Positions 1-64,000 of a DNA stretch of 64,000 bases are shown here, in pieces; the first letter of the stretch is position 1; every line of letters begins with the position of its first letter. Made by a program: the position numbers and the translations under genes. Source of the DNA: Sulfurimonas sp. (lineage in GTDB: Bacteria > Campylobacterota > Campylobacteria > Campylobacterales > Sulfurimonadaceae); the NCBI GenBank assembly GCA_011391635.1, contig JAABQD010000001.1, positions 124,001 to 188,000 on the forward strand, written 5' to 3'. The notes beneath the pieces are model-generated. The model was not told the DNA's origin, made no database searches, and worked only from the letters and a program-made list of their open reading frames with translations.

Positions 1-847
1 CACCGATTGCACCTTTTTTACCATGAGTAAGAACATTTGCAACAAGTGTTGGATTGAATGTTGCTATACTAGGAGCAACTGAATCCATACCTTTACCATC
101 TGCACCATGACAAGCAGCACAAACATTAGCAAATACATCAGCACCTGCACCTTTCATGCCATTAGCAACGAATGTAGAAACAGCATCAATTTCAGCATCA
201 GTAATTGCAGCACCAGTAGCACCATTTACAAGACCATTACGATCTGGCATTGGCATTTCCATACCCAATAACTTATTGTTTGAACCATTTATAACAACAT
301 GTTTAACAGATTTAGCTTCAACTCTTTTGTTAAGATTTGCCGCTTTTCCATCAATACCATCAGCATTAATACCATGGCACACTTTACATTCTGCTAAGAA
401 AACCGATTCACCCATTTCTACCAATTTATCACCAGTAATTGACGCGTACTGTGTTTCAAATTTTGTATTATGAGCTGCACTATCTTCATTGTACTCACCT
501 ATTTGTGAATAGGCATTCACTGGATAACCCATTACAAAATACCACATACCCCATACGATAAGTGCGAAGAACAAAATTGCCCAACCCATTGGTAAATCAT
601 TTAAATACTCACCGATACCATCCCACTTCTCATCAGCTAACTGACCATCAGCAGTATCTGTTTGCATTTGACGAACATACTTGGTTACTACAAAAACTGT
701 AATAATAACGAGTGCAACTGCACCTGCTACTGCAAGCATATTGACGATATCACCGTTTAAACCACCCTCTGAACCGCTCACAGACATGTAAGTGAACAGT
801 AACATTAGAGCAGTAAAGATAATTCCCCCAAGATAAAGCTTATTCAT
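1..847 (-). CDS. ccoP: cbb3-type cytochrome c oxidase subunit III (CcoP), 3' end cut by window
   Basis: Dihaem c subunit that passes electrons to the CcoO/CcoN core of the cbb3 terminal oxidase, on the periplasmic side of the inner membrane. Reading from an ATG at 847, the protein starts MNKLYLGGIIF and has hydrophobic stretches near residues 5-22, 35-55 and 85-105. Two haem-binding sites follow: CKVCH (around 370-390) and CAACH (around 105-122). About 282 codons are present, near the usual family length, so only a short C-terminal piece lies outside the window. It is the last gene of ccoNOQP, 9 bases after ccoQ. Confidence 0.93.
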   Translation of the reverse strand, partial: MNKLYLGGIIFTALMLLFTYMSVSGSEGGLNGDIVNMLAVAGAVALVIITVFVVTKYVRQMQTDTADGQLADEKWDGIGEYLNDLPMGWAILFFALIVWGMWYFVMGYPVNAYSQIGEYNEDSAAHNTKFETQYASITGDKLVEMGESVFLAECKVCHGINADGIDGKAANLNKRVEAKSVKHVVINGSNNKLLGMEMPMPDRNGLVNGATGAAITDAEIDAVSTFVANGMKGAGADVFANVCAACHGADGKGMDSVAPSIATFNPTLVANVLTHGKKGAIG

Positions 848-856
848 ATATCTCTC

Positions 857-1060
857 CTATTTCTCTTTATCATCAGATATCGGCGACACTGGGGCATCAC
901 CGAGATCATCATGTAGTGCCATATTACTGAATTTTTCATAATCATGACCACCTACTTTCTTGTCCGTGCTATATAAATGATATATATAACTATAAAGTGC
1001 AATCACTAAAAATACAACAAGTGCGAAGTAACCATAAGCTTGAAGTTCTGCAATATTCAC
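857..1060 (-). CDS. ccoQ: cbb3-type cytochrome c oxidase subunit IV (CcoQ)
   Basis: Small 67-residue membrane protein with one transmembrane helix near residues 10-28 and an acidic, charged cytoplasmic tail. CcoQ/FixQ proteins stabilise the cbb3 complex. The call rests mainly on position between ccoO and ccoP and on size and topology, because the sequence itself is weakly conserved. Confidence 0.85.
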   Translation of the reverse strand: MNIAELQAYGYFALVVFLVIALYSYIYHLYSTDKKVGGHDYEKFSNMALHDDLGDAPVSPISDDKEK

Positions 1061-1072
1061 TACAAACCTCTA

Positions 1073-1765
1073 CTATTTAAGACTGTTCATATATGCAATT
1101 AATGCTACTATTTCTGGGATTTCACCCTTAGCAACAGCATCTTTTACATCTTGGTCTTTCATATTTGCAGCGATAACTTTTGCTTCAGCCAAAGCCAACT
1201 CATTTGCTTCTGCAATACTTGCTCCCATTTTAACAACTTTAGTTGACCCATCTTTCATAGGAACTTCTTTGTTATAAGGAACTGAGAAAAACTGAGCAAC
1301 AGTTAGCTGTTCTGCATATGCAGTTTCAACATCCGCTTTATTTGTGAACATCCATTTGTACGCAGGCATAATTGAACCTGGAACAACACTCGCTGGATTT
1401 TTCATGTGATTTTCATGCCAGTCAGTAGTTCTATAATTACCAACTCTCATTAAATCTGGACCAGTTCTTTTTGAACCCCAAAGGAATGGTCTATCATAAG
1501 CATATTCACCACTTAAAGAGTAGTGACCATAACGGTCAGTTTCTGATTTAAACGGACGAACAAGTTGTGAGTGACAAGCATTACAACTATTTTTAATATA
1601 AACATGACGACCCGTTAACTCTAGTGTAGAGTATGGAGTTGTACCGATTACAGGACGAGAAGCTTGTGCAAAGTTTGGAAGAATTTCTACTAAACCTGCG
1701 AAAGCAATCGTTACAAATATACCTACCGCAAAAAAGAACGGATGTTTTTCTAACCAATGAAACAT
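1073..1765 (-). CDS. ccoO: cbb3-type cytochrome c oxidase subunit II (CcoO)
   Basis: Monohaem cytochrome c subunit of the cbb3 oxidase, 230 residues. An N-terminal membrane anchor (about residues 8-28) is followed by a periplasmic domain with one CNACH haem site near residue 60. The segment around GSKRTGPDLMRVG contains the conserved region preceding the Met ligand of the FixO family. It lies 15 bases downstream of ccoN in the same operon. Confidence 0.95.
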   Translation of the reverse strand: MFHWLEKHPFFFAVGIFVTIAFAGLVEILPNFAQASRPVIGTTPYSTLELTGRHVYIKNSCNACHSQLVRPFKSETDRYGHYSLSGEYAYDRPFLWGSKRTGPDLMRVGNYRTTDWHENHMKNPASVVPGSIMPAYKWMFTNKADVETAYAEQLTVAQFFSVPYNKEVPMKDGSTKVVKMGASIAEANELALAEAKVIAANMKDQDVKDAVAKGEIPEIVALIAYMNSLK

Positions 1766-1780
1766 ATTATATCCTTTCTA

Positions 1781-3274
1781 TTAAGCGCCCATAGGCGAAG
1801 CATTTTGGAGCTCAGACTCTTCAACAGGACGAGCAGACATAGTTTTATAAATGTTATAAGCAAACATCAAGAAACCAACTAGGTATAATAATCCACCAAC
1901 ACCACGAATAGTGTAATATGGGTGTAAAACTGTAACTGTATCGATAAATGAGTAAGCTAAGTTACCAAATTCATCGTGTGCACGCCACATCATACCTTGA
2001 GTAATTCCAGCTATCCACATAGAAGTGAAGTATAAAACAACACCTAATGTTTGAATCCAGAATTGAGTTACCATTAATGATTTTGAATAAATCTCTCTTT
2101 TAAACACACGAGGTGCCATATGGTAAAGTGCAGCCATAATCATAAATCCAACCCAACCAAGAGTTCCATCATGTACGTGACCAACAATCCAGTCAGTAAA
2201 GTGAGCAATAGCATTAACTGATTTAATCGCTTGAATAGGACCTTCTAATGTTGAGAACATGTAAAAAGTAGAACCAAGAACCATAAATTTAATCAATGGA
2301 GATGCTGCAACTTGTTGCCACTCACCCTTCATTGTAAGAAGCATATTAATTGCAGAACCCCATGATGGTAAAATAAGGATTACAGAGAAAACTGACCCCA
2401 TAGTTTGCATCCAATCTGGAACAGTTGAATATAATAAGTGGTGTCCACCAGCCCATAAGTAAACAAACATTAATCCCCAGAAAGAGAGAAGTGATAATTT
2501 ATATGAATAGATTGCTTGACCAGATTCCTTTGGTAAGAAGTAGTAAATCATAGCAACAATAGGCACTGTAAAACCAAATGCAACTGCATTATGTCCATAC
2601 CACCACTCAACAAGAGCATCATTAGTACCAGCATACATAGAAACTGAATGCCACCAATTACCAAAACCAGATTCACCAGCAGCATTTGCTCCCAACATTG
2701 TAGGGATTTCCATATTGTTGAATAGATAAAGCATAGCTATACCTAAGAAAGAAGCGATGTAATACCAAACTGAAATGTATAATGACTTCTCACGGCGAAT
2801 ACCAATAAGACCAAATATACTTACACCAAATAAAACCCAAACAACAACGATAGCAATATCTATCGGCCATTCAAATTCAGCATACTCTTTTGAAGTAGTA
2901 ATACCTAAAAATAGTGAAGCAACTACAGCCACAACACCAACTAAATAAAGTGCAAAGTGTAATTTACCAATGAACATCAAAAATTTTGATTCTGCCATTG
3001 ATACCTTCAATACACGCTGACCAACATAATACCAAGTAGCCCAAATACCACTTAATGTAAAACCAAATATTACTGCATCTGTATGCAGTGGACGAAGACG
3101 ACTGTAGTTAGTATATTCAGCTAGACCTTCACCTAGAACAAGATTAAGTTCTGGAAATGCAAGTTGAAACGCTAATATTACACCGATGAGCATACCAACA
3201 ATTCCCAATGCAACTGTTGTGAACATAAACATCTTAGCAACCGTGTAGTCGTACTCTAATGGACGATTCTCCAT
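1781..3274 (-). CDS. ccoN: cbb3-type cytochrome c oxidase subunit I (CcoN)
   Basis: Catalytic haem-copper subunit that reduces O2 to water and pumps protons; cbb3 enzymes have high oxygen affinity and suit microaerobic life. The 497-residue polytopic protein shows the expected histidines: HTDAVIFGF for low-spin haem, WWYGHNAVAF and GGHHLLYS for CuB, and the pair in HFTDWIVGHVHDG for the haems. A strong AAGGAGG-type ribosome site lies just upstream of the ATG. It is the first gene of ccoNOQP; the 242-base region upstream holds the probable promoter. Confidence 0.97.
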   Translation of the reverse strand: MENRPLEYDYTVAKMFMFTTVALGIVGMLIGVILAFQLAFPELNLVLGEGLAEYTNYSRLRPLHTDAVIFGFTLSGIWATWYYVGQRVLKVSMAESKFLMFIGKLHFALYLVGVVAVVASLFLGITTSKEYAEFEWPIDIAIVVVWVLFGVSIFGLIGIRREKSLYISVWYYIASFLGIAMLYLFNNMEIPTMLGANAAGESGFGNWWHSVSMYAGTNDALVEWWYGHNAVAFGFTVPIVAMIYYFLPKESGQAIYSYKLSLLSFWGLMFVYLWAGGHHLLYSTVPDWMQTMGSVFSVILILPSWGSAINMLLTMKGEWQQVAASPLIKFMVLGSTFYMFSTLEGPIQAIKSVNAIAHFTDWIVGHVHDGTLGWVGFMIMAALYHMAPRVFKREIYSKSLMVTQFWIQTLGVVLYFTSMWIAGITQGMMWRAHDEFGNLAYSFIDTVTVLHPYYTIRGVGGLLYLVGFLMFAYNIYKTMSARPVEESELQNASPMGA

Positions 3275-3327
3275 ATATAGCCTCCTTAAAGATTCAAAGC
3301 AATTATGCCTAATTAATCGAAGATAAA

Positions 3328-3344
3328 TTAATTAGACTAATTAA
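3328..3344. promoter_or_regulatory. Perfect palindrome upstream of ccoN, possible operator
   Basis: The 17 bases read TTAATTAG-A-CTAATTAA, an 8+1+8 inverted repeat. It lies about 54 bases before the ccoN start, just downstream of a possible minus-strand -10 element (TATTAT near 3348-3354). The position fits a repressor or oxygen-responsive operator. The regulator is unknown, and AT-rich palindromes can arise by chance. Confidence 0.4.
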
Positions 3345-3474
3345 CCTTGTATAATATCAATACAATTGTTTAAGTAATCTTAATTTTTCGTGGATTCACT
3401 GCAAATTTGAATATTTATTATTTTTTTGTTTACTTTTGGATTTTTATATTCATTTAAGTATGTAGTTTTGAAGA

Positions 3475-3500
3475 AATTCAAGGCAAAAACACCTTGAATT
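3475..3500 (-). terminator. Hairpin after carA
   Basis: Inverted repeat AATTCAAGG / CCTTGAATT with an 8-base loop, 17 bases past the carA stop. No clear U-run follows the stem on the minus strand, so intrinsic termination is only possible, not shown. Confidence 0.4.
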
Positions 3501-3516
3501 ATGTAAAGAGGTGACT

Positions 3517-4644
3517 TTATCTTTTAATTAAAGTCAAAAATTCATTAAAAATATATCGGCTCTCTTTAGGTCCAGGACTAGATTCTGGGTGGTGTTGTAC
3601 TGAAAAAATAGGTGCATTATTGTACTTAAGACCTTCAATCGTATTATCAAAAAGATTTACATGGGTTACTTCTGCTATTTCAATAATATTTTCAGGAACA
3701 TTGTAATTATGGTTTTGTGCCGTTATCTCTACAAATCCTGTTTTAATATTTTTTACAGGATGATTTCCACCATGATGTCCAAACTTTAATTTAAATGTAT
3801 CATAACCATGAGAAATAGAAAGAAGTTGATGCCCCAAACAAATTCCGAACATTGGTATTTTCGCTGCTATAAGTTTCTTAATTTGTTCTTGCTCTTTTTT
3901 AAGTACAAGAGGATCACCCGGTCCGTTCGATAAGAACACACCATCAAGCTCTTTGTTTTTATATTTTGCAATCAACTCATCCGCTTGGAAATCATTAGGA
4001 ATAACTTCTACGCCCATTTTTGCTTGTACTAACTCATTTAAAATATTTCTTTTTACCCCAAAATCAATTACTGCTATATTTGCTTCGGCATGTGGAGCAG
4101 TTTCATACTCAAATGCATCATTTGCGTATGTGCCCGAAGTATGTTTATACGCTTGTTTTGTACTCACTTGTTCAATATAATTGACATCTTCAATTCTTGG
4201 TGCATTTTCTAAAATCTTTTTGAGCTCAGCTTTATCACTAGTTGTTGTAGAAGCTACCATCATCATAGCTCCCTCTTTGCGAATCATTTTCGTTAAAAAT
4301 CTCGTATCTATATCACAAATACCTAAAATATTATATTGAATTAGAAACTCTTTTAAAGAGCCTTCTGCTCGAAAGTTAGAGTATCTTTCTTGATATTTTC
4401 TAACTATCATTCCCTTTGCATGGGCTTTACTGCTCTCCATATCTTGTGCATTCACACCAACATTACCTATTTCTGGCATGGTAAATGTTACAAACTGTCC
4501 TGCATACGAAGGGTCTGACATAATCTCTTGGTAGCCACTCAAAGAGGTATTAAAGACTATCTCGCCAACACTCGTACCCTCTGCTCCAAAACTTTTTGCT
4601 TCTAAAAAAGTACCATTCTCCAGATATATCCAGATTTTACTCAT
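3517..4644 (-). CDS. carA: Carbamoyl-phosphate synthase small (glutaminase) chain
   Basis: Hydrolyses glutamine and delivers ammonia to CarB for carbamoyl phosphate, the precursor of arginine and pyrimidines. The N-terminal CPSase small-chain domain (MSKIWIYLENGTFLEAKSFG) is followed by a class I amidotransferase domain with nucleophile motif GICLGHQLL and catalytic HHPE (SVQHHPESSPGP). Its 375 residues are the usual length. The start codon overlaps the stop of the DUF507 gene by one base (TAATG). No carB is present. One copy of the dispersed word lies inside the gene at 4087-4095, read as PHA. Confidence 0.97.
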   Translation of the reverse strand: MSKIWIYLENGTFLEAKSFGAEGTSVGEIVFNTSLSGYQEIMSDPSYAGQFVTFTMPEIGNVGVNAQDMESSKAHAKGMIVRKYQERYSNFRAEGSLKEFLIQYNILGICDIDTRFLTKMIRKEGAMMMVASTTTSDKAELKKILENAPRIEDVNYIEQVSTKQAYKHTSGTYANDAFEYETAPHAEANIAVIDFGVKRNILNELVQAKMGVEVIPNDFQADELIAKYKNKELDGVFLSNGPGDPLVLKKEQEQIKKLIAAKIPMFGICLGHQLLSISHGYDTFKLKFGHHGGNHPVKNIKTGFVEITAQNHNYNVPENIIEIAEVTHVNLFDNTIEGLKYNNAPIFSVQHHPESSPGPKESRYIFNEFLTLIKR

Positions 4645-5195
4645 TATTCCATACCTCTTTTCATTAATTCTTCTCTATATAATTTTTCATGTAAAATTTC
4701 AAACTCATCCGTTCCAGGAATATATTTTTTCTTATAAGTTCTTATTTTATCCATAACAATATCTTCTATCTTCGAGCTATCTGCTATAAAAGATGTAATT
4801 GCATTATAAATAATATTTTTAATTCTATTTTCTGTTACTTCAAAATGAATTAAATCTTCTTCATATAACTCATCCAATATTTTGTGCGATATGTCAGAAT
4901 ATCTCTCTTCATAATTGAGAATAACGCCAAATTCAGGTGCTAATTTCTTTTTTATCATAAAAAATAGTTGTCTCTCATCCACTAGCATAAAGTCTATCTC
5001 TTCTTCATTTTCTTCACAAATTGTGTGTACTTTCTCCTCAAGAGCCAACTCTCGTTTTACACTATCTGTCAAGATTTTTTCTGCTTCATGAGCTATCGCT
5101 TCAAGACCTTTAGTCATAGTCACTGTGCCACTAAGATTTAAGTCTATTGCAATTTTGTTAGATATGTGAGGTATAGTTTTTAGTGATATTTTCAT
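4644..5195 (-). CDS. DUF507 family protein
   Basis: Soluble protein of 183 residues beginning MKISLKTIPHISNKIAIDL, rich in charged helices and without a signal peptide. It resembles the DUF507 family found next to carA in Campylobacterota. Its function is unknown. The one-base overlap with carA suggests translational coupling. Confidence 0.75.
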   Translation of the reverse strand: MKISLKTIPHISNKIAIDLNLSGTVTMTKGLEAIAHEAEKILTDSVKRELALEEKVHTICEENEEEIDFMLVDERQLFFMIKKKLAPEFGVILNYEERYSDISHKILDELYEEDLIHFEVTENRIKNIIYNAITSFIADSSKIEDIVMDKIRTYKKKYIPGTDEFEILHEKLYREELMKRGME

Positions 5196-5276
5196 GAATA
5201 GACCCTGCTTAAAATTAAATTGAGATATTTTACAATAACTAAAGTAAAGATATGATTAGAGCAAAAAGAGAGAAAA

Positions 5277-5786
5277 TTATTTATTAAGAGATGCTGTTAT
5301 TTCTGACGCTTTTTTTGCATCCATTTTTGTCAAAATTTCACCTACTGTTTTAGGCTGTAGAGAGTGCAAAATACTCACAGATTCATTTATATCCATACTC
5401 GATAAGATAGCGGCGGCGGCAGATGCTTTCATTTTTGAAAATGTTTGTGTTATATTATTCATTTTAGTATCTTTTATCTGTTTCAAAACATCTTCATTTT
5501 TACTCAGCATTGTTTTAACAGATTCTTCTTTTTGAGCAATGTCTGCCAATTTTTTATCAACACCCTCTTCTTTTTGTGTTATTTGCGTTTCTCGTTTTTT
5601 CAAAAGTTCTTCAGTAGCTACCTTAAGAGCATCAAGAGCTTGTTTTTGCTCATCTATTCTCTCTAATTCAACCAAAAGTTCACTTTTTCTCTCTTTAAAT
5701 ATTTCAGTACACTCAAATAATTTTTCACTTGTCTCTAACGATAATAAAGAAGATAAAGTTACCATAACCAATAGTATTATTCTCAT
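5277..5786 (-). CDS. MotE-like flagellar protein (MgtE N-domain type)
   Basis: Starting at the ATG at 5786, the product has a signal peptide (MRIILLVMVTLSSLLSL), a long charged coiled coil (about residues 20-115) and a C-terminal MgtE intracellular-domain-like segment (AAAAILSSMDINESVSILHSL ... KMDAKKASEITASL). This architecture matches MotE, a periplasmic chaperone for the flagellar motor. An upstream in-frame ATG at 5819 would put a poor leader before the signal peptide; an AGGT site precedes 5786. It follows the FliJ-like gene by 10 bases, which supports a flagellar role. Confidence 0.7.
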   Translation of the reverse strand: MRIILLVMVTLSSLLSLETSEKLFECTEIFKERKSELLVELERIDEQKQALDALKVATEELLKKRETQITQKEEGVDKKLADIAQKEESVKTMLSKNEDVLKQIKDTKMNNITQTFSKMKASAAAAILSSMDINESVSILHSLQPKTVGEILTKMDAKKASEITASLNK

Positions 5787-5796
5787 ACCTGCACCT

Positions 5797-6219
5797 TTAA
5801 TTATGACTTTTTCTGGCATGTGTCATAAGAGCGACCTCGTCCAAGTTTTTTGCTTCTTCAATTTTTCTTTTTTTAAGTATTTTTTTTATCTCTTCAAGCT
5901 CTAAATATTTAAATTTTTCATGCTCAATCATATCAGATTTAAGCTGTTCTTTTGCAAGAGCTACCTGTTGCTTAGAAAACTCAAGCCATTGATGATTGTT
6001 CTCGATAATCTCTCTTTGTGAGTGTAAAAGTGTTCTATTGGCTATCATCGCAGAGATACTACCCCGCGTTGGAGCATCTATCTCTTCTAAAGATTTATAG
6101 GAGAGTTCAAGTGCAATTGTCGCACTATTTAAATCTGCATTTGCTCTTTGAACAACCCGTTCACTCTTATCCATAGCACTTTTTTTTAAAGTTACAAGAG
6201 AGCTAAAACGAGTTTTCAT
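5797..6219 (-). CDS. fliJ: FliJ-like flagellar export protein
   Basis: About 140 residues, almost entirely charged alpha-helix of coiled-coil type, starting MKTRFSSLVTLKKSAMDKSE as FliJ proteins do. FliJ is the central stalk of the flagellar type III export ATPase. The alternative GTG at 6225 lies inside the dispersed word; the ATG at 6219 is preferred because FliJ proteins begin there. The word itself (GTGGAA) then sits at the ribosome-binding position. It is followed closely by the MotE-like gene. Confidence 0.7.
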   Translation of the reverse strand: MKTRFSSLVTLKKSAMDKSERVVQRANADLNSATIALELSYKSLEEIDAPTRGSISAMIANRTLLHSQREIIENNHQWLEFSKQQVALAKEQLKSDMIEHEKFKYLELEEIKKILKKRKIEEAKNLDEVALMTHARKSHN

Positions 6220-6232
6220 TTCCACATGCCAA
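6220..6232. repeat. Dispersed word copy filling the purA-fliJ gap
   Basis: A full TTCCACATGCCAA copy occupies the 13 bases between the purA stop and the fliJ-like start. On the minus strand it reads GGCATGTGGAA, so it may also act as the ribosome site of the downstream gene. Confidence 0.85.
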
Positions 6233-7480
6233 CTATAATATTATTGTATCGTCTCTCTCTGGAGATGTAGATATGATACCTACTTTGGTTTTTGTAATTT
6301 CCTCAATCGCCAGAATATACTCTCTCGCCTCTTTTGGAAGTTCTTCAAGTGTTCTTGCACCAACAGATTTATCCCAACCTTTAAATGATTTATAAATCGG
6401 TTTTACATCTTCTAAATTCGCAGGCATATAATCTATCTCTGTACCATCAAGCTCATACGCTACACATACTTTTACTTCCGAAAATCCATCCAAAACATCC
6501 AGTTTCATAAGTGCGAGTTCGTCACAACCATTGAGACGACTTGCATATTTTGTAGCAATAGCATCGAACCAGCCACAGCGTCTTGCTCTTCCTGTAGTCG
6601 TTCCAAATTCATGTCCTTGTTTGCCCAATCTTTTTCCATCTTCGCCTAAATCTTCACTTGGAAAAGGTCCATTCCCAACGCGTGTACAGTATGCTTTTAC
6701 AATACCTGTTACTTTTCCAATATCTTTTGGATTGATGCCAAGACCAGCACATGCACCAGCACTTACAGTTGCACTTGAAGTGACATATGGGTAAGTTCCA
6801 TGGTCGATGTCAAGCATTGTCCCTTGAGCACCTTCTAAAAGAATTTTTTTGTTTGCGTCAAGGGCATTCCAAACCATTTGTGTCGTATCTGTAATAAATG
6901 GAGCAAGTTTGGCTTTATACTCTTGTAGCTCTGCTAAAAGTTCCTCTTGTTTGGGTGTTTGTATTTCAAAAACATCAAAGATTGCTCTATTTTGCTCAAA
7001 ATACTCTAAAATAGAAGCACAAAGTTTTGTAGGGTTTAAAAGTTCACCCACTCTAAATCCAACACGATTAATTTTATCTGAATATGCAGGTCCGATTCCT
7101 TTTCCTGTTGTACCAATGGCTTTATCGCCTTTGAGTCTCTCTCTTGCTTGATCTATCAAAGAGTGATAAGGAAGGTTCAGATGTGCTTTGTCTGAGATAA
7201 AAAGACGACCCTCTAAACCCTCAAATTGAACCATCTCTTTTATGATAGACTCAGGTGAAAGAACAACACCATTACCTACTACATTGATAGCTTTAGGATT
7301 GAGGACGCCCGATGGGATAAGATGAAGAGCATATCGCACACCATCCACCCAAATAGTATGTCCAGCATTATGACCGCCTTGACTTCTACAAACCATGTCA
7401 TACTCTTTTGCGAGTCTATCTACAATTTTACCTTTTCCCTCATCGCCCCACTGGATGCCTACAATCAAATCTGCTTTCAT
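6233..7480 (-). CDS. purA: Adenylosuccinate synthetase
   Basis: Forms adenylosuccinate from IMP, aspartate and GTP in AMP synthesis. The phosphate loop [10 protein letters not shown] follows the start [11 protein letters not shown], with HNAGHT and the [11 protein letters not shown] and [10 protein letters not shown] signatures further on. From the ATG at 7480 the protein has 415 residues, the family norm; an AGAGGA ribosome site lies 7 bases upstream. An upstream in-frame start at 7543 would overlap hisZ and add a non-conserved leader, so it is rejected. Confidence 0.97.
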
Positions 7481-7499
7481 ATTTTCCTCTTTAAATCTA

Positions 7500-8348
7500 T
7501 TATTTAGTAAGTGCTTCGCACAGCGTATCTGTATAGATTGCAAATCCCACAGAAGTTAACTCTTCATTTTTGTATCTTCCACCGCGGGCATACACTTCAT
7601 TTTTATGTATAACTCTGCAAAACAGCTCATCATAGTAAAGCATCTCAGCATAATATATTGGTGCTAAAACACTATTTTTACATGACATTTTAGAACATAA
7701 ATCTCTCATTTTTTGAAGCTCTACCTTTATGGCATGTGGAGCTATTTCTAAGAGTTCATCTACTTGTTCCACATGCTGAAGGTAAACAAGTTTTTCTAAC
7801 CATTTTACATTTAAATTCAGAAGTTTTTCTATATTGATATGGCGAAAATCATCAAGTGTAAGCTTTTCAAACATCTCTGACACTATTTGTGGAATTCTCA
7901 TATTAGATATTTGCAACAAAGGCTGAAGTTCAAGTTTGTCAAAAATACTCACTGCTAACTTCATCACGGAAGCAAGATTTGCTTCACCCATATATTCTAC
8001 ACCTACTTGATACTGCTCTATCGAAGGATAACGAAAAACTGGTTGTATATAGAACCACTTTTTATGCTCTGTGTTGCGTCCTAATCTTTTTTCAATAATT
8101 CTTACAACATCAATTGTTGAATCTGCTCTTAGGCTCATATTATTATTCTTCGCATCACTGAGTCGAATGAGCTCTTTTTCATCAGCAATACTGAGATGTT
8201 GATGATAAGAAAACACAGGTGTCACTATCTCTTCAAAGCCATTCAAATAGAGTATTTCACTCGCGATTTGCTCTATTTTTCTCTTAACTTTTGCTGACTC
8301 TCCAAAATAAAGCTTAGAGCCATTTGGTATCTCATGCTCTAAAATCAT
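7500..8348 (-). CDS. hisZ: ATP phosphoribosyltransferase regulatory subunit HisZ
   Basis: Class II aminoacyl-tRNA synthetase-like protein that lacks ligase activity and regulates a short-form HisG, the first enzyme of histidine synthesis. It starts [19 protein letters not shown] and shows the HisRS-like motif [11 protein letters not shown]. It has 282 residues. The preferred start is 8348; an in-frame ATG at 8372 overlaps the upstream aminotransferase gene. hisG is not in the window. A dispersed word lies at 7730-7740. Confidence 0.88.
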
Positions 8349-8361
8349 TGTTATACCAACC

Positions 8362-9468
8362 CTATTTTTCAAAAATTATTTGATTAAAAACTCTGTTCGC
8401 ACTTCCATCATATGCTCTACGACCAAGCTTACTAAGTACCAATTCAATAGAATTTACAACCCACGCCATTTCATAGATAGGAATCAATCCCATCTGATTA
8501 ATACGAAAAATTTTACCCTCTAAGTGGTCTTGCCCACCTGCTACATTAACGCTAAACTCATTTTTAAGTATTTTTCGTATCGCTGAAGCATCAATATCAG
8601 CAATTGTAGTCATAGATTTCGCAGGAGTTGTTGGATAAACATAGAGTCCTATCGCTTCAAGTGAAGCTTGTACCGCTTCAGCTCTTAATGCTGTATCTTT
8701 GTATAATTTTTCTAAGCCACCAGATTTTTCTATACTCTCAAAAATCTCCAACAAGCCTATAATAAGTGTCGTTGCTGCAGTCCAAGCTGTTGTATTTTTT
8801 CTTTGTGATTTAATCTCTGTTGCTAAGTTAAAGTAGTACCCTTTTCCCTTACCTATCTTATCCAAAGCTTTTAAACTTAATCCCATCATCGAAAGTCCTG
8901 GAGGGAGCATAAATGCTTTTTGACTTCCAGCCAAAATTGCATCGATATTTGTCACATCTATCTTTTCTACACCAATTGCTGTAATGCCATCAGCGATTAC
9001 CATGATATTAGGATTCATCTCTTTAACAGCTTTTGCAATCTCTTCAACTGGATGACGAAGTCCACCTGCTGATTCACTTATTTGCACAGCGATAGCATCA
9101 ATATCACTATTATTTTTAATAGCTTCAATTACTTCATTTACGCTTACTGCTGTGTCCCACTCATTTTTGATTTCAACATTTTTGAGACCATTCGCAAGTG
9201 CAATTTTTCCAAATCGCTCACCAAATTTTCCTGAGTTTACATTCAAAAGTGTGTTATGACAAAGATTGATAACTGCTGCTTCCATAGCACCTGTTCCACT
9301 CGAAGAGAGCATAACGACTTCATCAGTATTAAAGATTTTAAAAAGATGCTCTCTTGTTTTTTCAAAAATTGCTTCAAATTCTGGTGTGCGATGGTGCATC
9401 GTCTCATCAGACATTGCATTACGGACATTTTGTGGTACTGGAGTTGGACCAGGAGTAAAAAGTAACAT
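8362..9468 (-). CDS. PLP-dependent class V aminotransferase (serine/alanine-glyoxylate type)
   Basis: A 368-residue fold-type I enzyme starting MLLFTPGPTPVPQNV with the family motif HHRTPEF and the PLP lysine in AGSQKAFMLPPG. Relatives are annotated as serine-glyoxylate or alanine-glyoxylate transaminase, or as a 42 kDa hydrogenase-associated subunit. The actual substrates cannot be read from the sequence. It overlaps or abuts hisZ, suggesting shared transcription. Confidence 0.88.
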   Translation of the reverse strand: MLLFTPGPTPVPQNVRNAMSDETMHHRTPEFEAIFEKTREHLFKIFNTDEVVMLSSSGTGAMEAAVINLCHNTLLNVNSGKFGERFGKIALANGLKNVEIKNEWDTAVSVNEVIEAIKNNSDIDAIAVQISESAGGLRHPVEEIAKAVKEMNPNIMVIADGITAIGVEKIDVTNIDAILAGSQKAFMLPPGLSMMGLSLKALDKIGKGKGYYFNLATEIKSQRKNTTAWTAATTLIIGLLEIFESIEKSGGLEKLYKDTALRAEAVQASLEAIGLYVYPTTPAKSMTTIADIDASAIRKILKNEFSVNVAGGQDHLEGKIFRINQMGLIPIYEMAWVVNSIELVLSKLGRRAYDGSANRVFNQIIFEK

Positions 9469-9567
9469 TGGATTGTTCCTAAAAATTAATATATTTCAAA
9501 ACCTCGCATTATATCCAAAAAGTTGATTACTTGAGAGGTTTTTTTCCGATTTGCTAATTGAAAAGGG

Positions 9568-10155
9568 TTAGAAAGTTTGCAATATATGCTTCGCTAAAGC
9601 AAGTGCTTTTGCCCTATGTGAGAGTTTTTGTTTACTATTTTCATCTAGCTCTCCTAAGGTTTTATCATACCCTAAAGGGATAAACATAGGGTCATATCCA
9701 AAGCCTCCATCTCCAATACTTTGAGCGAGCGCCGTACCATACATCCAGCCATGAACGCTGTACTCATTTGTGCTTGTAACAATAGCTATCGCGGCTGTAT
9801 AGTATGCAGGAGAAGAGTCTACATTTTTAGCTTTGATAGCATCAATCAGTTTATGTAAATTCTCTTTATCCGTTGCATTTTCACCTGCATATCTTGCACT
9901 ATAAAGTCCTGGTGCACCACCAAGTATATCTACACTGATGCCACTATCATCAGCAATGACAATCACATTTTTATCTCCAAGTGCTTGAAACACAGCTCTC
10001 GCCTTAATAAGAGCATTCTCTTTGAAAGTATTTCCATTTTCAACTATCTCAAACTCTTCTATCAATGCACTATATGGAACAACCTCATACTCTTTGCAAA
10101 GAGCTTGAATCTCTTTGACTTTTCCTTTATTGGATGTTGCTAAAACTAATTTCAA
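9568..10155 (-). CDS. rdgB: dITP/XTP pyrophosphatase (RdgB/HAM1)
   Basis: Removes non-canonical purine nucleoside triphosphates from the pool. Motifs LVLATSNKGKVKEI at the N-terminus, SGISVDILGGAPGLYSARYAG, GDGGFGYDPMFIP and SHRAKAL are characteristic. A TTG at 10155 preceded by AAGGAAATCAG at good spacing gives the conserved N-terminus; an ATG at 10185 would add ten unrelated residues. Confidence 0.94.
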   Translation of the reverse strand: MKLVLATSNKGKVKEIQALCKEYEVVPYSALIEEFEIVENGNTFKENALIKARAVFQALGDKNVIVIADDSGISVDILGGAPGLYSARYAGENATDKENLHKLIDAIKAKNVDSSPAYYTAAIAIVTSTNEYSVHGWMYGTALAQSIGDGGFGYDPMFIPLGYDKTLGELDENSKQKLSHRAKALALAKHILQTF

Positions 10156-10207
10156 ACTGATTTCCTTATGTTTATCTTTAAACATTTCTATTGATAGCTC
10201 AAAAAGC

Positions 10208-10235
10208 TTTTGTATAAGCCTCTTTGGAATATAAT
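10208..10235 (+). promoter_or_regulatory. Probable sigma70 promoter of the MFS gene
   Basis: A perfect TATAAT at 10230-10235 is preceded by TTTTGT at 10208-10213 with a 16-base spacer. It lies 33 bases before the MFS start in the divergent gap with rdgB. Confidence 0.5.
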
Positions 10236-10268
10236 CGCGACATTATATACTAAAACCGAGGGTAACTC

Positions 10269-11585
10269 ATGTTTAAAAAAGTCTTTCCGCTCTCTGCAAT
10301 TCTCTCTCTTAGATTTTTAGGTCTGTTTTTAGTTTTACCAGTTATATCTGTTTACGCAATGGAACTTCAAGGTGCAACACCTTTTTTAGTTGGTGTAGTT
10401 GTTGGAGGATATGCTCTAACACAAACAATCTTTCAAGTTCCCTTTGGAACAATGAGTGATAAAATAGGAAGAAAGCCTACTCTTTTACTAGGTCTTATTA
10501 TCTTTTTCATAGGTTCTATAGTTTGTGCTTATTCAACAGATATCTATACGCTTATGATTGGAAGATTTCTTCAAGGTGCTGGTGCAATCGGGGCAGTTAT
10601 TACTGCAATGATTTCAGATCTAGTTGAAGAAGAAAATCGAGGAAAAGCTATGGCTATCATGGGAGCTACTATTGCTATCAGTTTTGCACTTGGCATGGGA
10701 GCAGGTCCTGTTTTAGGTGCAAAATATGGAATTAGCACCCTTTTTCTCATTACTGCTGGATTAGCAATTTTTGCAATAGCTCTTCTCTTTACCAAAGTCC
10801 CTACACCTCCTAGAATCAGACATATCTACCATGATAAATCAAAAACAAGTGATATTCTTAAAGATTCAAATCTTTTAAATATGATTATCATCAATGGTAT
10901 GCAAAAAGGTTTAATGACCGTAGCTTTCGTACTCATTCCTATTATTTTAACAAACGATGAGTTTCAATGGCATAAATCTGATCTTTATATGGCATACCTT
11001 CCTGCTATGGTATTAGGACTTATAGCTATGGGACCTGCTGCCGTTTTTGGAGAAAAAAAGAATAAACCAAAAGAGATATTCTTAATTTCTATTGTTCTTT
11101 TTATCGGTTCATTTTTAATTATGGGACTTACCCATTCCAGCACAGTATTCATTATAGGCGTTGTCATGTTTTTCGTTGCATTCAATATGATGGAACCACT
11201 CGTACAATCTATGATTAGTAAATTTGCAAAAGTACATCAAAAAGGAGCTGCCCTAGGTATCTCCAATTCAGTTTCTTACTTTACTACCTTTTTAGGTGGT
11301 ACTCTTGCTGGTCTCTTTTTAGATATTAGCAATAGAGAAACTATCGGGATTACCATCGCGATTATCGCAACTCTATGGTTTTTATGGACATTAAAACTAC
11401 AAAATCCTACAAAATATTCACATCTCTTTATGCCTCAAGAGAGTGTGGATATGGATAAATTAGAAAATTTAGAACATGAACACATCGCTGAATGGTATAT
11501 AAATGAGACAGAGAATCTTGTAATCGTGAAGTATGTGGCTCAAAGTATGGAAGAAGAAGATTTAAAAGCCATTATTGCTAAATAA
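10269..11585 (+). CDS. Major facilitator superfamily transporter
   Basis: A 438-residue inner-membrane protein with twelve hydrophobic segments and the MFS loop motif GTMSDKIGRKPTLLLG between helices 2 and 3. It resembles drug/H+ antiporters of the DHA1 type; the substrate is unknown. After the last helix there is a soluble tail of about 60 residues (MDKLENLEHEHIAEWYINETENLVIVKYVAQ) that looks like a small folded domain, an uncommon addition. It converges on infC; an inverted word pair lies between them. Confidence 0.88.
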   Translation: MFKKVFPLSAILSLRFLGLFLVLPVISVYAMELQGATPFLVGVVVGGYALTQTIFQVPFGTMSDKIGRKPTLLLGLIIFFIGSIVCAYSTDIYTLMIGRFLQGAGAIGAVITAMISDLVEEENRGKAMAIMGATIAISFALGMGAGPVLGAKYGISTLFLITAGLAIFAIALLFTKVPTPPRIRHIYHDKSKTSDILKDSNLLNMIIINGMQKGLMTVAFVLIPIILTNDEFQWHKSDLYMAYLPAMVLGLIAMGPAAVFGEKKNKPKEIFLISIVLFIGSFLIMGLTHSSTVFIIGVVMFFVAFNMMEPLVQSMISKFAKVHQKGAALGISNSVSYFTTFLGGTLAGLFLDISNRETIGITIAIIATLWFLWTLKLQNPTKYSHLFMPQESVDMDKLENLEHEHIAEWYINETENLVIVKYVAQSMEEEDLKAIIAK

Positions 11586-11587
11586 AC

Positions 11588-11617
11588 TTTCCACATGCCA
11601 AGAGTGGCATGTGGAAA
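11588..11617. terminator. Inverted pair of the dispersed word between MFS gene and infC
   Basis: The arms TTTCCACATGCCA and TGGCATGTGGAAA are perfect 13-base complements around a 4-base loop (AGAG). Placed between two convergent stops, three bases after one and 13 before the other, the hairpin could end transcription from both sides. It has only short A/T flanks rather than a long U-run. Confidence 0.75.
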
Positions 11618-11629
11618 TAAAGAAACAGA

Positions 11630-12148
11630 CTATTTACTTGGAAGAACAAGCATATTGTAGTAGCGACCCTCAAAACGAGGTGTTTTATCCATTACTCCAA
11701 CATCCTCAATCATAGCCCAAACTCTCAAAAGTACATCTTTAGCAGCATCAGGATTTGCCATTTCACGCCCTTTCAAAAAGACGCGAAATCGCACATGTTT
11801 CCCTTCAGCCAAAAATTCTCTTGCATGTTTCACTTTATAATTAACATCATTCTCAGCAATTTTAACAGAGAGTTTAATCTCTTTAATATCCACTTTCGTC
11901 TGATTTTTTCTCTGTTCTTTCTGTTTTTTCTCTTCTTGATATCTATATTTACCGTAATCCATTATCTTAGCAACAGGTGGCTTAGCATCAGGAGCTATTA
12001 GAACTAGGTCTAGTCCAAGTTCATTAGCTTTTGCCATAGCTTCATCCGTAGAAACAATCCCTAAAGATTCAGCTCCATCGATATTACATCGCACCTCAGA
12101 TACACGGATATCATCATTCATTATGACACGGTCAGTTTTTTTACTCAA
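11630..12148 (-). CDS. infC: Translation initiation factor IF-3
   Basis: Binds the 30S subunit and checks start-codon pairing. The 172-residue protein has the N-domain motif [16 protein letters not shown] and the C-domain [15 protein letters not shown]. It starts at a TTG overlapping the thrS stop (TTTTGA) with GAGGT upstream. A non-AUG start is typical of infC and permits autoregulation by IF-3 itself. The rpmI-rplT genes that often follow are absent. Confidence 0.96.
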
Positions 12149-13953
12149 AAATTTACCTCATTTATTTTAGTTTGTATAAGCGATAAAAACTCTTTTTCGC
12201 TTAGGTTGTATTGTTCTCTTGTGCGACGATCCCTGATTGCTACAGTTCTGGCTGCAATCTCTTCATCACCTATCACAACTATCATCGGAACACGCGTTTT
12301 TTCGGCTGTTCTGATTCTTTTATTTAAAGAGTCATTTTTCGCGAATATTTCACTATCAGCACCAATGTCGATAAGTTTATCTGATAATTCCTTAGCATAC
12401 TCTTTATGCGTATCTGCAACAGGAACAATTGCAACTTGTGTAGGAGCAATAAACATAGGAAATTCACCAGCATAATGCTCTGTCAAAATACCGATAAATC
12501 TCTCAAATGAGCCAAGAATCGCTCTATGAATCATTACTGGCTGAATTTTATCGTTATTTTCGCCATTATATTGTAGCTCAAATCTCTCAGGTAGATTAAA
12601 ATCTAGCTGAATCGTTCCACACTGCCATTCACGGCCAATAGCATCTGTAATTTTTATATCTATTTTTGGACCATAAAAAGCGCCGCCACCCTCATCTATC
12701 TCAAAAGGAAGGTTATTTTTGTTCATCGCATTTTTCAGTGCCTGAGTTGAAATTTCCCAAACTTCATCGCTTCCAACCGCTTTTGCAGGTTTTGTGGAAA
12801 TCATCATCTTGTAGTTAAACTCAAATGTGCTCATGATTTTATCGACAAAATCAACAACTTCTATAATCTGCTCTTCAATTTGATCTGAAGTACAAAAAAT
12901 ATGTGCATCATCTTGTGTAAACTCACGCACACGGAAAAGCCCATGAAGTGCACCCGTCATCTCATGACGGTGAACAACGCCATACTCAAAATACTTGAGT
13001 GGTAAATCACGGTAGGAGTGCAACTCCTCTTCATACACTTTTATATGTCCAACACAGTTCATAGGTTTTACACCAAATTCAAGCTCATCTATGTTTGTGA
13101 AATACATATTTTCGCCATAATTTTGGTAATGACCCGATGTTTTCCACAAATCACTTCGAAGCATCTCAGGTCCACGAACAGGCTCATAACCGCGTTTACG
13201 GTGCGCTTTAAACAAAAGTGACTCAAGTCTTGCACGAAGACGCCCACCAGCAGGAAGCCAAATAGGAAAACCCGCACCAACTTCTTCACGGAAAGTAAAG
13301 AGTTTCATCTCATTTCCAAGTTTACGGTGGTCGCGTTTTTCCGCTTCAGCAATCATGTCCAGATGCTCTTTTAAAGCCTCTTTATCCGCAAAAGCAATCC
13401 CATAAATACGAGTTAAAACCTCATTTTTAGAATCACCGCCAAGATACGCACCCGCTATTTTCATAAGTTTAAAGTAACGAATAAGTCCTATATTTGGTAA
13501 ATGTGGACCACGGCAGAGGTCTTCAAACTCACCTTGTTTATAAATAGAAACGCTATCGCCTTGAATTCTCTCCATGACAGCAAGTTTCAGGTGGTCATTT
13601 TTAAACTTCTCTTTTGCTTCATCTATAGAAATATTGTATTTTTCAATTTCGTATTTCTTTTTAGCGAAGGAAAGCATCTCTTTTTCAATATTTTTTAAAT
13701 CACCTTCACCTATCTCATGTGAAGTTTTAAAATCATAGTAAAAACCCTCTTTGACAGTTGGTCCTACATAAAATTCTGCATCTTTGTAGAGTGATTTGAT
13801 AGCTTGAGCCATCAAGTGAGCTGTAGAGTGACGAAGCACCTCTAAAGAGTCAGGAGAGTTATCAAGGAGAATCTGTTCACCTTCAAACCCTAACTCTTTT
13901 GCAGTTTGTAAATCAATAATTTCACCATTATGTTTTATCGCTATTGCATTCAA
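12145..13953 (-). CDS. thrS: Threonyl-tRNA synthetase
   Basis: Class IIa synthetase of 602 residues. An N-terminal TGS-like region is followed by the editing domain ([11 protein letters not shown], the conserved HxxxH), the catalytic core with zinc cysteine in MNCVGH and motif 2 [18 protein letters not shown], and the anticodon-binding domain ([10 protein letters not shown]). It is slightly shorter than the E. coli enzyme (642). It forms an operon with infC (TTGA overlap). Confidence 0.97.
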
Positions 13954-14030
13954 AATTTATAATCCTATCTATTTATTCTGGGCATAATGCCCGATTTTTA
14001 CTTTAAAATGTTTGAAACACTTTTTTGCAT

Positions 14031-14068
14031 TGGCATGTGGAACTCATTTTTGGAAGTTCCACATGCCA
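14031..14068. terminator. Inverted pair of the dispersed word between ilvD and thrS
   Basis: Arms TGGCATGTGGAACT and AGTTCCACATGCCA are 14-base perfect complements with a 10-base loop. It follows the ilvD stop by 7 bases on the minus strand and precedes thrS, so it may be the ilvD terminator. Confidence 0.75.
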
Positions 14069-14075
14069 AAATATT

Positions 14076-15761
14076 TTATAATTCAGTTTTTAAAACCGCC
14101 CCATTTGAAGCGTTGGATACAAGAAGTGAATATCTTTTAAGCCATTTAGATTGAACCTCATTTTTATGTGGTTTCCAAGCTTCTCTTCTTAAGGCAATCA
14201 CATCTTCACTCACATTTAATTGTAATAAATGCGTATCTACATCAAGTTCTATTTCATCACCATCTTCTATTAAAGCAATAAGACCACCCTCCGCAGCTTC
14301 AGGGGAAATATGTCCAATACTCGCTCCACGCGTAGCACCAGAGAAACGACCATCTGTGATAAGTGCAACACTCTCACCAAGCCCCATCCCCATAATAAGG
14401 GAGGTTGGAGCTAGCATCTCCTGCATACCTGGTCCACCTTTTGGACCTTCATAGCGAATAACTACAACATCTCCTGCTTTAACTTTATGTGACATAATTC
14501 CAGCTAGAGCTTGTTGTTGCGAGTTAAAACAAACTGCCTTGCCTTTAAACTGTCTCATATTTCCTGTAATACCAGCCGTTTTGACAACTGCACCTTCTGT
14601 AGCAAGATTTCCAAAAAGAATTGATAAGCCACCTACTTTTGAATAAGCATTTTCATTTGTATGGATAACAGTTTCATCCAAAATTTTTGCATCGGCTATT
14701 CTCTCACCAATTGTTTCACCTGTTACAGTTAAATTATCTAAATGAAGTATGCCACCACGACGGCTTACCTCTTTCATAACTGCATTAACGCCACCTGCAC
14801 GATTGATGTCATCCATATGAACTGTTGAAAGTGAAGGAGAAATTTTTGCGATATGTGCTACATTATGAGCAATATTATTTATTTTTTCAATCGGAAAATC
14901 AACTCCTGCCTCTTTTGCAATTGCCAACATGTGTAAAACAGTATTGGAGCTTCCACCCATTGCCATGTCAACAACAAAAGCATTATGTACAGCTTTTTCA
15001 TTCAGTACATTGCGTAAATTGTATTTAGCATCATCTGCTTTTGCCATCTCAACAACTCTCACAGCTGCTTTTTTAACTAATTCTATTCTTGCAGGTGTCA
15101 TTGCCAAAATCGTTCCATTTCCAGGAAGAGCAATCCCCATAGCTTCACACAAAGTATTCATAGAATTCGCGGTGAACATGCCTGAACAGCTTCCACCACT
15201 TGGACACGCTTCACACTCTATCTCATAGAGTTCTGCATCACTCATTTTGCCCTCAGCATGTTGCCCAACAGCCTCAAATGCAGTCGCTAAATCTATCGGG
15301 GTACCATCTTTTTTATGTCCAGCTGGCATCGGTCCGCCTGAGACAAATACAGTAGGAACATTTACGCGTAATGCACCCATTATCATCCCTGGAACAATCT
15401 TGTCACAATTAGGGATACAAATCATTGCATCGAGTTTATGTGCATTCATCACAGTTTCAATAGAATCTGCAATAATCTCACGAGATGGAAGTGAATAGAG
15501 CATACCATCATGCCCCATCGCAATTCCATCATCTACACCAATGGTATTAAAAACAAAAGGTACTCCACCTGCTTCTCGAATAGCTTCTTTTACGATTTCT
15601 CCATACTCATGCAAGAAAAAATGTCCAGGAATAATATCTATGTAACTATTTGCAATTCCGATAAATGGTTTATCAAAATCCTCATCTTTTAAGCCCGTAG
15701 CTCTTAAAAGTGAACGGTGAGGAGCTTTGTCAAACCCTTTTTTAATAGTATCGCTTCGCAT
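14076..15761 (-). CDS. ilvD: Dihydroxy-acid dehydratase
   Basis: Iron-sulfur enzyme that dehydrates dihydroxy acids to the keto acid precursors of valine, isoleucine and leucine (and pantothenate). The 561-residue protein shows the cluster cysteines in [11 protein letters not shown] and [17 protein letters not shown] and the C-terminal [11 protein letters not shown] motif. The start [19 protein letters not shown] is typical. It is followed by the 14031-14068 hairpin. Confidence 0.97.
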
Positions 15762-15792
15762 AAAAATCCTTCTACTCTATATTATTAATGCG

Positions 15793-15798
15793 ATTATA
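15793..15798 (-). promoter_or_regulatory. Probable -10 element of ilvD
   Basis: TATAAT on the minus strand, about 31 bases before the ilvD ATG, within an AT-rich stretch without a clear -35 box. Confidence 0.45.
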
Positions 15799-15829
15799 TC
15801 ATTTTTTTACAATTTTATACGAAAAACTC

Positions 15830-15858
15830 TTTACAAACGAAAATAAAGTGGCTATAAT
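15830..15858 (+). promoter_or_regulatory. Sigma70 promoter of the tRNA cluster
   Basis: TTTACA at 15830-15835, a 17-base spacer and a perfect TATAAT at 15853-15858. It lies 32 bases before the first tRNA gene and probably drives all four. Confidence 0.7.
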
Positions 15859-15890
15859 TCCGCTCACTTAAAAATTAAGTGCGTAAAATT

Positions 15891-15965
15891 GCGGGAATAG
15901 CTCAGTGGTAGAGCACAACCTTGCCAAGGTTGGGGTCGCGAGTTCGAACCTCGTTTCCCGCTCCA
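15891..15965 (+). tRNA. tRNA-Gly (anticodon GCC)
   Basis: The acceptor arm GCGGGAA pairs with TTCCCGC, the T-arm has GTTCGAA and the anticodon loop is TTGCCAA. CCA is encoded at the end (75 bases with CCA). Confidence 0.97.
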
Positions 15966-15999
15966 TTTAAAATTATAAATTGTTGAAAAGACACCCAAT

Positions 16000-16086
16000 G
16001 CCCGGGTGGCGAAATCGGTAGACGCAGGGGACTTAAAATCCCCCGGTAGTAATGCTGTGCCGGTTCGAGTCCGGCCTCGGGCACCA
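16000..16086 (+). tRNA. tRNA-Leu (anticodon TAA)
   Basis: Type II tRNA of 87 bases with a long variable arm. The anticodon stem GGGGA/TCCCC encloses CTTAAAA. The T-arm has GGTTCGAGT, the discriminator is A and CCA is encoded. The acceptor GCCCGGG/CTCGGGC contains one G-U pair. Confidence 0.96.
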
Positions 16087-16103
16087 TTGGTAAATGATTG
16101 ACT

Positions 16104-16177
16104 GGTGCCATCGCCAAGTGGTAAGGCCGCAGCCTGCAAAGCTGCTATCCCCAGTTCAAATCTGGGTGGCACCTCCA
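16104..16177 (+). tRNA. tRNA-Cys (anticodon GCA)
   Basis: The acceptor arm GGTGCCA pairs with TGGCACC, the anticodon loop is CTGCAAA, the T-arm is CAGTTCAAATCTG and the 3' end TCCA gives U73, the cysteine identity base (74 bases with CCA). Confidence 0.96.
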
Positions 16178-16208
16178 ATTTTATAATTACTTTTTCAATA
16201 CAAATCGT

Positions 16209-16297
16209 GGATCTTTGGCAGAGTTGGTCTAATGCACCGGTCTTGAAAACCGGCGAGGGTTATACCTCCCAGAGTTCGAATCTCTGAGGGTCCACCA
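16209..16297 (+). tRNA. tRNA-Ser (anticodon TGA)
   Basis: Type II tRNA of 89 bases with anticodon stem CCGGT/ACCGG, loop CTTGAAA and a long variable arm. The acceptor GGATCTT pairs with AGGGTCC using two G-U pairs. The discriminator base reads A before CCA, whereas bacterial serine tRNAs usually carry G73; this is worth checking. Confidence 0.93.
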
Positions 16298-16421
16298 CTT
16301 TCTTCTTTTAAACACAGCAAAATAATTATAATCAATAACAAAAGATAGCACTATTTCGTATGATAATCATAATTTTACAAATATATAAAAATCTTTTTCA
16401 TACATATTACAAGGAAATATC

Positions 16422-17270
16422 TTGAATCAAAGCCCCTACTTAGAATTAGGTTTAATAAACTGTTTACGAGTTGATAGACACACACCACATGGCATTTTTC
16501 TTATGGCTCTTGATGGAAATGATGTTCTTCTACCTCAAGCGTATGTCACAGAAGCAATGCTTGAAAATGATTTACTTGAAGTTTTCTTATATACTGATTC
16601 TGAAGATAGATTAATCGCTACAACTTTAAAGCCACATGCCAAGCTTAATGAATTTGCACTTTTTGAAGTTGTCGATGTTGCACCTTTTGGAGCATTTGTA
16701 AATTGGGGGCTTTTAAAAGATTTACTTGTTCCAAATATGTTTCAAAAAACACCCTTCAAAGTAGGAGAAAAACGATTTCTTAAAGTAGTCTATGATGAAA
16801 AAACACATAGGCTTGTAGGGACGGAAAAATTAGGAGATTTTTTTGACAAAAGAGTAAGAGGTCTCTCTCCAAACAAAGAGGTAAAAATAATTATTCTTGC
16901 AAAAACTCCTCTTGGCTTCAAATGTTTAGTTGAAGATAAATATGAGGGTCTTATTTACCATAACGAAATCTTTCAGCATATAGAAATTGGCGATATAACA
17001 ACTGCATTTGTAAAAACGATAAGAAAAGATGGCAATATTGACCTAAGCATAAGAAAAGCTGGAACAACATCTGGTGCTACTATTGGAGATATAATTCTAG
17101 AATTATTGAAAAAAAACAGTGGTATTATGCCCTACAACTATAAAAGTGATCCAGAGCTTATTAAAAATATTTTTGGCATGAGCAAAAAAGAGTTCAAACG
17201 CTCTTTGACTGCTTTACAAGATAGTAAAAAAATAGAAGTGAAGGATACTGGAATCTATCTAAAGGTTTAG
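16422..17270 (+). CDS. CvfB/YitL-like S1 RNA-binding protein
   Basis: The 282-residue soluble protein has several S1-like OB folds (LGLINCLRVDRHTPHGIFL, FEVVDVAPFGAFVNWGLLKDLLVP, EVKIIILAKTPLGFKCLVEDKYEGLIYHNE, GDITTAFVKTIRKDGNIDLSIRK) and a winged-helix C-terminus. This is the CvfB family of RNA-binding regulators. The start is a TTG with AAGGAA 6-11 bases upstream. It carries a dispersed word at 16632-16641. Confidence 0.82.
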   Translation: MNQSPYLELGLINCLRVDRHTPHGIFLMALDGNDVLLPQAYVTEAMLENDLLEVFLYTDSEDRLIATTLKPHAKLNEFALFEVVDVAPFGAFVNWGLLKDLLVPNMFQKTPFKVGEKRFLKVVYDEKTHRLVGTEKLGDFFDKRVRGLSPNKEVKIIILAKTPLGFKCLVEDKYEGLIYHNEIFQHIEIGDITTAFVKTIRKDGNIDLSIRKAGTTSGATIGDIILELLKKNSGIMPYNYKSDPELIKNIFGMSKKEFKRSLTALQDSKKIEVKDTGIYLKV

Positions 17271-17272
17271 AA

Positions 17273-17482
17273 ATGGCTAAAAAGAAAAAAAGTATAGAAC
17301 TTTCAGAAAAAAATATAGAATTTACAATAGAAAAAATTTCGTATAAAGTCATTCGTTTTTACCCATCAGCTATGACACTTGATGTTATGGTTTCTAATGA
17401 AAATGGAGTAAAGATAGGTGTGCAAACTATTCCTTTTGCTCATGCTACAAAAGATGTAAAAAAGCTGATAAAGCCTAACTAA
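17273..17482 (+). CDS. Small conserved-looking protein of unknown function
   Basis: A 69-residue basic soluble protein (MAKKKKSIELSEKNIEF ... KKLIKPN) two bases after the CvfB-like gene, hence probably cotranslated. No family is recognised. A hairpin follows. Confidence 0.65.
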   Translation: MAKKKKSIELSEKNIEFTIEKISYKVIRFYPSAMTLDVMVSNENGVKIGVQTIPFAHATKDVKKLIKPN

Positions 17483-17498
17483 GAAGTTTTGTAGAAAA

Positions 17499-17518
17499 AT
17501 TCCAGCGAATGCTGGAAT
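17499..17518. terminator. Perfect hairpin ATTCCAGC-GAAT-GCTGGAAT
   Basis: Eight-base perfect arms and a 4-base loop, 17 bases after a stop codon. It may terminate the CvfB operon. The same short hairpin type is known as a dispersed element in other bacteria, but only one copy was seen here. The rest of the 190-base gap up to 17672 holds no recognisable gene. Confidence 0.5.
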
Positions 17519-17672
17519 AACGAAGTATAATCTTTATGAATGAGGTAAAAGACCATACAAGGAGAATCGTAGTGACATTGTATTTGTAATTTGTTACAAA
17601 AGTGTTAACGAAGTTGTATTAATTTTTGGATAACATACAAAACAAATACTAAGCTCAACTACTAGGTGTACA

Positions 17673-18107
17673 ATGAAAGAAAAATTCTCAAAAGATTATC
17701 CTAAATTTCAAGCAAAAATTGCTAACTTTGTTCTTATGCAAAATTTTACTTCAAGATATGAAGAGTATGAAAATCTTTTTAATCAAATGGCCTCCATAGC
17801 ACCAGAAGATATGAAAGAATATATACAAAAATCCCCAACTTTTTTGGTCGCAAGAAATAAAAGCTTAGCTCTTATGGAGCGCATAGTTGAGCTTCATCGC
17901 TCGTTAAAGGAGATTTTTGAGTTGTCTGAGTTAGAATTAGGCATCAAGTATAACTATAATTTAGATAAAATAGACAAAGAAATTGCTGATATATTAAAAG
18001 AATCTGCGTTTCTACTGCATAAATATGAAGAGGTCTCCCAAGAGGGAAGAAGAGCTATTGAATTAGCAAATAATCCATTTTCATCTCAAACATTACAAGG
18101 AATTTAA
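17673..18107 (+). CDS. Unknown alpha-helical protein
   Basis: A 144-residue soluble protein, mostly charged helix with no signal or membrane segment (MKEKFSKDYPKFQAKIANFVL). Its stop codon abuts the chorismate mutase start directly, so the two are probably cotranscribed. I do not recognise the family. Confidence 0.7.
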   Translation: MKEKFSKDYPKFQAKIANFVLMQNFTSRYEEYENLFNQMASIAPEDMKEYIQKSPTFLVARNKSLALMERIVELHRSLKEIFELSELELGIKYNYNLDKIDKEIADILKESAFLLHKYEEVSQEGRRAIELANNPFSSQTLQGI

Positions 18108-18401
18108 ATGAAAACATACAGTTCACTAGAAGAAGTAAGACACGATATAGATTTACTTGATACAAAGCTTGTAGATATAATAGCTGAGAGAATGCAACTC
18201 ATACGCCAAGTCGCAAAATTTAAGAATAGTGTTGAAGAGGTAAAAGCAGAAGATAGAATTGAATTTATTATGCAAAAAGCTCGTCATCAAGCAATAGAAC
18301 TTGGTCTCTCTCCAAATTTGATATCAGAATTGTTTACTATTATGATAAATGAAATGGTTGAAACAGAAATTTCAGAATTTAGGAATACGCAAACTTTTTA
18401 A
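18108..18401 (+). CDS. Chorismate mutase, AroQ class
   Basis: The 97-residue all-helical domain (SLEEVRHDIDLLDTKLVDIIAERMQLIRQVAKFK) contains the conserved RxxID and active-site Arg/Lys pattern of AroQ mutases, which convert chorismate to prephenate. A stand-alone domain, not fused to PheA. No shikimate genes are adjacent. Confidence 0.82.
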   Translation: MKTYSSLEEVRHDIDLLDTKLVDIIAERMQLIRQVAKFKNSVEEVKAEDRIEFIMQKARHQAIELGLSPNLISELFTIMINEMVETEISEFRNTQTF

Positions 18402-18405
18402 TTAT

Positions 18406-18429
18406 AAAAAGAGGTGTTTTCCTCTTTTT
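18406..18429. terminator. Bidirectional terminator between chorismate mutase and infA
   Basis: Arms AAAAAGAGG and CCTCTTTTT around a 6-base loop give a hairpin with a U-tract on either strand. It touches the last bases of infA. Confidence 0.8.
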
Positions 18430-18646
18430 ACTTGTATCTATAAGTGATTCGTCCCTTATCAAGACTGTAAGGTGTTAGTTCTAGTTTAACACGGTCACCT
18501 GGAAGTATTTTTATGTAATGCATACGCATTTTTCCTGCAATATGACACAAAATAATATGTCCATTCTCTAATTCAACACGAAATGTTGCGTTTGGCAAAG
18601 CCTCTATAATCTTGCCATCAACTTCGATAACATCCGATTTAGCCAT
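18428..18646 (-). CDS. infA: Translation initiation factor IF-1
   Basis: A 72-residue OB-fold protein ([41 protein letters not shown]...) that binds the 30S A site during initiation. It is the last gene of the S10-spc cluster here. The rpmJ-rpsM-rpsK-rpsD-rpoA-rplQ block that usually follows in this phylum is not present. Confidence 0.97.
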
Positions 18647-18664
18647 TATATATTCCTTACTTCT

Positions 18665-19423
18665 CTATGCAAGAGATAAAATTTCAGCTTTACCGTTGAT
18701 AACTGCAACAGTATGCTCATAGTGTGAACCGCGCAAACCATCGGCACTAACAACATCCCACTTATTTTCTAAAATAATTGGTTTTGAATCTTTCTGGCAA
18801 ATCATAGGTTCAAGACAAAAAACCATTCCGTTTTTAATCTTTGGACCTGCTTTAGCGTCCTTTCCATCTAAATAGTTTGGTATCTCTGGCTCTTCATGAG
18901 GCTTTCTGCCTATGCCATGACCACAGAAGCTATGGAGTGGTACAAAACCGCGTGCTTTAATAAACTTTTCCATTAAAAGAGAGAGCTCTTTAAAGCGCAT
19001 TCCCTCTTTAATCTCACCAATTGCATAATACAAAGTATCTTTCGCACAAGCAATCAACGCTTCATCCTCTTGAGTGATTATTCCAACTGGCACTGTAATT
19101 GCAGCGTCTCCAAAATATCCTTCGAGTTCAGTTCCGATGTCATACCCAATAACATCACCCTCTTGAAGTCTATAATCTGTTGGAATGCCATGAATGATTA
19201 CTTGATTGAGTGAAGTACAAACAGCACTTGGAAAGCCATAGAGACCTTTAAAAGAAGGCTTTGCACCTTGAGAGCGGATAAAATCTTCTGCCATAGCATC
19301 AAGTTCTTTGAGAGAAACTCCGACTTTTGTATTGATACGAAGAAGTTCTAAAGCTCCGCCAACAATTTTGTTGGCAGCTCTTAATTTTTTTATTTCATCA
19401 GATTTTCTAAGCGCAATGGCCAT
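18665..19423 (-). CDS. map: Methionine aminopeptidase type I
   Basis: Removes the initiator methionine. The 252-residue pita-bread fold shows the metal ligands in YDIGTELEGYFGDAA (two Asp), HSFCGHGIGRKPHEEP (His) and the glutamates in FCLEPM and HYEHTVAV. It lies between secY and infA. Confidence 0.97.
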   Translation of the reverse strand: MAIALRKSDEIKKLRAANKIVGGALELLRINTKVGVSLKELDAMAEDFIRSQGAKPSFKGLYGFPSAVCTSLNQVIIHGIPTDYRLQEGDVIGYDIGTELEGYFGDAAITVPVGIITQEDEALIACAKDTLYYAIGEIKEGMRFKELSLLMEKFIKARGFVPLHSFCGHGIGRKPHEEPEIPNYLDGKDAKAGPKIKNGMVFCLEPMICQKDSKPIILENKWDVVSADGLRGSHYEHTVAVINGKAEILSLA

Positions 19424-19425
19424 TT

Positions 19426-20688
19426 TTATAGACCAACCGCACTTAGTGTTTCATATTTGCTCATATAAATCTGAGCTTCTATTTTTCTCATAGTATCAAG
19501 TGCAACTTGAACAACGATTAAAACCGCTGTTCCACCAAAGAAGAATGGTACGCCCATTCCCTTGATAATCATAAATGGAAGTGTTGCAACAAGACCAAGG
19601 TAAAGAGCACCTGTAAAAGTCAATCTACTTGCAGTTTCATTTAAAAACTCTTTTGTAGCTTCACCTGTACGAATACCTGGAATAAATCCACCTTGTCTTT
19701 TTAAGTTATCTGAAATATCTTTTGCATTGAATGTAATGGATGCATAAAAGAATGCAAAAAATACAACAAAAAGAAATGTCAAAAAGTTAAAAAAATGACT
19801 ATTTGGGTTCAGTAAGTCAGCAATAGCCTGAATAGTAGGATTTGTACTACTCGATAAAACTGTCATAGGGAACATTAATATAGCACTAGCAAAAATAACT
19901 GGAATTACACCAGCTAAATTCACTTTAATAGGAATATAGTTCATAACTCGTTTATTCTGATTTTGCATCATAGTCTTTTTAGCATATGTAATAGGAATAC
20001 GACGCTCACCAAGTTCAACATAAATAATGACTGCAACTGTTCCAAAAATAAGAGCCAAAATAGCAATTACAGTGAAAAGATTCATTGCACCTGTATTAAC
20101 CATTGTAAATGTTTGACCTATAGCATTCGGTATTGCTGACACTATTCCAGAGAAAATAATAAGTGAAATACCATTACCTATACCACTTTGTGTAATTTGC
20201 TCACCTATCCACATTAATAACATTGTTCCTGCAAGCATAGAGACAGCAGAAAGAACAATAAATGTAGTATGATCCACTAATATAGCACTAGCTCCATTAG
20301 GTCCAGTTAAGCTTTGAAGTCCAACACTCACACCAACTGCTTGAATTATAGTAATTACAATAGTCGCATAGCGAATAATTTGCATATACTTAACCATACC
20401 ATCACGCTCTTTTTTCATTTGCCCTAAAGTAGGAAATGTTGCAGCCAAAAGCTCCATAATAATTGAAGCGGTGATATAAGGCATAATGCCAAGTGAGATA
20501 ATAGATAGTCTCTCAACAGCGTTACCACTGAACATGTTGAATAAACCTAATGCGTCTGATTGATGTGAGTCGAAGAATGAAGCTATAACAGCAGTATCTA
20601 CGCCTGGAACTGGCACATATGCCAGTAGGCGGTAGATAAATAAAAACCCTATTGTAATAAGTATCTTATTAACTAGATTTTTATTCAC
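19426..20688 (-). CDS. secY: Protein translocase subunit SecY
   Basis: Pore subunit of the Sec translocon, 420 residues with ten transmembrane helices. Signatures include the start of TM1 (FLFIYRLLAYVPVPGVD), LGIMPYITASIIMELL and RQGGFIPGIRTGEAT. It follows rplO by 1-2 bases in the spc part of the operon. Confidence 0.98.
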   Translation of the reverse strand: MNKNLVNKILITIGFLFIYRLLAYVPVPGVDTAVIASFFDSHQSDALGLFNMFSGNAVERLSIISLGIMPYITASIIMELLAATFPTLGQMKKERDGMVKYMQIIRYATIVITIIQAVGVSVGLQSLTGPNGASAILVDHTTFIVLSAVSMLAGTMLLMWIGEQITQSGIGNGISLIIFSGIVSAIPNAIGQTFTMVNTGAMNLFTVIAILALIFGTVAVIIYVELGERRIPITYAKKTMMQNQNKRVMNYIPIKVNLAGVIPVIFASAILMFPMTVLSSSTNPTIQAIADLLNPNSHFFNFLTFLFVVFFAFFYASITFNAKDISDNLKRQGGFIPGIRTGEATKEFLNETASRLTFTGALYLGLVATLPFMIIKGMGVPFFFGGTAVLIVVQVALDTMRKIEAQIYMSKYETLSAVGL

Positions 20689-20690
20689 GA

Positions 20691-21089
20691 TTAGTTACCA
20701 GTTGTAGTAATGTTTTCGTCTTTAATTTTTGATGCTAAATCTTTTGCAGTAGCACCAACCAATTTAACTTTAGTAACCATTGCACTGATTTTATGAACAC
20801 TACGGATTGATTCCATAGTAATTTCAGCCAGTTCAGCTATTGCACCAATTCTTTCAACATTGATTACATAAGGTTTTACTACACGAGAAGTAAATCCAAT
20901 TTTTGGTAATCTTCTTGCGAGTGGAGTTTGTCCACCCTCAAAGTTTCTTTTTCTACTACTGCCACTACGAGCAGTTTGACCTTTTCCACCACGAGTAGAA
21001 GTCTTACCCATACCAGAACCTTGTCCACGACCAACTCTTTTACGAGAAGATGTTGAACCCTCAGCAGGTGTTAAATTTTCAATACCCAT
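20691..21089 (-). CDS. rplO: 50S ribosomal protein L15
   Basis: A 132-residue protein with the Gly/Arg-rich L15 start ([25 protein letters not shown]). rpmD (L30) is missing between this gene and rpsE, as usual for the phylum. Confidence 0.98.
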
Positions 21090-21092
21090 TTT

Positions 21093-21533
21093 CTATCCTT
21101 TTATACGAGACAATGCTTCGATTGTAGCACGCACGAGAGTGTTTGGATTGTTAGAGCCAATTGATTTAGTAAGAATATCTTTAACACCAGCAAGCTCAAG
21201 AACATGACGCGCAGCTCCACCAGAGATAACACCAGTTCCCTCAGATGCAGGCTTCAATAAAACACGACTTGCATTATATTTATGCTCGATATCATGAGCA
21301 ATTGTTGAACCTTTAATTTTAACAGTTGTTAAATTTTTAAAAGCATTATCAACAGCTTTACGAATAGCATCTGGAACCTCTTTAGCTTTACCAACACCAT
21401 ATCCAACAGTACCATTTTTGTTACCTACAACGATAAGTGCAGTAAAACGAAAACGACGACCACCTTTTACAACTTTAGTTACACGACCAATATTTACAAT
21501 TGATTCTTCAAATTCATCTCTATTGATTTCCAT
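21093..21533 (-). CDS. rpsE: 30S ribosomal protein S5
   Basis: A 146-residue S5 with the dsRNA-binding-like N-domain ([21 protein letters not shown]) and the C-domain ([16 protein letters not shown]). It is slightly short at the N-terminus relative to E. coli. Confidence 0.98.
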
Positions 21534-21541
21534 CTTGGCCC

Positions 21542-21898
21542 CTAGAACTTAATTTCGTTAGCACGAAGTGCGTCACCAAATGCAGCGATAACGCCGTGAT
21601 ATTGGTATCCATTACGGTCAAATACAATCGAAGTGATATTTGCTTCTTTTAGTTTAGCAGCAAATGCTTCACCAAGAGCGGTAGCACCCTCTTTATTTGA
21701 TTTATGACCAGTTGACTTTGAGTGAAGTGCCGCTACAGTAGTAGCAGTTACATCATCAATCGCTTGTACACTTATATAACGATTTGAACGAAATACAGAA
21801 ACACGAGGAAGTGAAGCACAACCAGATATTTTTGCACGAATACGACGCTTACGCTTTAAACGATTAGCAACCTTGCTTTTTATTACTTTAGCATTCAT
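21542..21898 (-). CDS. rplR: 50S ribosomal protein L18
   Basis: A 118-residue 5S rRNA-binding protein with motifs [11 protein letters not shown] and [20 protein letters not shown] and the C-terminal [20 protein letters not shown]. Confidence 0.98.
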
Positions 21899-21911
21899 TT
21901 ATACTCCCCCT

Positions 21912-22448
21912 CTATTTTTTAGAAGTTTTACCGGCTTTACGCACAATAAACTCTTCCATATATTTAACCCCTTTACCTTTGTAAGGCTCTGGTGGGCGGA
22001 ATCCACGAATTTCAGAAGCAACTTGACCAAGAGCTTGTTTATCGTGACTTTTAATAGTAATAACATTTTTCTCAACAACTGCTTCCATACTTGCTGGTAA
22101 CTCATAATTAATATCATGAGAATATCCAAGTTGAAGATTCAATATATTTCCATTTACAGCAGCACGGTAACCAACACCATTAATCTCTAACTGTCTTGTA
22201 TATCCAGTTGTTAAACCAGTTACAATGTTTGCAGCTAAAGCACGGTAAGTTCCCCAAAATGCTCTATGTGTACGAGCATCTGATAAAGTAGCAAAAGTCA
22301 ATGTATTGTTTTCGATTGTGAAAGCTACATTCCCTTTTGTATCTAAATCAACACTATTTTTACCTTTAGCAAAAGTTATAACATTTCCATTTGAACTAAC
22401 ATTTATATCAGCAGTAAATTCTACTGGCAATTTTCCAATTCTTGACAT
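21912..22448 (-). CDS. rplF: 50S ribosomal protein L6
   Basis: A 178-residue protein with the L6 start MSRIGKLPVEF and the C-terminal signature RGFRPPEPYKGKGVKY. Confidence 0.98.
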   Translation of the reverse strand: MSRIGKLPVEFTADINVSSNGNVITFAKGKNSVDLDTKGNVAFTIENNTLTFATLSDARTHRAFWGTYRALAANIVTGLTTGYTRQLEINGVGYRAAVNGNILNLQLGYSHDINYELPASMEAVVEKNVITIKSHDKQALGQVASEIRGFRPPEPYKGKGVKYMEEFIVRKAGKTSKK

Positions 22449-22457
22449 GCTATCTCC

Positions 22458-22853
22458 CTACCAAACAGTACACATAACTTCGCCACCAATGCCAAGCTCA
22501 TATGCTTTGTCATTTGGTAGTACGCCATGTGATGTACTTACTATAATTGTTCCATAACCATTTTTAAAACGCTTAATCTCTTCTTTACCTTTGTAAACAC
22601 GACGACCAGGCTTAGAAACTCTTTTAAGTTCATTGATTACAGTTCTATCTTGCTCATTGTATTTTAATACAACTTTTATAGTTTTTTTAACGCCGTCTTC
22701 AACAACATTACAACTCTCAAGATAACCTTTTTCTACTAATATATTAGCTACAGCCTCAACACTCTTAGAGTGAACAAGTGTAGTAACATTTATTCTTCTC
22801 ATACCAGCATTACGGATACGAGTTAAAGCATCCGATACTAAATCATTAATCAT
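22458..22853 (-). CDS. rpsH: 30S ribosomal protein S8
   Basis: A 131-residue protein starting [17 protein letters not shown] with the S8 signature [18 protein letters not shown]8 is the translational repressor of the spc operon in E. coli. An 83-base gap separates it from rpsN, the longest inside the cluster, in which I see no clear signal. Confidence 0.98.
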
Positions 22854-22936
22854 TTATTTTCCTTGTTTGTGACTATTCTTAACTATAAAATATGTAGCTT
22901 CAAATAATTACTAATTATCAGAAGTTTCCTCTTGGC

Positions 22937-23122
22937 TTACCAAGAAGACTTTCTAACACCTGGGATTAATCCCTCATTTGCCATTTTTCTAAAACAAACA
23001 CGGCAAATTCCAAAGTCACGAATAACAGAGTGTGGACGACCACAAATCTGACAACGCGTGTAACCACGAACTTTGAATTTTGGCTCTCTTGCTGCTTTAG
23101 CGATCATTGACTTCTTAGCCAT
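22937..23122 (-). CDS. rpsN: 30S ribosomal protein S14, zinc-binding type
   Basis: A 61-residue S14 with four cysteines in CQICGRPH and CRVCF, a zinc ribbon (the C+ or type Z form). Its start overlaps the rplE stop. Confidence 0.98.
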
Positions 23123-23667
23123 TAGTTGCTCCCTTTAGTAAAAGGCATACCCATTTTCTCTAAAAGAGCAAATCCAGCCTTATCAGAATCAGCAGTTGTA
23201 ACAACTGTAATATTCATACCATGAATTTGCATGATTGAATCATAAGTAATCTCTGGAAAAATTAATTGCTCTTGTAAACCAAAGTTATAATTACCACGAC
23301 CATCAAAACCATTTCTAGGAACACCACGGAAATCTTTCACACGAGGAAGTGCAATTGAAATCAAACGATCTAAAAAGTTGTACATGTTTTCACCACGAAG
23401 TGTTACACGAACACCAACTGGCATACCTTCACGAACTTTAAATCCTGCAACAGATTTTTTTGCTATAACAGTACTTGCTTTTTGACCAGCGATAGCTGTT
23501 ATAGTATCTTCAATATTTTTGATAAGTTTATTATCTTTCATTGCAAAACCAGCACCAACAGAGATAACAATTTTATCTACTGCAGGAACTTGCATAGGGT
23601 TTTTTATACCTAATTCAGCTTGTAATTCAGATTTTAAACCTAAAAATTTATCTTTTAAACGAGCCAT
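23122..23667 (-). CDS. rplE: 50S ribosomal protein L5
   Basis: A 181-residue 5S rRNA-binding protein with motifs [21 protein letters not shown] and [18 protein letters not shown]. Confidence 0.98.
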
Positions 23668-23671
23668 CTAA

Positions 23672-23902
23672 TTATGCCTCCACTTTTCGTACATTTGAAA
23701 CATCTATAGGCATTTCTTTATTAGCAAAGCCACCTTTAGTGTTCTCTTCAGTTGGTTTGATAGCTTTTTTAGCTATTTTACAACCCTCTACGATTACCTT
23801 GTTTTTCTTTGGCATTACTGCTAAAACAGCGGCCTTAGTTCCACGGTCATCTCCAGCGATTATCTCTACGATATCGCCTTTTTTGAAATTAAATTTTGCC
23901 AT
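23672..23902 (-). CDS. rplX: 50S ribosomal protein L24
   Basis: A 76-residue KOW-domain protein ([24 protein letters not shown]), one of the assembly initiators of the 50S subunit. It is shorter than E. coli L24 (104). Confidence 0.97.
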
Positions 23903-24270
23903 TAAACAACCTCCGGCGCAAGAGATACAATTTTCATAAATCCAGCGTAACGAACTTCACGACCTACAGGTCCAAAGATACGAGTTCCTATTGGCTCTCT
24001 TTTGTCATCAAGTACAACTGCAGCATTATCATCAAAACGAATAAGAGAGCCATTTTCACGCTGAATCTCTTTTTTTGTTCTAACAATAACAGCTTTTACT
24101 ACTTTACCTTTTTTAACTTTAGAAGTTGGAGCCGCTTTTTTTACAGAAGCGATGATAACATCACCAACTGTAGCATAACGACGCTTTGAACCTCCAAGTA
24201 CCTTAATACACATAATCTCTTTTGCACCTGTGTTATCAGCTACATTTAAACGAGTAAACGCCTGTATCAT
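23902..24270 (-). CDS. rplN: 50S ribosomal protein L14
   Basis: A 122-residue protein starting [20 protein letters not shown] and ending with [12 protein letters not shown]. It overlaps rpsQ and rplX at single bases. Confidence 0.98.
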
Positions 24271-24521
24271 TATTCTGCTCCTGATACAATAGTTTTAAGT
24301 CTAAAAGATTTAGTCTTTGAAAGTGGACGACATTCGATTGCAATAATCTCGTCTCCAACTTTCACTTCATTACGCTCATCGTGTACTAAGTACTTTTTGA
24401 AACGCTTCACAACTTTATGGTAACGAGGATGCATTACACGACGTTCTACTAGTAATGATACTGTTTTATCGCCTGCAATTTTAACTACACTACCTTGAAT
24501 TTCACGCTTGTGTGTCATCAT
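24270..24521 (-). CDS. rpsQ: 30S ribosomal protein S17
   Basis: An 83-residue OB-fold protein with motifs [24 protein letters not shown] and [20 protein letters not shown]. Confidence 0.98.
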
Positions 24522-24527
24522 CAGCCC

Positions 24528-24716
24528 CTAGTTTGATACTGCAGTAAGTGCAGTATTGATTCTAGCAATGTCTTTTTTTGTAACACTTAATTCATTAGTG
24601 TTAGTCAATTGCATCATCTTTTGTTTAATTTTTAAAGTAAAAAGTTCAGTTTTTTTTGCTTTAAGCATAGCTTGAAGCTCCACTGAATTTTTATCTGCTA
24701 AATCAGAATATTTCAT
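24528..24716 (-). CDS. rpmC: 50S ribosomal protein L29
   Basis: A 62-residue helical hairpin protein ([22 protein letters not shown]). It overlaps the end of rplP by 14 bases, which suggests coupled translation. Confidence 0.97.
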
Positions 24717-25128
24717 TGTTCATCTCCGCAGTGATTATTTTTGTTTTAAATGGCAATTTGTGCATAGCAAGAGTTAATGCTTCACGAGCAAGTTCTTCAG
24801 GCACACCAGCCATTTCAAAAATGATACGACCTGGTTTAATGTTCATAACCCATTGATCAACTGAACCTTTACCCTTACCCATACGAGTTTCAAGAGGTTT
24901 TGCAGTTAATGGTTTCGCAGGGAAAACACGAATCCAAATTTTACCATTTCTTTTAATGTGACGTGTTGCAGTAATACGAGCCGACTCAATTTGACGAGAG
25001 TTAATACGACCTGCTTCCACAGCTTTAAAAGCAATGTCACCAAATGCTAACTTGTAGCCACTACGAGCATAACCACGATTACGCCCTTTCATAACTTTAC
25101 GATATTTCGTTCTTTTTGGCATCAACAT
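24703..25128 (-). CDS. rplP: 50S ribosomal protein L16
   Basis: A 141-residue protein starting [19 protein letters not shown], the conserved L16 N-terminus, which fixes the start. Contains [22 protein letters not shown] near the peptidyl transferase contact (split here: [17 protein letters not shown]). Confidence 0.98.
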
Positions 25129-25130
25129 GA

Positions 25131-25856
25131 TTATTCAGCCTTTGCGCTATCGCGTCTAGGAGCACGCTTCGGACGACGCGTCTCTTTATTAGTATTATTT
25201 TCTTCTTTTGCTTCTGCAGGAATACCTTTAGTAAGGACTTCCCCTTTAAATATCCATACTTTTACACCAATACAACCATAAGTAGTATGAGCTTCAGCAA
25301 AACCATAATCGATTTTAGCACGTAAAGTATGAAGTGGAACGCGTCCCTCTAAGTACCATTCAGTACGAGCCATTTCTGCTCCGCCTAAACGACCACTTAC
25401 AGAAACTTTAATACCTTTTGCACCAGAGCGTTGTGCACCTTGCATAACTTTTTTCATAGCACGGCGGAATGCAACACGACGCTCTAATTGAGTAGCAACA
25501 TTTTCAGCAACCAATTGTGCTGAAGTTTGAGCTTTTTTCTCTTCTTTGATATTTACAGCTACATCTTTACCTATAAGATTCTGAAGAGAAGTTTTAATCT
25601 TCTCAATATCAGCACCTTTTTTTCCAATGATGATACCAGGACGAGCAGCAACGATTGTTACGCGAAGTCTCTTAACTGTTCTCTCTATAATGATGTTAGC
25701 AACACCAGCATAGTAAAGTTCTTTTTTTAGATATGTACGAATCTTGTGATCTTCACCTAAAGCTGCTGGTGCAGTTTTAAAATTAGGAAACCAACGGCTT
25801 TCCCAATTTCTGTTGATACCAAGACGTAAACCAATAGGATTAACTTTTTGTCCCAT
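25131..25856 (-). CDS. rpsC: 30S ribosomal protein S3
   Basis: A 241-residue protein starting [18 protein letters not shown] with a KH domain ([14 protein letters not shown]) and C-domain ([18 protein letters not shown]). The last 25 residues form a charged Lys/Arg/Glu tail. Confidence 0.98.
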
Positions 25857-25857
25857 A

Positions 25858-26175
25858 CTATTTACCCTCTACTTCTACTAATATATGTGCTGTCGGCTTT
25901 CTAATGCCTGATGCCATACCACGAGCTCTCGGACGAAATCTCTTAAGGACTGGACCATTGTCAACACGGCATGATGTTACAACACAATTTTCTGCTTCAT
26001 TACCACTATTCGCAACTGCAGATGCAAGAACTTTAGCAATAATTTTTGCTGCTTTATTTGGAGTAAATTCTAAAGCTGCTAATGCTTTTTCAGCATTCAT
26101 ACCTTGAATCTCTCTTGCAATAAGGCGAGACTTAATAGGTGAAACACGGATAAATTTTAATAATGCTCTAGCCAT
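25858..26175 (-). CDS. rplV: 50S ribosomal protein L22
   Basis: A 105-residue protein with [19 protein letters not shown] and the exit-tunnel loop [15 protein letters not shown]. Confidence 0.98.
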
Positions 26176-26177
26176 GA

Positions 26178-26456
26178 TTAACCTACCTTTTTCTGTACAG
26201 AACCTTTATGGCCCTTGAATGTACGAGTTGGTGCGAATTCACCTAATTTATAACCAATATGGTGCTCTGAAACATGTACAGGCACAAATTGGCGACCATT
26301 ATGAACATTGAATGTAAAACCTACCATGTCTGGTAGAATAACACTTCTACGAGACCAAGTTTTTATAGGTTTTTTGTTATTGTCCGCTTTAGCTTCAATA
26401 ACTTTTTTCATCAAGTGATCATCTACAAATGGACCTTTTTTTACTGAACGAGCCAT
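26178..26456 (-). CDS. rpsS: 30S ribosomal protein S19
   Basis: A 92-residue protein starting [19 protein letters not shown] with the signature [14 protein letters not shown]. Confidence 0.98.
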
Positions 26457-26458
26457 TA

Positions 26459-27304
26459 TTAACCTACCCTTTTAGCATTTGGTTTACGGCGAGTAATAAT
26501 AAGTTTATCACTAGCTTTCTTACGACGAGTTTTAGAACCTTTCGTTGGTTTACCCCAAGGAGTAACTGGATGACGACCTGAGTTCGTTTTACCTTCACCA
26601 CCACCATGCGGGTGATCCACTGGATTCATTGCAGAACCACGAGTTTGTGGACGAATACCCATATGACGAGAACGACCAGCTTTTGCTATAACTATATTGA
26701 TATACTCTTCATTTCCAACAGTTCCAACAGTAGCTAAACACTCACCTAAAACTAAACGCATTTCAGAAGATGGCATACGAAGTGAAACATATTTCCCATC
26801 ACGACCCATAATTTGAGCTGAAGTACCAGCAGAACGAACCAATTGTCCACCCTTGCCAACTTTTAACTCAATATTATGAACAACTGTTCCAACTGGGATG
26901 CTTTTAAGTTTCATAGCATTTCCTGGCTTAACATCTAATCCAGTCTCTGCTGATGAAATTACATCACCTACATTCAAACCTTTTGGTTGAAGTATATATC
27001 TTTTGTCTCCATCTACATAGCTAACAAGTGCAATACGACAGTTACGGTATGGATCATACTCAATAGCTGCAACTGTACCAGGAATACCAAATTTATCTCT
27101 TTTGAAATCTATGATACGGTAAAGTTTTTTAGCACCTGCTTCTTTATGACGAGATGTTATACGACCATTATTGTTACGACCAGCATGTGCAGGAAGTTTT
27201 ACTAATAATGAACGAACACTTGCTTTTGCAGTAATGTCTGAATTATCAACATTTGTATAAAAGCGACGACTTGGTGTTGTTGGTTTATAAGATTTCATTG
27301 CCAT
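26459..27304 (-). CDS. rplB: 50S ribosomal protein L2
   Basis: A 281-residue protein with the conserved peptidyl-transferase-region sequence [15 protein letters not shown] and start [15 protein letters not shown]. Confidence 0.98.
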
Positions 27305-27305
27305 A

Positions 27306-27587
27306 TTAAACCGCCAAACTTTCTATTTGTGCACCCTCAGGTAATTTAACATAAAACTTTTTGAAGTTATTTTGTTTACCAGCTACACCACGGAATTTCT
27401 TAACTTTTCCGCTTTGATTAAGTGAGTTAATGTTTGTAGGAATAATTCCAAAATACTCACGAAAAACCTCTTTAAGACCCATTTTCGTCATACGAGGAGA
27501 AGTTTGAACAACGATTACACCGTCTTCTTGCATTGCAAGAGTCTTCTCTGTATATATAATTGACTTTATATCTGTAATATCTGCCAT
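27306..27587 (-). CDS. rplW: 50S ribosomal protein L23
   Basis: A 93-residue protein ([20 protein letters not shown]) that sits at the tunnel exit and docks trigger factor and SRP. Overlaps rplD by one base. Confidence 0.97.
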
Positions 27588-28201
27588 TACTTAGCCTCAC
27601 TTACAAGATTTTCCCAAACTGCTTTTTCGATCACAATTGAACGATAATTAGCAGCCAAGAAAGCATTTAACTCATTAGATTCTATTACATATGAAGCAGC
27701 GATATTTTCAAATGCTAAATATGTTGGTTCATCAAGAACAGACTTAACTAAAAGTACATCTCTTTGATTAAGTTGTTTAAACATTGCATACGCATCTTTT
27801 GTTTTACCAGAAGCTACTTCAATGCTATCTACGATAAAAAGCGTGCCATTTTCTGCATGCTCATTCAAAGCAAAATTTAAAGCAAGTTTTTTTTGCTTTT
27901 TATTTACTTTTAAATCATAGTTACGGTTGTTTGAAGGACCAAATGCTTGACCCCCACCAACAAAAACAGGAGAACGACGAGAACCTGCACGAGCACGTCC
28001 GCCACCTTTTTGAGCCCATGGCTTTTTACCACCACCACGCACACCTGCACGAGTTAAAGCAGTTGCACTGTTAGCACGCTGTGCTGCTTGAGCTGATTTA
28101 ACATACAAGTAAAGGTTATGCGGGTTAATACCTGCAAAACTCTCTGGTAATGCTAACTCAGAAGCTCTTTCCATTTTTTCATTAAGAACAATTGCGTTCA
28201 T
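27587..28201 (-). CDS. rplD: 50S ribosomal protein L4
   Basis: A 204-residue protein with the tunnel-loop motif [21 protein letters not shown]. In E. coli L4 is the regulator of the S10 operon. Confidence 0.98.
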
Positions 28202-28776
28202 TATTTAGCTACCTTTACACGACCTAAAGCACCATTAGCACCTGAAACAGAGCCAGCTACTACTAAGATTTTATTCTCAGCATCGTAAGAGATTATTTCA
28301 TTTTTAACACTATTTTTTGTGTTACCGTATTGTCCAGGCATTTTTTTACCCTTCATTACACGACCTGGCCACTCAGCATTACCGATAGAACCTGTTCTAC
28401 GACCAAATCTATGACCGTGTTCCGCAGGACCACCACTAAAATTCCAACGCTTCATAGCACCCGTAAAACCGCGACCTTTTGTATTAAAAGACGCTTTAAT
28501 TACTTTTGCTTCACTTAATGGAGCTAGATCTAAATCACCAGCTTCACTGTTTGCTACATCCATTGTAGCGAAACGATTAAATTCACTTGAAAGACTATAC
28601 TTTTTTTGTTGTCCTTCAATTGCTTTATTCACTTTTTTACCACGATTGTAAGCTACAATTGCAGTCCCTTCGTTCACTTCACATACCTTAGCATCTAATA
28701 CTCTTAAAAGAGTAACAGCTTTACTAGGAACCGTGATAGTACGACTCATACCTATTTTTTCAACAATATATTCCAT
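28201..28776 (-). CDS. rplC: 50S ribosomal protein L3
   Basis: A 191-residue protein with the L3 signature ([22 protein letters not shown]). The start at 28776 ([14 protein letters not shown]) has GGAGAGGG just upstream; a farther in-frame ATG at 28830 overlaps rpsJ and gives an unrelated leader, so it is rejected. Confidence 0.97.
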
Positions 28777-28786
28777 GACCCTCTCC

Positions 28787-29098
28787 TTACTTATCCATAG
28801 AGCGGACTTCAACATCCACTTCCGGTGCAAGATCTAGTTTCATAAGAGAATCAACTGTTTCTGGCGTAGCAGATACGATATCGATAACTCTAGCATGCAT
28901 ACGGATTTCAAACTGCTCACGAGAACTTTTGTTAATGTGTGGAGATTTGATTACCGTATATTTACGAATCTTTGTTGGCAAAGGGATTGGGCCACGAATT
29001 ACCGCACCTGTACGCTTTACAGCCTCAACTATTGATGCAACTGATCTATCAAGAACACGATGATCGTACGCTTTCAATTTTAAACGAATTTTTTCCAT
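28787..29098 (-). CDS. rpsJ: 30S ribosomal protein S10 (also NusE)
   Basis: A 103-residue protein starting [19 protein letters not shown]. It is the first gene of the S10-spc cluster and, as NusE, also an antitermination factor. Confidence 0.98.
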
Positions 29099-29153
29099 GT
29101 TTTTCCTTCTAAAGAACTCGTCAGGTCTTGCCTAACTATTTTAAGGGACGCGA

Positions 29154-29182
29154 ATTGTACCAAAAGAAAAGCTGATATACAA
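29154..29182 (-). promoter_or_regulatory. Promoter of the S10-spc ribosomal operon
   Basis: On the minus strand TTGTAT (29177-29182), a 17-base spacer and TACAAT (29154-29159) lie about 55 bases before rpsJ. No other comparable promoter is seen inside the cluster, so it may drive most of the 19 genes to infA. Confidence 0.6.
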
Positions 29183-29273
29183 GGTTTTAGGGGATAAAAA
29201 TAAGAAATTATAAAAATTTACTTCCTTTTAATAAGGAAATGATAAAATTGCAGATACTTTTTTTGGAGAGATT

Positions 29274-30389
29274 ATGAGAACATTGCTAGAAAAATTTTAC
29301 AAAACAGATATTTCTGTTGAAAAGTTTCATTATAGAAAAGTATTTCTTGAAGAACCCATTTATGATTTAGATGTTTCTAATAAAAGCAAGACAATCCTCT
29401 CTGCAAAAAGTTATCAAATCAATGGAATAACACAAAGTGGAAAAACAAAGCTTCTCAAAAACTATCTTCTCTCGCTCAAAAAAAATTCCTATCTTTACAT
29501 CGATTGCAGTGATGTTAGAATAGAAATCGATAAACTAAACAAAACACTTGCAAATTTTTGTGTAGAAAATAAAATAGAAACTTTAGTTCTTGATAACTAC
29601 ACGGATGCTATTGAATTTGTCACAGTTAGCCAACTTCTTATTGCTTCACAAAATCATTTTCCTATTGATTCCTTGGAGTCTATTTGGCTCTATCCTTTAG
29701 ATTATGAAGAATTTTTGGCACATGAACATAAGTATGATTCCACTGCACTCAATCATTTTTTTGAATTGGGAGGCTTTGCATCTATGCACAAAATTTATTC
29801 TGATGAGAGAACACTCTACATACAAAAAACACTTCAATATGCTCTCGATGAAATTGAGTTTGATATCTTATGCTTTTGTGCCAAAATGATGTCACAAAAA
29901 ATTTCCCCTTTCACTATATATGAAAGACTCAAAAACAGTAGAAAGATATCAAAAGACAAACTCTATAAATCATATGAAAATTTGGTTGAAAAAAAATATA
30001 TTCACTTATTAGAAAAATTCAATTATCCTAAAGCAACCAAAAAAATTTATCTTTGCGATATTTCTCTCAGAAATGCACTGACTATAGAAAAACATTTTGG
30101 GCGACTTTTTGAAAATATGATATATCTTGAACTTTTAAAATCAAATCAGATTTGCTTTTATGCGGATTTGATTGATTTTTATCTTCCACATGCCGAAGAG
30201 GTCATTCTTTGTATGCCATTTGCCGATGAGAGAGCTTTATTTAAAAAAATAGAACAAATCGAAGCTTTTCTTTTTAGCTATCAAATCAAAAAAATCACTG
30301 CTATCACTATGAACCGTGAAGGACAAGTTTCTCATCCACTTTCAAAAGTAGAATTGATTCCTTTTGATATATGGGCTTTAGGAGATTGA
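29274..30389 (+). CDS. AAA-type ATP-binding protein (DUF4143-like C-terminus)
   Basis: A 371-residue soluble protein with a Walker A motif ([12 protein letters not shown], about residues 60-71), a likely Walker B/strand region ([14 protein letters not shown]) and a C-terminal half including [14 protein letters not shown], typical of the AAA_14/DUF4143 ATPases. The physiological role is unknown. It is transcribed divergently from rpsJ, with GGAGAG before the ATG. A word variant lies at 30184-30195. Confidence 0.7.
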
Positions 30390-30469
30390 TTAAAAACAAC
30401 TCAAAACTGATACCAAAAAGAGAACATTTTTTGCTACAATTGCCAAAATACCCAAAAAAGGTCTTACTC

Positions 30470-31777
30470 ATGTTTTTTTCAAACAAAAACGATACGCATA
30501 AAACCAAAGAGCTAGAAGATAAAGTAGCATCTCTTGAACAAGAGCTCAGCTTTTACAAAGAAGTTGCAACTTTTTCTCAAGAGGAGATGCTAGTTGTACT
30601 CGATATGCATGGAGGTTTGCTTTTCCAAAATGAAAAAGCTTCGACAACTATAGAAGACCCACATGCACTTTTTGCAGAACTCAAAAAGGGAAATGCTATT
30701 ATTGAGCTAAATCATTGTAGTGGTAAAGTCGTCTCTCGTAGAACAAAAGATGGTGCAACGCTCTATCGAATCACAAAAACAGATATGCGTGATACTCGCG
30801 ATAGCGATATTTTAAGTCTGCATCAAAATGCTATTACTGTTGCTCTTTCAGATACGCAAAAAACATTTGCACAGATGCTTGATGAGCTAAAGGTGATGAA
30901 AAGTGAATCAACTGCAATTGCAGAAGAGTCTAAAGAGGGTCTATTGCTCATCAAAGAGTCTGCACATGCCATGGATTTACTCAGCCAAAATATGGAAGAG
31001 AATATGCAAGGAATGCACTCTCTCAACCAAAGAAGTGGTGAAATTTCCACAGTTATTGCTCTTATTCAAGGGATTGCGGACCAAACAAATCTTCTTGCCC
31101 TCAACGCTGCAATTGAAGCAGCAAGAGCTGGGGAACATGGAAGAGGTTTTGCTGTTGTTGCCGATGAAGTACGCAAACTTGCAGAAAAAACAGGAACAGC
31201 GACGAAAGATATCTCTTTGGTTGTCAAAGCTATGCAACAAGAGACCGACCAAGCACAAACAAATACAAGCGAGGTCAATGATATCGTTGTCTCAACCAAA
31301 GAAAAAATAGAAGATTTAAATATCAAAATCAAATCTTTTGAAGAGAATGCTTCTCGTAGCCAATATGAAGTAGAGCATATCAGCGATAAAATTTTTGCCT
31401 CTCTTGCAAAAATAGACCATGTGATTTTTAAACATAATGTCTATGCACTCATCTTTGGTGAGAAAAACAGCTTTAAAGCGACTTCACACCATGAGTGTCG
31501 TTTAGGGCAGTGGTATAGCAATGGCGTAGGCAAAGAGAACTTCTCAACGATGCCATCCTATCCAAAACTTGATGTTCCACATGCCATAGTACATGAACAA
31601 GCAAACCTACTTGCAAATGAGTGTGGAAGTGACAAAGTGTTATGCTCAAAAGATATTATCGAAAAACGCATTCATGCTATCGAACATGCAAGTGCAGATG
31701 TATTTAAATATCTCGATGAACTTGTAGAACAAAGAGCCCATGAGACTATGCACAAAGCTGTAAAAAATTTATTTTAA
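30470..31777 (+). CDS. Soluble CZB-domain chemoreceptor (TlpD-like)
   Basis: A 435-residue protein without membrane segments. An N-terminal coiled coil and short PAS-like stretch are followed by the MCP signalling hairpin ([21 protein letters not shown]) and a C-terminal CZB domain with the expected zinc ligands ([20 protein letters not shown]). CZB receptors respond to zinc or to oxidants such as hypochlorite; TlpD of Helicobacter is the closest known type. The start at 30470 is preferred to an in-frame ATG at 30371 that overlaps the ATPase gene. Confidence 0.9.
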
Positions 31778-31798
31778 ATCTAATTCAGGAGCAAACCA

Positions 31799-32173
31799 AT
31801 GAGCCAAGCACAAAAAACCATAGTGATTATAGATGATGAGAATGATATTTTAGTTATGCTTGAGAAATATCTTACGCGTGAAGGTGGATACAGAGTTCAA
31901 ACTTTTAGCAATCCCGTAACAGCCCTCTCCTCTCTTCCTAGAGAAACCGATTTGGTTCTTTTGGATATTATGATGCCACAAATGAATGGTCTGGATGTAC
32001 TTCCAAAACTTATCGAAAAAAATCCAACAACCAAAGTGCTTATGATGACTGCCTACTCTACACTTGACAAAGTTCTCAATGCACACCGATATGGTGCGAC
32101 TGATTATGTAATGAAACCTTTCTCATCACTCGATGCACTTAGTAAAAAAATTCAAGAAGTTTTAGCAAAATAA
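31799..32173 (+). CDS. CheY-like response regulator
   Basis: A single receiver domain of 124 residues: acidic pair IIDDEND, phosphoacceptor D56 in LLDIMMP, the T/S in MMTAYS and lysine in MKPFSS. It has no output domain. AGGAG precedes the ATG. It is followed after 3 bases by the hybrid kinase, a probable partner. Confidence 0.9.
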   Translation: MSQAQKTIVIIDDENDILVMLEKYLTREGGYRVQTFSNPVTALSSLPRETDLVLLDIMMPQMNGLDVLPKLIEKNPTTKVLMMTAYSTLDKVLNAHRYGATDYVMKPFSSLDALSKKIQEVLAK

Positions 32174-32176
32174 GAG

Positions 32177-33769
32177 ATGAATGCCCAAGAGATATCGATC
32201 CTTTTTGTTGAAGATAACGAAGAAGTTAGAGTAGAACTCTCTAACTTCTTAAACAAACAATCTTTTAAAAATGTATATATCGCTGTCAATGGCAAAGAGG
32301 GATTAGAAAAGTATAAAATCCACAAACCAGACATTGTTCTCACCGATCTCACGATGCCCAATATGAATGGTCTTGAGATGTCAAGTGTCATAAAATCTCT
32401 CAATATTGATACACCCATTCTCCTTATCACTTCCCATTTTGAAAAAGAAGTAACAGAATCCGCCGTAGATATCGGGATTGACGCCTATCTTTTTAAGCCT
32501 ATTTCCCTCACTCGATTAGAAATTATTTTGGAAAAATATATCGAACGCATCTTAATGCAAAGACAACTAAAAAAAGAGCAGAAGCTTTTAGAAGAGTACA
32601 AAGGTGCTATCGATGTCAGTGCTGCTGTTACAAAAACAGATGTTCATGGTATCATCACTTATGTCAATGACTCCTTTTGTGAAATGTCTGGCTACCCCAG
32701 AGAAGAACTCATTGGGCAGAGACACAATATTGTCAGACATCCTGACACACCCAAAGCTGTTTATTTGGAGATGTGGAAAACTATATCTCAAAAAAAAGTG
32801 TGGCGAGGCAGAATCAAGAATCGTAAAAAAGATGGGCAAACCTACAGTGAATACTCTGTCATTATCCCTATTGTAAATGAAAATGATACGATTGAAGAGT
32901 ATATCGCACTCCGACAAGATATCACAGACCTCTTTTATCAAGAAGAGTATCTCAAAAAACGCATCGATGATGAAGTCCGCAAGAATCTTCAGTTCCATAA
33001 AGAGCGAGAAGAGGAGAGACTCCTTGAAGAGAAATTTTCCACTATCGGAAAAATGGCGGCAGGAATTACGCATGAGATAAATACGCCTCTTACTTATGTG
33101 CGAGGCAACCTAGAGATGATGATGCAAGATATCAACATGCTTGATGATTCCACCAAACAGAAAAAATATCTCCAAGAGGATTCCAAAACTATCTTTGATG
33201 GCGTCAATAGGATTGCCTCTATTGTCGAATCTATGAGAGAAATGGCATCTCAAACTAAAGAACTTCCACATGCCAGTAATATTTATGCTTGTCTCATTAC
33301 TGCTCTCACACTTGCTTACAACAAAGCCAAACAGATTTCAGAGATACAAGTGCAAAATGAGATATTCAAAATCGGAATGAATAAAAAAAAATACAACTTT
33401 AGAGCCATTGTTCAGAAGCAGAGAATTGAACAAGTTTTTATCATCATTATCAACAATGCTCTCGACTCGCTCAAACACAGAGAAGATTTTAATGATAGAC
33501 TACTTACTATCACACTTGAAAACGAAGATGATTCTATCGTCGTACGCATACAAGATAATGGTGGCGGAATCGATGAGGAGATCTTACCCAAAATTTTTGA
33601 CCCTTTCCAAAGTAACAAAGAGGAGGGTGGAATGGGCATTGGTCTCAATGTTGCCAAACGGATTATAGATGATCATGGCGGAAAAATCATTCCTTCCAAC
33701 TCCAATAATGGTGCCCTTTTTGAAGTTTATATTCCAAAAAATAACCAAAAATTGAATAAAGATTTATAA
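32177..33769 (+). CDS. Receiver-PAS-histidine kinase hybrid
   Basis: A 530-residue cytoplasmic protein. An N-terminal receiver (VEDNEEVR, D57 in TDLTMPNMNG, LFKPIS) is followed by a PAS domain (about residues 145-260) with the Aer-type motif [21 protein letters not shown], a phosphoacceptor region with H299 in ITHEINTPLTY, and a HATPase domain (NNALDS, DNGGGID, GGMGIGLNVAK). No transmembrane segment. Such sensors respond to internal redox or to another kinase through the receiver. Confidence 0.9.
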   Translation: MNAQEISILFVEDNEEVRVELSNFLNKQSFKNVYIAVNGKEGLEKYKIHKPDIVLTDLTMPNMNGLEMSSVIKSLNIDTPILLITSHFEKEVTESAVDIGIDAYLFKPISLTRLEIILEKYIERILMQRQLKKEQKLLEEYKGAIDVSAAVTKTDVHGIITYVNDSFCEMSGYPREELIGQRHNIVRHPDTPKAVYLEMWKTISQKKVWRGRIKNRKKDGQTYSEYSVIIPIVNENDTIEEYIALRQDITDLFYQEEYLKKRIDDEVRKNLQFHKEREEERLLEEKFSTIGKMAAGITHEINTPLTYVRGNLEMMMQDINMLDDSTKQKKYLQEDSKTIFDGVNRIASIVESMREMASQTKELPHASNIYACLITALTLAYNKAKQISEIQVQNEIFKIGMNKKKYNFRAIVQKQRIEQVFIIIINNALDSLKHREDFNDRLLTITLENEDDSIVVRIQDNGGGIDEEILPKIFDPFQSNKEEGGMGIGLNVAKRIIDDHGGKIIPSNSNNGALFEVYIPKNNQKLNKDL

Positions 33770-34318
33770 ATGCTCTGTGGGATAGATGAAGCAGGACGCG
33801 GACCAATCGCAGGAGATTTAGTCATCGCTGGTTGTATTCTCCACATGCCAATCAATGGCTTAAACGACTCCAAAAAACTGAGCGAAAAAAAACGAGAAGC
33901 ACTCTATGAACAAATCATCCAAAGTGCAGAGTACCACATCGTAGAGTTTTCTCCCCAAGATATAGACACACTCGGTATCTCCACATGCCTCAAACGAGGA
34001 CTTCAAGAAATTATGCAGACCTTGGCATGTGGAGAGTATCTTTTCGATGGAAATACTTCCTTTGGTATAAAAAACCTCCAAACCATGATACAGGCAGATG
34101 GCAAAGTACCAGAAGTAAGTGCTGCTTCCATTTTAGCAAAAGTTACCCATGATAGAAATATCCTCAAATGGGCAAAAATATATCCCGAATATGGATTTGA
34201 AAAACACAAAGGGTATGGCACAGCTTGGCATGTGGAAATGATTGCTCAGCATGGATATTGTGAAATTCATAGAAAAAGTTTTAAGCTCAAATCCCTTGCA
34301 ACACCCTCTCTTTTTTAA
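33770..34318 (+). CDS. rnhB: Ribonuclease HII
   Basis: Cleaves the RNA strand of RNA-DNA hybrids and embedded ribonucleotides. The motifs GIDEAGRGPIAGDLV (Asp, Glu), DSKKLSEKKRE and ASILAKVTHDR carry the catalytic acids. The ATG directly abuts the kinase stop codon. Four copies of the dispersed word lie in its 549 bases (33841, 33981, 34024, 34227). Confidence 0.95.
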   Translation: MLCGIDEAGRGPIAGDLVIAGCILHMPINGLNDSKKLSEKKREALYEQIIQSAEYHIVEFSPQDIDTLGISTCLKRGLQEIMQTLACGEYLFDGNTSFGIKNLQTMIQADGKVPEVSAASILAKVTHDRNILKWAKIYPEYGFEKHKGYGTAWHVEMIAQHGYCEIHRKSFKLKSLATPSLF

Positions 34319-34331
34319 ACAAATTTTGTGT

Positions 34332-34337
34332 TATACT
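34332..34337 (+). promoter_or_regulatory. Possible -10 element of the ferritin-like gene
   Basis: TATACT, 30 bases before the start codon, with no good -35 box. Confidence 0.35.
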
Positions 34338-34366
34338 GAACTCCATTCAACTATTAGGAGTTTACT

Positions 34367-34882
34367 ATGGCTGTTCGTGGAAATTCGATTATCAAAGGTA
34401 TCGAAATTAGTGAGATTATCAACCTTTTAAACAAAGCTTATGCAGATGAGTGGTTGGCATATTACCAATACTTCATCGAATCCAAAGTAACAAAAGGGAT
34501 TATGAAAGATGCGGTTGTAGCAGAACTTACTCTCCATGCAGCGGATGAACTCAGACATGCGACAATGGTTGCAGATAGAATTATTCAGCTCGGTGGCACA
34601 CCTCTGCTCAACCCGCAAGAGTGGTTCAAACAGACAAATTGTGGTTACGACGCACCTACAAACTTTGATGTTGTAGCGATTTTACAAGATTCTATCAAAG
34701 GCGAACAGTGTGCGATTAGCACTTATTCAAGCATCGCTGACATTTTAAAAGACAAAGATATTATCACGTACAATATGGTTTCTCAGATTTTAGCGGATGA
34801 AGTAGAACATGAAGAGGATTTGCAATCTCTGCATGATGATATTTCAGAGTTTGTTGATGATTTGAAAAAATCGATGCAATAA
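34367..34882 (+). CDS. Dps-like ferritin (DPSL/thioferritin type)
   Basis: A 171-residue four-helix ferritin-like protein. Bacterioferritin-type di-iron ligands are visible as E28, E61/H64 (DELRH), E113 and E145/H148 (DEVEHEE). Two cysteines, C92 and C115, lie beside the metal ligands, as in the Dps-like thioferritins that form cages and detoxify peroxide with iron. TAGGAG precedes the ATG. A simple bacterioferritin is the alternative. Confidence 0.75.
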   Translation: MAVRGNSIIKGIEISEIINLLNKAYADEWLAYYQYFIESKVTKGIMKDAVVAELTLHAADELRHATMVADRIIQLGGTPLLNPQEWFKQTNCGYDAPTNFDVVAILQDSIKGEQCAISTYSSIADILKDKDIITYNMVSQILADEVEHEEDLQSLHDDISEFVDDLKKSMQ

Positions 34883-34933
34883 ATGCATCTGCGACTCAAT
34901 CGCACTTAAGGAAAAATCGCTAAAATTTCGCTT

Positions 34934-35203
34934 ATGAAATGGAAGCTCTTTTTATCTCTACTCTTTAGTATCTCTACGATTTTTACTGCTCTGCACGAAG
35001 TGGAGCATGTAAAACATCACGACAGTTCCACATGCCAGATTTGTATCGTCGATGACCACTCAGTCTCAGCGGACATTGTAGAGAACACTCAAGAAAACAA
35101 CCGCATAACTTTTGAAGCAATACAACTCCAAACAAATCAAATTCAAATTCCACATGCCAAGAAACATACAAATCATTCAAACGCCCCTCCCATTTTTTCC
35201 TAA
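34934..35203 (+). CDS. Small secreted His/Cys protein at head of metal uptake operon
   Basis: An 89-residue protein with a signal peptide (about residues 1-19), then HEVEHVKHHDSSTCQIC and a His-rich tail (KKHTNHSNAPP). The H and CxxC clusters suggest metal binding in the periplasm. It resembles DUF2946-like proteins in size and layout, but I cannot name the family. Two word copies (35028, 35150) fall within it. Its ATG lacks a strong ribosome site. Confidence 0.6.
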   Translation: MKWKLFLSLLFSISTIFTALHEVEHVKHHDSSTCQICIVDDHSVSADIVENTQENNRITFEAIQLQTNQIQIPHAKKHTNHSNAPPIFS

Positions 35204-35251
35204 AAATCAATAAAAAACTTTACAAACAAAAATAAATTATTTAGGATACCT

Positions 35252-36526
35252 ATGAAAAAATTACTCTTATCGACTGCACTCTGTGCAACATTAGTTTACG
35301 CGGCGGATGTTCTCCCTGTTGAAAAAAGAAGTTTTGAGCAATCAAAATATATACCTGATATCTCGTTAATTGTGGATGCTTCTTATGTAAGCAGAAGTGG
35401 CGACCAAGATGCAATACCACATTATGAACTTCCATCCATTGCACACGCTCTTTTAGGTTCACACTCACATGATGGTACAACACACTCAACTTACAACGCA
35501 AATGATGGTTTCAACCTCAACTACGGGGAGCTGGTTTTATCAAGTTCAGTTGACCCGCTTTTCAATATGGAAGGTGTTTTTCACCTCTCTGAACATGGCT
35601 TTGAGATAGAAGAGGCTTTTTTTACATCTAATGTTCTTGGAAATGGTTTGAGACTCAAAGGCGGAAAGTTTAACTCAAACTTCGGCTACCTCAACGAGCA
35701 ACACCACCACGCATGGGATTTTGCAGATATGCCACTTGTCTATGAAGCATTTTTAGGAATGCACGGCATAAATGAAAAAGGGGCACAGCTTCAATGGGTA
35801 GCACCGACAAAAACTTATTTGATGGCAGGTATCGAAGTGATGCAAGGCGAAAATGAGCAGATGTTTGGCAATGAAACTATCGGTGACCCAGAAGTGACTA
35901 CAATCGCCAAAAGAGCAGATGCACCCTCACTCTTTATAGGTTATGTAAAAACATCTGTGGATATCGATAAAACAACTGTTTTAGGAGGTCTCTCATTCGC
36001 AAAAGGGGCTTCGAGAATTGACCATAGCAGTGATGATGAAAATCCACATGCTTTCAGCGGAGACAGCACACTTTATGGAGCGGATTTAGTGGTGAAACAC
36101 TTTTTTGATTCCTACAGCTTTTTGTCACTTCAGAGTGAATATCTTTCCCGAAAAATGGATGGAGAGCAATTTTCTTCGATTGATTTGACCGTCATTCCTT
36201 ACACATATAACACGATTGCAATGACAAAAGAGCAGAGTGGATTTTATTCTCAGCTCGTTTACGCATACGATAAAAATTGGCGAACAGGTGTCAGATATGA
36301 TGCGATTACACAAAACGATGTGAGCGTGGCTTCTGCTTTTGCTCCTACTGACATGCACAAATACACACTTATGGCAGAATACTACACAAGTGAATTTGCA
36401 AGATTTAGACTCCAATACGACCGTAACGAAGCTCTCTACAATGAAGATGCTCAAAAACAGAGTATAGATACGCTTATTTTTCAAGTAAATATCTCTATCG
36501 GTGCACATGCCGCACATAGTTTTTAA
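35252..36526 (+). CDS. Outer membrane beta-barrel protein, probable metal-uptake porin
   Basis: A 424-residue secreted protein with signal peptide MKKLLLSTALCATLVYAA and alternating hydrophobic strands ending in an aromatic residue (AHAAHSF), as in outer membrane barrels. Histidine-rich loops (GSHSHDGTTH, NEQHHHAWDF) are notable. No TonB box or plug is evident, so a porin is more likely than a TonB receptor. Position ahead of the znuA/znuB-like genes suggests zinc passage across the outer membrane; this is inferred. Confidence 0.65.
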   Translation: MKKLLLSTALCATLVYAADVLPVEKRSFEQSKYIPDISLIVDASYVSRSGDQDAIPHYELPSIAHALLGSHSHDGTTHSTYNANDGFNLNYGELVLSSSVDPLFNMEGVFHLSEHGFEIEEAFFTSNVLGNGLRLKGGKFNSNFGYLNEQHHHAWDFADMPLVYEAFLGMHGINEKGAQLQWVAPTKTYLMAGIEVMQGENEQMFGNETIGDPEVTTIAKRADAPSLFIGYVKTSVDIDKTTVLGGLSFAKGASRIDHSSDDENPHAFSGDSTLYGADLVVKHFFDSYSFLSLQSEYLSRKMDGEQFSSIDLTVIPYTYNTIAMTKEQSGFYSQLVYAYDKNWRTGVRYDAITQNDVSVASAFAPTDMHKYTLMAEYYTSEFARFRLQYDRNEALYNEDAQKQSIDTLIFQVNISIGAHAAHSF

Positions 36527-36535
36527 AAAAAACAT

Positions 36536-36563
36536 TTCCACATGCCAAGCTTGGCATGTGGAA
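36536..36563. terminator. 28-base perfect palindrome from two copies of the dispersed word
   Basis: TTCCACATGCCAAG followed at once by its exact complement (CTTGGCATGTGGAA), centred on AAGCTT. It lies 9 bases after the outer membrane protein stop and 22 before znuA. It could attenuate transcription inside the operon; no U-run follows. Confidence 0.6.
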
Positions 36564-36585
36564 CATCTTAGCACAAGGCAAACGA

Positions 36586-37461
36586 ATGAACAAATTTTTA
36601 CTTTTTTTACTCCTACAACTTACGCTCTTTGCAAATATCACTGTCGCTGTGAGTTACCCTTATATCGGTGCGATTACAAAAAGTATCGGTGCGGAACATG
36701 TTGCTATTCTTGTTTTAGCAGAGGGCAACTGGGACCCACATTTTGTGGTACCCAAACCTTCGCTTATCACAAAGATGAGAAATGCCGATGCACTCATTAT
36801 CAACGGTGGACAGCTGGAAATTGGCTGGTTGCCTCCACTCATCAACCGTGCAGGAAATCCAAAAACAGATCCACATGCCAACACTTTTTTAGATCTCTCT
36901 CATCACATTGAGATGATTTTAAAACCATCAAGCGTGGATCGTTCTCTTGGAGATATTCACCCTGATGGCAATCCGCACATCCACCTCGACCCTAACAATA
37001 TTTTACTCCTAGCTTCTAGCATCAAAGAGTTTTTAATCTCACTCGATGGCATACACAAAGAGGAGTACGAAAAAAATTACGCACAATTTTCTCTCATGTG
37101 GAAAGAGAAGATTGGCATGTGGAAAACAAAAATGGCAGATAAAAACGGACTCAAAGTGATACAGTTTCATGATAACCTCGCTTACTTCAACAAAGCCTAC
37201 GGATTACAAAGCATCGCCACGATTGAGCCACTTCCTGGAATTCCTCCAAGTTCCAAACATACACTCGAACTTATAGAGCTTATAAAAAAAGAGAATCCTA
37301 GCTACATTTTGCATGATGTCTATCACAACACAAAAACTGCTGAGTTTATTGCCCAAAAAAGTGGGATAAAAATTATCACCATGCCACATGATATCGGGGC
37401 AACGGAGAGTGCAACAGATTTAGTTTCACTCTTTGATTCGCTTATCGGTGCTTTGCAATGA
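36586..37461 (+). CDS. znuA: Zinc/manganese ABC transporter substrate-binding protein
   Basis: Periplasmic metal-binding protein of cluster A-I, 292 residues with signal peptide (MNKFLLFLLLQLTLFA). Metal-ligand histidines are in NWDPHFVVPKPS, GNPHIHLDPNN and FHDNLAYF; a C-terminal acid lies in HDIGATES. ZnuA usually has a long His/Asp loop; here it is short, so manganese or iron cannot be excluded. The start at 36586 is chosen over 36556, which precedes the signal peptide and lies in the palindrome. Confidence 0.85.
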   Translation: MNKFLLFLLLQLTLFANITVAVSYPYIGAITKSIGAEHVAILVLAEGNWDPHFVVPKPSLITKMRNADALIINGGQLEIGWLPPLINRAGNPKTDPHANTFLDLSHHIEMILKPSSVDRSLGDIHPDGNPHIHLDPNNILLLASSIKEFLISLDGIHKEEYEKNYAQFSLMWKEKIGMWKTKMADKNGLKVIQFHDNLAYFNKAYGLQSIATIEPLPGIPPSSKHTLELIELIKKENPSYILHDVYHNTKTAEFIAQKSGIKIITMPHDIGATESATDLVSLFDSLIGALQ

Positions 37462-38198
37462 TAGATATTTTACTCACACCCATTCTCTTAGTAATTATTT
37501 TAGTCATAATTCACGCATGGTTTGGAATCAGGATTTTGCAAAAAGGGATTATTTTTACCGACCTTGCCATCGCACAGTTTGCGGCTCTTGGTTCGGCGGT
37601 GAGTCTAGGCTATTTTCATGGCGAATATTTTTACCTCCTGACTCTCTTTTTTGCACTTCTCAGTGCTTTTTTCATAGCAGTTGCGTCTCAAAGAAACATC
37701 AAACTCGAAGCATTTATTGGACTTTTATATGTCTTGGGTGCGAGTGGAATTATGATGGTTTTGGCAAACTCTTCGGAGGGCATGGAGCATTTCAAATCAC
37801 TTTTAGCAACTGATATACTTTTTACACCACTTCGTGATGTAGTCCAAAGTGGAGTCGTTTATGCAACTATCGGTCTGATACTTTGGAAAATGTATCCAAG
37901 AACCAAAGGCTTTACTCGAGAGCTTCTCTTTTTCTCTCTCTTAGCACTCACAGTTACTTCATCCGTACAGTTAGCAGGTGTGTTAGTCGTGTTTGTTTTG
38001 CTCATAGCCCCCGCACTTGTGGCAACTTCCCTCTCATTTGCAAACACACATTTGGTTAGTTTTGTTTTTGGCTGGTTATTTAGCATCACTGCTATCCTTC
38101 TCTCTTATTACTACGATTTGCCCACTGGATATAGCATCGTCTTTTTGGGTGCGTTACTGAGTTCGACTTTGGTTTTGGCGTGTTCAAAAAAGGTTTAA
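37458..38198 (+). CDS. znuB: Zinc/manganese ABC transporter permease
   Basis: A 246-residue membrane protein of the ABC-3 permease family with seven or eight helices and the motif GIIFTDLAIAQFAALGSAV. The ATG overlaps the znuA stop (ATGA). No ATPase gene (znuC) precedes or follows it. Confidence 0.88.
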   Translation: MIDILLTPILLVIILVIIHAWFGIRILQKGIIFTDLAIAQFAALGSAVSLGYFHGEYFYLLTLFFALLSAFFIAVASQRNIKLEAFIGLLYVLGASGIMMVLANSSEGMEHFKSLLATDILFTPLRDVVQSGVVYATIGLILWKMYPRTKGFTRELLFFSLLALTVTSSVQLAGVLVVFVLLIAPALVATSLSFANTHLVSFVFGWLFSITAILLSYYYDLPTGYSIVFLGALLSSTLVLACSKKV

Positions 38199-38202
38199 AG
38201 CT

Positions 38203-38212
38203 CCACATGCCA
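38203..38212. repeat. Dispersed word copy after znuB
   Basis: An intergenic CCACATGCCA copy 4 bases past the znuB stop. The rest of the gap to 38352 shows no other element. Confidence 0.85.
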
Positions 38213-38352
38213 AACGAAGTGAAGCAATGACAAAATGATTTAGTAAGTTCTATACAACAAATGAATTTTGTACTTTTTTGCATCAGTTATATAAAACTGA
38301 GTACAATTTTTTTATGATAAAATTTTGGAACTTATATAAGAGGTTTTAGAAG

Positions 38353-38664
38353 ATGAAATTTCCAAATGAATGGACGCAAAAAGAGTATTTGCAAAACAAG
38401 ATAAAACTTGAAGCACAGGGTGTTAAAATCGTTTTGATTGATACGATTTTATCGCCTATCGAAGGTGCTCGTACAGTTGTTTATAATCCCCATGAGATGA
38501 AAAAATATCCTCGTGGGAGTGTTTTTGTTTTTTACTGCGACAGCGGTAAATCAACACTCCATAGGATTGCAGAATACAGAGAAAAGTTTCCAGAGTATCA
38601 TTGCATTTCACTCAAAGGCGGAAGAGGTTATTGGAGAAAAAATATGAGTATTTTTGATGACTAA
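38353..38664 (+). CDS. Rhodanese-like domain protein
   Basis: A 103-residue single rhodanese fold. The active-site cysteine is in FVFYCDSGKSTLH, and the protein ends SLKGGRGYWRKN as rhodaneses do. Rhodaneses move sulfane sulfur; the acceptor here is unknown. It overlaps the DUF309 gene. Confidence 0.8.
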   Translation: MKFPNEWTQKEYLQNKIKLEAQGVKIVLIDTILSPIEGARTVVYNPHEMKKYPRGSVFVFYCDSGKSTLHRIAEYREKFPEYHCISLKGGRGYWRKNMSIFDD

Positions 38665-38980
38665 ACAGATGGAGTTACTCTTAGATAAATCTTTACTGGA
38701 GATAAAAGAGTGGCATTTTTATGATGCTCATGAGACTTTAGAACTGATTTGGTTTCCAAGAAGATTTGAAGAGAATGATGAAGTAAAACTTATAAAAGGG
38801 CTTATAAATGCGGTTGTTTCCCTTGAGCTTTTAAAAAGAGATAAAGAAAGTTCAAGTACAAAAGTGTGGAAAAATTATCTAAAATATCGTCCTCTTCTGT
38901 ATAAAATAACCTCACTCCACTTAAATAGATACCATCAAATAGCTCGGCATGTGGAAAGTATCAAAAACAAAAGCTTTTAG
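38657..38980 (+). CDS. DUF309 family protein
   Basis: About 107 residues, helical. The motif WHFYDAHETLELIWF is the DUF309 signature (HExxE...W). Function unknown. An ATG at 38657 is preferred to a TTG at 38654. A word copy with a terminal G lies at 38945-38956. Confidence 0.78.
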   Translation: MTKQMELLLDKSLLEIKEWHFYDAHETLELIWFPRRFEENDEVKLIKGLINAVVSLELLKRDKESSSTKVWKNYLKYRPLLYKITSLHLNRYHQIARHVESIKNKSF

Positions 38981-39019
38981 CTACAATTTCATAAATCAAA
39001 AATAACCCAAGGAGTTACC

Positions 39020-39871
39020 ATGGATGTAGCAAACTTAGATGTTACAAAACTCGATGTAACGAAACTCAATGTTCCAAAAGATGTCACTAAATATTCAGAT
39101 ATGTTCGTCATGTACGCAAGTGAATACGGACTTAAAATCATCGCGGCAATTATCATTTTTATTGCTGGAAAATGGGTAGCCAACAAAATTGCTATGCTCA
39201 TTAAAAGAGTCATGGAAAAAGCAAAAGTGGATCAAACCCTAGTAGAGTTTGCACATAGTGTTGTCTATTTTGTTATGGTTGTTATGGTTGTTTTAGCTTC
39301 TCTTAACTCGTTGGGTGTCAATACAACCTCTTTCTTGGCAGTATTTGGTGCGGCATCTTTGGCAGTTGGTTTGGCACTCAAAGATTCACTCTCAAATATA
39401 GGTGCGGCTGTGATTATCATCATCTTCAGACCTTTTAAAATCGATGATGTGATAGAAACGGGTGGTGCAAATGGAAGAGTAAAAGATATCAATCTCTTCT
39501 CAACTGTCTTAGAAGCTGGAGATAAAAGCATAATCATCATACCCAATGCAGCAATTATTGGTAAAAATATCACAAACTTTTCTGCTCGAAAAGAGAGAAT
39601 TGTTGATCTTGTTTTTAGCATAAGTTATGGGGATGATTTACGCATTGCAAAAGAGATTTTGATGGATATCATTCAAAAAGATGAGAGAGTTTTAACCACC
39701 CCTGCTCCTTCTGTTACCGTGGGTGAACTCGCAGCAAACAGTGTCAATCTCTCATTTAAAATCTGGGTTGCTTCTGAAAATTATGGAGCGGTTCATGCGG
39801 ATATGCTTGAGACTGTCAAACTTGCATTTGATGCCAAAGGAATAACATTTCCTCAACCAATTCGGGTTTAA
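39020..39871 (+). CDS. mscS: Small-conductance mechanosensitive channel MscS
   Basis: A 283-residue inner-membrane channel with three helices and the pore-lining TM3 (FLAVFGAASLAVGLALKDSL), followed by the MscS beta domain (GRVKDINLFSTVLEA, IPNAAIIGKNITNFSAR). It opens at high membrane tension. The N-terminus before TM1 consists of near-repeats (LDVTKLDVTKLNVPKDVTK), an unusual decoration. AAGGAG precedes the ATG. Confidence 0.92.
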   Translation: MDVANLDVTKLDVTKLNVPKDVTKYSDMFVMYASEYGLKIIAAIIIFIAGKWVANKIAMLIKRVMEKAKVDQTLVEFAHSVVYFVMVVMVVLASLNSLGVNTTSFLAVFGAASLAVGLALKDSLSNIGAAVIIIIFRPFKIDDVIETGGANGRVKDINLFSTVLEAGDKSIIIIPNAAIIGKNITNFSARKERIVDLVFSISYGDDLRIAKEILMDIIQKDERVLTTPAPSVTVGELAANSVNLSFKIWVASENYGAVHADMLETVKLAFDAKGITFPQPIRV

Positions 39872-41019
39872 GATAAAAGAGAAGTGCTTCTTCTCTTTTT
39901 TTCCCACACATATAAAAATCCACATGCCAAAAGTGCAAGAAACATAGCACTCAAAAAGAGATATTCAGGATAATACTCATAAATATATCCCGCAAGTATC
40001 GCCCCGCTAAATCCTCCTAAACCATAACTAATTCCTGAAAAAAATTGCTGTGCAAGAGCTTTATGTTTGTAGAGATAAAAGAGATAACTAATCGCCGCAG
40101 AGTGAAAAAGTGCAAAACTCAGAGCGTGAAGCGTTTGAGAAAAAAAGAGTATAAGTAAATTTTGCGGAAATAAAAAGAGTAAAAACCATCGAAAAGCGGT
40201 GGCGAAAGTGGTAATTTGTAAAATCAAAAGTAAATTCAAACGAAGAAGTTTGCCTTGAAAATAGAGCATGATTATCTCAGCTAAAACTCCAAAACTCCAC
40301 AGATAGATTGTCATATCCATGCTCACGCTATGGTCAGTTTCATAGATAGTAAAAAAGTTGTAGTACGCTCCAAAACTCACCTGCATCAAAGTCAGCCCAA
40401 GCCAAAGTCTCCAATCTCTCAAAAGATGAATATCATTTTGCACCGGCTGTGTTATCTCTTCTGTTCTATGAGCATTTTTTGCAATAATATAAGCAACTAT
40501 CGCAGTCAAAAATGAAAGAGCCACTAGAAACTCTAACGCCACAATTGCTTCGCTCAAAACTCGAACCAAAACAAGAGCAACCAAAACAAATCCAACCGAA
40601 CCAAAAAGTCTGATTTTTCCATATCTCTCTTTGCCAATTTGGCTCAAAGCGATATGCTCCATGTAAGGTAGAATAAGGCTCAGACCAATTCCAAGTCCTG
40701 CATTGGCAAGAAGGAGTTTGTAAAAATTATCAAGTGAAAAATAAAAAGCGACAGAACTCATGAGCATCATAACAAGAGCTGTATTGAAGCTTTTTACACC
40801 CAGCTTTAAGCCTCGCACAAAAGCAAAGGGGAGTATAAAACGCACCAAAGGAGCAACCGCAAAAATAGTGCCAATTTCCGTTGCAGAGTACCCAGACATT
40901 GCCAAAACCTTTGGCATAAAAATAATGTACACGCCCACTATCGAGAAATAAAAAAAATAAAAAATTCCTAAGAGTGTTGGCACCCCAAGAGTATTTTCTC
41001 TCATTCGCTCATCGCACAT
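39868..41019 (-). CDS. Major facilitator superfamily transporter
   Basis: A 383-residue membrane protein with about twelve helices, resembling the PPP/nucleoside-permease-like MFS_1 group (YFFYFSIVGVYIIFMPKVL). Substrate unknown. An alternative start is the ATG at 41004 (MRENTLG). Its last codons overlap the mscS stop by four bases and its C-terminal coding part contains the mscS terminator. A word copy lies at 39920-39929. Confidence 0.82.
   Translation of the reverse strand: MCDERMRENTLGVPTLLGIFYFFYFSIVGVYIIFMPKVLAMSGYSATEIGTIFAVAPLVRFILPFAFVRGLKLGVKSFNTALVMMLMSSVAFYFSLDNFYKLLLANAGLGIGLSLILPYMEHIALSQIGKERYGKIRLFGSVGFVLVALVLVRVLSEAIVALEFLVALSFLTAIVAYIIAKNAHRTEEITQPVQNDIHLLRDWRLWLGLTLMQVSFGAYYNFFTIYETDHSVSMDMTIYLWSFGVLAEIIMLYFQGKLLRLNLLLILQITTFATAFRWFLLFLFPQNLLILFFSQTLHALSFALFHSAAISYLFYLYKHKALAQQFFSGISYGLGGFSGAILAGYIYEYYPEYLFLSAMFLALLACGFLYVWEKKRRSTSLLS
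39875..39902. terminator. Rho-independent terminator of mscS inside the end of the MFS gene
   Basis: Arms AAAAGAGAAG and CTTCTCTTTT (10 perfect pairs, 5-base loop) followed by more T. It lies in the convergent overlap and encodes residues of the MFS tail on the other strand. Confidence 0.75.
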
Positions 41020-41027
41020 ATGGAACT

Positions 41028-41549
41028 TTAAAATGACTCTGGTTTGGTGTAAATGACTGTTGTTCCACTCAGCAAATCATGCAGAGTTTTTTTGTCGCGT
41101 CTGAGTAATCCCCAAAAGAATCCAAATGTCAAAAGGGAGATAAAATAACCAATAAATCGAATAATAAGCTGGATATAGGACGCTTCTTTAAGAGTTTTTG
41201 CATCCACAACTTTGATATTTGCAAATTTTTTCCCTGGAGTTTGCCCATGTTTTTTCCACAAAAGAACATGCACACCCATAATCAACACTATTTGTACTAT
41301 AGAAGCAACTGGATTTGGAGCATGTGTGATTGCTTTTTCATCATGCACGATTACATCCAAAGCACCTGCACTTTTTGTCTCATCATAGCCAAATGCCATC
41401 ATAATGATAAGTGCCACAGGTAAGCCTATCATAAAGATATCCGTTACAAACGCTTTTGCTCGGTCTAAAAAACCGGCATGTGGAATGACTGCAACATCTA
41501 ACGCTTTTTTATGTTGTTTTGATTGTTTTTTTATATTTCTGAATCTCAT
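41028..41549 (-). CDS. RDD family membrane protein
   Basis: A 173-residue protein with the RDD-type first helix (AGFLDRAKAFVTDIFMIGLPVALI), a middle helix and the conserved GQTPGKKFANIKVVDA. RDD proteins are often tied to ion or compatible-solute transport, but the role is uncertain. A word copy with a terminal G lies at 41474-41485. Confidence 0.8.
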   Translation of the reverse strand: MRFRNIKKQSKQHKKALDVAVIPHAGFLDRAKAFVTDIFMIGLPVALIIMMAFGYDETKSAGALDVIVHDEKAITHAPNPVASIVQIVLIMGVHVLLWKKHGQTPGKKFANIKVVDAKTLKEASYIQLIIRFIGYFISLLTFGFFWGLLRRDKKTLHDLLSGTTVIYTKPESF

Positions 41550-41681
41550 AAGTAGGATTATATCTTCTTGATGCTTTAAATATTTATATTTTCATCTATG
41601 TTAAATTTTGGTATAATTTTATATTGTTTTTTCAGAGATTAAACTTTTTCTACAAAATCATCCAAAAAAAGGGGGTTCTTT

Positions 41682-42167
41682 ATGCTTAAAGAGATGCAAA
41701 AAGATGACTTTATTGTTTCCAAAACAGACCTCAAAGGTCGAATAACCTATGTAAACCAAATTTTTATGAAGATGGGGGAGTATAGTGAAGCAGAGCTTTT
41801 GGGAAAACCTCATAGTCTCATTCGTCACCCAAGTATGCCAAAAGCAGTATTCAAGCTTTTGTGGGACAAAATAAGTAAAAAAGAGGAAATTTTTGCTTAT
41901 GTTATCAATAAAACAAAAAATGGCAATGAGTATTGGGTTTATGCAAATGTCACGGCATCCCTCGATGAAAGAGGAAATATTGTGGGGTACTACTCTGTAC
42001 GAAGATGCCCAAATCCAAATGCTTTAGCAATCATAAAACCTCTCTATGCAACAATGCTTGAGACTGAGAAGAGAAGTGGAGTAGACGCTTCAACAAAAGT
42101 TTTAACAGATATATTAACAGACAAAGGAGTGAGCTACGATGAATTTATCATCTCTATTCAAGAATAA
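41682..42167 (+). CDS. PAS domain signalling protein, CetB-like
   Basis: A 161-residue soluble PAS protein with the Aer-type motif [21 protein letters not shown] and [19 protein letters not shown]. In Campylobacter CetB, a PAS protein binding FAD, works with the membrane receptor CetA in energy taxis. It overlaps the next chemoreceptor gene by 29 bases, which supports the pairing. Confidence 0.85.
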
Positions 42168-43575
42168 TCAAACTCTATTACTTTTTATTGCACTTGCGGG
42201 TGTCACTCTTTTTGCTTTGGCAACGGGTGGCTATATTTTAGCTCTGATTCTTTTTCTTGTCTTGCTTGTGAGTACGCTAACTCCTTCGGATGCCAAGTCA
42301 CAAGCATCTTCTGAAATCTATACTGCAATGAAGAGGGTTATCAAAAATGCTTCAGAGGGAAAACTCGAAGATCGCATTACCAATATACCAGACAATGATT
42401 CTGAAGAATCTAAGTTTGCTTGGAATATCAATGATGTACTTGACCAACTCGAAGCTTTTATGCGAGATGTAGCAACAACTATAGAAAATGCTTCCAATGG
42501 CAATACATATAGAAGAACGTACCCTTCGGGATTACATGGTGTTTTTCATACAACTTCACAAAAATTGAATTTAGCTATCGCTTCTATCGCAAGTGGCTAT
42601 GAGACTAAGATACGAGGAGAACTCTCGCATAATTTAAGTAATTTAGGTGGTGGTGTGAGTCAAGGTCTCACAGTAATTCAAAAAGATATCGCTTTAAGCT
42701 CTGAAGATTCTCATGAAATTGTAGATGCCGCAGACAGAACAGCAGAAGAGTCATCAAAAAGTTTAGGTACAGTTATCAGCATAAGTGAAAAACTGAGCGA
42801 ACTTGTAGAACTCATTGGTTCATCCCATAATGGTATCGTAAACTTAGAACACCGCTCAGCAGAGATTTCTGAGGTTGTTGGACTTATCAAAGATATCGCA
42901 GACCAAACAAATCTCTTGGCACTCAATGCAGCTATTGAAGCAGCAAGAGCGGGAGATCATGGAAGAGGTTTTGCTGTAGTTGCGGATGAAGTGCGTAAAC
43001 TCGCGGAGCGAACGCAAAAAGCGACAACACAAATAGAAATCACGATTAAAGCACTCCAACAAGAGGCAAATGATATACGAACAAACTCTGATAATATCTC
43101 AGAGATTGCAGAGACTTCCAATACAGTTATCCATGAGTTTGAACACACATTCAAGGAACTCAACTCTCTTGCAGTTGGAACATCGTATGCGGCGATAAAA
43201 ATTCAAAATCGTCTCTTTACAACCCTAGTAAAAGTGGATCATATTGTTTTTAAATCTAAAGCGTATGCAACCGTCTTGGATTCAAACAGTGAAACTGTTT
43301 TTGCTGATCACAGAAATTGTCGTATGGGTAAATGGTATCTTGGAATTGGAAAAGAGCGATTTGGTGCTACAAAAGCCTTTGCAGAAATGGATGCTCCACA
43401 TGCCACAGTTCATGATTCCGTCTTTAAAAACTTAGAGTATGTAAAAAATAGCTCAACGCTCAAAGCAGATCATCCAAAACGAATTACAGAAAATTTCTCA
43501 AGAATGGAAGACGCTTCTGCTGAACTCTTTGTGAAACTGGATACGATGATAGATGAGTATGCAAAGCAAAAATAG
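42139..43575 (+). CDS. Chemoreceptor with CZB domain, CetA-like
   Basis: A 478-residue membrane protein with two N-terminal helices (about residues 10-46) and no periplasmic sensor, a HAMP-like region, the MCP hairpin ([21 protein letters not shown]) and a C-terminal CZB domain ([22 protein letters not shown]). It is likely the output partner of the overlapping PAS protein. AAGGAG precedes the ATG. Confidence 0.88.
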
Positions 43576-43722
43576 GTTTATTATTAAATCTATCTTAAAG
43601 AAATAGGGATAGATTATAATTAACTTACTATTTATTTATAATTAGTAGAATTACGCATCTCAAATATGTTTCCCCCTTTCATATAGAGATAAAGATATTC
43701 TCCTATAAATTATCAAGACCCT

Positions 43723-43760
43723 CTCAAGCTCTTAACCCCCTTTAAAGAGCTTGAGTTTTT
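43723..43760 (+). terminator. Rho-independent terminator after the chemoreceptor gene
   Basis: Arms CTCAAGCTCTT and AAGAGCTTGAG are perfect 11-base complements, followed by TTTTT. The rest of the gap 43576-43722 is AT-rich without a recognised element. Confidence 0.9.
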
Positions 43761-43776
43761 ATGCTAAAATCCCACT

Positions 43777-45279
43777 ATGAAAAAAATCATTCTCACAACT
43801 CTCAACTCAAGATACACACACACCTCGATTGGTCTAAGATATCTCTATGCCAACATGAAAGAGCTACAAAATGCAACTGAAATTTTAGAATTTAGTATCA
43901 ATGATGCCCTCCAAACCATAGCAGAGAAACTTCTGCTCCACATGCCAGATGTTATCGGTATTGGTGTCTATATTTGGAATGCATCTGAGGTACATGAACT
44001 TCTCCATATTCTCAAAAAAATTGCTCCACAAGTTAGAATTGTATTGGGTGGTCCAGAGGTAAGTTATGAGCCATTTCGTGTTGATTTTGGCGAAGCGGAT
44101 TTTATCATCCAAGGCGAAGGTGACACCGCTTTTTATGAACTTTGCAAAAAATTGCAAGAGGATAAGCTTCCACATGCCAGAATAATACCAATGCATACGC
44201 CTGAGCTAAAAAATATAGAACTCCCTTATCAATTTTACACAGACGATGATATCAAAAACCGCTATATTTATGTAGAAATTTCCCGTGGTTGCCCATTTGC
44301 TTGTGAGTTTTGTCTCTCTTCGATGGATGAGAGAGTCAGAGCATTTGATTTGGATAAAGTTTTGGATGCGTTTGAGATTTTATGGCAAAGAGGTGCGAGA
44401 AATTTTAAATTTGTCGATAGAACTTTCAATCTCAACATAAAAAGTGCAAATAGAATACTCGATTTTTTCCTCGCAAAAGAGCCACCCTATTTTGCACATT
44501 TTGAAGTTATCCCTGACCATTTTCCAGCTTCACTCAGAGAAAAAATCGCACGATTTCCTTATGGTGCTTTGCAACTCGAAATCGGCATTCAAACACTCAA
44601 TACAGAAGTTGCAAACACTATCTCCAGACAACTTAACCTAGAAAAAATCAGAGAGAATATACACTTTTTAGAAAATGAAACCACGGCACATATTCATCTT
44701 GATTTGATTGTTGGATTGCCAAATGAGACACTTGAGAGTTTTGGCAAAAACCTTGATATGCTTGTAAACCTTAGCAGTTGTGAGATACAAATAGGCATAC
44801 TCAAAAAACTCTCAGGAACGCATATACATCGCCATGATGAAACATATAAAATGATTTACAGTGACATTCCTCCTTATGATATTTTACAAAATTCTCAACT
44901 GAGCTTTAATGATATTCAAATCATGAAAAGATTTGCACGATTTTGGGATTTGACTTACAATAGCGGAAACTTCAAAAGAAGTGTCCAACTTATTTGGCAA
45001 AATGAGAGTGTTTATGAAAATTTTTATAAGTTTGGCATGTGGATATATGAACAAACAAATTCCACATGGCAAATCTCTCTCGAGCGACTTGGTGAACTCC
45101 TGTTCCTATACCTCACAGAATCCAAAAAACTCCCTCCTGCGTTTGTGGCAAAAGAGATGCTCGAAGATATGATGAAACTCAAAGGTAGGGCAATTCCTAG
45201 TTACTTAAAGCCACATGCCAAAGGTTTTATCGCTGATTTGAAAGAGGGAACGGCAGGTTTTAACAAAAGGCAAATTTAA
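43777..45279 (+). CDS. B12-binding radical SAM protein (DUF4080 type)
   Basis: A 500-residue enzyme with an N-terminal cobalamin-binding-like domain (about residues 5-130, VLGGPEVSYEP), the radical SAM cluster motif CPFACEFC (C172, C176, C179) and a C-terminal DUF4080-like region. Reaction unknown; related enzymes modify cofactors, lipids or peptides. It contains four copies of the dispersed word. Confidence 0.85.
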   Translation: MKKIILTTLNSRYTHTSIGLRYLYANMKELQNATEILEFSINDALQTIAEKLLLHMPDVIGIGVYIWNASEVHELLHILKKIAPQVRIVLGGPEVSYEPFRVDFGEADFIIQGEGDTAFYELCKKLQEDKLPHARIIPMHTPELKNIELPYQFYTDDDIKNRYIYVEISRGCPFACEFCLSSMDERVRAFDLDKVLDAFEILWQRGARNFKFVDRTFNLNIKSANRILDFFLAKEPPYFAHFEVIPDHFPASLREKIARFPYGALQLEIGIQTLNTEVANTISRQLNLEKIRENIHFLENETTAHIHLDLIVGLPNETLESFGKNLDMLVNLSSCEIQIGILKKLSGTHIHRHDETYKMIYSDIPPYDILQNSQLSFNDIQIMKRFARFWDLTYNSGNFKRSVQLIWQNESVYENFYKFGMWIYEQTNSTWQISLERLGELLFLYLTESKKLPPAFVAKEMLEDMMKLKGRAIPSYLKPHAKGFIADLKEGTAGFNKRQI

Positions 45280-45296
45280 ATAATGTATAATAACAA

Positions 45297-45938
45297 ATGA
45301 CTCTTTTCAGAATAACATTATTTCTTTTACTATTATCTCCTTTTACTTACGCTGGACAGCCATACGCTGATGCTTCTTTGGTTGCACAGATTGGACAAAA
45401 GTACAAAGAGTTTGCTGCAAAAAGATTTTTTTATCAACAAACTACCTTAGATTCTGTTGCTGGAAAAAGTGATTTGCAAAAGATGGAAGAAGTAAATACC
45501 TTTTACAACGAGGTCAAATATATGCCCGATACAAAAGTCTATGGCGTAAGTGACTATTGGGCGACACCTTGGGAATTTTTAGGTAAAGATATGGGCGATT
45601 GTGAAGATTATGTCATAGCAAAATATTTTGCTCTTGTCTATCTTGGCGTTGATTCCAAAAAACTCTTCTTTACCTATGTTCGATCAACACAATTTAAAGA
45701 AGCACATATGGTTTTGACCTACTTTGCAACTGCAAGAAGTGAGCCTCTCATTATGGACAACAACAACCATAGAGTGCTTCCTGCATCCAAAAGAACAGAC
45801 CTTACTCCTATTTATAACTTCAGCGGAACATCTCTATATAAAGCTTCAGGAGATGGAGCTGGAGCAAAAGTAGAAAACGAAAAAGTCCACAAAAACTGGG
45901 ATGAACTTAAACTCAACATTCAAAGGAAAAAAATATGA
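45297..45938 (+). CDS. lapG: LapG-like periplasmic cysteine protease
   Basis: A 213-residue protein with signal peptide and bacterial transglutaminase-like cysteine peptidase domain (BTLCP). The catalytic triad is visible as C102 in MGDCEDYV, His in EAHMVLTYF and Asp in IMDNNN. LapG cleaves a giant surface adhesin to release biofilm cells and is held in check by LapD. The stop overlaps the lapD-like start. Confidence 0.87.
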   Translation: MTLFRITLFLLLLSPFTYAGQPYADASLVAQIGQKYKEFAAKRFFYQQTTLDSVAGKSDLQKMEEVNTFYNEVKYMPDTKVYGVSDYWATPWEFLGKDMGDCEDYVIAKYFALVYLGVDSKKLFFTYVRSTQFKEAHMVLTYFATARSEPLIMDNNNHRVLPASKRTDLTPIYNFSGTSLYKASGDGAGAKVENEKVHKNWDELKLNIQRKKI

Positions 45939-47866
45939 CCCTCTTCAAGCAGATAGCCCTCATGCTATCGATATTTTTACTCATTATTTTAGGAACTGTT
46001 TTGACACTCAACTTTCAAAGTGCCAATGACTCTGTTCAAGACAGACTCTATGAAGATGCGAAAAATACTGCAACATCTTTGAGCCTTTCTCTAGGGACTG
46101 CAGGTGGAGACGAAGCGATTATGTCCACTATGATAAACGCAAACTTTGATAGTGGAAATTACCTCTATATTTCACTCATTGATGTTGAAAATAAAACTAT
46201 TTATGAACGCAAATCTGAGGGTGGAGAGGTTACAGTGCCTCTTTGGTTTTTGAAATTAGTCAGAATTGAAGCACCTGTTGCATCAGCAAATGTTTCTGCT
46301 GGTTGGAGTCAAGTAGGCATACTCAATGTTCAAAGCGATGTAACGTATGCATATAAACAACTCTATACTATTTTGATAAATCTTCTTGTCTCTTTTGGTA
46401 TTATTGCATCAGTTGCTCTTACTATCCTCAATCTCATTCTAGTCGCTATTCTCAAACCACTCAAAGAGGTGCAAAGACAAGCTGAAGCAGTGGGTCGAAA
46501 TGAGTTTATCCTTCAAGGAACTATTCCTACAACAAAAGAGTTCAAAGATGTTGTTCTTGGAATGAACAATATGGTCTCCAAAGTACAAGCGATGTTTGAC
46601 AAAGGAAACGAAGAGCTTAAAAAACAAAAAGAGTTAGAGTACATCGACCCAACAACAAAACTTAGAAATCGTAAATATCTTATAGACAAACTTCCAGAAT
46701 TTCTTAAAATTGATGCAACTTCTAAGGGTGGTATCAATATCATGGTAGCTTTTAGCGGTGTGATAGAGGCAAATGAAAAAATTGGTCACCGTGATGTTGA
46801 TAAACTTTTTATCGATATCGCAGAAATATTCAAAAGTAACACAAGCAAATTTGAACAAGCTATCGTCTCGAGAATGAATGGTACAGAGTTTTCTATCTTT
46901 ATCCCTGATTGTACAAATGAACAAGGTCTTGCACTCGCTCAAATCATTCAAAAATCTGTCAAAGAACTCATCTTGGCATGTGGACTTGACGAGAGCACAA
47001 CTTTTATCTCTCTTGGACTCTATGCATACAACTATACACAAAATATTGGTCAGCTTCTTTCTCACTCAGACAATGCACTCTCTCAAGCGAAATTTAACGA
47101 CAAACATATCCATTTAGAAAAATCTGAAGGAGCTGTTGAAGTTATGGGCAAAGATGCTTGGAGAGCTATTATCACTGAAGCACTTACGACAAATAGTTTT
47201 AGTTTTGTTTCATGGACAGCGGTCGATACAAAAGCTAAAAAAGTGGCACATAATGCTCTGAGCCTCAACCTCAAAGATAAAGATGAAAAAGTATATTACT
47301 ACGGTCAATTTATGGCACCAGCAAATCAAGCGGGTCTTAGCTCTCAAATCTATAGAAATGTTATCAACATGATGTTCAAAAGACCAGATAGTGCTCTCAA
47401 AGGTTTAACTTGCTCTTTACGACTCTCCTTTGAATACCTCGCGATGAAAGAGACTTATGATGAGCTAAATATGCTTTTCAAAGAGTTTGCAAGACAACTT
47501 CCATTTAGACTCATTTTAGAAATTCCAGATAGATTAGTGCGAAAAAATTCTGACGATATCAAAGAATACAAAGCTCTTTTTGAAAAATATAATATTGACA
47601 TGGGTATCTATGAGTTTATTGGAGAGAGTGTTGACTACCAATATCTTCAAGATTTAAGACCTGTTTATATCAAAGGTGAAACAAGCTACTTTTTGAGCCA
47701 AAGTGAACAAGCACTTTCTGCTCTTAGACTCATCACAGATACTGTTGGAATTTCACTTATCGCAACGGGTGTTATGGACTTGGAGACGCTTGCTAAGCTT
47801 GAAGAAAAAGACATTTTTGTCATTCAAGGTCGTGCTACGGAAATGGTTGATTTAAATCAAGCATAA
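45935..47866 (+). CDS. lapD: LapD-like c-di-GMP receptor with degenerate GGDEF and EAL domains
   Basis: A 643-residue inner-membrane protein: TM1 (about 7-28), a periplasmic LapD/MoxY-type domain with GWSQVGILNVQS, TM2 (about 145-170), HAMP, a GGDEF domain reading NGTEF and an EAL domain with SWTAV in place of EAL. Catalysis is therefore unlikely, and it should bind c-di-GMP and sequester LapG. The adjacent lapG-like gene supports this. Confidence 0.87.
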   Translation: MTLFKQIALMLSIFLLIILGTVLTLNFQSANDSVQDRLYEDAKNTATSLSLSLGTAGGDEAIMSTMINANFDSGNYLYISLIDVENKTIYERKSEGGEVTVPLWFLKLVRIEAPVASANVSAGWSQVGILNVQSDVTYAYKQLYTILINLLVSFGIIASVALTILNLILVAILKPLKEVQRQAEAVGRNEFILQGTIPTTKEFKDVVLGMNNMVSKVQAMFDKGNEELKKQKELEYIDPTTKLRNRKYLIDKLPEFLKIDATSKGGINIMVAFSGVIEANEKIGHRDVDKLFIDIAEIFKSNTSKFEQAIVSRMNGTEFSIFIPDCTNEQGLALAQIIQKSVKELILACGLDESTTFISLGLYAYNYTQNIGQLLSHSDNALSQAKFNDKHIHLEKSEGAVEVMGKDAWRAIITEALTTNSFSFVSWTAVDTKAKKVAHNALSLNLKDKDEKVYYYGQFMAPANQAGLSSQIYRNVINMMFKRPDSALKGLTCSLRLSFEYLAMKETYDELNMLFKEFARQLPFRLILEIPDRLVRKNSDDIKEYKALFEKYNIDMGIYEFIGESVDYQYLQDLRPVYIKGETSYFLSQSEQALSALRLITDTVGISLIATGVMDLETLAKLEEKDIFVIQGRATEMVDLNQA

Positions 47867-47935
47867 ACTGCCTTTTTTATGTTATTTTAGTATATACTTG
47901 CGTCACTAAATCGTAATCAATAAAAAGGGAGTTGT

Positions 47936-49054
47936 ATGTTTTTTGGAAATAATCGTGAGTTAGAAGAGTCTCTCAAGAAAAAAGAGGAGCATATTCGCTC
48001 TCTTGAAAATGAGTTAAGTGATGCACATGCCAGAATCTCAAGATTAGAGTCAGCTGCACAGTCAAATCAAGAAGAACATATAATGAATGAGCTTACTCGT
48101 GCATTAACACAAGGCCTTACAGATGGGTGTCAAAGGGATCTCAAAATCATTCAAGGTGATTTGAGTGACAATCTCCATAGCCTTGAGGATGTAGATAATC
48201 GAAATCAAAAAAATGGTGAATACACACAAAATACACAAGATGATGTAAATAATCTCGCAGGTGATATGAACGCTCTTCTTGAGCATATTACAAGCACATA
48301 TGAACAAGTGAATACGCTTAACTCAAATGTTGAAAGTATCTCTGATGTTATCAATCTCATCAAAGACATCTCAAATCAAACAAATCTTTTAGCACTCAAT
48401 GCAGCAATCGAAGCAGCACGAGCTGGAGAACATGGACGCGGATTTGCCGTAGTTGCGGATGAAGTGCGTAAACTTGCGGAGCGAACGCAAAAAGCAACAA
48501 GCGAAGTGGAAATCACTGTACAAAGCCTCAAACAAAATACACAAGAGGTTCATGCACACTCCAAAGCTATGGAAGAGTTATCCCAAAGCTCAAACGAAAA
48601 AATGGATCTTTTCCAAACAAGAATGAATGAGCTTTCGACAAATACGCATATTATCTCTGTAGAGAACAAAGATATCACTTATGCAATTTTTATGGTTTTA
48701 AGTAAGCTTGACCACTTATTGTTTAAAGCAAATGGATATAAAACAGTATTTAGTGGAGAAGTTACAGGTCACTTTGCCTCAGATACAGAGTGTAGACTTG
48801 GAAAATGGTACTTTGAAGGAGTCGGAAAAGAGAAGTTTGGCAAGTGTGCAAGTTTCTCAAAAATGGCTGAACCACATAAATTGGTCCATGATAACATCAA
48901 AAAAGCTGTTGATTGTGTAAAAAATGGAACATGTACAAAAGAGTCACAAAATGTTAAGACTTACTTTAGTGCTGCAGAAGATTCAAGTAAAAAAGTTATA
49001 GAACTTCTAGGTGTTATACTCGAAGAAGAAAAAAAATATAGACACGCTCGCTAA
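47936..49054 (+). CDS. Soluble CZB-domain chemoreceptor
   Basis: A 372-residue cytoplasmic protein starting with a coiled coil ([21 protein letters not shown]), then the MCP hairpin ([21 protein letters not shown]) and a CZB domain ([21 protein letters not shown]). No sensor domain other than CZB, as in TlpD. A start ATG with GGGAG upstream. Confidence 0.87.
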
Positions 49055-49058
49055 AAGA

Positions 49059-49079
49059 CTAAGCTCCTCTGGAGTTTAG
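49059..49079. terminator. Hairpin between convergent genes
   Basis: CTAAGCTCC-TCT-GGAGTTTAG, with one G-U pair. It lies in the 4-base gap and the end of the downstream minus-strand gene. Could terminate both. Confidence 0.5.
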
Positions 49080-49466
49080 ACCTTTTGTTAATGCCTCATT
49101 AATCTCACTTTTATAGTTTGGATTTAATCTTCGTAACTCTTTCTCAAAATTAATAACGATATTTTTATTTGTATTTGGATGTAAGCAGACACTAAACATC
49201 ATCTCCATATAGATATCAAAATGGTTATCAATAACTCCATAGTGATGCAAAACTAAATCTAGAGCCTCTTTCAACTCTTTTGTCGTTGTATTTTTATCTT
49301 CTATAATATGGCTTAAAGTCTCCAAACTCATCACTTGTGTATCAGCTCTCATAGCTTCTTGATGCATTTGTATTCGCTTTTTTTTAGATGAGAGAAGTGC
49401 AAAAATAAGCCCCCATAGTATAATAACTAAAACAAAACCTATTCCAACGAATACTATAATTTCCAT
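49059..49466 (-). CDS. Membrane-anchored protein of unknown function
   Basis: A 135-residue protein with one N-terminal membrane helix (MEIIVFVGIGFVLVIILWGLIF) and a soluble helical cytoplasmic domain. Not a recognised family. Nine bases after the chemoreceptor gene and on the same strand, so probably cotranscribed. Confidence 0.72.
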   Translation of the reverse strand: MEIIVFVGIGFVLVIILWGLIFALLSSKKKRIQMHQEAMRADTQVMSLETLSHIIEDKNTTTKELKEALDLVLHHYGVIDNHFDIYMEMMFSVCLHPNTNKNIVINFEKELRRLNPNYKSEINEALTKGLNSRGA

Positions 49467-49475
49467 GCATTACCC

Positions 49476-51104
49476 TTAAACATTAAATCTTCCTATTTTA
49501 TCACTCAAAATTTGTGCATCACTACTGAGTGCATTTGCTAACTCCATCAGCTCATCTATCGTTTTGGAACTCCCCTCAACCACGCACTGAACATCTGAGG
49601 TTTCATTATTCATCTCTTTAATATCTTGACATATTTTAGAATTTTTTTCCAATAACTCGACTGTGGACTCTTTGGTTGTTTGCAATTTTTGCGCAACCTC
49701 CAAAATAAGTGCTTTGACATCATCACTGTGTCCGTTGAGTTGTGCCAATGAGTTTGATTGTTCTTGAATACTATCAACAGCTTCAACGGCTGTTTGTGAA
49801 AGAACTCTAAAGGTTGCATCGCTCTCTGTGAGCGATTTTTTCGTTCTCTCTGCTAATTTTCTTACCTCATCTGCTACAACTGCAAATCCTCGCCCATGCT
49901 CTCCCGCCCTTGCCGCTTCAATAGCTGCATTGAGAGCAAGTAAATTTGTCTGCTCGGCAATATCTGCAATAATTGTCAAGATATCTTTTACATCCCCTAT
50001 CGTCCCATGGAGATGATTAATTCTCTCAACAGTCTCTCCACCTCGCTCAACATTTTTTTCTATGTCATATATCATTGTTTCTATTTTAGCCTGTGCATCA
50101 TAGAGTGAATTATCTGCTTCATTGATGCGTACGACAGATTCATTATTGATTTTACTCGACTCTTTCATAATTGTCTCGATACGAGCTGAATTTTGCATCA
50201 TTTCACGCAAAAGTTCACACCCTTTGGAAATCTCATGTTTTTGAGAAACTGTCATCTCATTAATACGGTGTGCCACATCCTTATTTGTTGTAACAGCCTG
50301 TTTTGCATCACGAATAAAACTTGCAGAATCTTCTATAAACTCATTCACATATTTTGCAATAGAGCCTATTTCATCATCAAATTTAATCGTAAGCCGTTTT
50401 GAGAAATCTCCTTTCATCGAAGAGAGTTCTCCCACCATATTCTCTACTTGTGAGCCAACAAGAACTCGCATGCCAAAATAGACAGCGAGCTGGATAACAA
50501 GCTGAAGAATCACAACTCCTATCCACAAAAAGAGCGTTTGCTTCTCAATACTCTCAAGCTCTGGCAAAATATCTATGTAAACTGTTGCACCACCCAAAAC
50601 GGTTCCCTCTGGAACATTGTGACATGTGAGACAGTTTGTCCCTTTGTAATTGGAACTTGCAATAAAAGGCATAGTAACGCGTAAAGTTTTATTTTTGTCA
50701 CTATCGATATCTGTAACAAGTGCTTTTGTTGCGATACTCTTTGTATCAAGTGCATCGCGTACCTGCTCAATCTCTAAACCTTCTCCATAATCTTTTTTGA
50801 GTTCATTCGTTCTAAAGGCATAAAAACCTTTTACCTCATCTGTAGAAGCCGTTTTTTCATAAAAAAGTTTTCTATTTTGTGTATCAGACATCGCACCCGT
50901 AAGCATCATCATATTCAATCCATTGATGGTACTTTGAGCAATAGTGACCCCTTTTCCAACAACTATCTGCATCGCATCTTCACGATTTTTATTTTGTAAC
51001 CAAAATATGACACTTCCAAGCATAAGAGAGAGTATGACAAAAATGGCGATTTGCAATTTAGTAGCTATACTAAAATTTTGAAAATAGTTCGGCATCTGTT
51101 CCAT
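49476..51104 (-). CDS. Chemoreceptor with periplasmic CXXCH haem-binding motif
   Basis: About 543 residues. TM1 (about 18-36), a periplasmic domain to about residue 190 holding CLTCH at 158-162 (50619-50633), TM2 (192-212), HAMP and the MCP hairpin ([21 protein letters not shown]). The domain has the DUF3365/Tll0287-like layout, known for covalent haem c in other sensors. A redox or gas-sensing receptor is likely. There is no CZB. The start at 51104 is preferred, with 51095 possible; a longer in-frame ATG at 51167 is poor. Confidence 0.85.
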
Positions 51105-51278
51105 CCAAATGTTAATTTTGATAAATAAGCATCGATTATACACTAAAAGTGAAAACTGTGACATCATCTATTACTATAAATAATAATATTTGTTACAAAA
51201 TAGACACACTAAACAACAAGAAAATCACTTCATAGAGCTATTTTACAGAACTTATATCACAAAGTTGTTACAAAATGA

Positions 51279-51308
51279 AAATAATAAATAACAAAATAAT
51301 AAATAACA
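51279..51308. repeat. Two tandem copies of a 15-base AT unit
   Basis: The unit AAATAATAAATAACA repeats twice exactly. It lies in the 240-base divergent gap 51168-51407, between two chemoreceptor groups, otherwise without a recognised element. Confidence 0.7.
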
Positions 51309-51407
51309 GTCCAACCACTCATAGCTTAATATTAAAATTGCTAAAATATAAAGTTATTTAATACTACAAACTTTCTAATAATTGAAATGTTACACAAAGG
51401 GAAATAA

Positions 51408-51890
51408 ATGGCTGAATTAAAATTTGCTGACAATCAAATAATTGTCTCCAAAACAGATACGAGCGGAAAAATTACTTATGGAAATGAGTTATTTTTAAAA
51501 TTAGCAGGATATAGTGAAAATGATATCTTACATGCACCGCATAACATCGTGCGACATCCAGATATGCCAAAAGTTGTCTTCAAATTACTATGGGACACAA
51601 TCAAACAAGGCAAAGAGATATATGCCTATGTTGTCAATAAAGCAAAAAATGGCGACCACTACTGGGTTTTTGCGAATGTGACACCTTCATACGATAATAG
51701 CGGAAGAGTTGTGGGTTACTACTCCGTGCGAAGACGACCATCCGAAAAAGCACTTAGTGTCATCAAACCACTCTATAGACAGCTTGTAGATGCAGAAAAA
51801 AATGGTGGTATAGTCGCATCAGAAAAAATAGTACATGATTTACTCGCAGCAAATGGAGGTCGTTATGATAAATTCATCTTATCTCTCTAA
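51408..51890 (+). CDS. PAS domain signalling protein, CetB-like (second copy)
   Basis: A 160-residue PAS protein closely similar in layout to the one at 41682: [21 protein letters not shown] and [19 protein letters not shown]. Its end overlaps the following receptor gene by 26 bases. Probably an FAD- or redox-sensing partner. Confidence 0.85.
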
Positions 51891-53283
51891 ATTACAAACT
51901 ATCGGGTACTCTTTTTTTGTACTTTTTATTGTTGGTTACTTTTTTAAACTTATGTTTGATGGCTTCAGTGCTATAGATACAGCTCTTTTGGTTATCTATT
52001 CAAGTATTGGTGTTTTATTTAACTCCTATATATTAGGACTCAAAAAATGTATGCTCAAATCAATTACTGTTTTAAATGAAGCAGTCAATGGAAATTTAGA
52101 GAGTCGTGCAGTTGAGATATCAGACAATGGACAAGCAGGGCAAATTTGCCATCAAGTCAATAACCTCATCGATCAAATGGAAACATTTATGCGTGAAATG
52201 CGTACTTCTATCAATTACGCAAGTGAAAATGAATTTTTTAGAAAATTCAATACTTTGGGTCTCAATCCAGCTTTTGCTTTTGCGGGAAATACAATCAATG
52301 TCAGTATTGATGCCATGAAAGCAAACTATATGGGACAACTACGAGTAGAACTCAATGCGGATTTAAGTGTTATCAATAAAAATAATGAACAACTCAAATC
52401 ACTTCAAACAAGTTTCAGTGCAAATACAGATAAGCTAGAGACAATCTCTCATAATATTCAAAAAGCAACCCACATGAGCATCGAAAGAGCCGATGAAGCA
52501 AGAGAAGTAGGAGAAAAACTCCATGGACTCAATGAACTCCTAGATGCAAATGCTCATACAACGCGTTCTCTTGAAGAGAGAGCAAAAGAGATTACAGCAG
52601 TTATCAATCTCATTAGTGACATATCTGACCAAACAAATTTACTTGCTCTTAATGCAGCAATCGAAGCAGCAAGAGCGGGAGAGCATGGACGCGGTTTTGC
52701 GGTTGTAGCAGATGAAGTGCGTAAACTTGCAGAGCGAACACAAAAAGCGACAGGCGAAATCAAAGCAACAGTTCAAGTGCTCCAACAAGAGAGTACAGAG
52801 ATGTCAGGTAGTTCAGAGTCTATGCGAGATGTGGTGCAAGAGTTTAGTAATCTAATGGCAACATTTGGCGATAGCATGAGCGAACTCGAAAAAACAAACG
52901 AAAATATTGAGCATGAAATCAAACAGATTCAAAATCGTATCTTTGTGAATCTCATCATGATTGACCATATTCTCTTCAAAACCAATGCTTACTCCTCCAT
53001 CAACCTTGGAAGGAAAGTTGGCAATTTTGGTACGCACCATGATTGTCGTCTTGGTAAATGGTATGCAACTGAAGGCAAGACAAGATTTGGGCACTCTAGC
53101 AGTTATAAAAAAATGGATGCTCCACATGCCGTAGTCCACCATAATGTCATAGAAGCAGTGAAATGTGTAGAAGGTGAAGATACTTGTCTTGCAAATAGAG
53201 ATATGATTCTTGCAGACTTTAAAGCAATGGAAGTAGCAAGTGGTGAATTATTTACTCTTGCAGAAGCGATGATAGACGAATAA
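51865..53283 (+). CDS. Chemoreceptor with CZB domain, CetA-like (second copy)
   Basis: A 472-residue protein with two N-terminal membrane helices (about residues 10-55), HAMP-like region, MCP hairpin ([21 protein letters not shown]) and CZB domain ([22 protein letters not shown]). The start at 51865 has GGAGGT 8-10 bases upstream; an in-frame ATG at 51835 lies deeper in the PAS gene. Pairs with the overlapping PAS gene. Confidence 0.87.
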
Positions 53284-53290
53284 CAATATG

Positions 53291-53309
53291 AGAGATTTCT
53301 AGAATCTCT
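53291..53309 (+). terminator. Small hairpin after the second CetA-like gene
   Basis: AGAGATT-TCTAG-AATCTCT, 7 pairs, 8 bases after the stop; no U-run. A TATAAT at 53312-53317 follows and may be the -10 box of the next gene. Confidence 0.4.
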
Positions 53310-53347
53310 TGTATAATGCAATAAAATTTCCTTACTCAAGTGCAACT

Positions 53348-54310
53348 ATGGTCTATCTTTTTCTCTTTCTTTTCTCTTTGACTCTCACTTGGATTATCAA
53401 AAAAATATTTGTCAAAAAACAACTTCTCGCTCCAATCAGTGAGAGAAGCTCTCATACGACTCCTATTCCTCATGGCGGGGGCATTGCCATTGCTCTTACT
53501 TGGTTCATTGGACTTATCTATCTCTTTTGGACAAATCAGATTGAAACCTCTCTTTTTTATGCCCTTATAATAGGATTTGTCATCTCAATAGTGAGCTATG
53601 CAGATGATCTGTTTGAACTCAGTGCCAAACTAAGACTCTTGGTGCAAAGTGGTGTTGCAATTGGCGGAATTATCGCTCTTGGAGGGCTACATTCACTTGA
53701 TCTTGGCATGTGGAGTATAGAAAACCCCATTATCACTAATCTTTTCGCTTTTTTGCTCATTGTCTGGTATATCAATCTCTATAATTTTCTCGATGGTATT
53801 GATGGCTATGCGGGAAGTGAAGCTCTTTTTTTAGCACTTAGTGGCTTTTTACTCTTTGGCGGAGAGCATTTTTTACTCCTTTTTGTCGCAGTTTTAGGAT
53901 TTTTATTTTGGAATTGGCACAAGGCTAAAATTTTTATGGGCGATGTTGGAAGCACACTTTTAGGCTATAGTGTTGCGATTTTTACGCTCCACTATGCGAA
54001 CACAGAGGCAACCAATTTATGGGTGTGGATTATCCTTTTTGCTCTTTTTTGGTTTGATGCCACACTCACACTCTATCGACGCTATAAAAATAGAGAAAAT
54101 CTAAGCCTTGCACACAAAAAACATGCCTATCAAAGAATCACACAAAGTGGCTGGAGTCATAGCAAAGTCGTCCTTTTTTCACTCCTTATCAACGCACTCA
54201 TTTTTGCTTTTATCTTTTTTATACCCAATATTTTTGTAGCTTTACTTCTAACTCTCTTACTTTTATTGGCATGTGGAAAGTTTATAGATTCTAAAAAACC
54301 ATTTTTGTAA
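53348..54310 (+). CDS. WecA-like glycosyltransferase family 4 (polyprenyl-phosphate sugar-1-P transferase)
   Basis: A 320-residue membrane protein with about nine helices. The motifs SHTTPIPHGGG, YADDLFELSAKLR (DDxxE/D), NLYNFLDGIDGYAG and FMGDVGST are those of the MraY/WecA family that transfers a sugar-1-phosphate to undecaprenyl phosphate for O-antigen or similar polymers. The start at 53348 is preferred to 53309. Word copies lie at 53704 and 54267. Confidence 0.9.
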   Translation: MVYLFLFLFSLTLTWIIKKIFVKKQLLAPISERSSHTTPIPHGGGIAIALTWFIGLIYLFWTNQIETSLFYALIIGFVISIVSYADDLFELSAKLRLLVQSGVAIGGIIALGGLHSLDLGMWSIENPIITNLFAFLLIVWYINLYNFLDGIDGYAGSEALFLALSGFLLFGGEHFLLLFVAVLGFLFWNWHKAKIFMGDVGSTLLGYSVAIFTLHYANTEATNLWVWIILFALFWFDATLTLYRRYKNRENLSLAHKKHAYQRITQSGWSHSKVVLFSLLINALIFAFIFFIPNIFVALLLTLLLLLACGKFIDSKKPFL

Positions 54311-54322
54311 TTCCACATGCCA
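54267..54322. terminator. Inverted pair of the dispersed word across the end of the WecA-like gene
   Basis: TGGCATGTGGAA at 54267-54278 and TTCCACATGCCA at 54311-54322 flank the last codons and stop, with a 32-base loop. The second copy is followed by GTTTTTC, so it may end transcription before trkH. Confidence 0.55.
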
Positions 54323-54386
54323 GTTTTTCTCCTTTAAGTTGGATAGGAGTACAATTTCACTTTTAAAAAATAAAGGAACTCTATTC

Positions 54387-55715
54387 GTGCAAACAGAAGA
54401 TGTAAAAGTTATTTTTGGAAGCTTTGTAATACTCGTTTTAGTCGGTGCGGCACTACTTATGCTCCCCTTTGCTCACAATGGTAGTTTACGCTTTATCGAC
54501 GCTATCTTTACAGCGACCTCCGCTGTTTGTGTTACAGGTCTTATCGTCAAGGACACTCCAGTTGATTTTACCACTTTTGGACACAGTGTTATCCTCATGC
54601 TTATCCAAATTGGTGGTCTTGGGTATATGACTGCGGTTACCTTTATGGCGGTCATGCGAGGCAAAAAACTCAACTATCGTGACCGTTTAATTCTCAAAGA
54701 ATCACTCAACTACCCTGGTATGAGTGGAATTTTTCGTTTTTTGAAAATTGTATTTGCGAGTATAATCATCATTGAACTTGTAGGAACGCTCATTCTATTT
54801 TTACGATTTTGGGCAGACATGCCAATAGACAAGGCATTATGGTATGGACTTTTTCACTCTATTTCCGCCTTTAATAATGCTGGATTTTCTCTCTTTAGTA
54901 CCAATTTGATGGAGTATCGAGGAGATGCAGTTATCAACTTCACCATTCCTCTACTGGTCATCATCGGTGGACTTGGATATTTAGTTGTGTTAGAGCTTTA
55001 TAATTACCGTCGCAAATCACTCACACGCCTCTCGACACACACCAAAATCGTCCTATGGACATCAGGTATTATGATACTCGCTGGGATGGCAATTATTCTC
55101 TCTTTAGAGTGGAATAATCCAAAATCACTTGGTAATATGAGTACCTACGAAAAAATTCTCTCAGCTTGGTTTGCTTCAGTCAATTACCGTACAGCGGGAT
55201 TTAACACTATAGATTTTTCCACATTTAATGACTCTGACCTCTTTTTTGGCACTGTTTTTATGATGACGGGAGGAAGCCCTGGAGGAACAGCTGGAGGGAT
55301 TAAAACAACAGTTATCGCACTTGCAATTATTGGCGTTTGGTTCACACTTCGCGGTCAAAACAATCCACATATTTTTCGCCGTAGTTTAATGCCCTATCAA
55401 ATCAATAAAGCGTATGCGATTATCTTTATTGCATCTTTTTATGTACTTATCTCAACTGTTATCCTCAATGAGAGTGAAAAACTCCACTTTGTCCGTACAC
55501 TTTTTGAAACATGTTCAGCATTTGCCACGGTTGGTATCTCTACTGGAGATGGCGGGGTGCTGAGTTATAGTGCTTTATTTAGCGATGTGGGCAAATTCAA
55601 TATTATTTTATTGATGCTCATGGGACGGATTGGTGTTTTTGCCTTTACGGTAATTATTGTTGGAAAAGCGGTGCAAACCCGCATTAAATATGCTCAAGGA
55701 AGGGTTATAATATGA
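54387..55715 (+). CDS. trkH: Potassium uptake protein TrkH
   Basis: A 442-residue K+ channel-like subunit with four pore loops: AVCVTGLIV, AFNNAGFSL, NYRTAGFNT and FATVGISTG. A GTG start at 54387 with AAGGAA upstream is preferred to a TTG at 54339. Its stop overlaps trkA. Confidence 0.93.
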   Translation: MQTEDVKVIFGSFVILVLVGAALLMLPFAHNGSLRFIDAIFTATSAVCVTGLIVKDTPVDFTTFGHSVILMLIQIGGLGYMTAVTFMAVMRGKKLNYRDRLILKESLNYPGMSGIFRFLKIVFASIIIIELVGTLILFLRFWADMPIDKALWYGLFHSISAFNNAGFSLFSTNLMEYRGDAVINFTIPLLVIIGGLGYLVVLELYNYRRKSLTRLSTHTKIVLWTSGIMILAGMAIILSLEWNNPKSLGNMSTYEKILSAWFASVNYRTAGFNTIDFSTFNDSDLFFGTVFMMTGGSPGGTAGGIKTTVIALAIIGVWFTLRGQNNPHIFRRSLMPYQINKAYAIIFIASFYVLISTVILNESEKLHFVRTLFETCSAFATVGISTGDGGVLSYSALFSDVGKFNIILLMLMGRIGVFAFTVIIVGKAVQTRIKYAQGRVII

Positions 55716-56359
55716 CTTATGTAGTAATAGGATTAGGAAAATTTGGATTTCATGTGGCTCAAGGTCTTGCACAACAAGGTGAAAGTGTCATTGCGATAGA
55801 TAATGATGAAGAAAAAATTCGTGATGTAAGCGAATTTGTTCAAGATGCAATTATGCTCGATTCAACAGATGCTAGAGCCTTGCGTGAAGCTGGAATTGCA
55901 GATGCTGAAGTGGCTATTGTAAGTATTGGAGAGCATTTGGAGTCAAGTATTTTGACTATTATGGCTCTAAGAGAAATAGGGATAGAGACAATCATTGCAA
56001 AAGCTATCACGCAGGTGCATGGTCAAATTCTCTCCAAGCTTGGAGCTGCAAAAGTCATCTATCCAGAGATGGAATCTGCAAAAAAACTTGTCAAAAAAAT
56101 TGTGACAAACATGAACTATGAAACTATTGACCTCTCTATCACAATGAAACTAGCAAAGATGACTGTTCCTGATTTTTGGATTGGAACTTCCATCTTGTCC
56201 CCTACTTTTGAGAGAGATTATGAGGTCAAACCTATCGCCTATAAACATCAAGATGCGTGGCATACATCGTTTGAAAAAGATGACATTTTAGAAAAGGGTG
56301 ATTTGCTTGTTGTGCTTGGAAATAGTAATCATGTAGCAGCTTTGAGTAGAAAAGTCTAA
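55712..56359 (+). CDS. trkA: Potassium uptake regulatory protein TrkA/KtrA
   Basis: A 215-residue cytoplasmic RCK protein: nucleotide-binding motif VIGLGKFGFHVAQGLAQQG at the N-terminus and a TrkA-C domain at the end. It gates TrkH. ATGA overlap with trkH implies coupled translation. Confidence 0.92.
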   Translation: MTYVVIGLGKFGFHVAQGLAQQGESVIAIDNDEEKIRDVSEFVQDAIMLDSTDARALREAGIADAEVAIVSIGEHLESSILTIMALREIGIETIIAKAITQVHGQILSKLGAAKVIYPEMESAKKLVKKIVTNMNYETIDLSITMKLAKMTVPDFWIGTSILSPTFERDYEVKPIAYKHQDAWHTSFEKDDILEKGDLLVVLGNSNHVAALSRKV

Positions 56360-56374
56360 TCTTCGTTTGTAATC

Positions 56375-56404
56375 TGGCATGTGGAATTCTATTTCCACAT
56401 GCCA
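56375..56404. terminator. Inverted pair of the dispersed word between trkA and the potassium channel gene
   Basis: TGGCATGTGGAA and TTCCACATGCCA (12-base perfect arms, 6-base loop) at a convergent junction. The right arm is also the last codons of the minus-strand channel gene (GMWK and stop). Confidence 0.75.
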
Positions 56405-58056
56405 TCATTTGTAAAATTATCCGTAACATATTTGAGTTCATACATATTTTGTGCAATATACTCAATATCCTCGATTGCATCACGCGTTGTAGCAAACAAG
56501 ATTTTGTCGCCCATTTTGAGAGGCATAACTTCATCGGGAAGAAGATAAAATTTATTGCCTCTTTGTAAAAGAAGTGGCTTAACGCTATTTTTTATCGTTC
56601 TATCTTCTCGTCTTCGTGAGAAAGCACCCAAATAAATAGTCTCATTCTCCAAAATCGCATCTTTGATTGCATTGGCTTGTTCTGCGTCAATAAATAGCTC
56701 ATACACTTCAGGACTCTCTCCAATTTTCTCTAAAAGTTCATTGACTAATTTTGCTCCAAACTCTTCACTTTGAGATTTCATAAGATAAAAAAACTTATCT
56801 GACATAGGATTGACAATAGCATTGATGGTTTTGTGAATCAAAATTCTCGATGGCATAAAGATAAAATCAATGTGAGAGTATTTAAAAATAGAGTAGTTTT
56901 CCAACTCATTCTCTCTTGCGACTGTAATAATATTTTTGTTAATTTTTCTTGCTGTCGAGAGAAGAGAGAGATTGAGCGTATCATCTTTTGTCCCAGCGAT
57001 AATCACAGCTGCTTTTTCTATATCCAAGCTTTTGAGTAAATCCATATCATAAGAACTCGCTATCGTCACATCCTTGTGATTTGAATCCACTTTTTCTTTA
57101 TTGATTTCAACAAATTTTGCTTCGATATCGTTCTCTTTTAAAACTTTATATATCTCTCGCCCCATTCTCCCATAGCCACATACGATGTACAATCCTCTTG
57201 GAAGCTTGAACTGCTCTTTTCGTAAGATATCAAGATTATAAATCCATTTTCCAATTTGATAAATGGAGGGAGAGTTCAGACTCAAATGTATCTGGCTTGA
57301 AATAATCTCAAAAGGATTTTCAATAATTTCAACACCCAAATCTGTTAAATTTTCTGTTAAAGTTTCTGTTGTAGATTTTATGGCAAGGGGAACTTTTGGA
57401 TTGATAATCTTGCTTGTCACGGCAATCCTAAAATTGAGACTGTCATCCTCAAATAAAGAGACTAGACCCTTACAGTATTTCGATTTGATACCTGAAATCT
57501 CTAAGGCTATAGGGTCATGAATATCTGCTTGGAGTATCGGCACGATTGGCGTATAACTCTCCATCATAAGCTCATTGACTCTATCTTCATTTCTCTCTAT
57601 AACAACAACGCGAAACCCTTTATGGAGTGATTTTTCTATAATTCTTTTTGTTGTCGCGTTGTACCCCAAAATAATCAAAAAATTTTCTTGTAAATTTTTT
57701 ACCTGTTTTTTAAATTTTGCTTTTGCTATCTCTCGGATGAGAACCTTATCTTGCAAAAGTGATATGATAGAACCAACACTATAAAACCACCCTATAACCG
57801 TAAGATAGATTATCATAGAGACCCAAATTCGTTGCGAATAGGTAAACGCAAAAGGTGTTTCTCCAAAACCTATCGTGGTGGCTGTATATGTAATAAAATA
57901 GAATGCATCAAAGATGGTCATCGTATAAGGTTTGCCATCACTTGTAACACCATCGAGCATCACAAGCCCAATAATGGCGATAGTGTATGCAATAATAAGC
58001 ACAAGAAAAGGGACTCTCAGCTTTTGTAAAATAAGCCACAAAGAGTTATTGCTCAT
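56389..58056 (-). CDS. Potassium channel with two RCK (TrkA) domains
   Basis: A 555-residue protein with two transmembrane helices and the selectivity filter TIGFGE (residues 61-66), followed by two TrkA-N-like domains (LIILGYNATTKRIIEKSL, YIVCGYGRMGREIYKVLKEN) and TrkA-C segments. Likely a ligand-gated K+ channel. The C-terminus is written by the inverted word pair. Confidence 0.88.
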   Translation of the reverse strand: MSNNSLWLILQKLRVPFLVLIIAYTIAIIGLVMLDGVTSDGKPYTMTIFDAFYFITYTATTIGFGETPFAFTYSQRIWVSMIIYLTVIGWFYSVGSIISLLQDKVLIREIAKAKFKKQVKNLQENFLIILGYNATTKRIIEKSLHKGFRVVVIERNEDRVNELMMESYTPIVPILQADIHDPIALEISGIKSKYCKGLVSLFEDDSLNFRIAVTSKIINPKVPLAIKSTTETLTENLTDLGVEIIENPFEIISSQIHLSLNSPSIYQIGKWIYNLDILRKEQFKLPRGLYIVCGYGRMGREIYKVLKENDIEAKFVEINKEKVDSNHKDVTIASSYDMDLLKSLDIEKAAVIIAGTKDDTLNLSLLSTARKINKNIITVARENELENYSIFKYSHIDFIFMPSRILIHKTINAIVNPMSDKFFYLMKSQSEEFGAKLVNELLEKIGESPEVYELFIDAEQANAIKDAILENETIYLGAFSRRREDRTIKNSVKPLLLQRGNKFYLLPDEVMPLKMGDKILFATTRDAIEDIEYIAQNMYELKYVTDNFTNDGMWK

Positions 58057-58062
58057 GCATTG

Positions 58063-58434
58063 TTACCTTTTTGATTTGAGAGTATCGCCGACATAGAGTA
58101 TAACGGAAACAATATTTGCTAACAATGCTCCACCAGAGAGAGAAACGATAATCACTGTAGTCGCTGGAGTAATTTCACTCGTATAAGCTACAATCGTCCA
58201 AACTGTTGCAGCTGCAATGAGCTGAATATCTGCTACGAGCGAAGTCGCTAACAAAACCGAACCAATCTGTGTTCTATCGCCAAGTTTGAGTGTTGTTGCG
58301 ATGAGATTGACTACAATTGCCGCGAGGAGTTCGTATTTGTCATGATACGCCATTGAATCCATATCACCATAAAAAAACCCAAAATTGAGTGTCATAGCAA
58401 GTATAATAAAAAAACCTGCCCGTACCTTTTCCAT
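58063..58434 (-). CDS. Small membrane protein, DUF6394-like
   Basis: About 123 residues with four membrane helices (GFFIILAMTLNFGFFYGDMDS...). It sits just upstream of the K+ channel gene, 6 bases apart, an arrangement known for this family. Function unknown. An alternative start is 58440. Confidence 0.72.
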   Translation of the reverse strand: MEKVRAGFFIILAMTLNFGFFYGDMDSMAYHDKYELLAAIVVNLIATTLKLGDRTQIGSVLLATSLVADIQLIAAATVWTIVAYTSEITPATTVIIVSLSGGALLANIVSVILYVGDTLKSKR

Positions 58435-58518
58435 ATTCATCTATTTATCCTTTAAACTTTTGTGTAATGAGATTATTGTATCATAAACGAAATTATTATT
58501 TGAATACCAAGGAAAACA

Positions 58519-59310
58519 ATGCAGTTATCGATGTTAGAAAAGTTACACCAAGAGGATATCCTCAATCCTCAGCATCCTTCTATCTTTTTTCAGCACAAAA
58601 ACTACAAAATTTTGATTTACAGGCTCTTTTCCAAACACACCAAACATTCGGATATACTCAAAGTTGAATCGCACTCTTTTATCATAGATAATGAGAACTC
58701 AATTTTCACTTACAATAAACTCCACAAAGAGTTCACGCAGATAGATGATTACAAAGCTCTCTACACTATTTTGGACAAACTCGTCGATAAGACTATGGAA
58801 GAGATAGAAAATCATGTAGAACTCATCGAAGAGCTTGAAGAGAATATTTATGACAACAAAGACTCGATTCAAATCTGGTTTAAGCTCAAAAAAGAGATGG
58901 TGCGTATGGAGAGACTTCTCTCTCAGGCTTCAAAAGCACACATGGAGTTTATAAGAAGCTCAGAAGAGATAAAACATGATAATGAATTACGCACAGAATT
59001 TGAAGATATCGAAGAGCATCTCAACCGTATCTATCGTTACACGGCTATGAATATCACAAAGCTCGATAATATTTACAATCTTTACACAATCATGGCAAAT
59101 GAAAATATGAGAAAAACGATGCTTTTTCTCACTATCATATCTGCTATATTTTTACCAATTAACATCGTTGTTGGATTTTTTGGTATCAACACAGAGGGAC
59201 TCTATTTCTCAGGAAATCCCAATGGGACGAACTTTGTAGCCTCTATTATGATAGGGCTGTTTCTCTCTTTTATGCTTTTACTCTTTTTTAAAAGAAATAA
59301 GTTTTATTAG
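58519..59310 (+). CDS. CorA family divalent cation transporter
   Basis: A 263-residue protein with a long cytoplasmic helical domain and two C-terminal helices. The loop motif reads GFFGINTEG where CorA has GMN; GIN variants occur in ZntB-like relatives. The ion (Mg2+, Zn2+ or other) is uncertain. AAGGAAA precedes the ATG. Confidence 0.8.
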   Translation: MQLSMLEKLHQEDILNPQHPSIFFQHKNYKILIYRLFSKHTKHSDILKVESHSFIIDNENSIFTYNKLHKEFTQIDDYKALYTILDKLVDKTMEEIENHVELIEELEENIYDNKDSIQIWFKLKKEMVRMERLLSQASKAHMEFIRSSEEIKHDNELRTEFEDIEEHLNRIYRYTAMNITKLDNIYNLYTIMANENMRKTMLFLTIISAIFLPINIVVGFFGINTEGLYFSGNPNGTNFVASIMIGLFLSFMLLLFFKRNKFY

Positions 59311-61391
59311 ATTATAACCTCATCACTCACAAGAGGCATTTGGAGCGGTTTACTAAAGTAATAGCCTTGACCATATCTCACACCTATATCTCTTAAAAGA
59401 AGTGCTATCTCTCTTGTTTCTACAAACTCTGCCACACTCTGCATATCCATTCCTTTAGAGAATTGATGAATACTTTTGAGCATGTGAAGTTTTCTATCAT
59501 TGGTTGTGATTTCATTCACGATGGAACCATCTATTTTGACTATATCAATCGGTAAATCAGAAAAATAGGAGAAGTTTGAGTATCCTGAACCAAAATCATC
59601 GATAAGGATTTTTGAGCCATATTTATGAAGCTCTTGGACAAACTCTTTTACTTTTTCCAAATCATTCAGATGTTCTGCCTCCAAAAGTTCTATGTCAATT
59701 CTCGAAGAGACACGAAGATTATTTTTCAAACTACTGAGCAAACTGCTTGTGATTTCATCATCCAATATATCGAGCATAGAGACATTAATACTAAATCTGT
59801 ATTGTGGAAATTGTTCTGCTACTTTGATAGTTTTTTCAATCATAATTTTTGTTATATCATAGTAATAAGAACTTTTTTTCGCTGTATCTAAAAATTTGAT
59901 TGGTGGTAAATAGGAGCCATTTGGAAGTTTTAATCGTACCAAAGCTTCGTACTTTTCTATTTTTGCACTTTGAAGATTGACGATAGGCTGAAAAAATGGA
60001 ATGATACAATCTGTTTGAATAGCAACCTTTATCTGCTCTAAAGTTTCCATATTTTCTTGAACACTTTTTTTGAAATTCAAACTCTCTTTGTATGCTAAAA
60101 CACGCTTGTTTTGCTCTTTTTTGATTATTTTTAGAGCCATATCCGCATTTTCTAACATTGGACTTATGCAGTTACTCGCGATACTTACCGTTATATTTAG
60201 CTCCAATTTGCCAATCAAGAAAATATGCTTCATAATTTTTTGCTCTAAACTAAGTGCTATATTGAATGCAACTTTTTTATCAATATCTTCAAATAAAATT
60301 GCAAACTCATCTCCGCCTAGACGATAGATTTTAAAATCCGCTTGATGGAGAAGTTCTGACTTTAAGAATTGTGCTAAATCTTGCAAAAGAGCATTTCCAA
60401 CCTCATTGCCATATACATCATTAATATCTTTAAACCCATTGATATCTATAACCAAAATATGTGGAAAATCTGATTTACTCAAATCCTCTTCCAACATTTT
60501 TCTATTATACAAGCCCGTGAGCATGTCATATGTAAGAGAGTATTCTAAAGATTTTGTTGTCTCTTGAAGTTTTTTATTTTCTTTGAGGTATTTTGCAAAC
60601 AAAATAGAAATTGCCAAAAGCGAAGAGAGAAACACACTAAAAATAATAAGAGCAAAGATATCAAGTGCTTTAAAATCATTCAATGCTAAAAGTGAAAACT
60701 CTTCTCTAATCTTTTTCATCAAAAGATAAATATCACTATGTGTCACCTTGTATGTCATTGTGACAAATGCTGGATATCTTTTGACTAAATACATGGCATG
60801 TGCATTGAATGTATTGATAAAATCTTGCATTTGTTGATTTGGCGAATCAGAGGTAAGCGTAACATTCAAGTTATTTATATAATCCAAATCCTGCATTTTC
60901 ACTGCATCATTGAGATGTTTTAAAATTTGATTTGCTTGTATAAAGATATTTTTTTCTTCGCTCAAAGCTACGGAACTTTCCACATGCCGAGTCAAAAAAA
61001 CAAGAGAATTTTTTATCCCTGCATTGAGCATCTGAAACTCTTCTATATTTTCAAAATTTTTTGTCAGTCGTTCTTTAAAAAGTTCTAAATTTTTACGAAT
61101 AGAGAGATAGTTTTTATCTTTCAAGATGGCAGAAGCTTCTATTTTTGTATATTTATCTTGCAAATCTTGTATGCTTTGTGAAATTTTATCTTGGTCTTGA
61201 TACGCATAGAGCGAATTTTCCAAGATAAGATAATTCAAATCCGATTGACTGTTTTCCAAATTACTTATAGAGATTAAAAATTCTCTATGATTTTTCGTAA
61301 AATCTCTTTGAAGAAGGTAAAAATATGTCAAGACAATAGAAGAGATTATCCCTACTGCAAAAGTCAAATAGAGTAAACGATTGAGTTTCAA
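59307..61391 (-). CDS. GGDEF-EAL protein with periplasmic sensor
   Basis: A 694-residue membrane protein with TM1 (about 7-26), a helical periplasmic domain, TM2 (about 245-270), an intact GGDEF (RLGGDEFAIL) and an intact EAL (KYEALVRL, DDFGSGYSNFSYF). It may make or degrade c-di-GMP and could control the LapD receptor, an inference. Word copy at 60978-60989. Confidence 0.92.
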   Translation of the reverse strand: MKLNRLLYLTFAVGIISSIVLTYFYLLQRDFTKNHREFLISISNLENSQSDLNYLILENSLYAYQDQDKISQSIQDLQDKYTKIEASAILKDKNYLSIRKNLELFKERLTKNFENIEEFQMLNAGIKNSLVFLTRHVESSVALSEEKNIFIQANQILKHLNDAVKMQDLDYINNLNVTLTSDSPNQQMQDFINTFNAHAMYLVKRYPAFVTMTYKVTHSDIYLLMKKIREEFSLLALNDFKALDIFALIIFSVFLSSLLAISILFAKYLKENKKLQETTKSLEYSLTYDMLTGLYNRKMLEEDLSKSDFPHILVIDINGFKDINDVYGNEVGNALLQDLAQFLKSELLHQADFKIYRLGGDEFAILFEDIDKKVAFNIALSLEQKIMKHIFLIGKLELNITVSIASNCISPMLENADMALKIIKKEQNKRVLAYKESLNFKKSVQENMETLEQIKVAIQTDCIIPFFQPIVNLQSAKIEKYEALVRLKLPNGSYLPPIKFLDTAKKSSYYYDITKIMIEKTIKVAEQFPQYRFSINVSMLDILDDEITSSLLSSLKNNLRVSSRIDIELLEAEHLNDLEKVKEFVQELHKYGSKILIDDFGSGYSNFSYFSDLPIDIVKIDGSIVNEITTNDRKLHMLKSIHQFSKGMDMQSVAEFVETREIALLLRDIGVRYGQGYYFSKPLQMPLVSDEVII

Positions 61392-62311
61392 AACATATCC
61401 ATTACGAAAGGTTTTTCACCTTTGAGAGTCTCTAAAAAGAGAACGATTTTATCTGCTTCTTCCTCTGAGATTTGCTGTCCAAGATTGTATTTGGACATTA
61501 CCTGTACCGCTTCTTTGAGCGTTTTGACACTTCCATCATGAAAATAGGGTGCAGTAAGCGTTATATTTCTGAGTGTTGGCACTTTAAATACATTTTTGTG
61601 TTCACTGTTTTTAGTTATTTCTGCTCTATCTGGGTAGCTTGTATTAGAATTATATTCTATAAATGTACCCATTTTTTGAAAAGAGTTTGCACCGATATTG
61701 ACACCATTATGACAAGTAATGCATCCTAATTGTTTAAAAATAGTGTAGCCTTCTTGTTCTTGAGATGTCAATTGTAACTCATTTCTCAAAAACTTATCAA
61801 ATCGCGAGTTAGGCGTAGTCAGAGCATTTTCAAACTCTACAATCGCTTCAAGTGCTTGTTGATACTCAATTTTTGAAGTGCCATACACCTCTTGAAATTT
61901 TTGTTTATATTTTGCGGAAGCATTGAGTCGCTCTTCAATACTTTTTGGATTCATATTGTGTTCGGCTGGGTTATTGATTGGACCATCGGCTTGTTCGAGA
62001 AGATTGTTGGCTCTGCCATTCCAAAATTGTTTGAAATTATATTTTGCATTAAAAACTGTTGGAGCTTGAATATTTCCTTTTTTGCCCTCAAACCCCTCTG
62101 AAACCACTCTTGCATCTGCACCACCACTAGAAACATCATGGCAACTTACACATGCCGTAGAGCTGTCTTTTGATAACATCGTGTCAAAAAAAAGCTCCTT
62201 CCCGAGTAAAGCTTTTTTTATATGCACTCCACGCTCCAAAGGAATAGGAGATATAGGCTCACTCGCATAAACAATTGTAATAATTAAAAGAGGTGTGAGA
62301 TACTTCAACAT
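61388..62311 (-). CDS. Dihaem cytochrome c peroxidase
   Basis: A 307-residue periplasmic enzyme with signal peptide and two haem sites: CVSCH (C54-H58) and CITCH (about residue 197). It reduces H2O2 with electrons from cytochrome c. GKELFFDTMLSKDSSTACVSC matches the CcpA/MauG family. It overlaps the GGDEF-EAL gene by four bases. Confidence 0.9.
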   Translation of the reverse strand: MLKYLTPLLIITIVYASEPISPIPLERGVHIKKALLGKELFFDTMLSKDSSTACVSCHDVSSGGADARVVSEGFEGKKGNIQAPTVFNAKYNFKQFWNGRANNLLEQADGPINNPAEHNMNPKSIEERLNASAKYKQKFQEVYGTSKIEYQQALEAIVEFENALTTPNSRFDKFLRNELQLTSQEQEGYTIFKQLGCITCHNGVNIGANSFQKMGTFIEYNSNTSYPDRAEITKNSEHKNVFKVPTLRNITLTAPYFHDGSVKTLKEAVQVMSKYNLGQQISEEEADKIVLFLETLKGEKPFVMDMF

Positions 62312-62334
62312 GTATCCATTTTAACTGAACGAAC

Positions 62335-62982
62335 TTAAAAACTTACTTTTTTGTAGAACTTTTTGAGTCCTCGTTTGGCTTTTGTATCCAAATCGTATGA
62401 AATAAATTCTAAATACTCTATAATGTCCTTTGATGCTATATTTGTTCTTGTTGCTGCCTGTTTTAGTATGTATTGTGGTATTTTTATTTTCTGTTTTAGA
62501 AAGTTTTTTTGGATTTTTTTATAGAGATTTTTCTCTTTGTGATAACAAAGAAGAGCAAATACAAAAGGGAGTTTATATTTTTGATTCCACTCTTTTGCTA
62601 AATCCACATGCCGCTTATTTTGAAGGTAGTATCGCAGTGCTTTATCACCGATAATCACTTCACCCTGCACACCCAAGATACGAGCAAGAACATTCGATGT
62701 TGCAGAATCTTTATCTACGATATCTTTGGCATGTGGAATGACTAAAACACTCCGAACCTCTTTTTTTGCGATAATTCCCAAATCCACATGCCGATATTTT
62801 TTAGCTGTGATACTTGAAATAAATGCAGCATCCACACGACGCGATGCAAATTTTTTATTTATGTTGGAAGGGACACCTTTTTTGTAGTGAATACTCATGC
62901 TTTGTTGACTACTAGAGAGAAATCGCTTCATGAAAATATGAAAAGGTAAAAGATTCAGATACTCAATTTTTCCAAAAATCAT
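62335..62982 (-). CDS. mqnA: MqnA family protein (chorismate dehydratase, futalosine pathway)
   Basis: A 215-residue protein of the periplasmic-binding-like MqnA/MqnD fold: FGKIEYLNLLPFHIF at the start and DAAFISSITAKKY. It makes 3-enolpyruvyl benzoate from chorismate for menaquinone, the route used by Campylobacterota. It is short relative to some MqnA proteins. Three word copies lie inside (62604, 62728, 62784). Confidence 0.82.
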   Translation of the reverse strand: MIFGKIEYLNLLPFHIFMKRFLSSSQQSMSIHYKKGVPSNINKKFASRRVDAAFISSITAKKYRHVDLGIIAKKEVRSVLVIPHAKDIVDKDSATSNVLARILGVQGEVIIGDKALRYYLQNKRHVDLAKEWNQKYKLPFVFALLCYHKEKNLYKKIQKNFLKQKIKIPQYILKQAATRTNIASKDIIEYLEFISYDLDTKAKRGLKKFYKKVSF

Positions 62983-63075
62983 CTCACTACTCCAACAAAT
63001 TTGTTAGAGGAATTATACATTGATTAGCTTATTTTGATATAATCATCCTCATAATATAGTGCATGAGGAGCCATT

Positions 63076-63297
63076 TTGGTACGCGTAGATTTTTTAGGTC
63101 CTATTCAAAAAGCACCACTCGAATTAGAGATTACAAATTTAAGTGAGTTAGCTCTCATTTTACAAAAAGATACAGAGTTATCGCAGTGGCTGAGCAACTC
63201 TGCAGTAGCTCTCAATGATACTCTTGTCAATTCATTGGATGTTGCTCTAAAAGATGGGGATAGAATCTCTTTACTCCCTCCAGTTTGTGGAGGCTGA
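63076..63297 (+). CDS. moaD: Molybdopterin synthase small subunit MoaD
   Basis: A 73-residue ubiquitin-like sulfur carrier ending in the essential VCGG. It starts at TTG with GAGGAG upstream. It forms the synthase with MoaE, encoded four bases on. Confidence 0.92.
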   Translation: MVRVDFLGPIQKAPLELEITNLSELALILQKDTELSQWLSNSAVALNDTLVNSLDVALKDGDRISLLPPVCGG

Positions 63298-63301
63298 AAA
63301 A

Positions 63302-63748
63302 GTGTTAAGCCTCTATGATGGTGCATTAAATGTCCCTAAAATTTTACAAGATTGGTATGAAGAAGAAGCAAAAAGCAACTACGGTGCTTATATCCCTTTT
63401 GTAGGGACTGTACGCGATGAAGATGGTATCGAGGGGCTAAGCTTCGACATCTATGAACCTATCCTTGAGAGCTGGTTCAAAACATGGCAAACAAAAGCCA
63501 AAGAGAGTGGCGCAATCATCAAAATGGCACATAGTCGTGGAGATGTTCTTTTACACGAATCTTCTTATATCGCAGCAGTTTTTTCTCCTAAACGCCGTGT
63601 AGCACTTGAGTTTATAGAAAAATTTGTAGAAGATTTTAAAGCCTCCGCACCTATATGGAAATATGATTTAAGAGACGGAGCAAGAATTTACGCACTCTCT
63701 CGTTCTACAGCCATCCAAGGAAGCGGTATTTTAGGAGTAAAAAATTGA
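63302..63748 (+). CDS. moaE: Molybdopterin synthase catalytic subunit MoaE
   Basis: A 148-residue protein starting VLSLYDGALN with conserved GAYIPFVGTVRDE and HSRGDVLLHESSYIAAVFSPKR. A GTG at 63302 with GGAGG 8 bases upstream is preferred to an ATG at 63254 that lies inside moaD. Confidence 0.93.
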   Translation: MLSLYDGALNVPKILQDWYEEEAKSNYGAYIPFVGTVRDEDGIEGLSFDIYEPILESWFKTWQTKAKESGAIIKMAHSRGDVLLHESSYIAAVFSPKRRVALEFIEKFVEDFKASAPIWKYDLRDGARIYALSRSTAIQGSGILGVKN

Positions 63749-64000
63749 ATATGCTCTCATATGAAACAAGTATCAATATGCTCGATTTGCTCCATGTCGG
63801 AGCAGTCAGAACAGAGAATGTTCCACTTAGTAGCTCTTTGGGAAGAGTTCTTGCAGAGGACATTATCGCAAAGTACAATGACCCGCAATTTCCAACGGCT
63901 TCCATGGATGGCTATGCCATTATTGCCTCCGATCAAGAGTTAGAATCTCTCACAATCTTAGGTATAAATCCAGCAGGAACGAATGAGCAAAGAGTCATAA
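63745..64000 (+). CDS. moeA: Molybdopterin molybdotransferase MoeA, cut by window edge
   Basis: The first 85 codons are visible: MLSYETSINMLDLLHVGAV and PLSSSLGRVLAEDIIAKYNDPQFPTASMDGYA are MoeA N-terminal motifs. It inserts molybdate into molybdopterin. TTG at 63745 overlaps the moaE stop with AGGAG 7 bases upstream; ATG at 63751 is the alternative. Confidence 0.9.
   Translation, partial: MNMLSYETSINMLDLLHVGAVRTENVPLSSSLGRVLAEDIIAKYNDPQFPTASMDGYAIIASDQELESLTILGINPAGTNEQRVI

Follow-up and report, generated by a model that had tools for sequence, protein, structure and literature searches.

Inverted pairs of an abundant, uptake-like word form hairpins at gene ends in Sulfurimonas

Two inverted copies of a short, very abundant word form a perfect stem-loop between two converging genes of Sulfurimonas sp., and pairs of this kind recur just after stop codons throughout the genome. 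We consider it likely that the structure is a 3'-end stem-loop common to both genes, the stem of which has been rebuilt from inverted uptake-like words, so that a single element would have a dual use in DNA uptake and at the 3' end. The window, i.e., the whole stretch of DNA analysed, is 64,000 nucleotides long, and the hairpin TTTCCACATGCCA-AGAG-TGGCATGTGGAAA is located at exactly 11588-11617. Its arms are 13 bases each, completely complementary and separated by 4 nt. An earlier note had described a 13-base perfect hairpin here, in a 44-base gap between convergent MFS and infC genes, and both the coordinates and the arm complementarity agree with that description. The stop codons lie at 11585 (MFS) and 11630 (infC), so the hairpin occupies most of the 44-nt gap. 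The features around it are as follows.

10269..11585, + strand: MFS transporter gene (PF07690), ends 2 nt before the stem
11578..11587, - strand: U-rich tail in the infC direction, GTTTATTTAG, 6 T in 10, overlaps the MFS stop codon on the opposite strand
11588..11617, no strand assigned: perfect stem-loop, 13-bp stem, loop AGAG (+) or CTCT (-), two inverted word copies
11588..11600, - strand: word copy reading TGGCATGTGGAAA
11605..11617, + strand: word copy reading TGGCATGTGGAAA
11618..11627, + strand: flank in the MFS direction, TAAAGAAACA, 1 T in 10, without a U-tract and not terminator-like
11630..12148, - strand: infC, translation initiation factor IF-3, ends 12 nt before the stem
12145-13953: thrS, upstream of infC

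The predicted RNA fold is stable in both directions (z = -5.8 for the + strand, -4.7 for the - strand; none of the shuffled sequences was as stable). No family matching the hairpin was found in Rfam. The U-rich tail is confined to the infC-side transcript (GUUUAUUUAG); the MFS side reads UAAAGAAACA.

The core of each arm is the 10-nt word GGCATGTGGA. The window contains 39 copies, where 0.08 are expected, and a genome-wide pattern search returned 1,298 copies in 2.35 Mb (644 forward, 654 reverse). As a control, the reversed word was found twice in the genome, with counts of 0 and 2 for the two orientations. The word profile is (C/T)TTGGCATGTGGAA, and copies with one mismatch are rare. The flanks add little information, and there is no long flanking similarity. 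Most single words (143 of 172) are inside genes; the remaining 29 are intergenic, which corresponds to an approximately twofold intergenic enrichment. In the genome collection, contigs with the word are labelled Sulfurimonas, Sulfuricurvum and Helicobacteraceae.

The window is almost free of words between 16.6 and 30.2 kb, a region that includes a ribosomal protein gene cluster. Words seem to be excluded from strongly constrained genes. A prophage reading of this region had a single weak PHROGs match behind it and was set aside in favour of the ribosomal protein cluster, given a match to ribosomal protein L3. The genome also has two tandem arrays between genes in which every 18-bp unit carries one word, one of 8 copies (L104, about 299-434, on G000:C8) and one of 16 copies (L119, about 7738-8017, G000:C18:43137-43416). 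The words are set apart by different spacers. Within an array the units are near-identical, and both arrays look like recent expansions.

Inverted pairs, defined as two word copies separated by 0-30 nt, are far more frequent than expected. The focal arrangement accounts for 52 of them and the opposite one for 38, against 5.6 expected for each; the total is 90 versus 11 expected, an excess of about eightfold. The earlier note had asked for such a genome-wide list and its relation to stop codons, and had held that pairs at chance level would speak against its reading; the counts are well above chance. Direct pairs number 47 (11 expected), but about half of these come from the two tandem arrays, leaving about 25. 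Within the window there are four inverted pairs, where 0.43 would be expected even from intergenic words alone. The earlier note had called the focal pair the clearest of five in the window; it is not the longest, as two others have longer arms. The further pairs are listed below, with no strand assigned.

14030..14069: second pair, opposite arrangement, 15-bp arms, 10-nt loop, about 6 nt after the stop of ilvD (14076-15761, - strand)
36536..36563: third pair, focal arrangement, 14-bp arms, between the gene at 35252-36526 (+) and a ZnuA-like gene (+)
56375..56404: fourth pair, opposite arrangement, between converging TrkA-domain genes

Pairs also differ from single words in their placement. 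Genes around the fetched stretches were called with a hexamer model, and loci were picked by word pattern rather than by gene context. In the source genome 76 of 86 pairs are intergenic, versus 29 of 172 single words (p ~1e-29), and 64 of 86 (74%) lie at most 25 nt after a stop codon, versus 14 of 172 single words (8%). The median pair starts about 8 nt past the stop codon. Gaps between converging genes hold 39 of these 86 pairs, and diverging gaps 5. The pattern is replicated in other MAGs, where 83 of 91 pairs are intergenic versus 30 of 169 single words. Clustering of these 91 pairs leaves 65 independent sites, with 51 at most 25 nt from a stop and one in a diverging gap. For both sets combined, 136 of 177 pairs are within 25 nt of a stop and 8 are in diverging gaps. 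Loop lengths of the pairs range from 0 to 29 nt.

The 3' end of infC is informative in relatives. A hairpin with z <= -2 within 60 nt after infC was identified in 25 of 30 congeners (median z -3.6). These stems are mostly unrelated in sequence; a stem made of a word pair is present in G000, G134 and G192, and in G145 one word copy lies within an extended stem. Only word-bearing genomes make the infC-end hairpin from the word. As the position of the hairpin is constant while the stem sequence varies, we infer that the word was taken into the stem in the word-bearing genomes. The excess of pairs, their placement at gene ends and the restriction of word stems to word-bearing genomes together identify the pairs as word-built hairpins at 3' ends.

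Both arms are altered, with pairing intact, in some stems of the near relatives G151, G216 and G207, at three independent sites; the infC stem of G207, with arms TTTCTACATGCC and GGCATGTAGAAA, is an example. These two-arm changes are suggestive of selection on pairing. In G207, GCATGTAGAA is enriched and the GGCATGTAGA variant is over-represented. The compensated stems could instead represent the GGCATGTAGA dialect of this genome, without selection on pairing. The infC stem of G207 was first taken for a decay product; given the enrichment of GCATGTAGAA, it may be local dialect. The infC 3' end of G215 (L197) has the stem ATAATCTCTTCACATGTGAAGAGATTAT with CACATGTG at its centre, and CACATGTG is enriched in that genome, possibly as another dialect.

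A classical intrinsic terminator requires a U-tract. Tests for this feature, expected to favour intrinsic termination, did not bear it out. The tails of word-pair stems have a mean of 3.5-3.7 T in 10 nt, no richer than the background or than the non-word gene-end hairpins of these genomes, and a tail with 6 or more T in 10 nt follows just 5-17% of the stems. No asymmetry between sense and antisense tails was found at codirectional pairs. A U-tract excess at the genome's own codirectional focal-type pairs (p 0.04) was absent in the other MAGs (p 0.80) and was discarded. Thus, the proposal in the earlier note of an inverted uptake-sequence pair acting as terminator stands as regards the enrichment of the pairs, their intergenic location just after stops and the uptake-like profile of the word, but the pairs as a group are missing the U-tract. 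The stricter version, with the pairs working in both directions as intrinsic (Rho-independent) terminators of the classical type, just as in Neisseria and Haemophilus, is a possibility that we regard as doubtful. It would account for the position directly after stop codons, the excess in converging gaps, the strong stems and the 6 T in 10 on the infC side of the focal site. Neisserial word stems are likewise long with fewer T in the tail (Kingsford et al., PMC1852404), and a weak tail is for this reason compatible with termination. It fits poorly with the low mean T content (about 3.5), with the small fraction of stems that reach 6 T in 10, and with the single T on the MFS side of the focal site.

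In its genomic pattern the word resembles a DNA uptake sequence, being dense, present in both orientations, mainly genic and divided into clade dialects, although uptake itself is inferred. This reading is based on the match to known uptake sequences in copy number, balanced orientation and mainly genic location, on the patchy distribution of the word by clade and its dialects, on the commonness of comEC among congeners and, more suggestively than as proof, on the erosion of words in relatives with a split or missing comEC. Around 18 of 134 other congeners have the word well above background, with up to 1,302 copies in one of them; no other genus does. A related dialect, TACATGTAGA, reaches 515 copies in congeners without GGCATGTGGA, in a neighbouring or sister clade, and the two groups are separate in a tree of infC and thrS. 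Genomes with TACATGTAGA, the core of which is palindromic, include G088, G099, G190, G107 and G092. This dialect forms few inverted pairs, 0-11 in each genome, and of 15 that were inspected 10 follow gene ends. G201 carries the word variant AGCATGTGGAAA, which is AGCATGTGGA-like, and G192 the variant TTGGCATGTG, with a relaxed 3' end (stretches L264-L270). The motifs TNGCGTTTA (G085) and GCATCTG (G199/G217) were rejected as dialects, as the signal is too weak. In G085 (L168, L274-L276) a different motif, T(C/G)GCGTTTA, which is unrelated to the word, is enriched, with 14 and 15 copies in 80 kb versus 0.9 and 1.8 expected.

The gene comEC was identified in 123 of 135 congeners; in G000 it is partial, at a contig end. 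Exact words are down to 140-183 in the three closest relatives, G151 and G216 among them, and there are 2-3 one-mismatch copies per exact word there, compared with 0.2-0.4 in word-rich genomes. At the comEC locus of G151 (G151:C15, L213 717-10108), an insertion of some 8 kb splits the gene. The insertion encodes TnsA-like, KwaB-like (Kiwa defence), radical SAM and UDG-family proteins, and is apparently flanked by the 5-base repeat GTCTC. We did not find comEC in G216, a 99% complete genome. It is suggestive that word erosion is tied to comEC loss in these two genomes. The link is not clean, because G207 has few words yet an intact comEC, and G141 (89% complete) shows the reverse, with 202 dialect words and no match in the comEC search.

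Other readings of the word and of its pairs seem less likely. The word might be a genome-wide motif of another kind (a Chi-like recombination site, a chromosome-organising site or a modification-linked site), which we consider unlikely. Motifs of these kinds can be dense too, but the balanced orientation (644/654), the variation of related words by clade and the erosion in relatives with a damaged or missing comEC speak against this reading, as do the gene-end hairpin pairs, which have been documented for uptake sequences (PMC1852404, PMC3630211). Less probable still is that the pairs have no RNA role, the word being tolerated between genes and collecting in the few unconstrained spots. Consistent with this, single words are also about twofold enriched intergenically, and diverging gaps, the home of promoters, are avoided; however, intergenic words would give 0.43 pairs in the window rather than four, the 90 inverted pairs greatly exceed the approximately 25 non-array direct ones (11 expected), and unrelated stems hold the same place after infC in relatives. 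We give very little weight to a mobile palindrome of REP/BIME or MITE type. The resemblance to REP elements lies in intergenic palindromes close to gene ends. Here, however, the conserved part is just ~10-13 nt, with no conservation beyond the word, loop length is variable (0-29 nt), most single copies lie within genes and Rfam gave no matching family. REP/BIME elements are recognised by a conserved palindrome that exceeds the word and is mostly intergenic, a description that does not fit here.

The reading that we favour is a hairpin with dual use. Most likely, GGCATGTGGA labels self DNA for natural transformation. Fragments that carry it would more often be taken up and recombined, and words would in this way build up across the genome. 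At gene ends that already had a useful stem-loop, the word may have been adopted into both arms, and one element would then take part in both DNA uptake and 3'-end formation, as its position and the comparison with relatives suggest. On the infC side, intrinsic termination could result from the stem and the GUUUAUUUAG that follows it. At the MFS gene and most other pairs, where the U-tract is missing, the hairpin may mainly block 3'-to-5' trimming after Rho-type termination, or act as a weak terminator.

If correct, these findings are of comparative value. It is fairly probable that Sulfurimonas and its neighbours represent a third independent lineage with uptake-sequence-guided transformation, with its own dialects (GGCATGTGGA, TACATGTAGA and AGCATGTGGA-like) and with word-pair 3'-end hairpins that are largely free of U-tracts. 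A 2025 paper gives Neisseriaceae and Pasteurellaceae as the only families with uptake-sequence discrimination (PMC12616744), and our search of open-licence papers found no uptake sequence reported for Campylobacterota, Sulfurimonas or Epsilonproteobacteria. A third lineage of this kind, from a separate phylum and with dialects and relatives whose words apparently decay beside a broken comEC, would allow comparative tests of how uptake specificity arises and is lost. The conversion of word pairs into gene-end hairpins would then be an independently recurring change. The host is a sulfur oxidiser of an environmental genus for which complete genomes exist, so experiments appear practical.

The hairpin belongs to a known class of structure, here in a lineage where it was not expected, and the word system looks new. 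Neisseria and Pasteurellaceae are known to carry inverted uptake-word pairs at the ends of genes (PMC1852404, PMC2397512, PMC3630211). The analogy with Neisseria and Haemophilus drawn in the earlier note is apt for an inverted uptake-like pair at gene ends, but the host belongs to Campylobacterota. Rho-independent terminators share the stable stem-loop just past stop codons, common to converging genes; the word pairs described here differ in mostly being without a U-tract. The pasteurellacean USS (AAGTGCGGT) is similarly dense, on both strands, genic and intergenic, with inverted pairs in presumed terminators (PMC1852404). The words themselves are unrelated. The Haemophilus uptake motif has T-rich flanking segments; T-rich flanks are weak around the Sulfurimonas word inside genes. 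The neisserial DUS (GCCGTCTGAA) is also a 10-nt word, present in more than 1,000 copies at a density of roughly one every 1.8 kb, with inverted pairs at gene 3' ends, clade dialects and long stems with T-poor tails (PMC2397512, PMC3630211, PMC1852404). It is a different word in a different phylum, unrelated in sequence, with ComP as its receptor; uptake of the Sulfurimonas word is a prediction from genomes.
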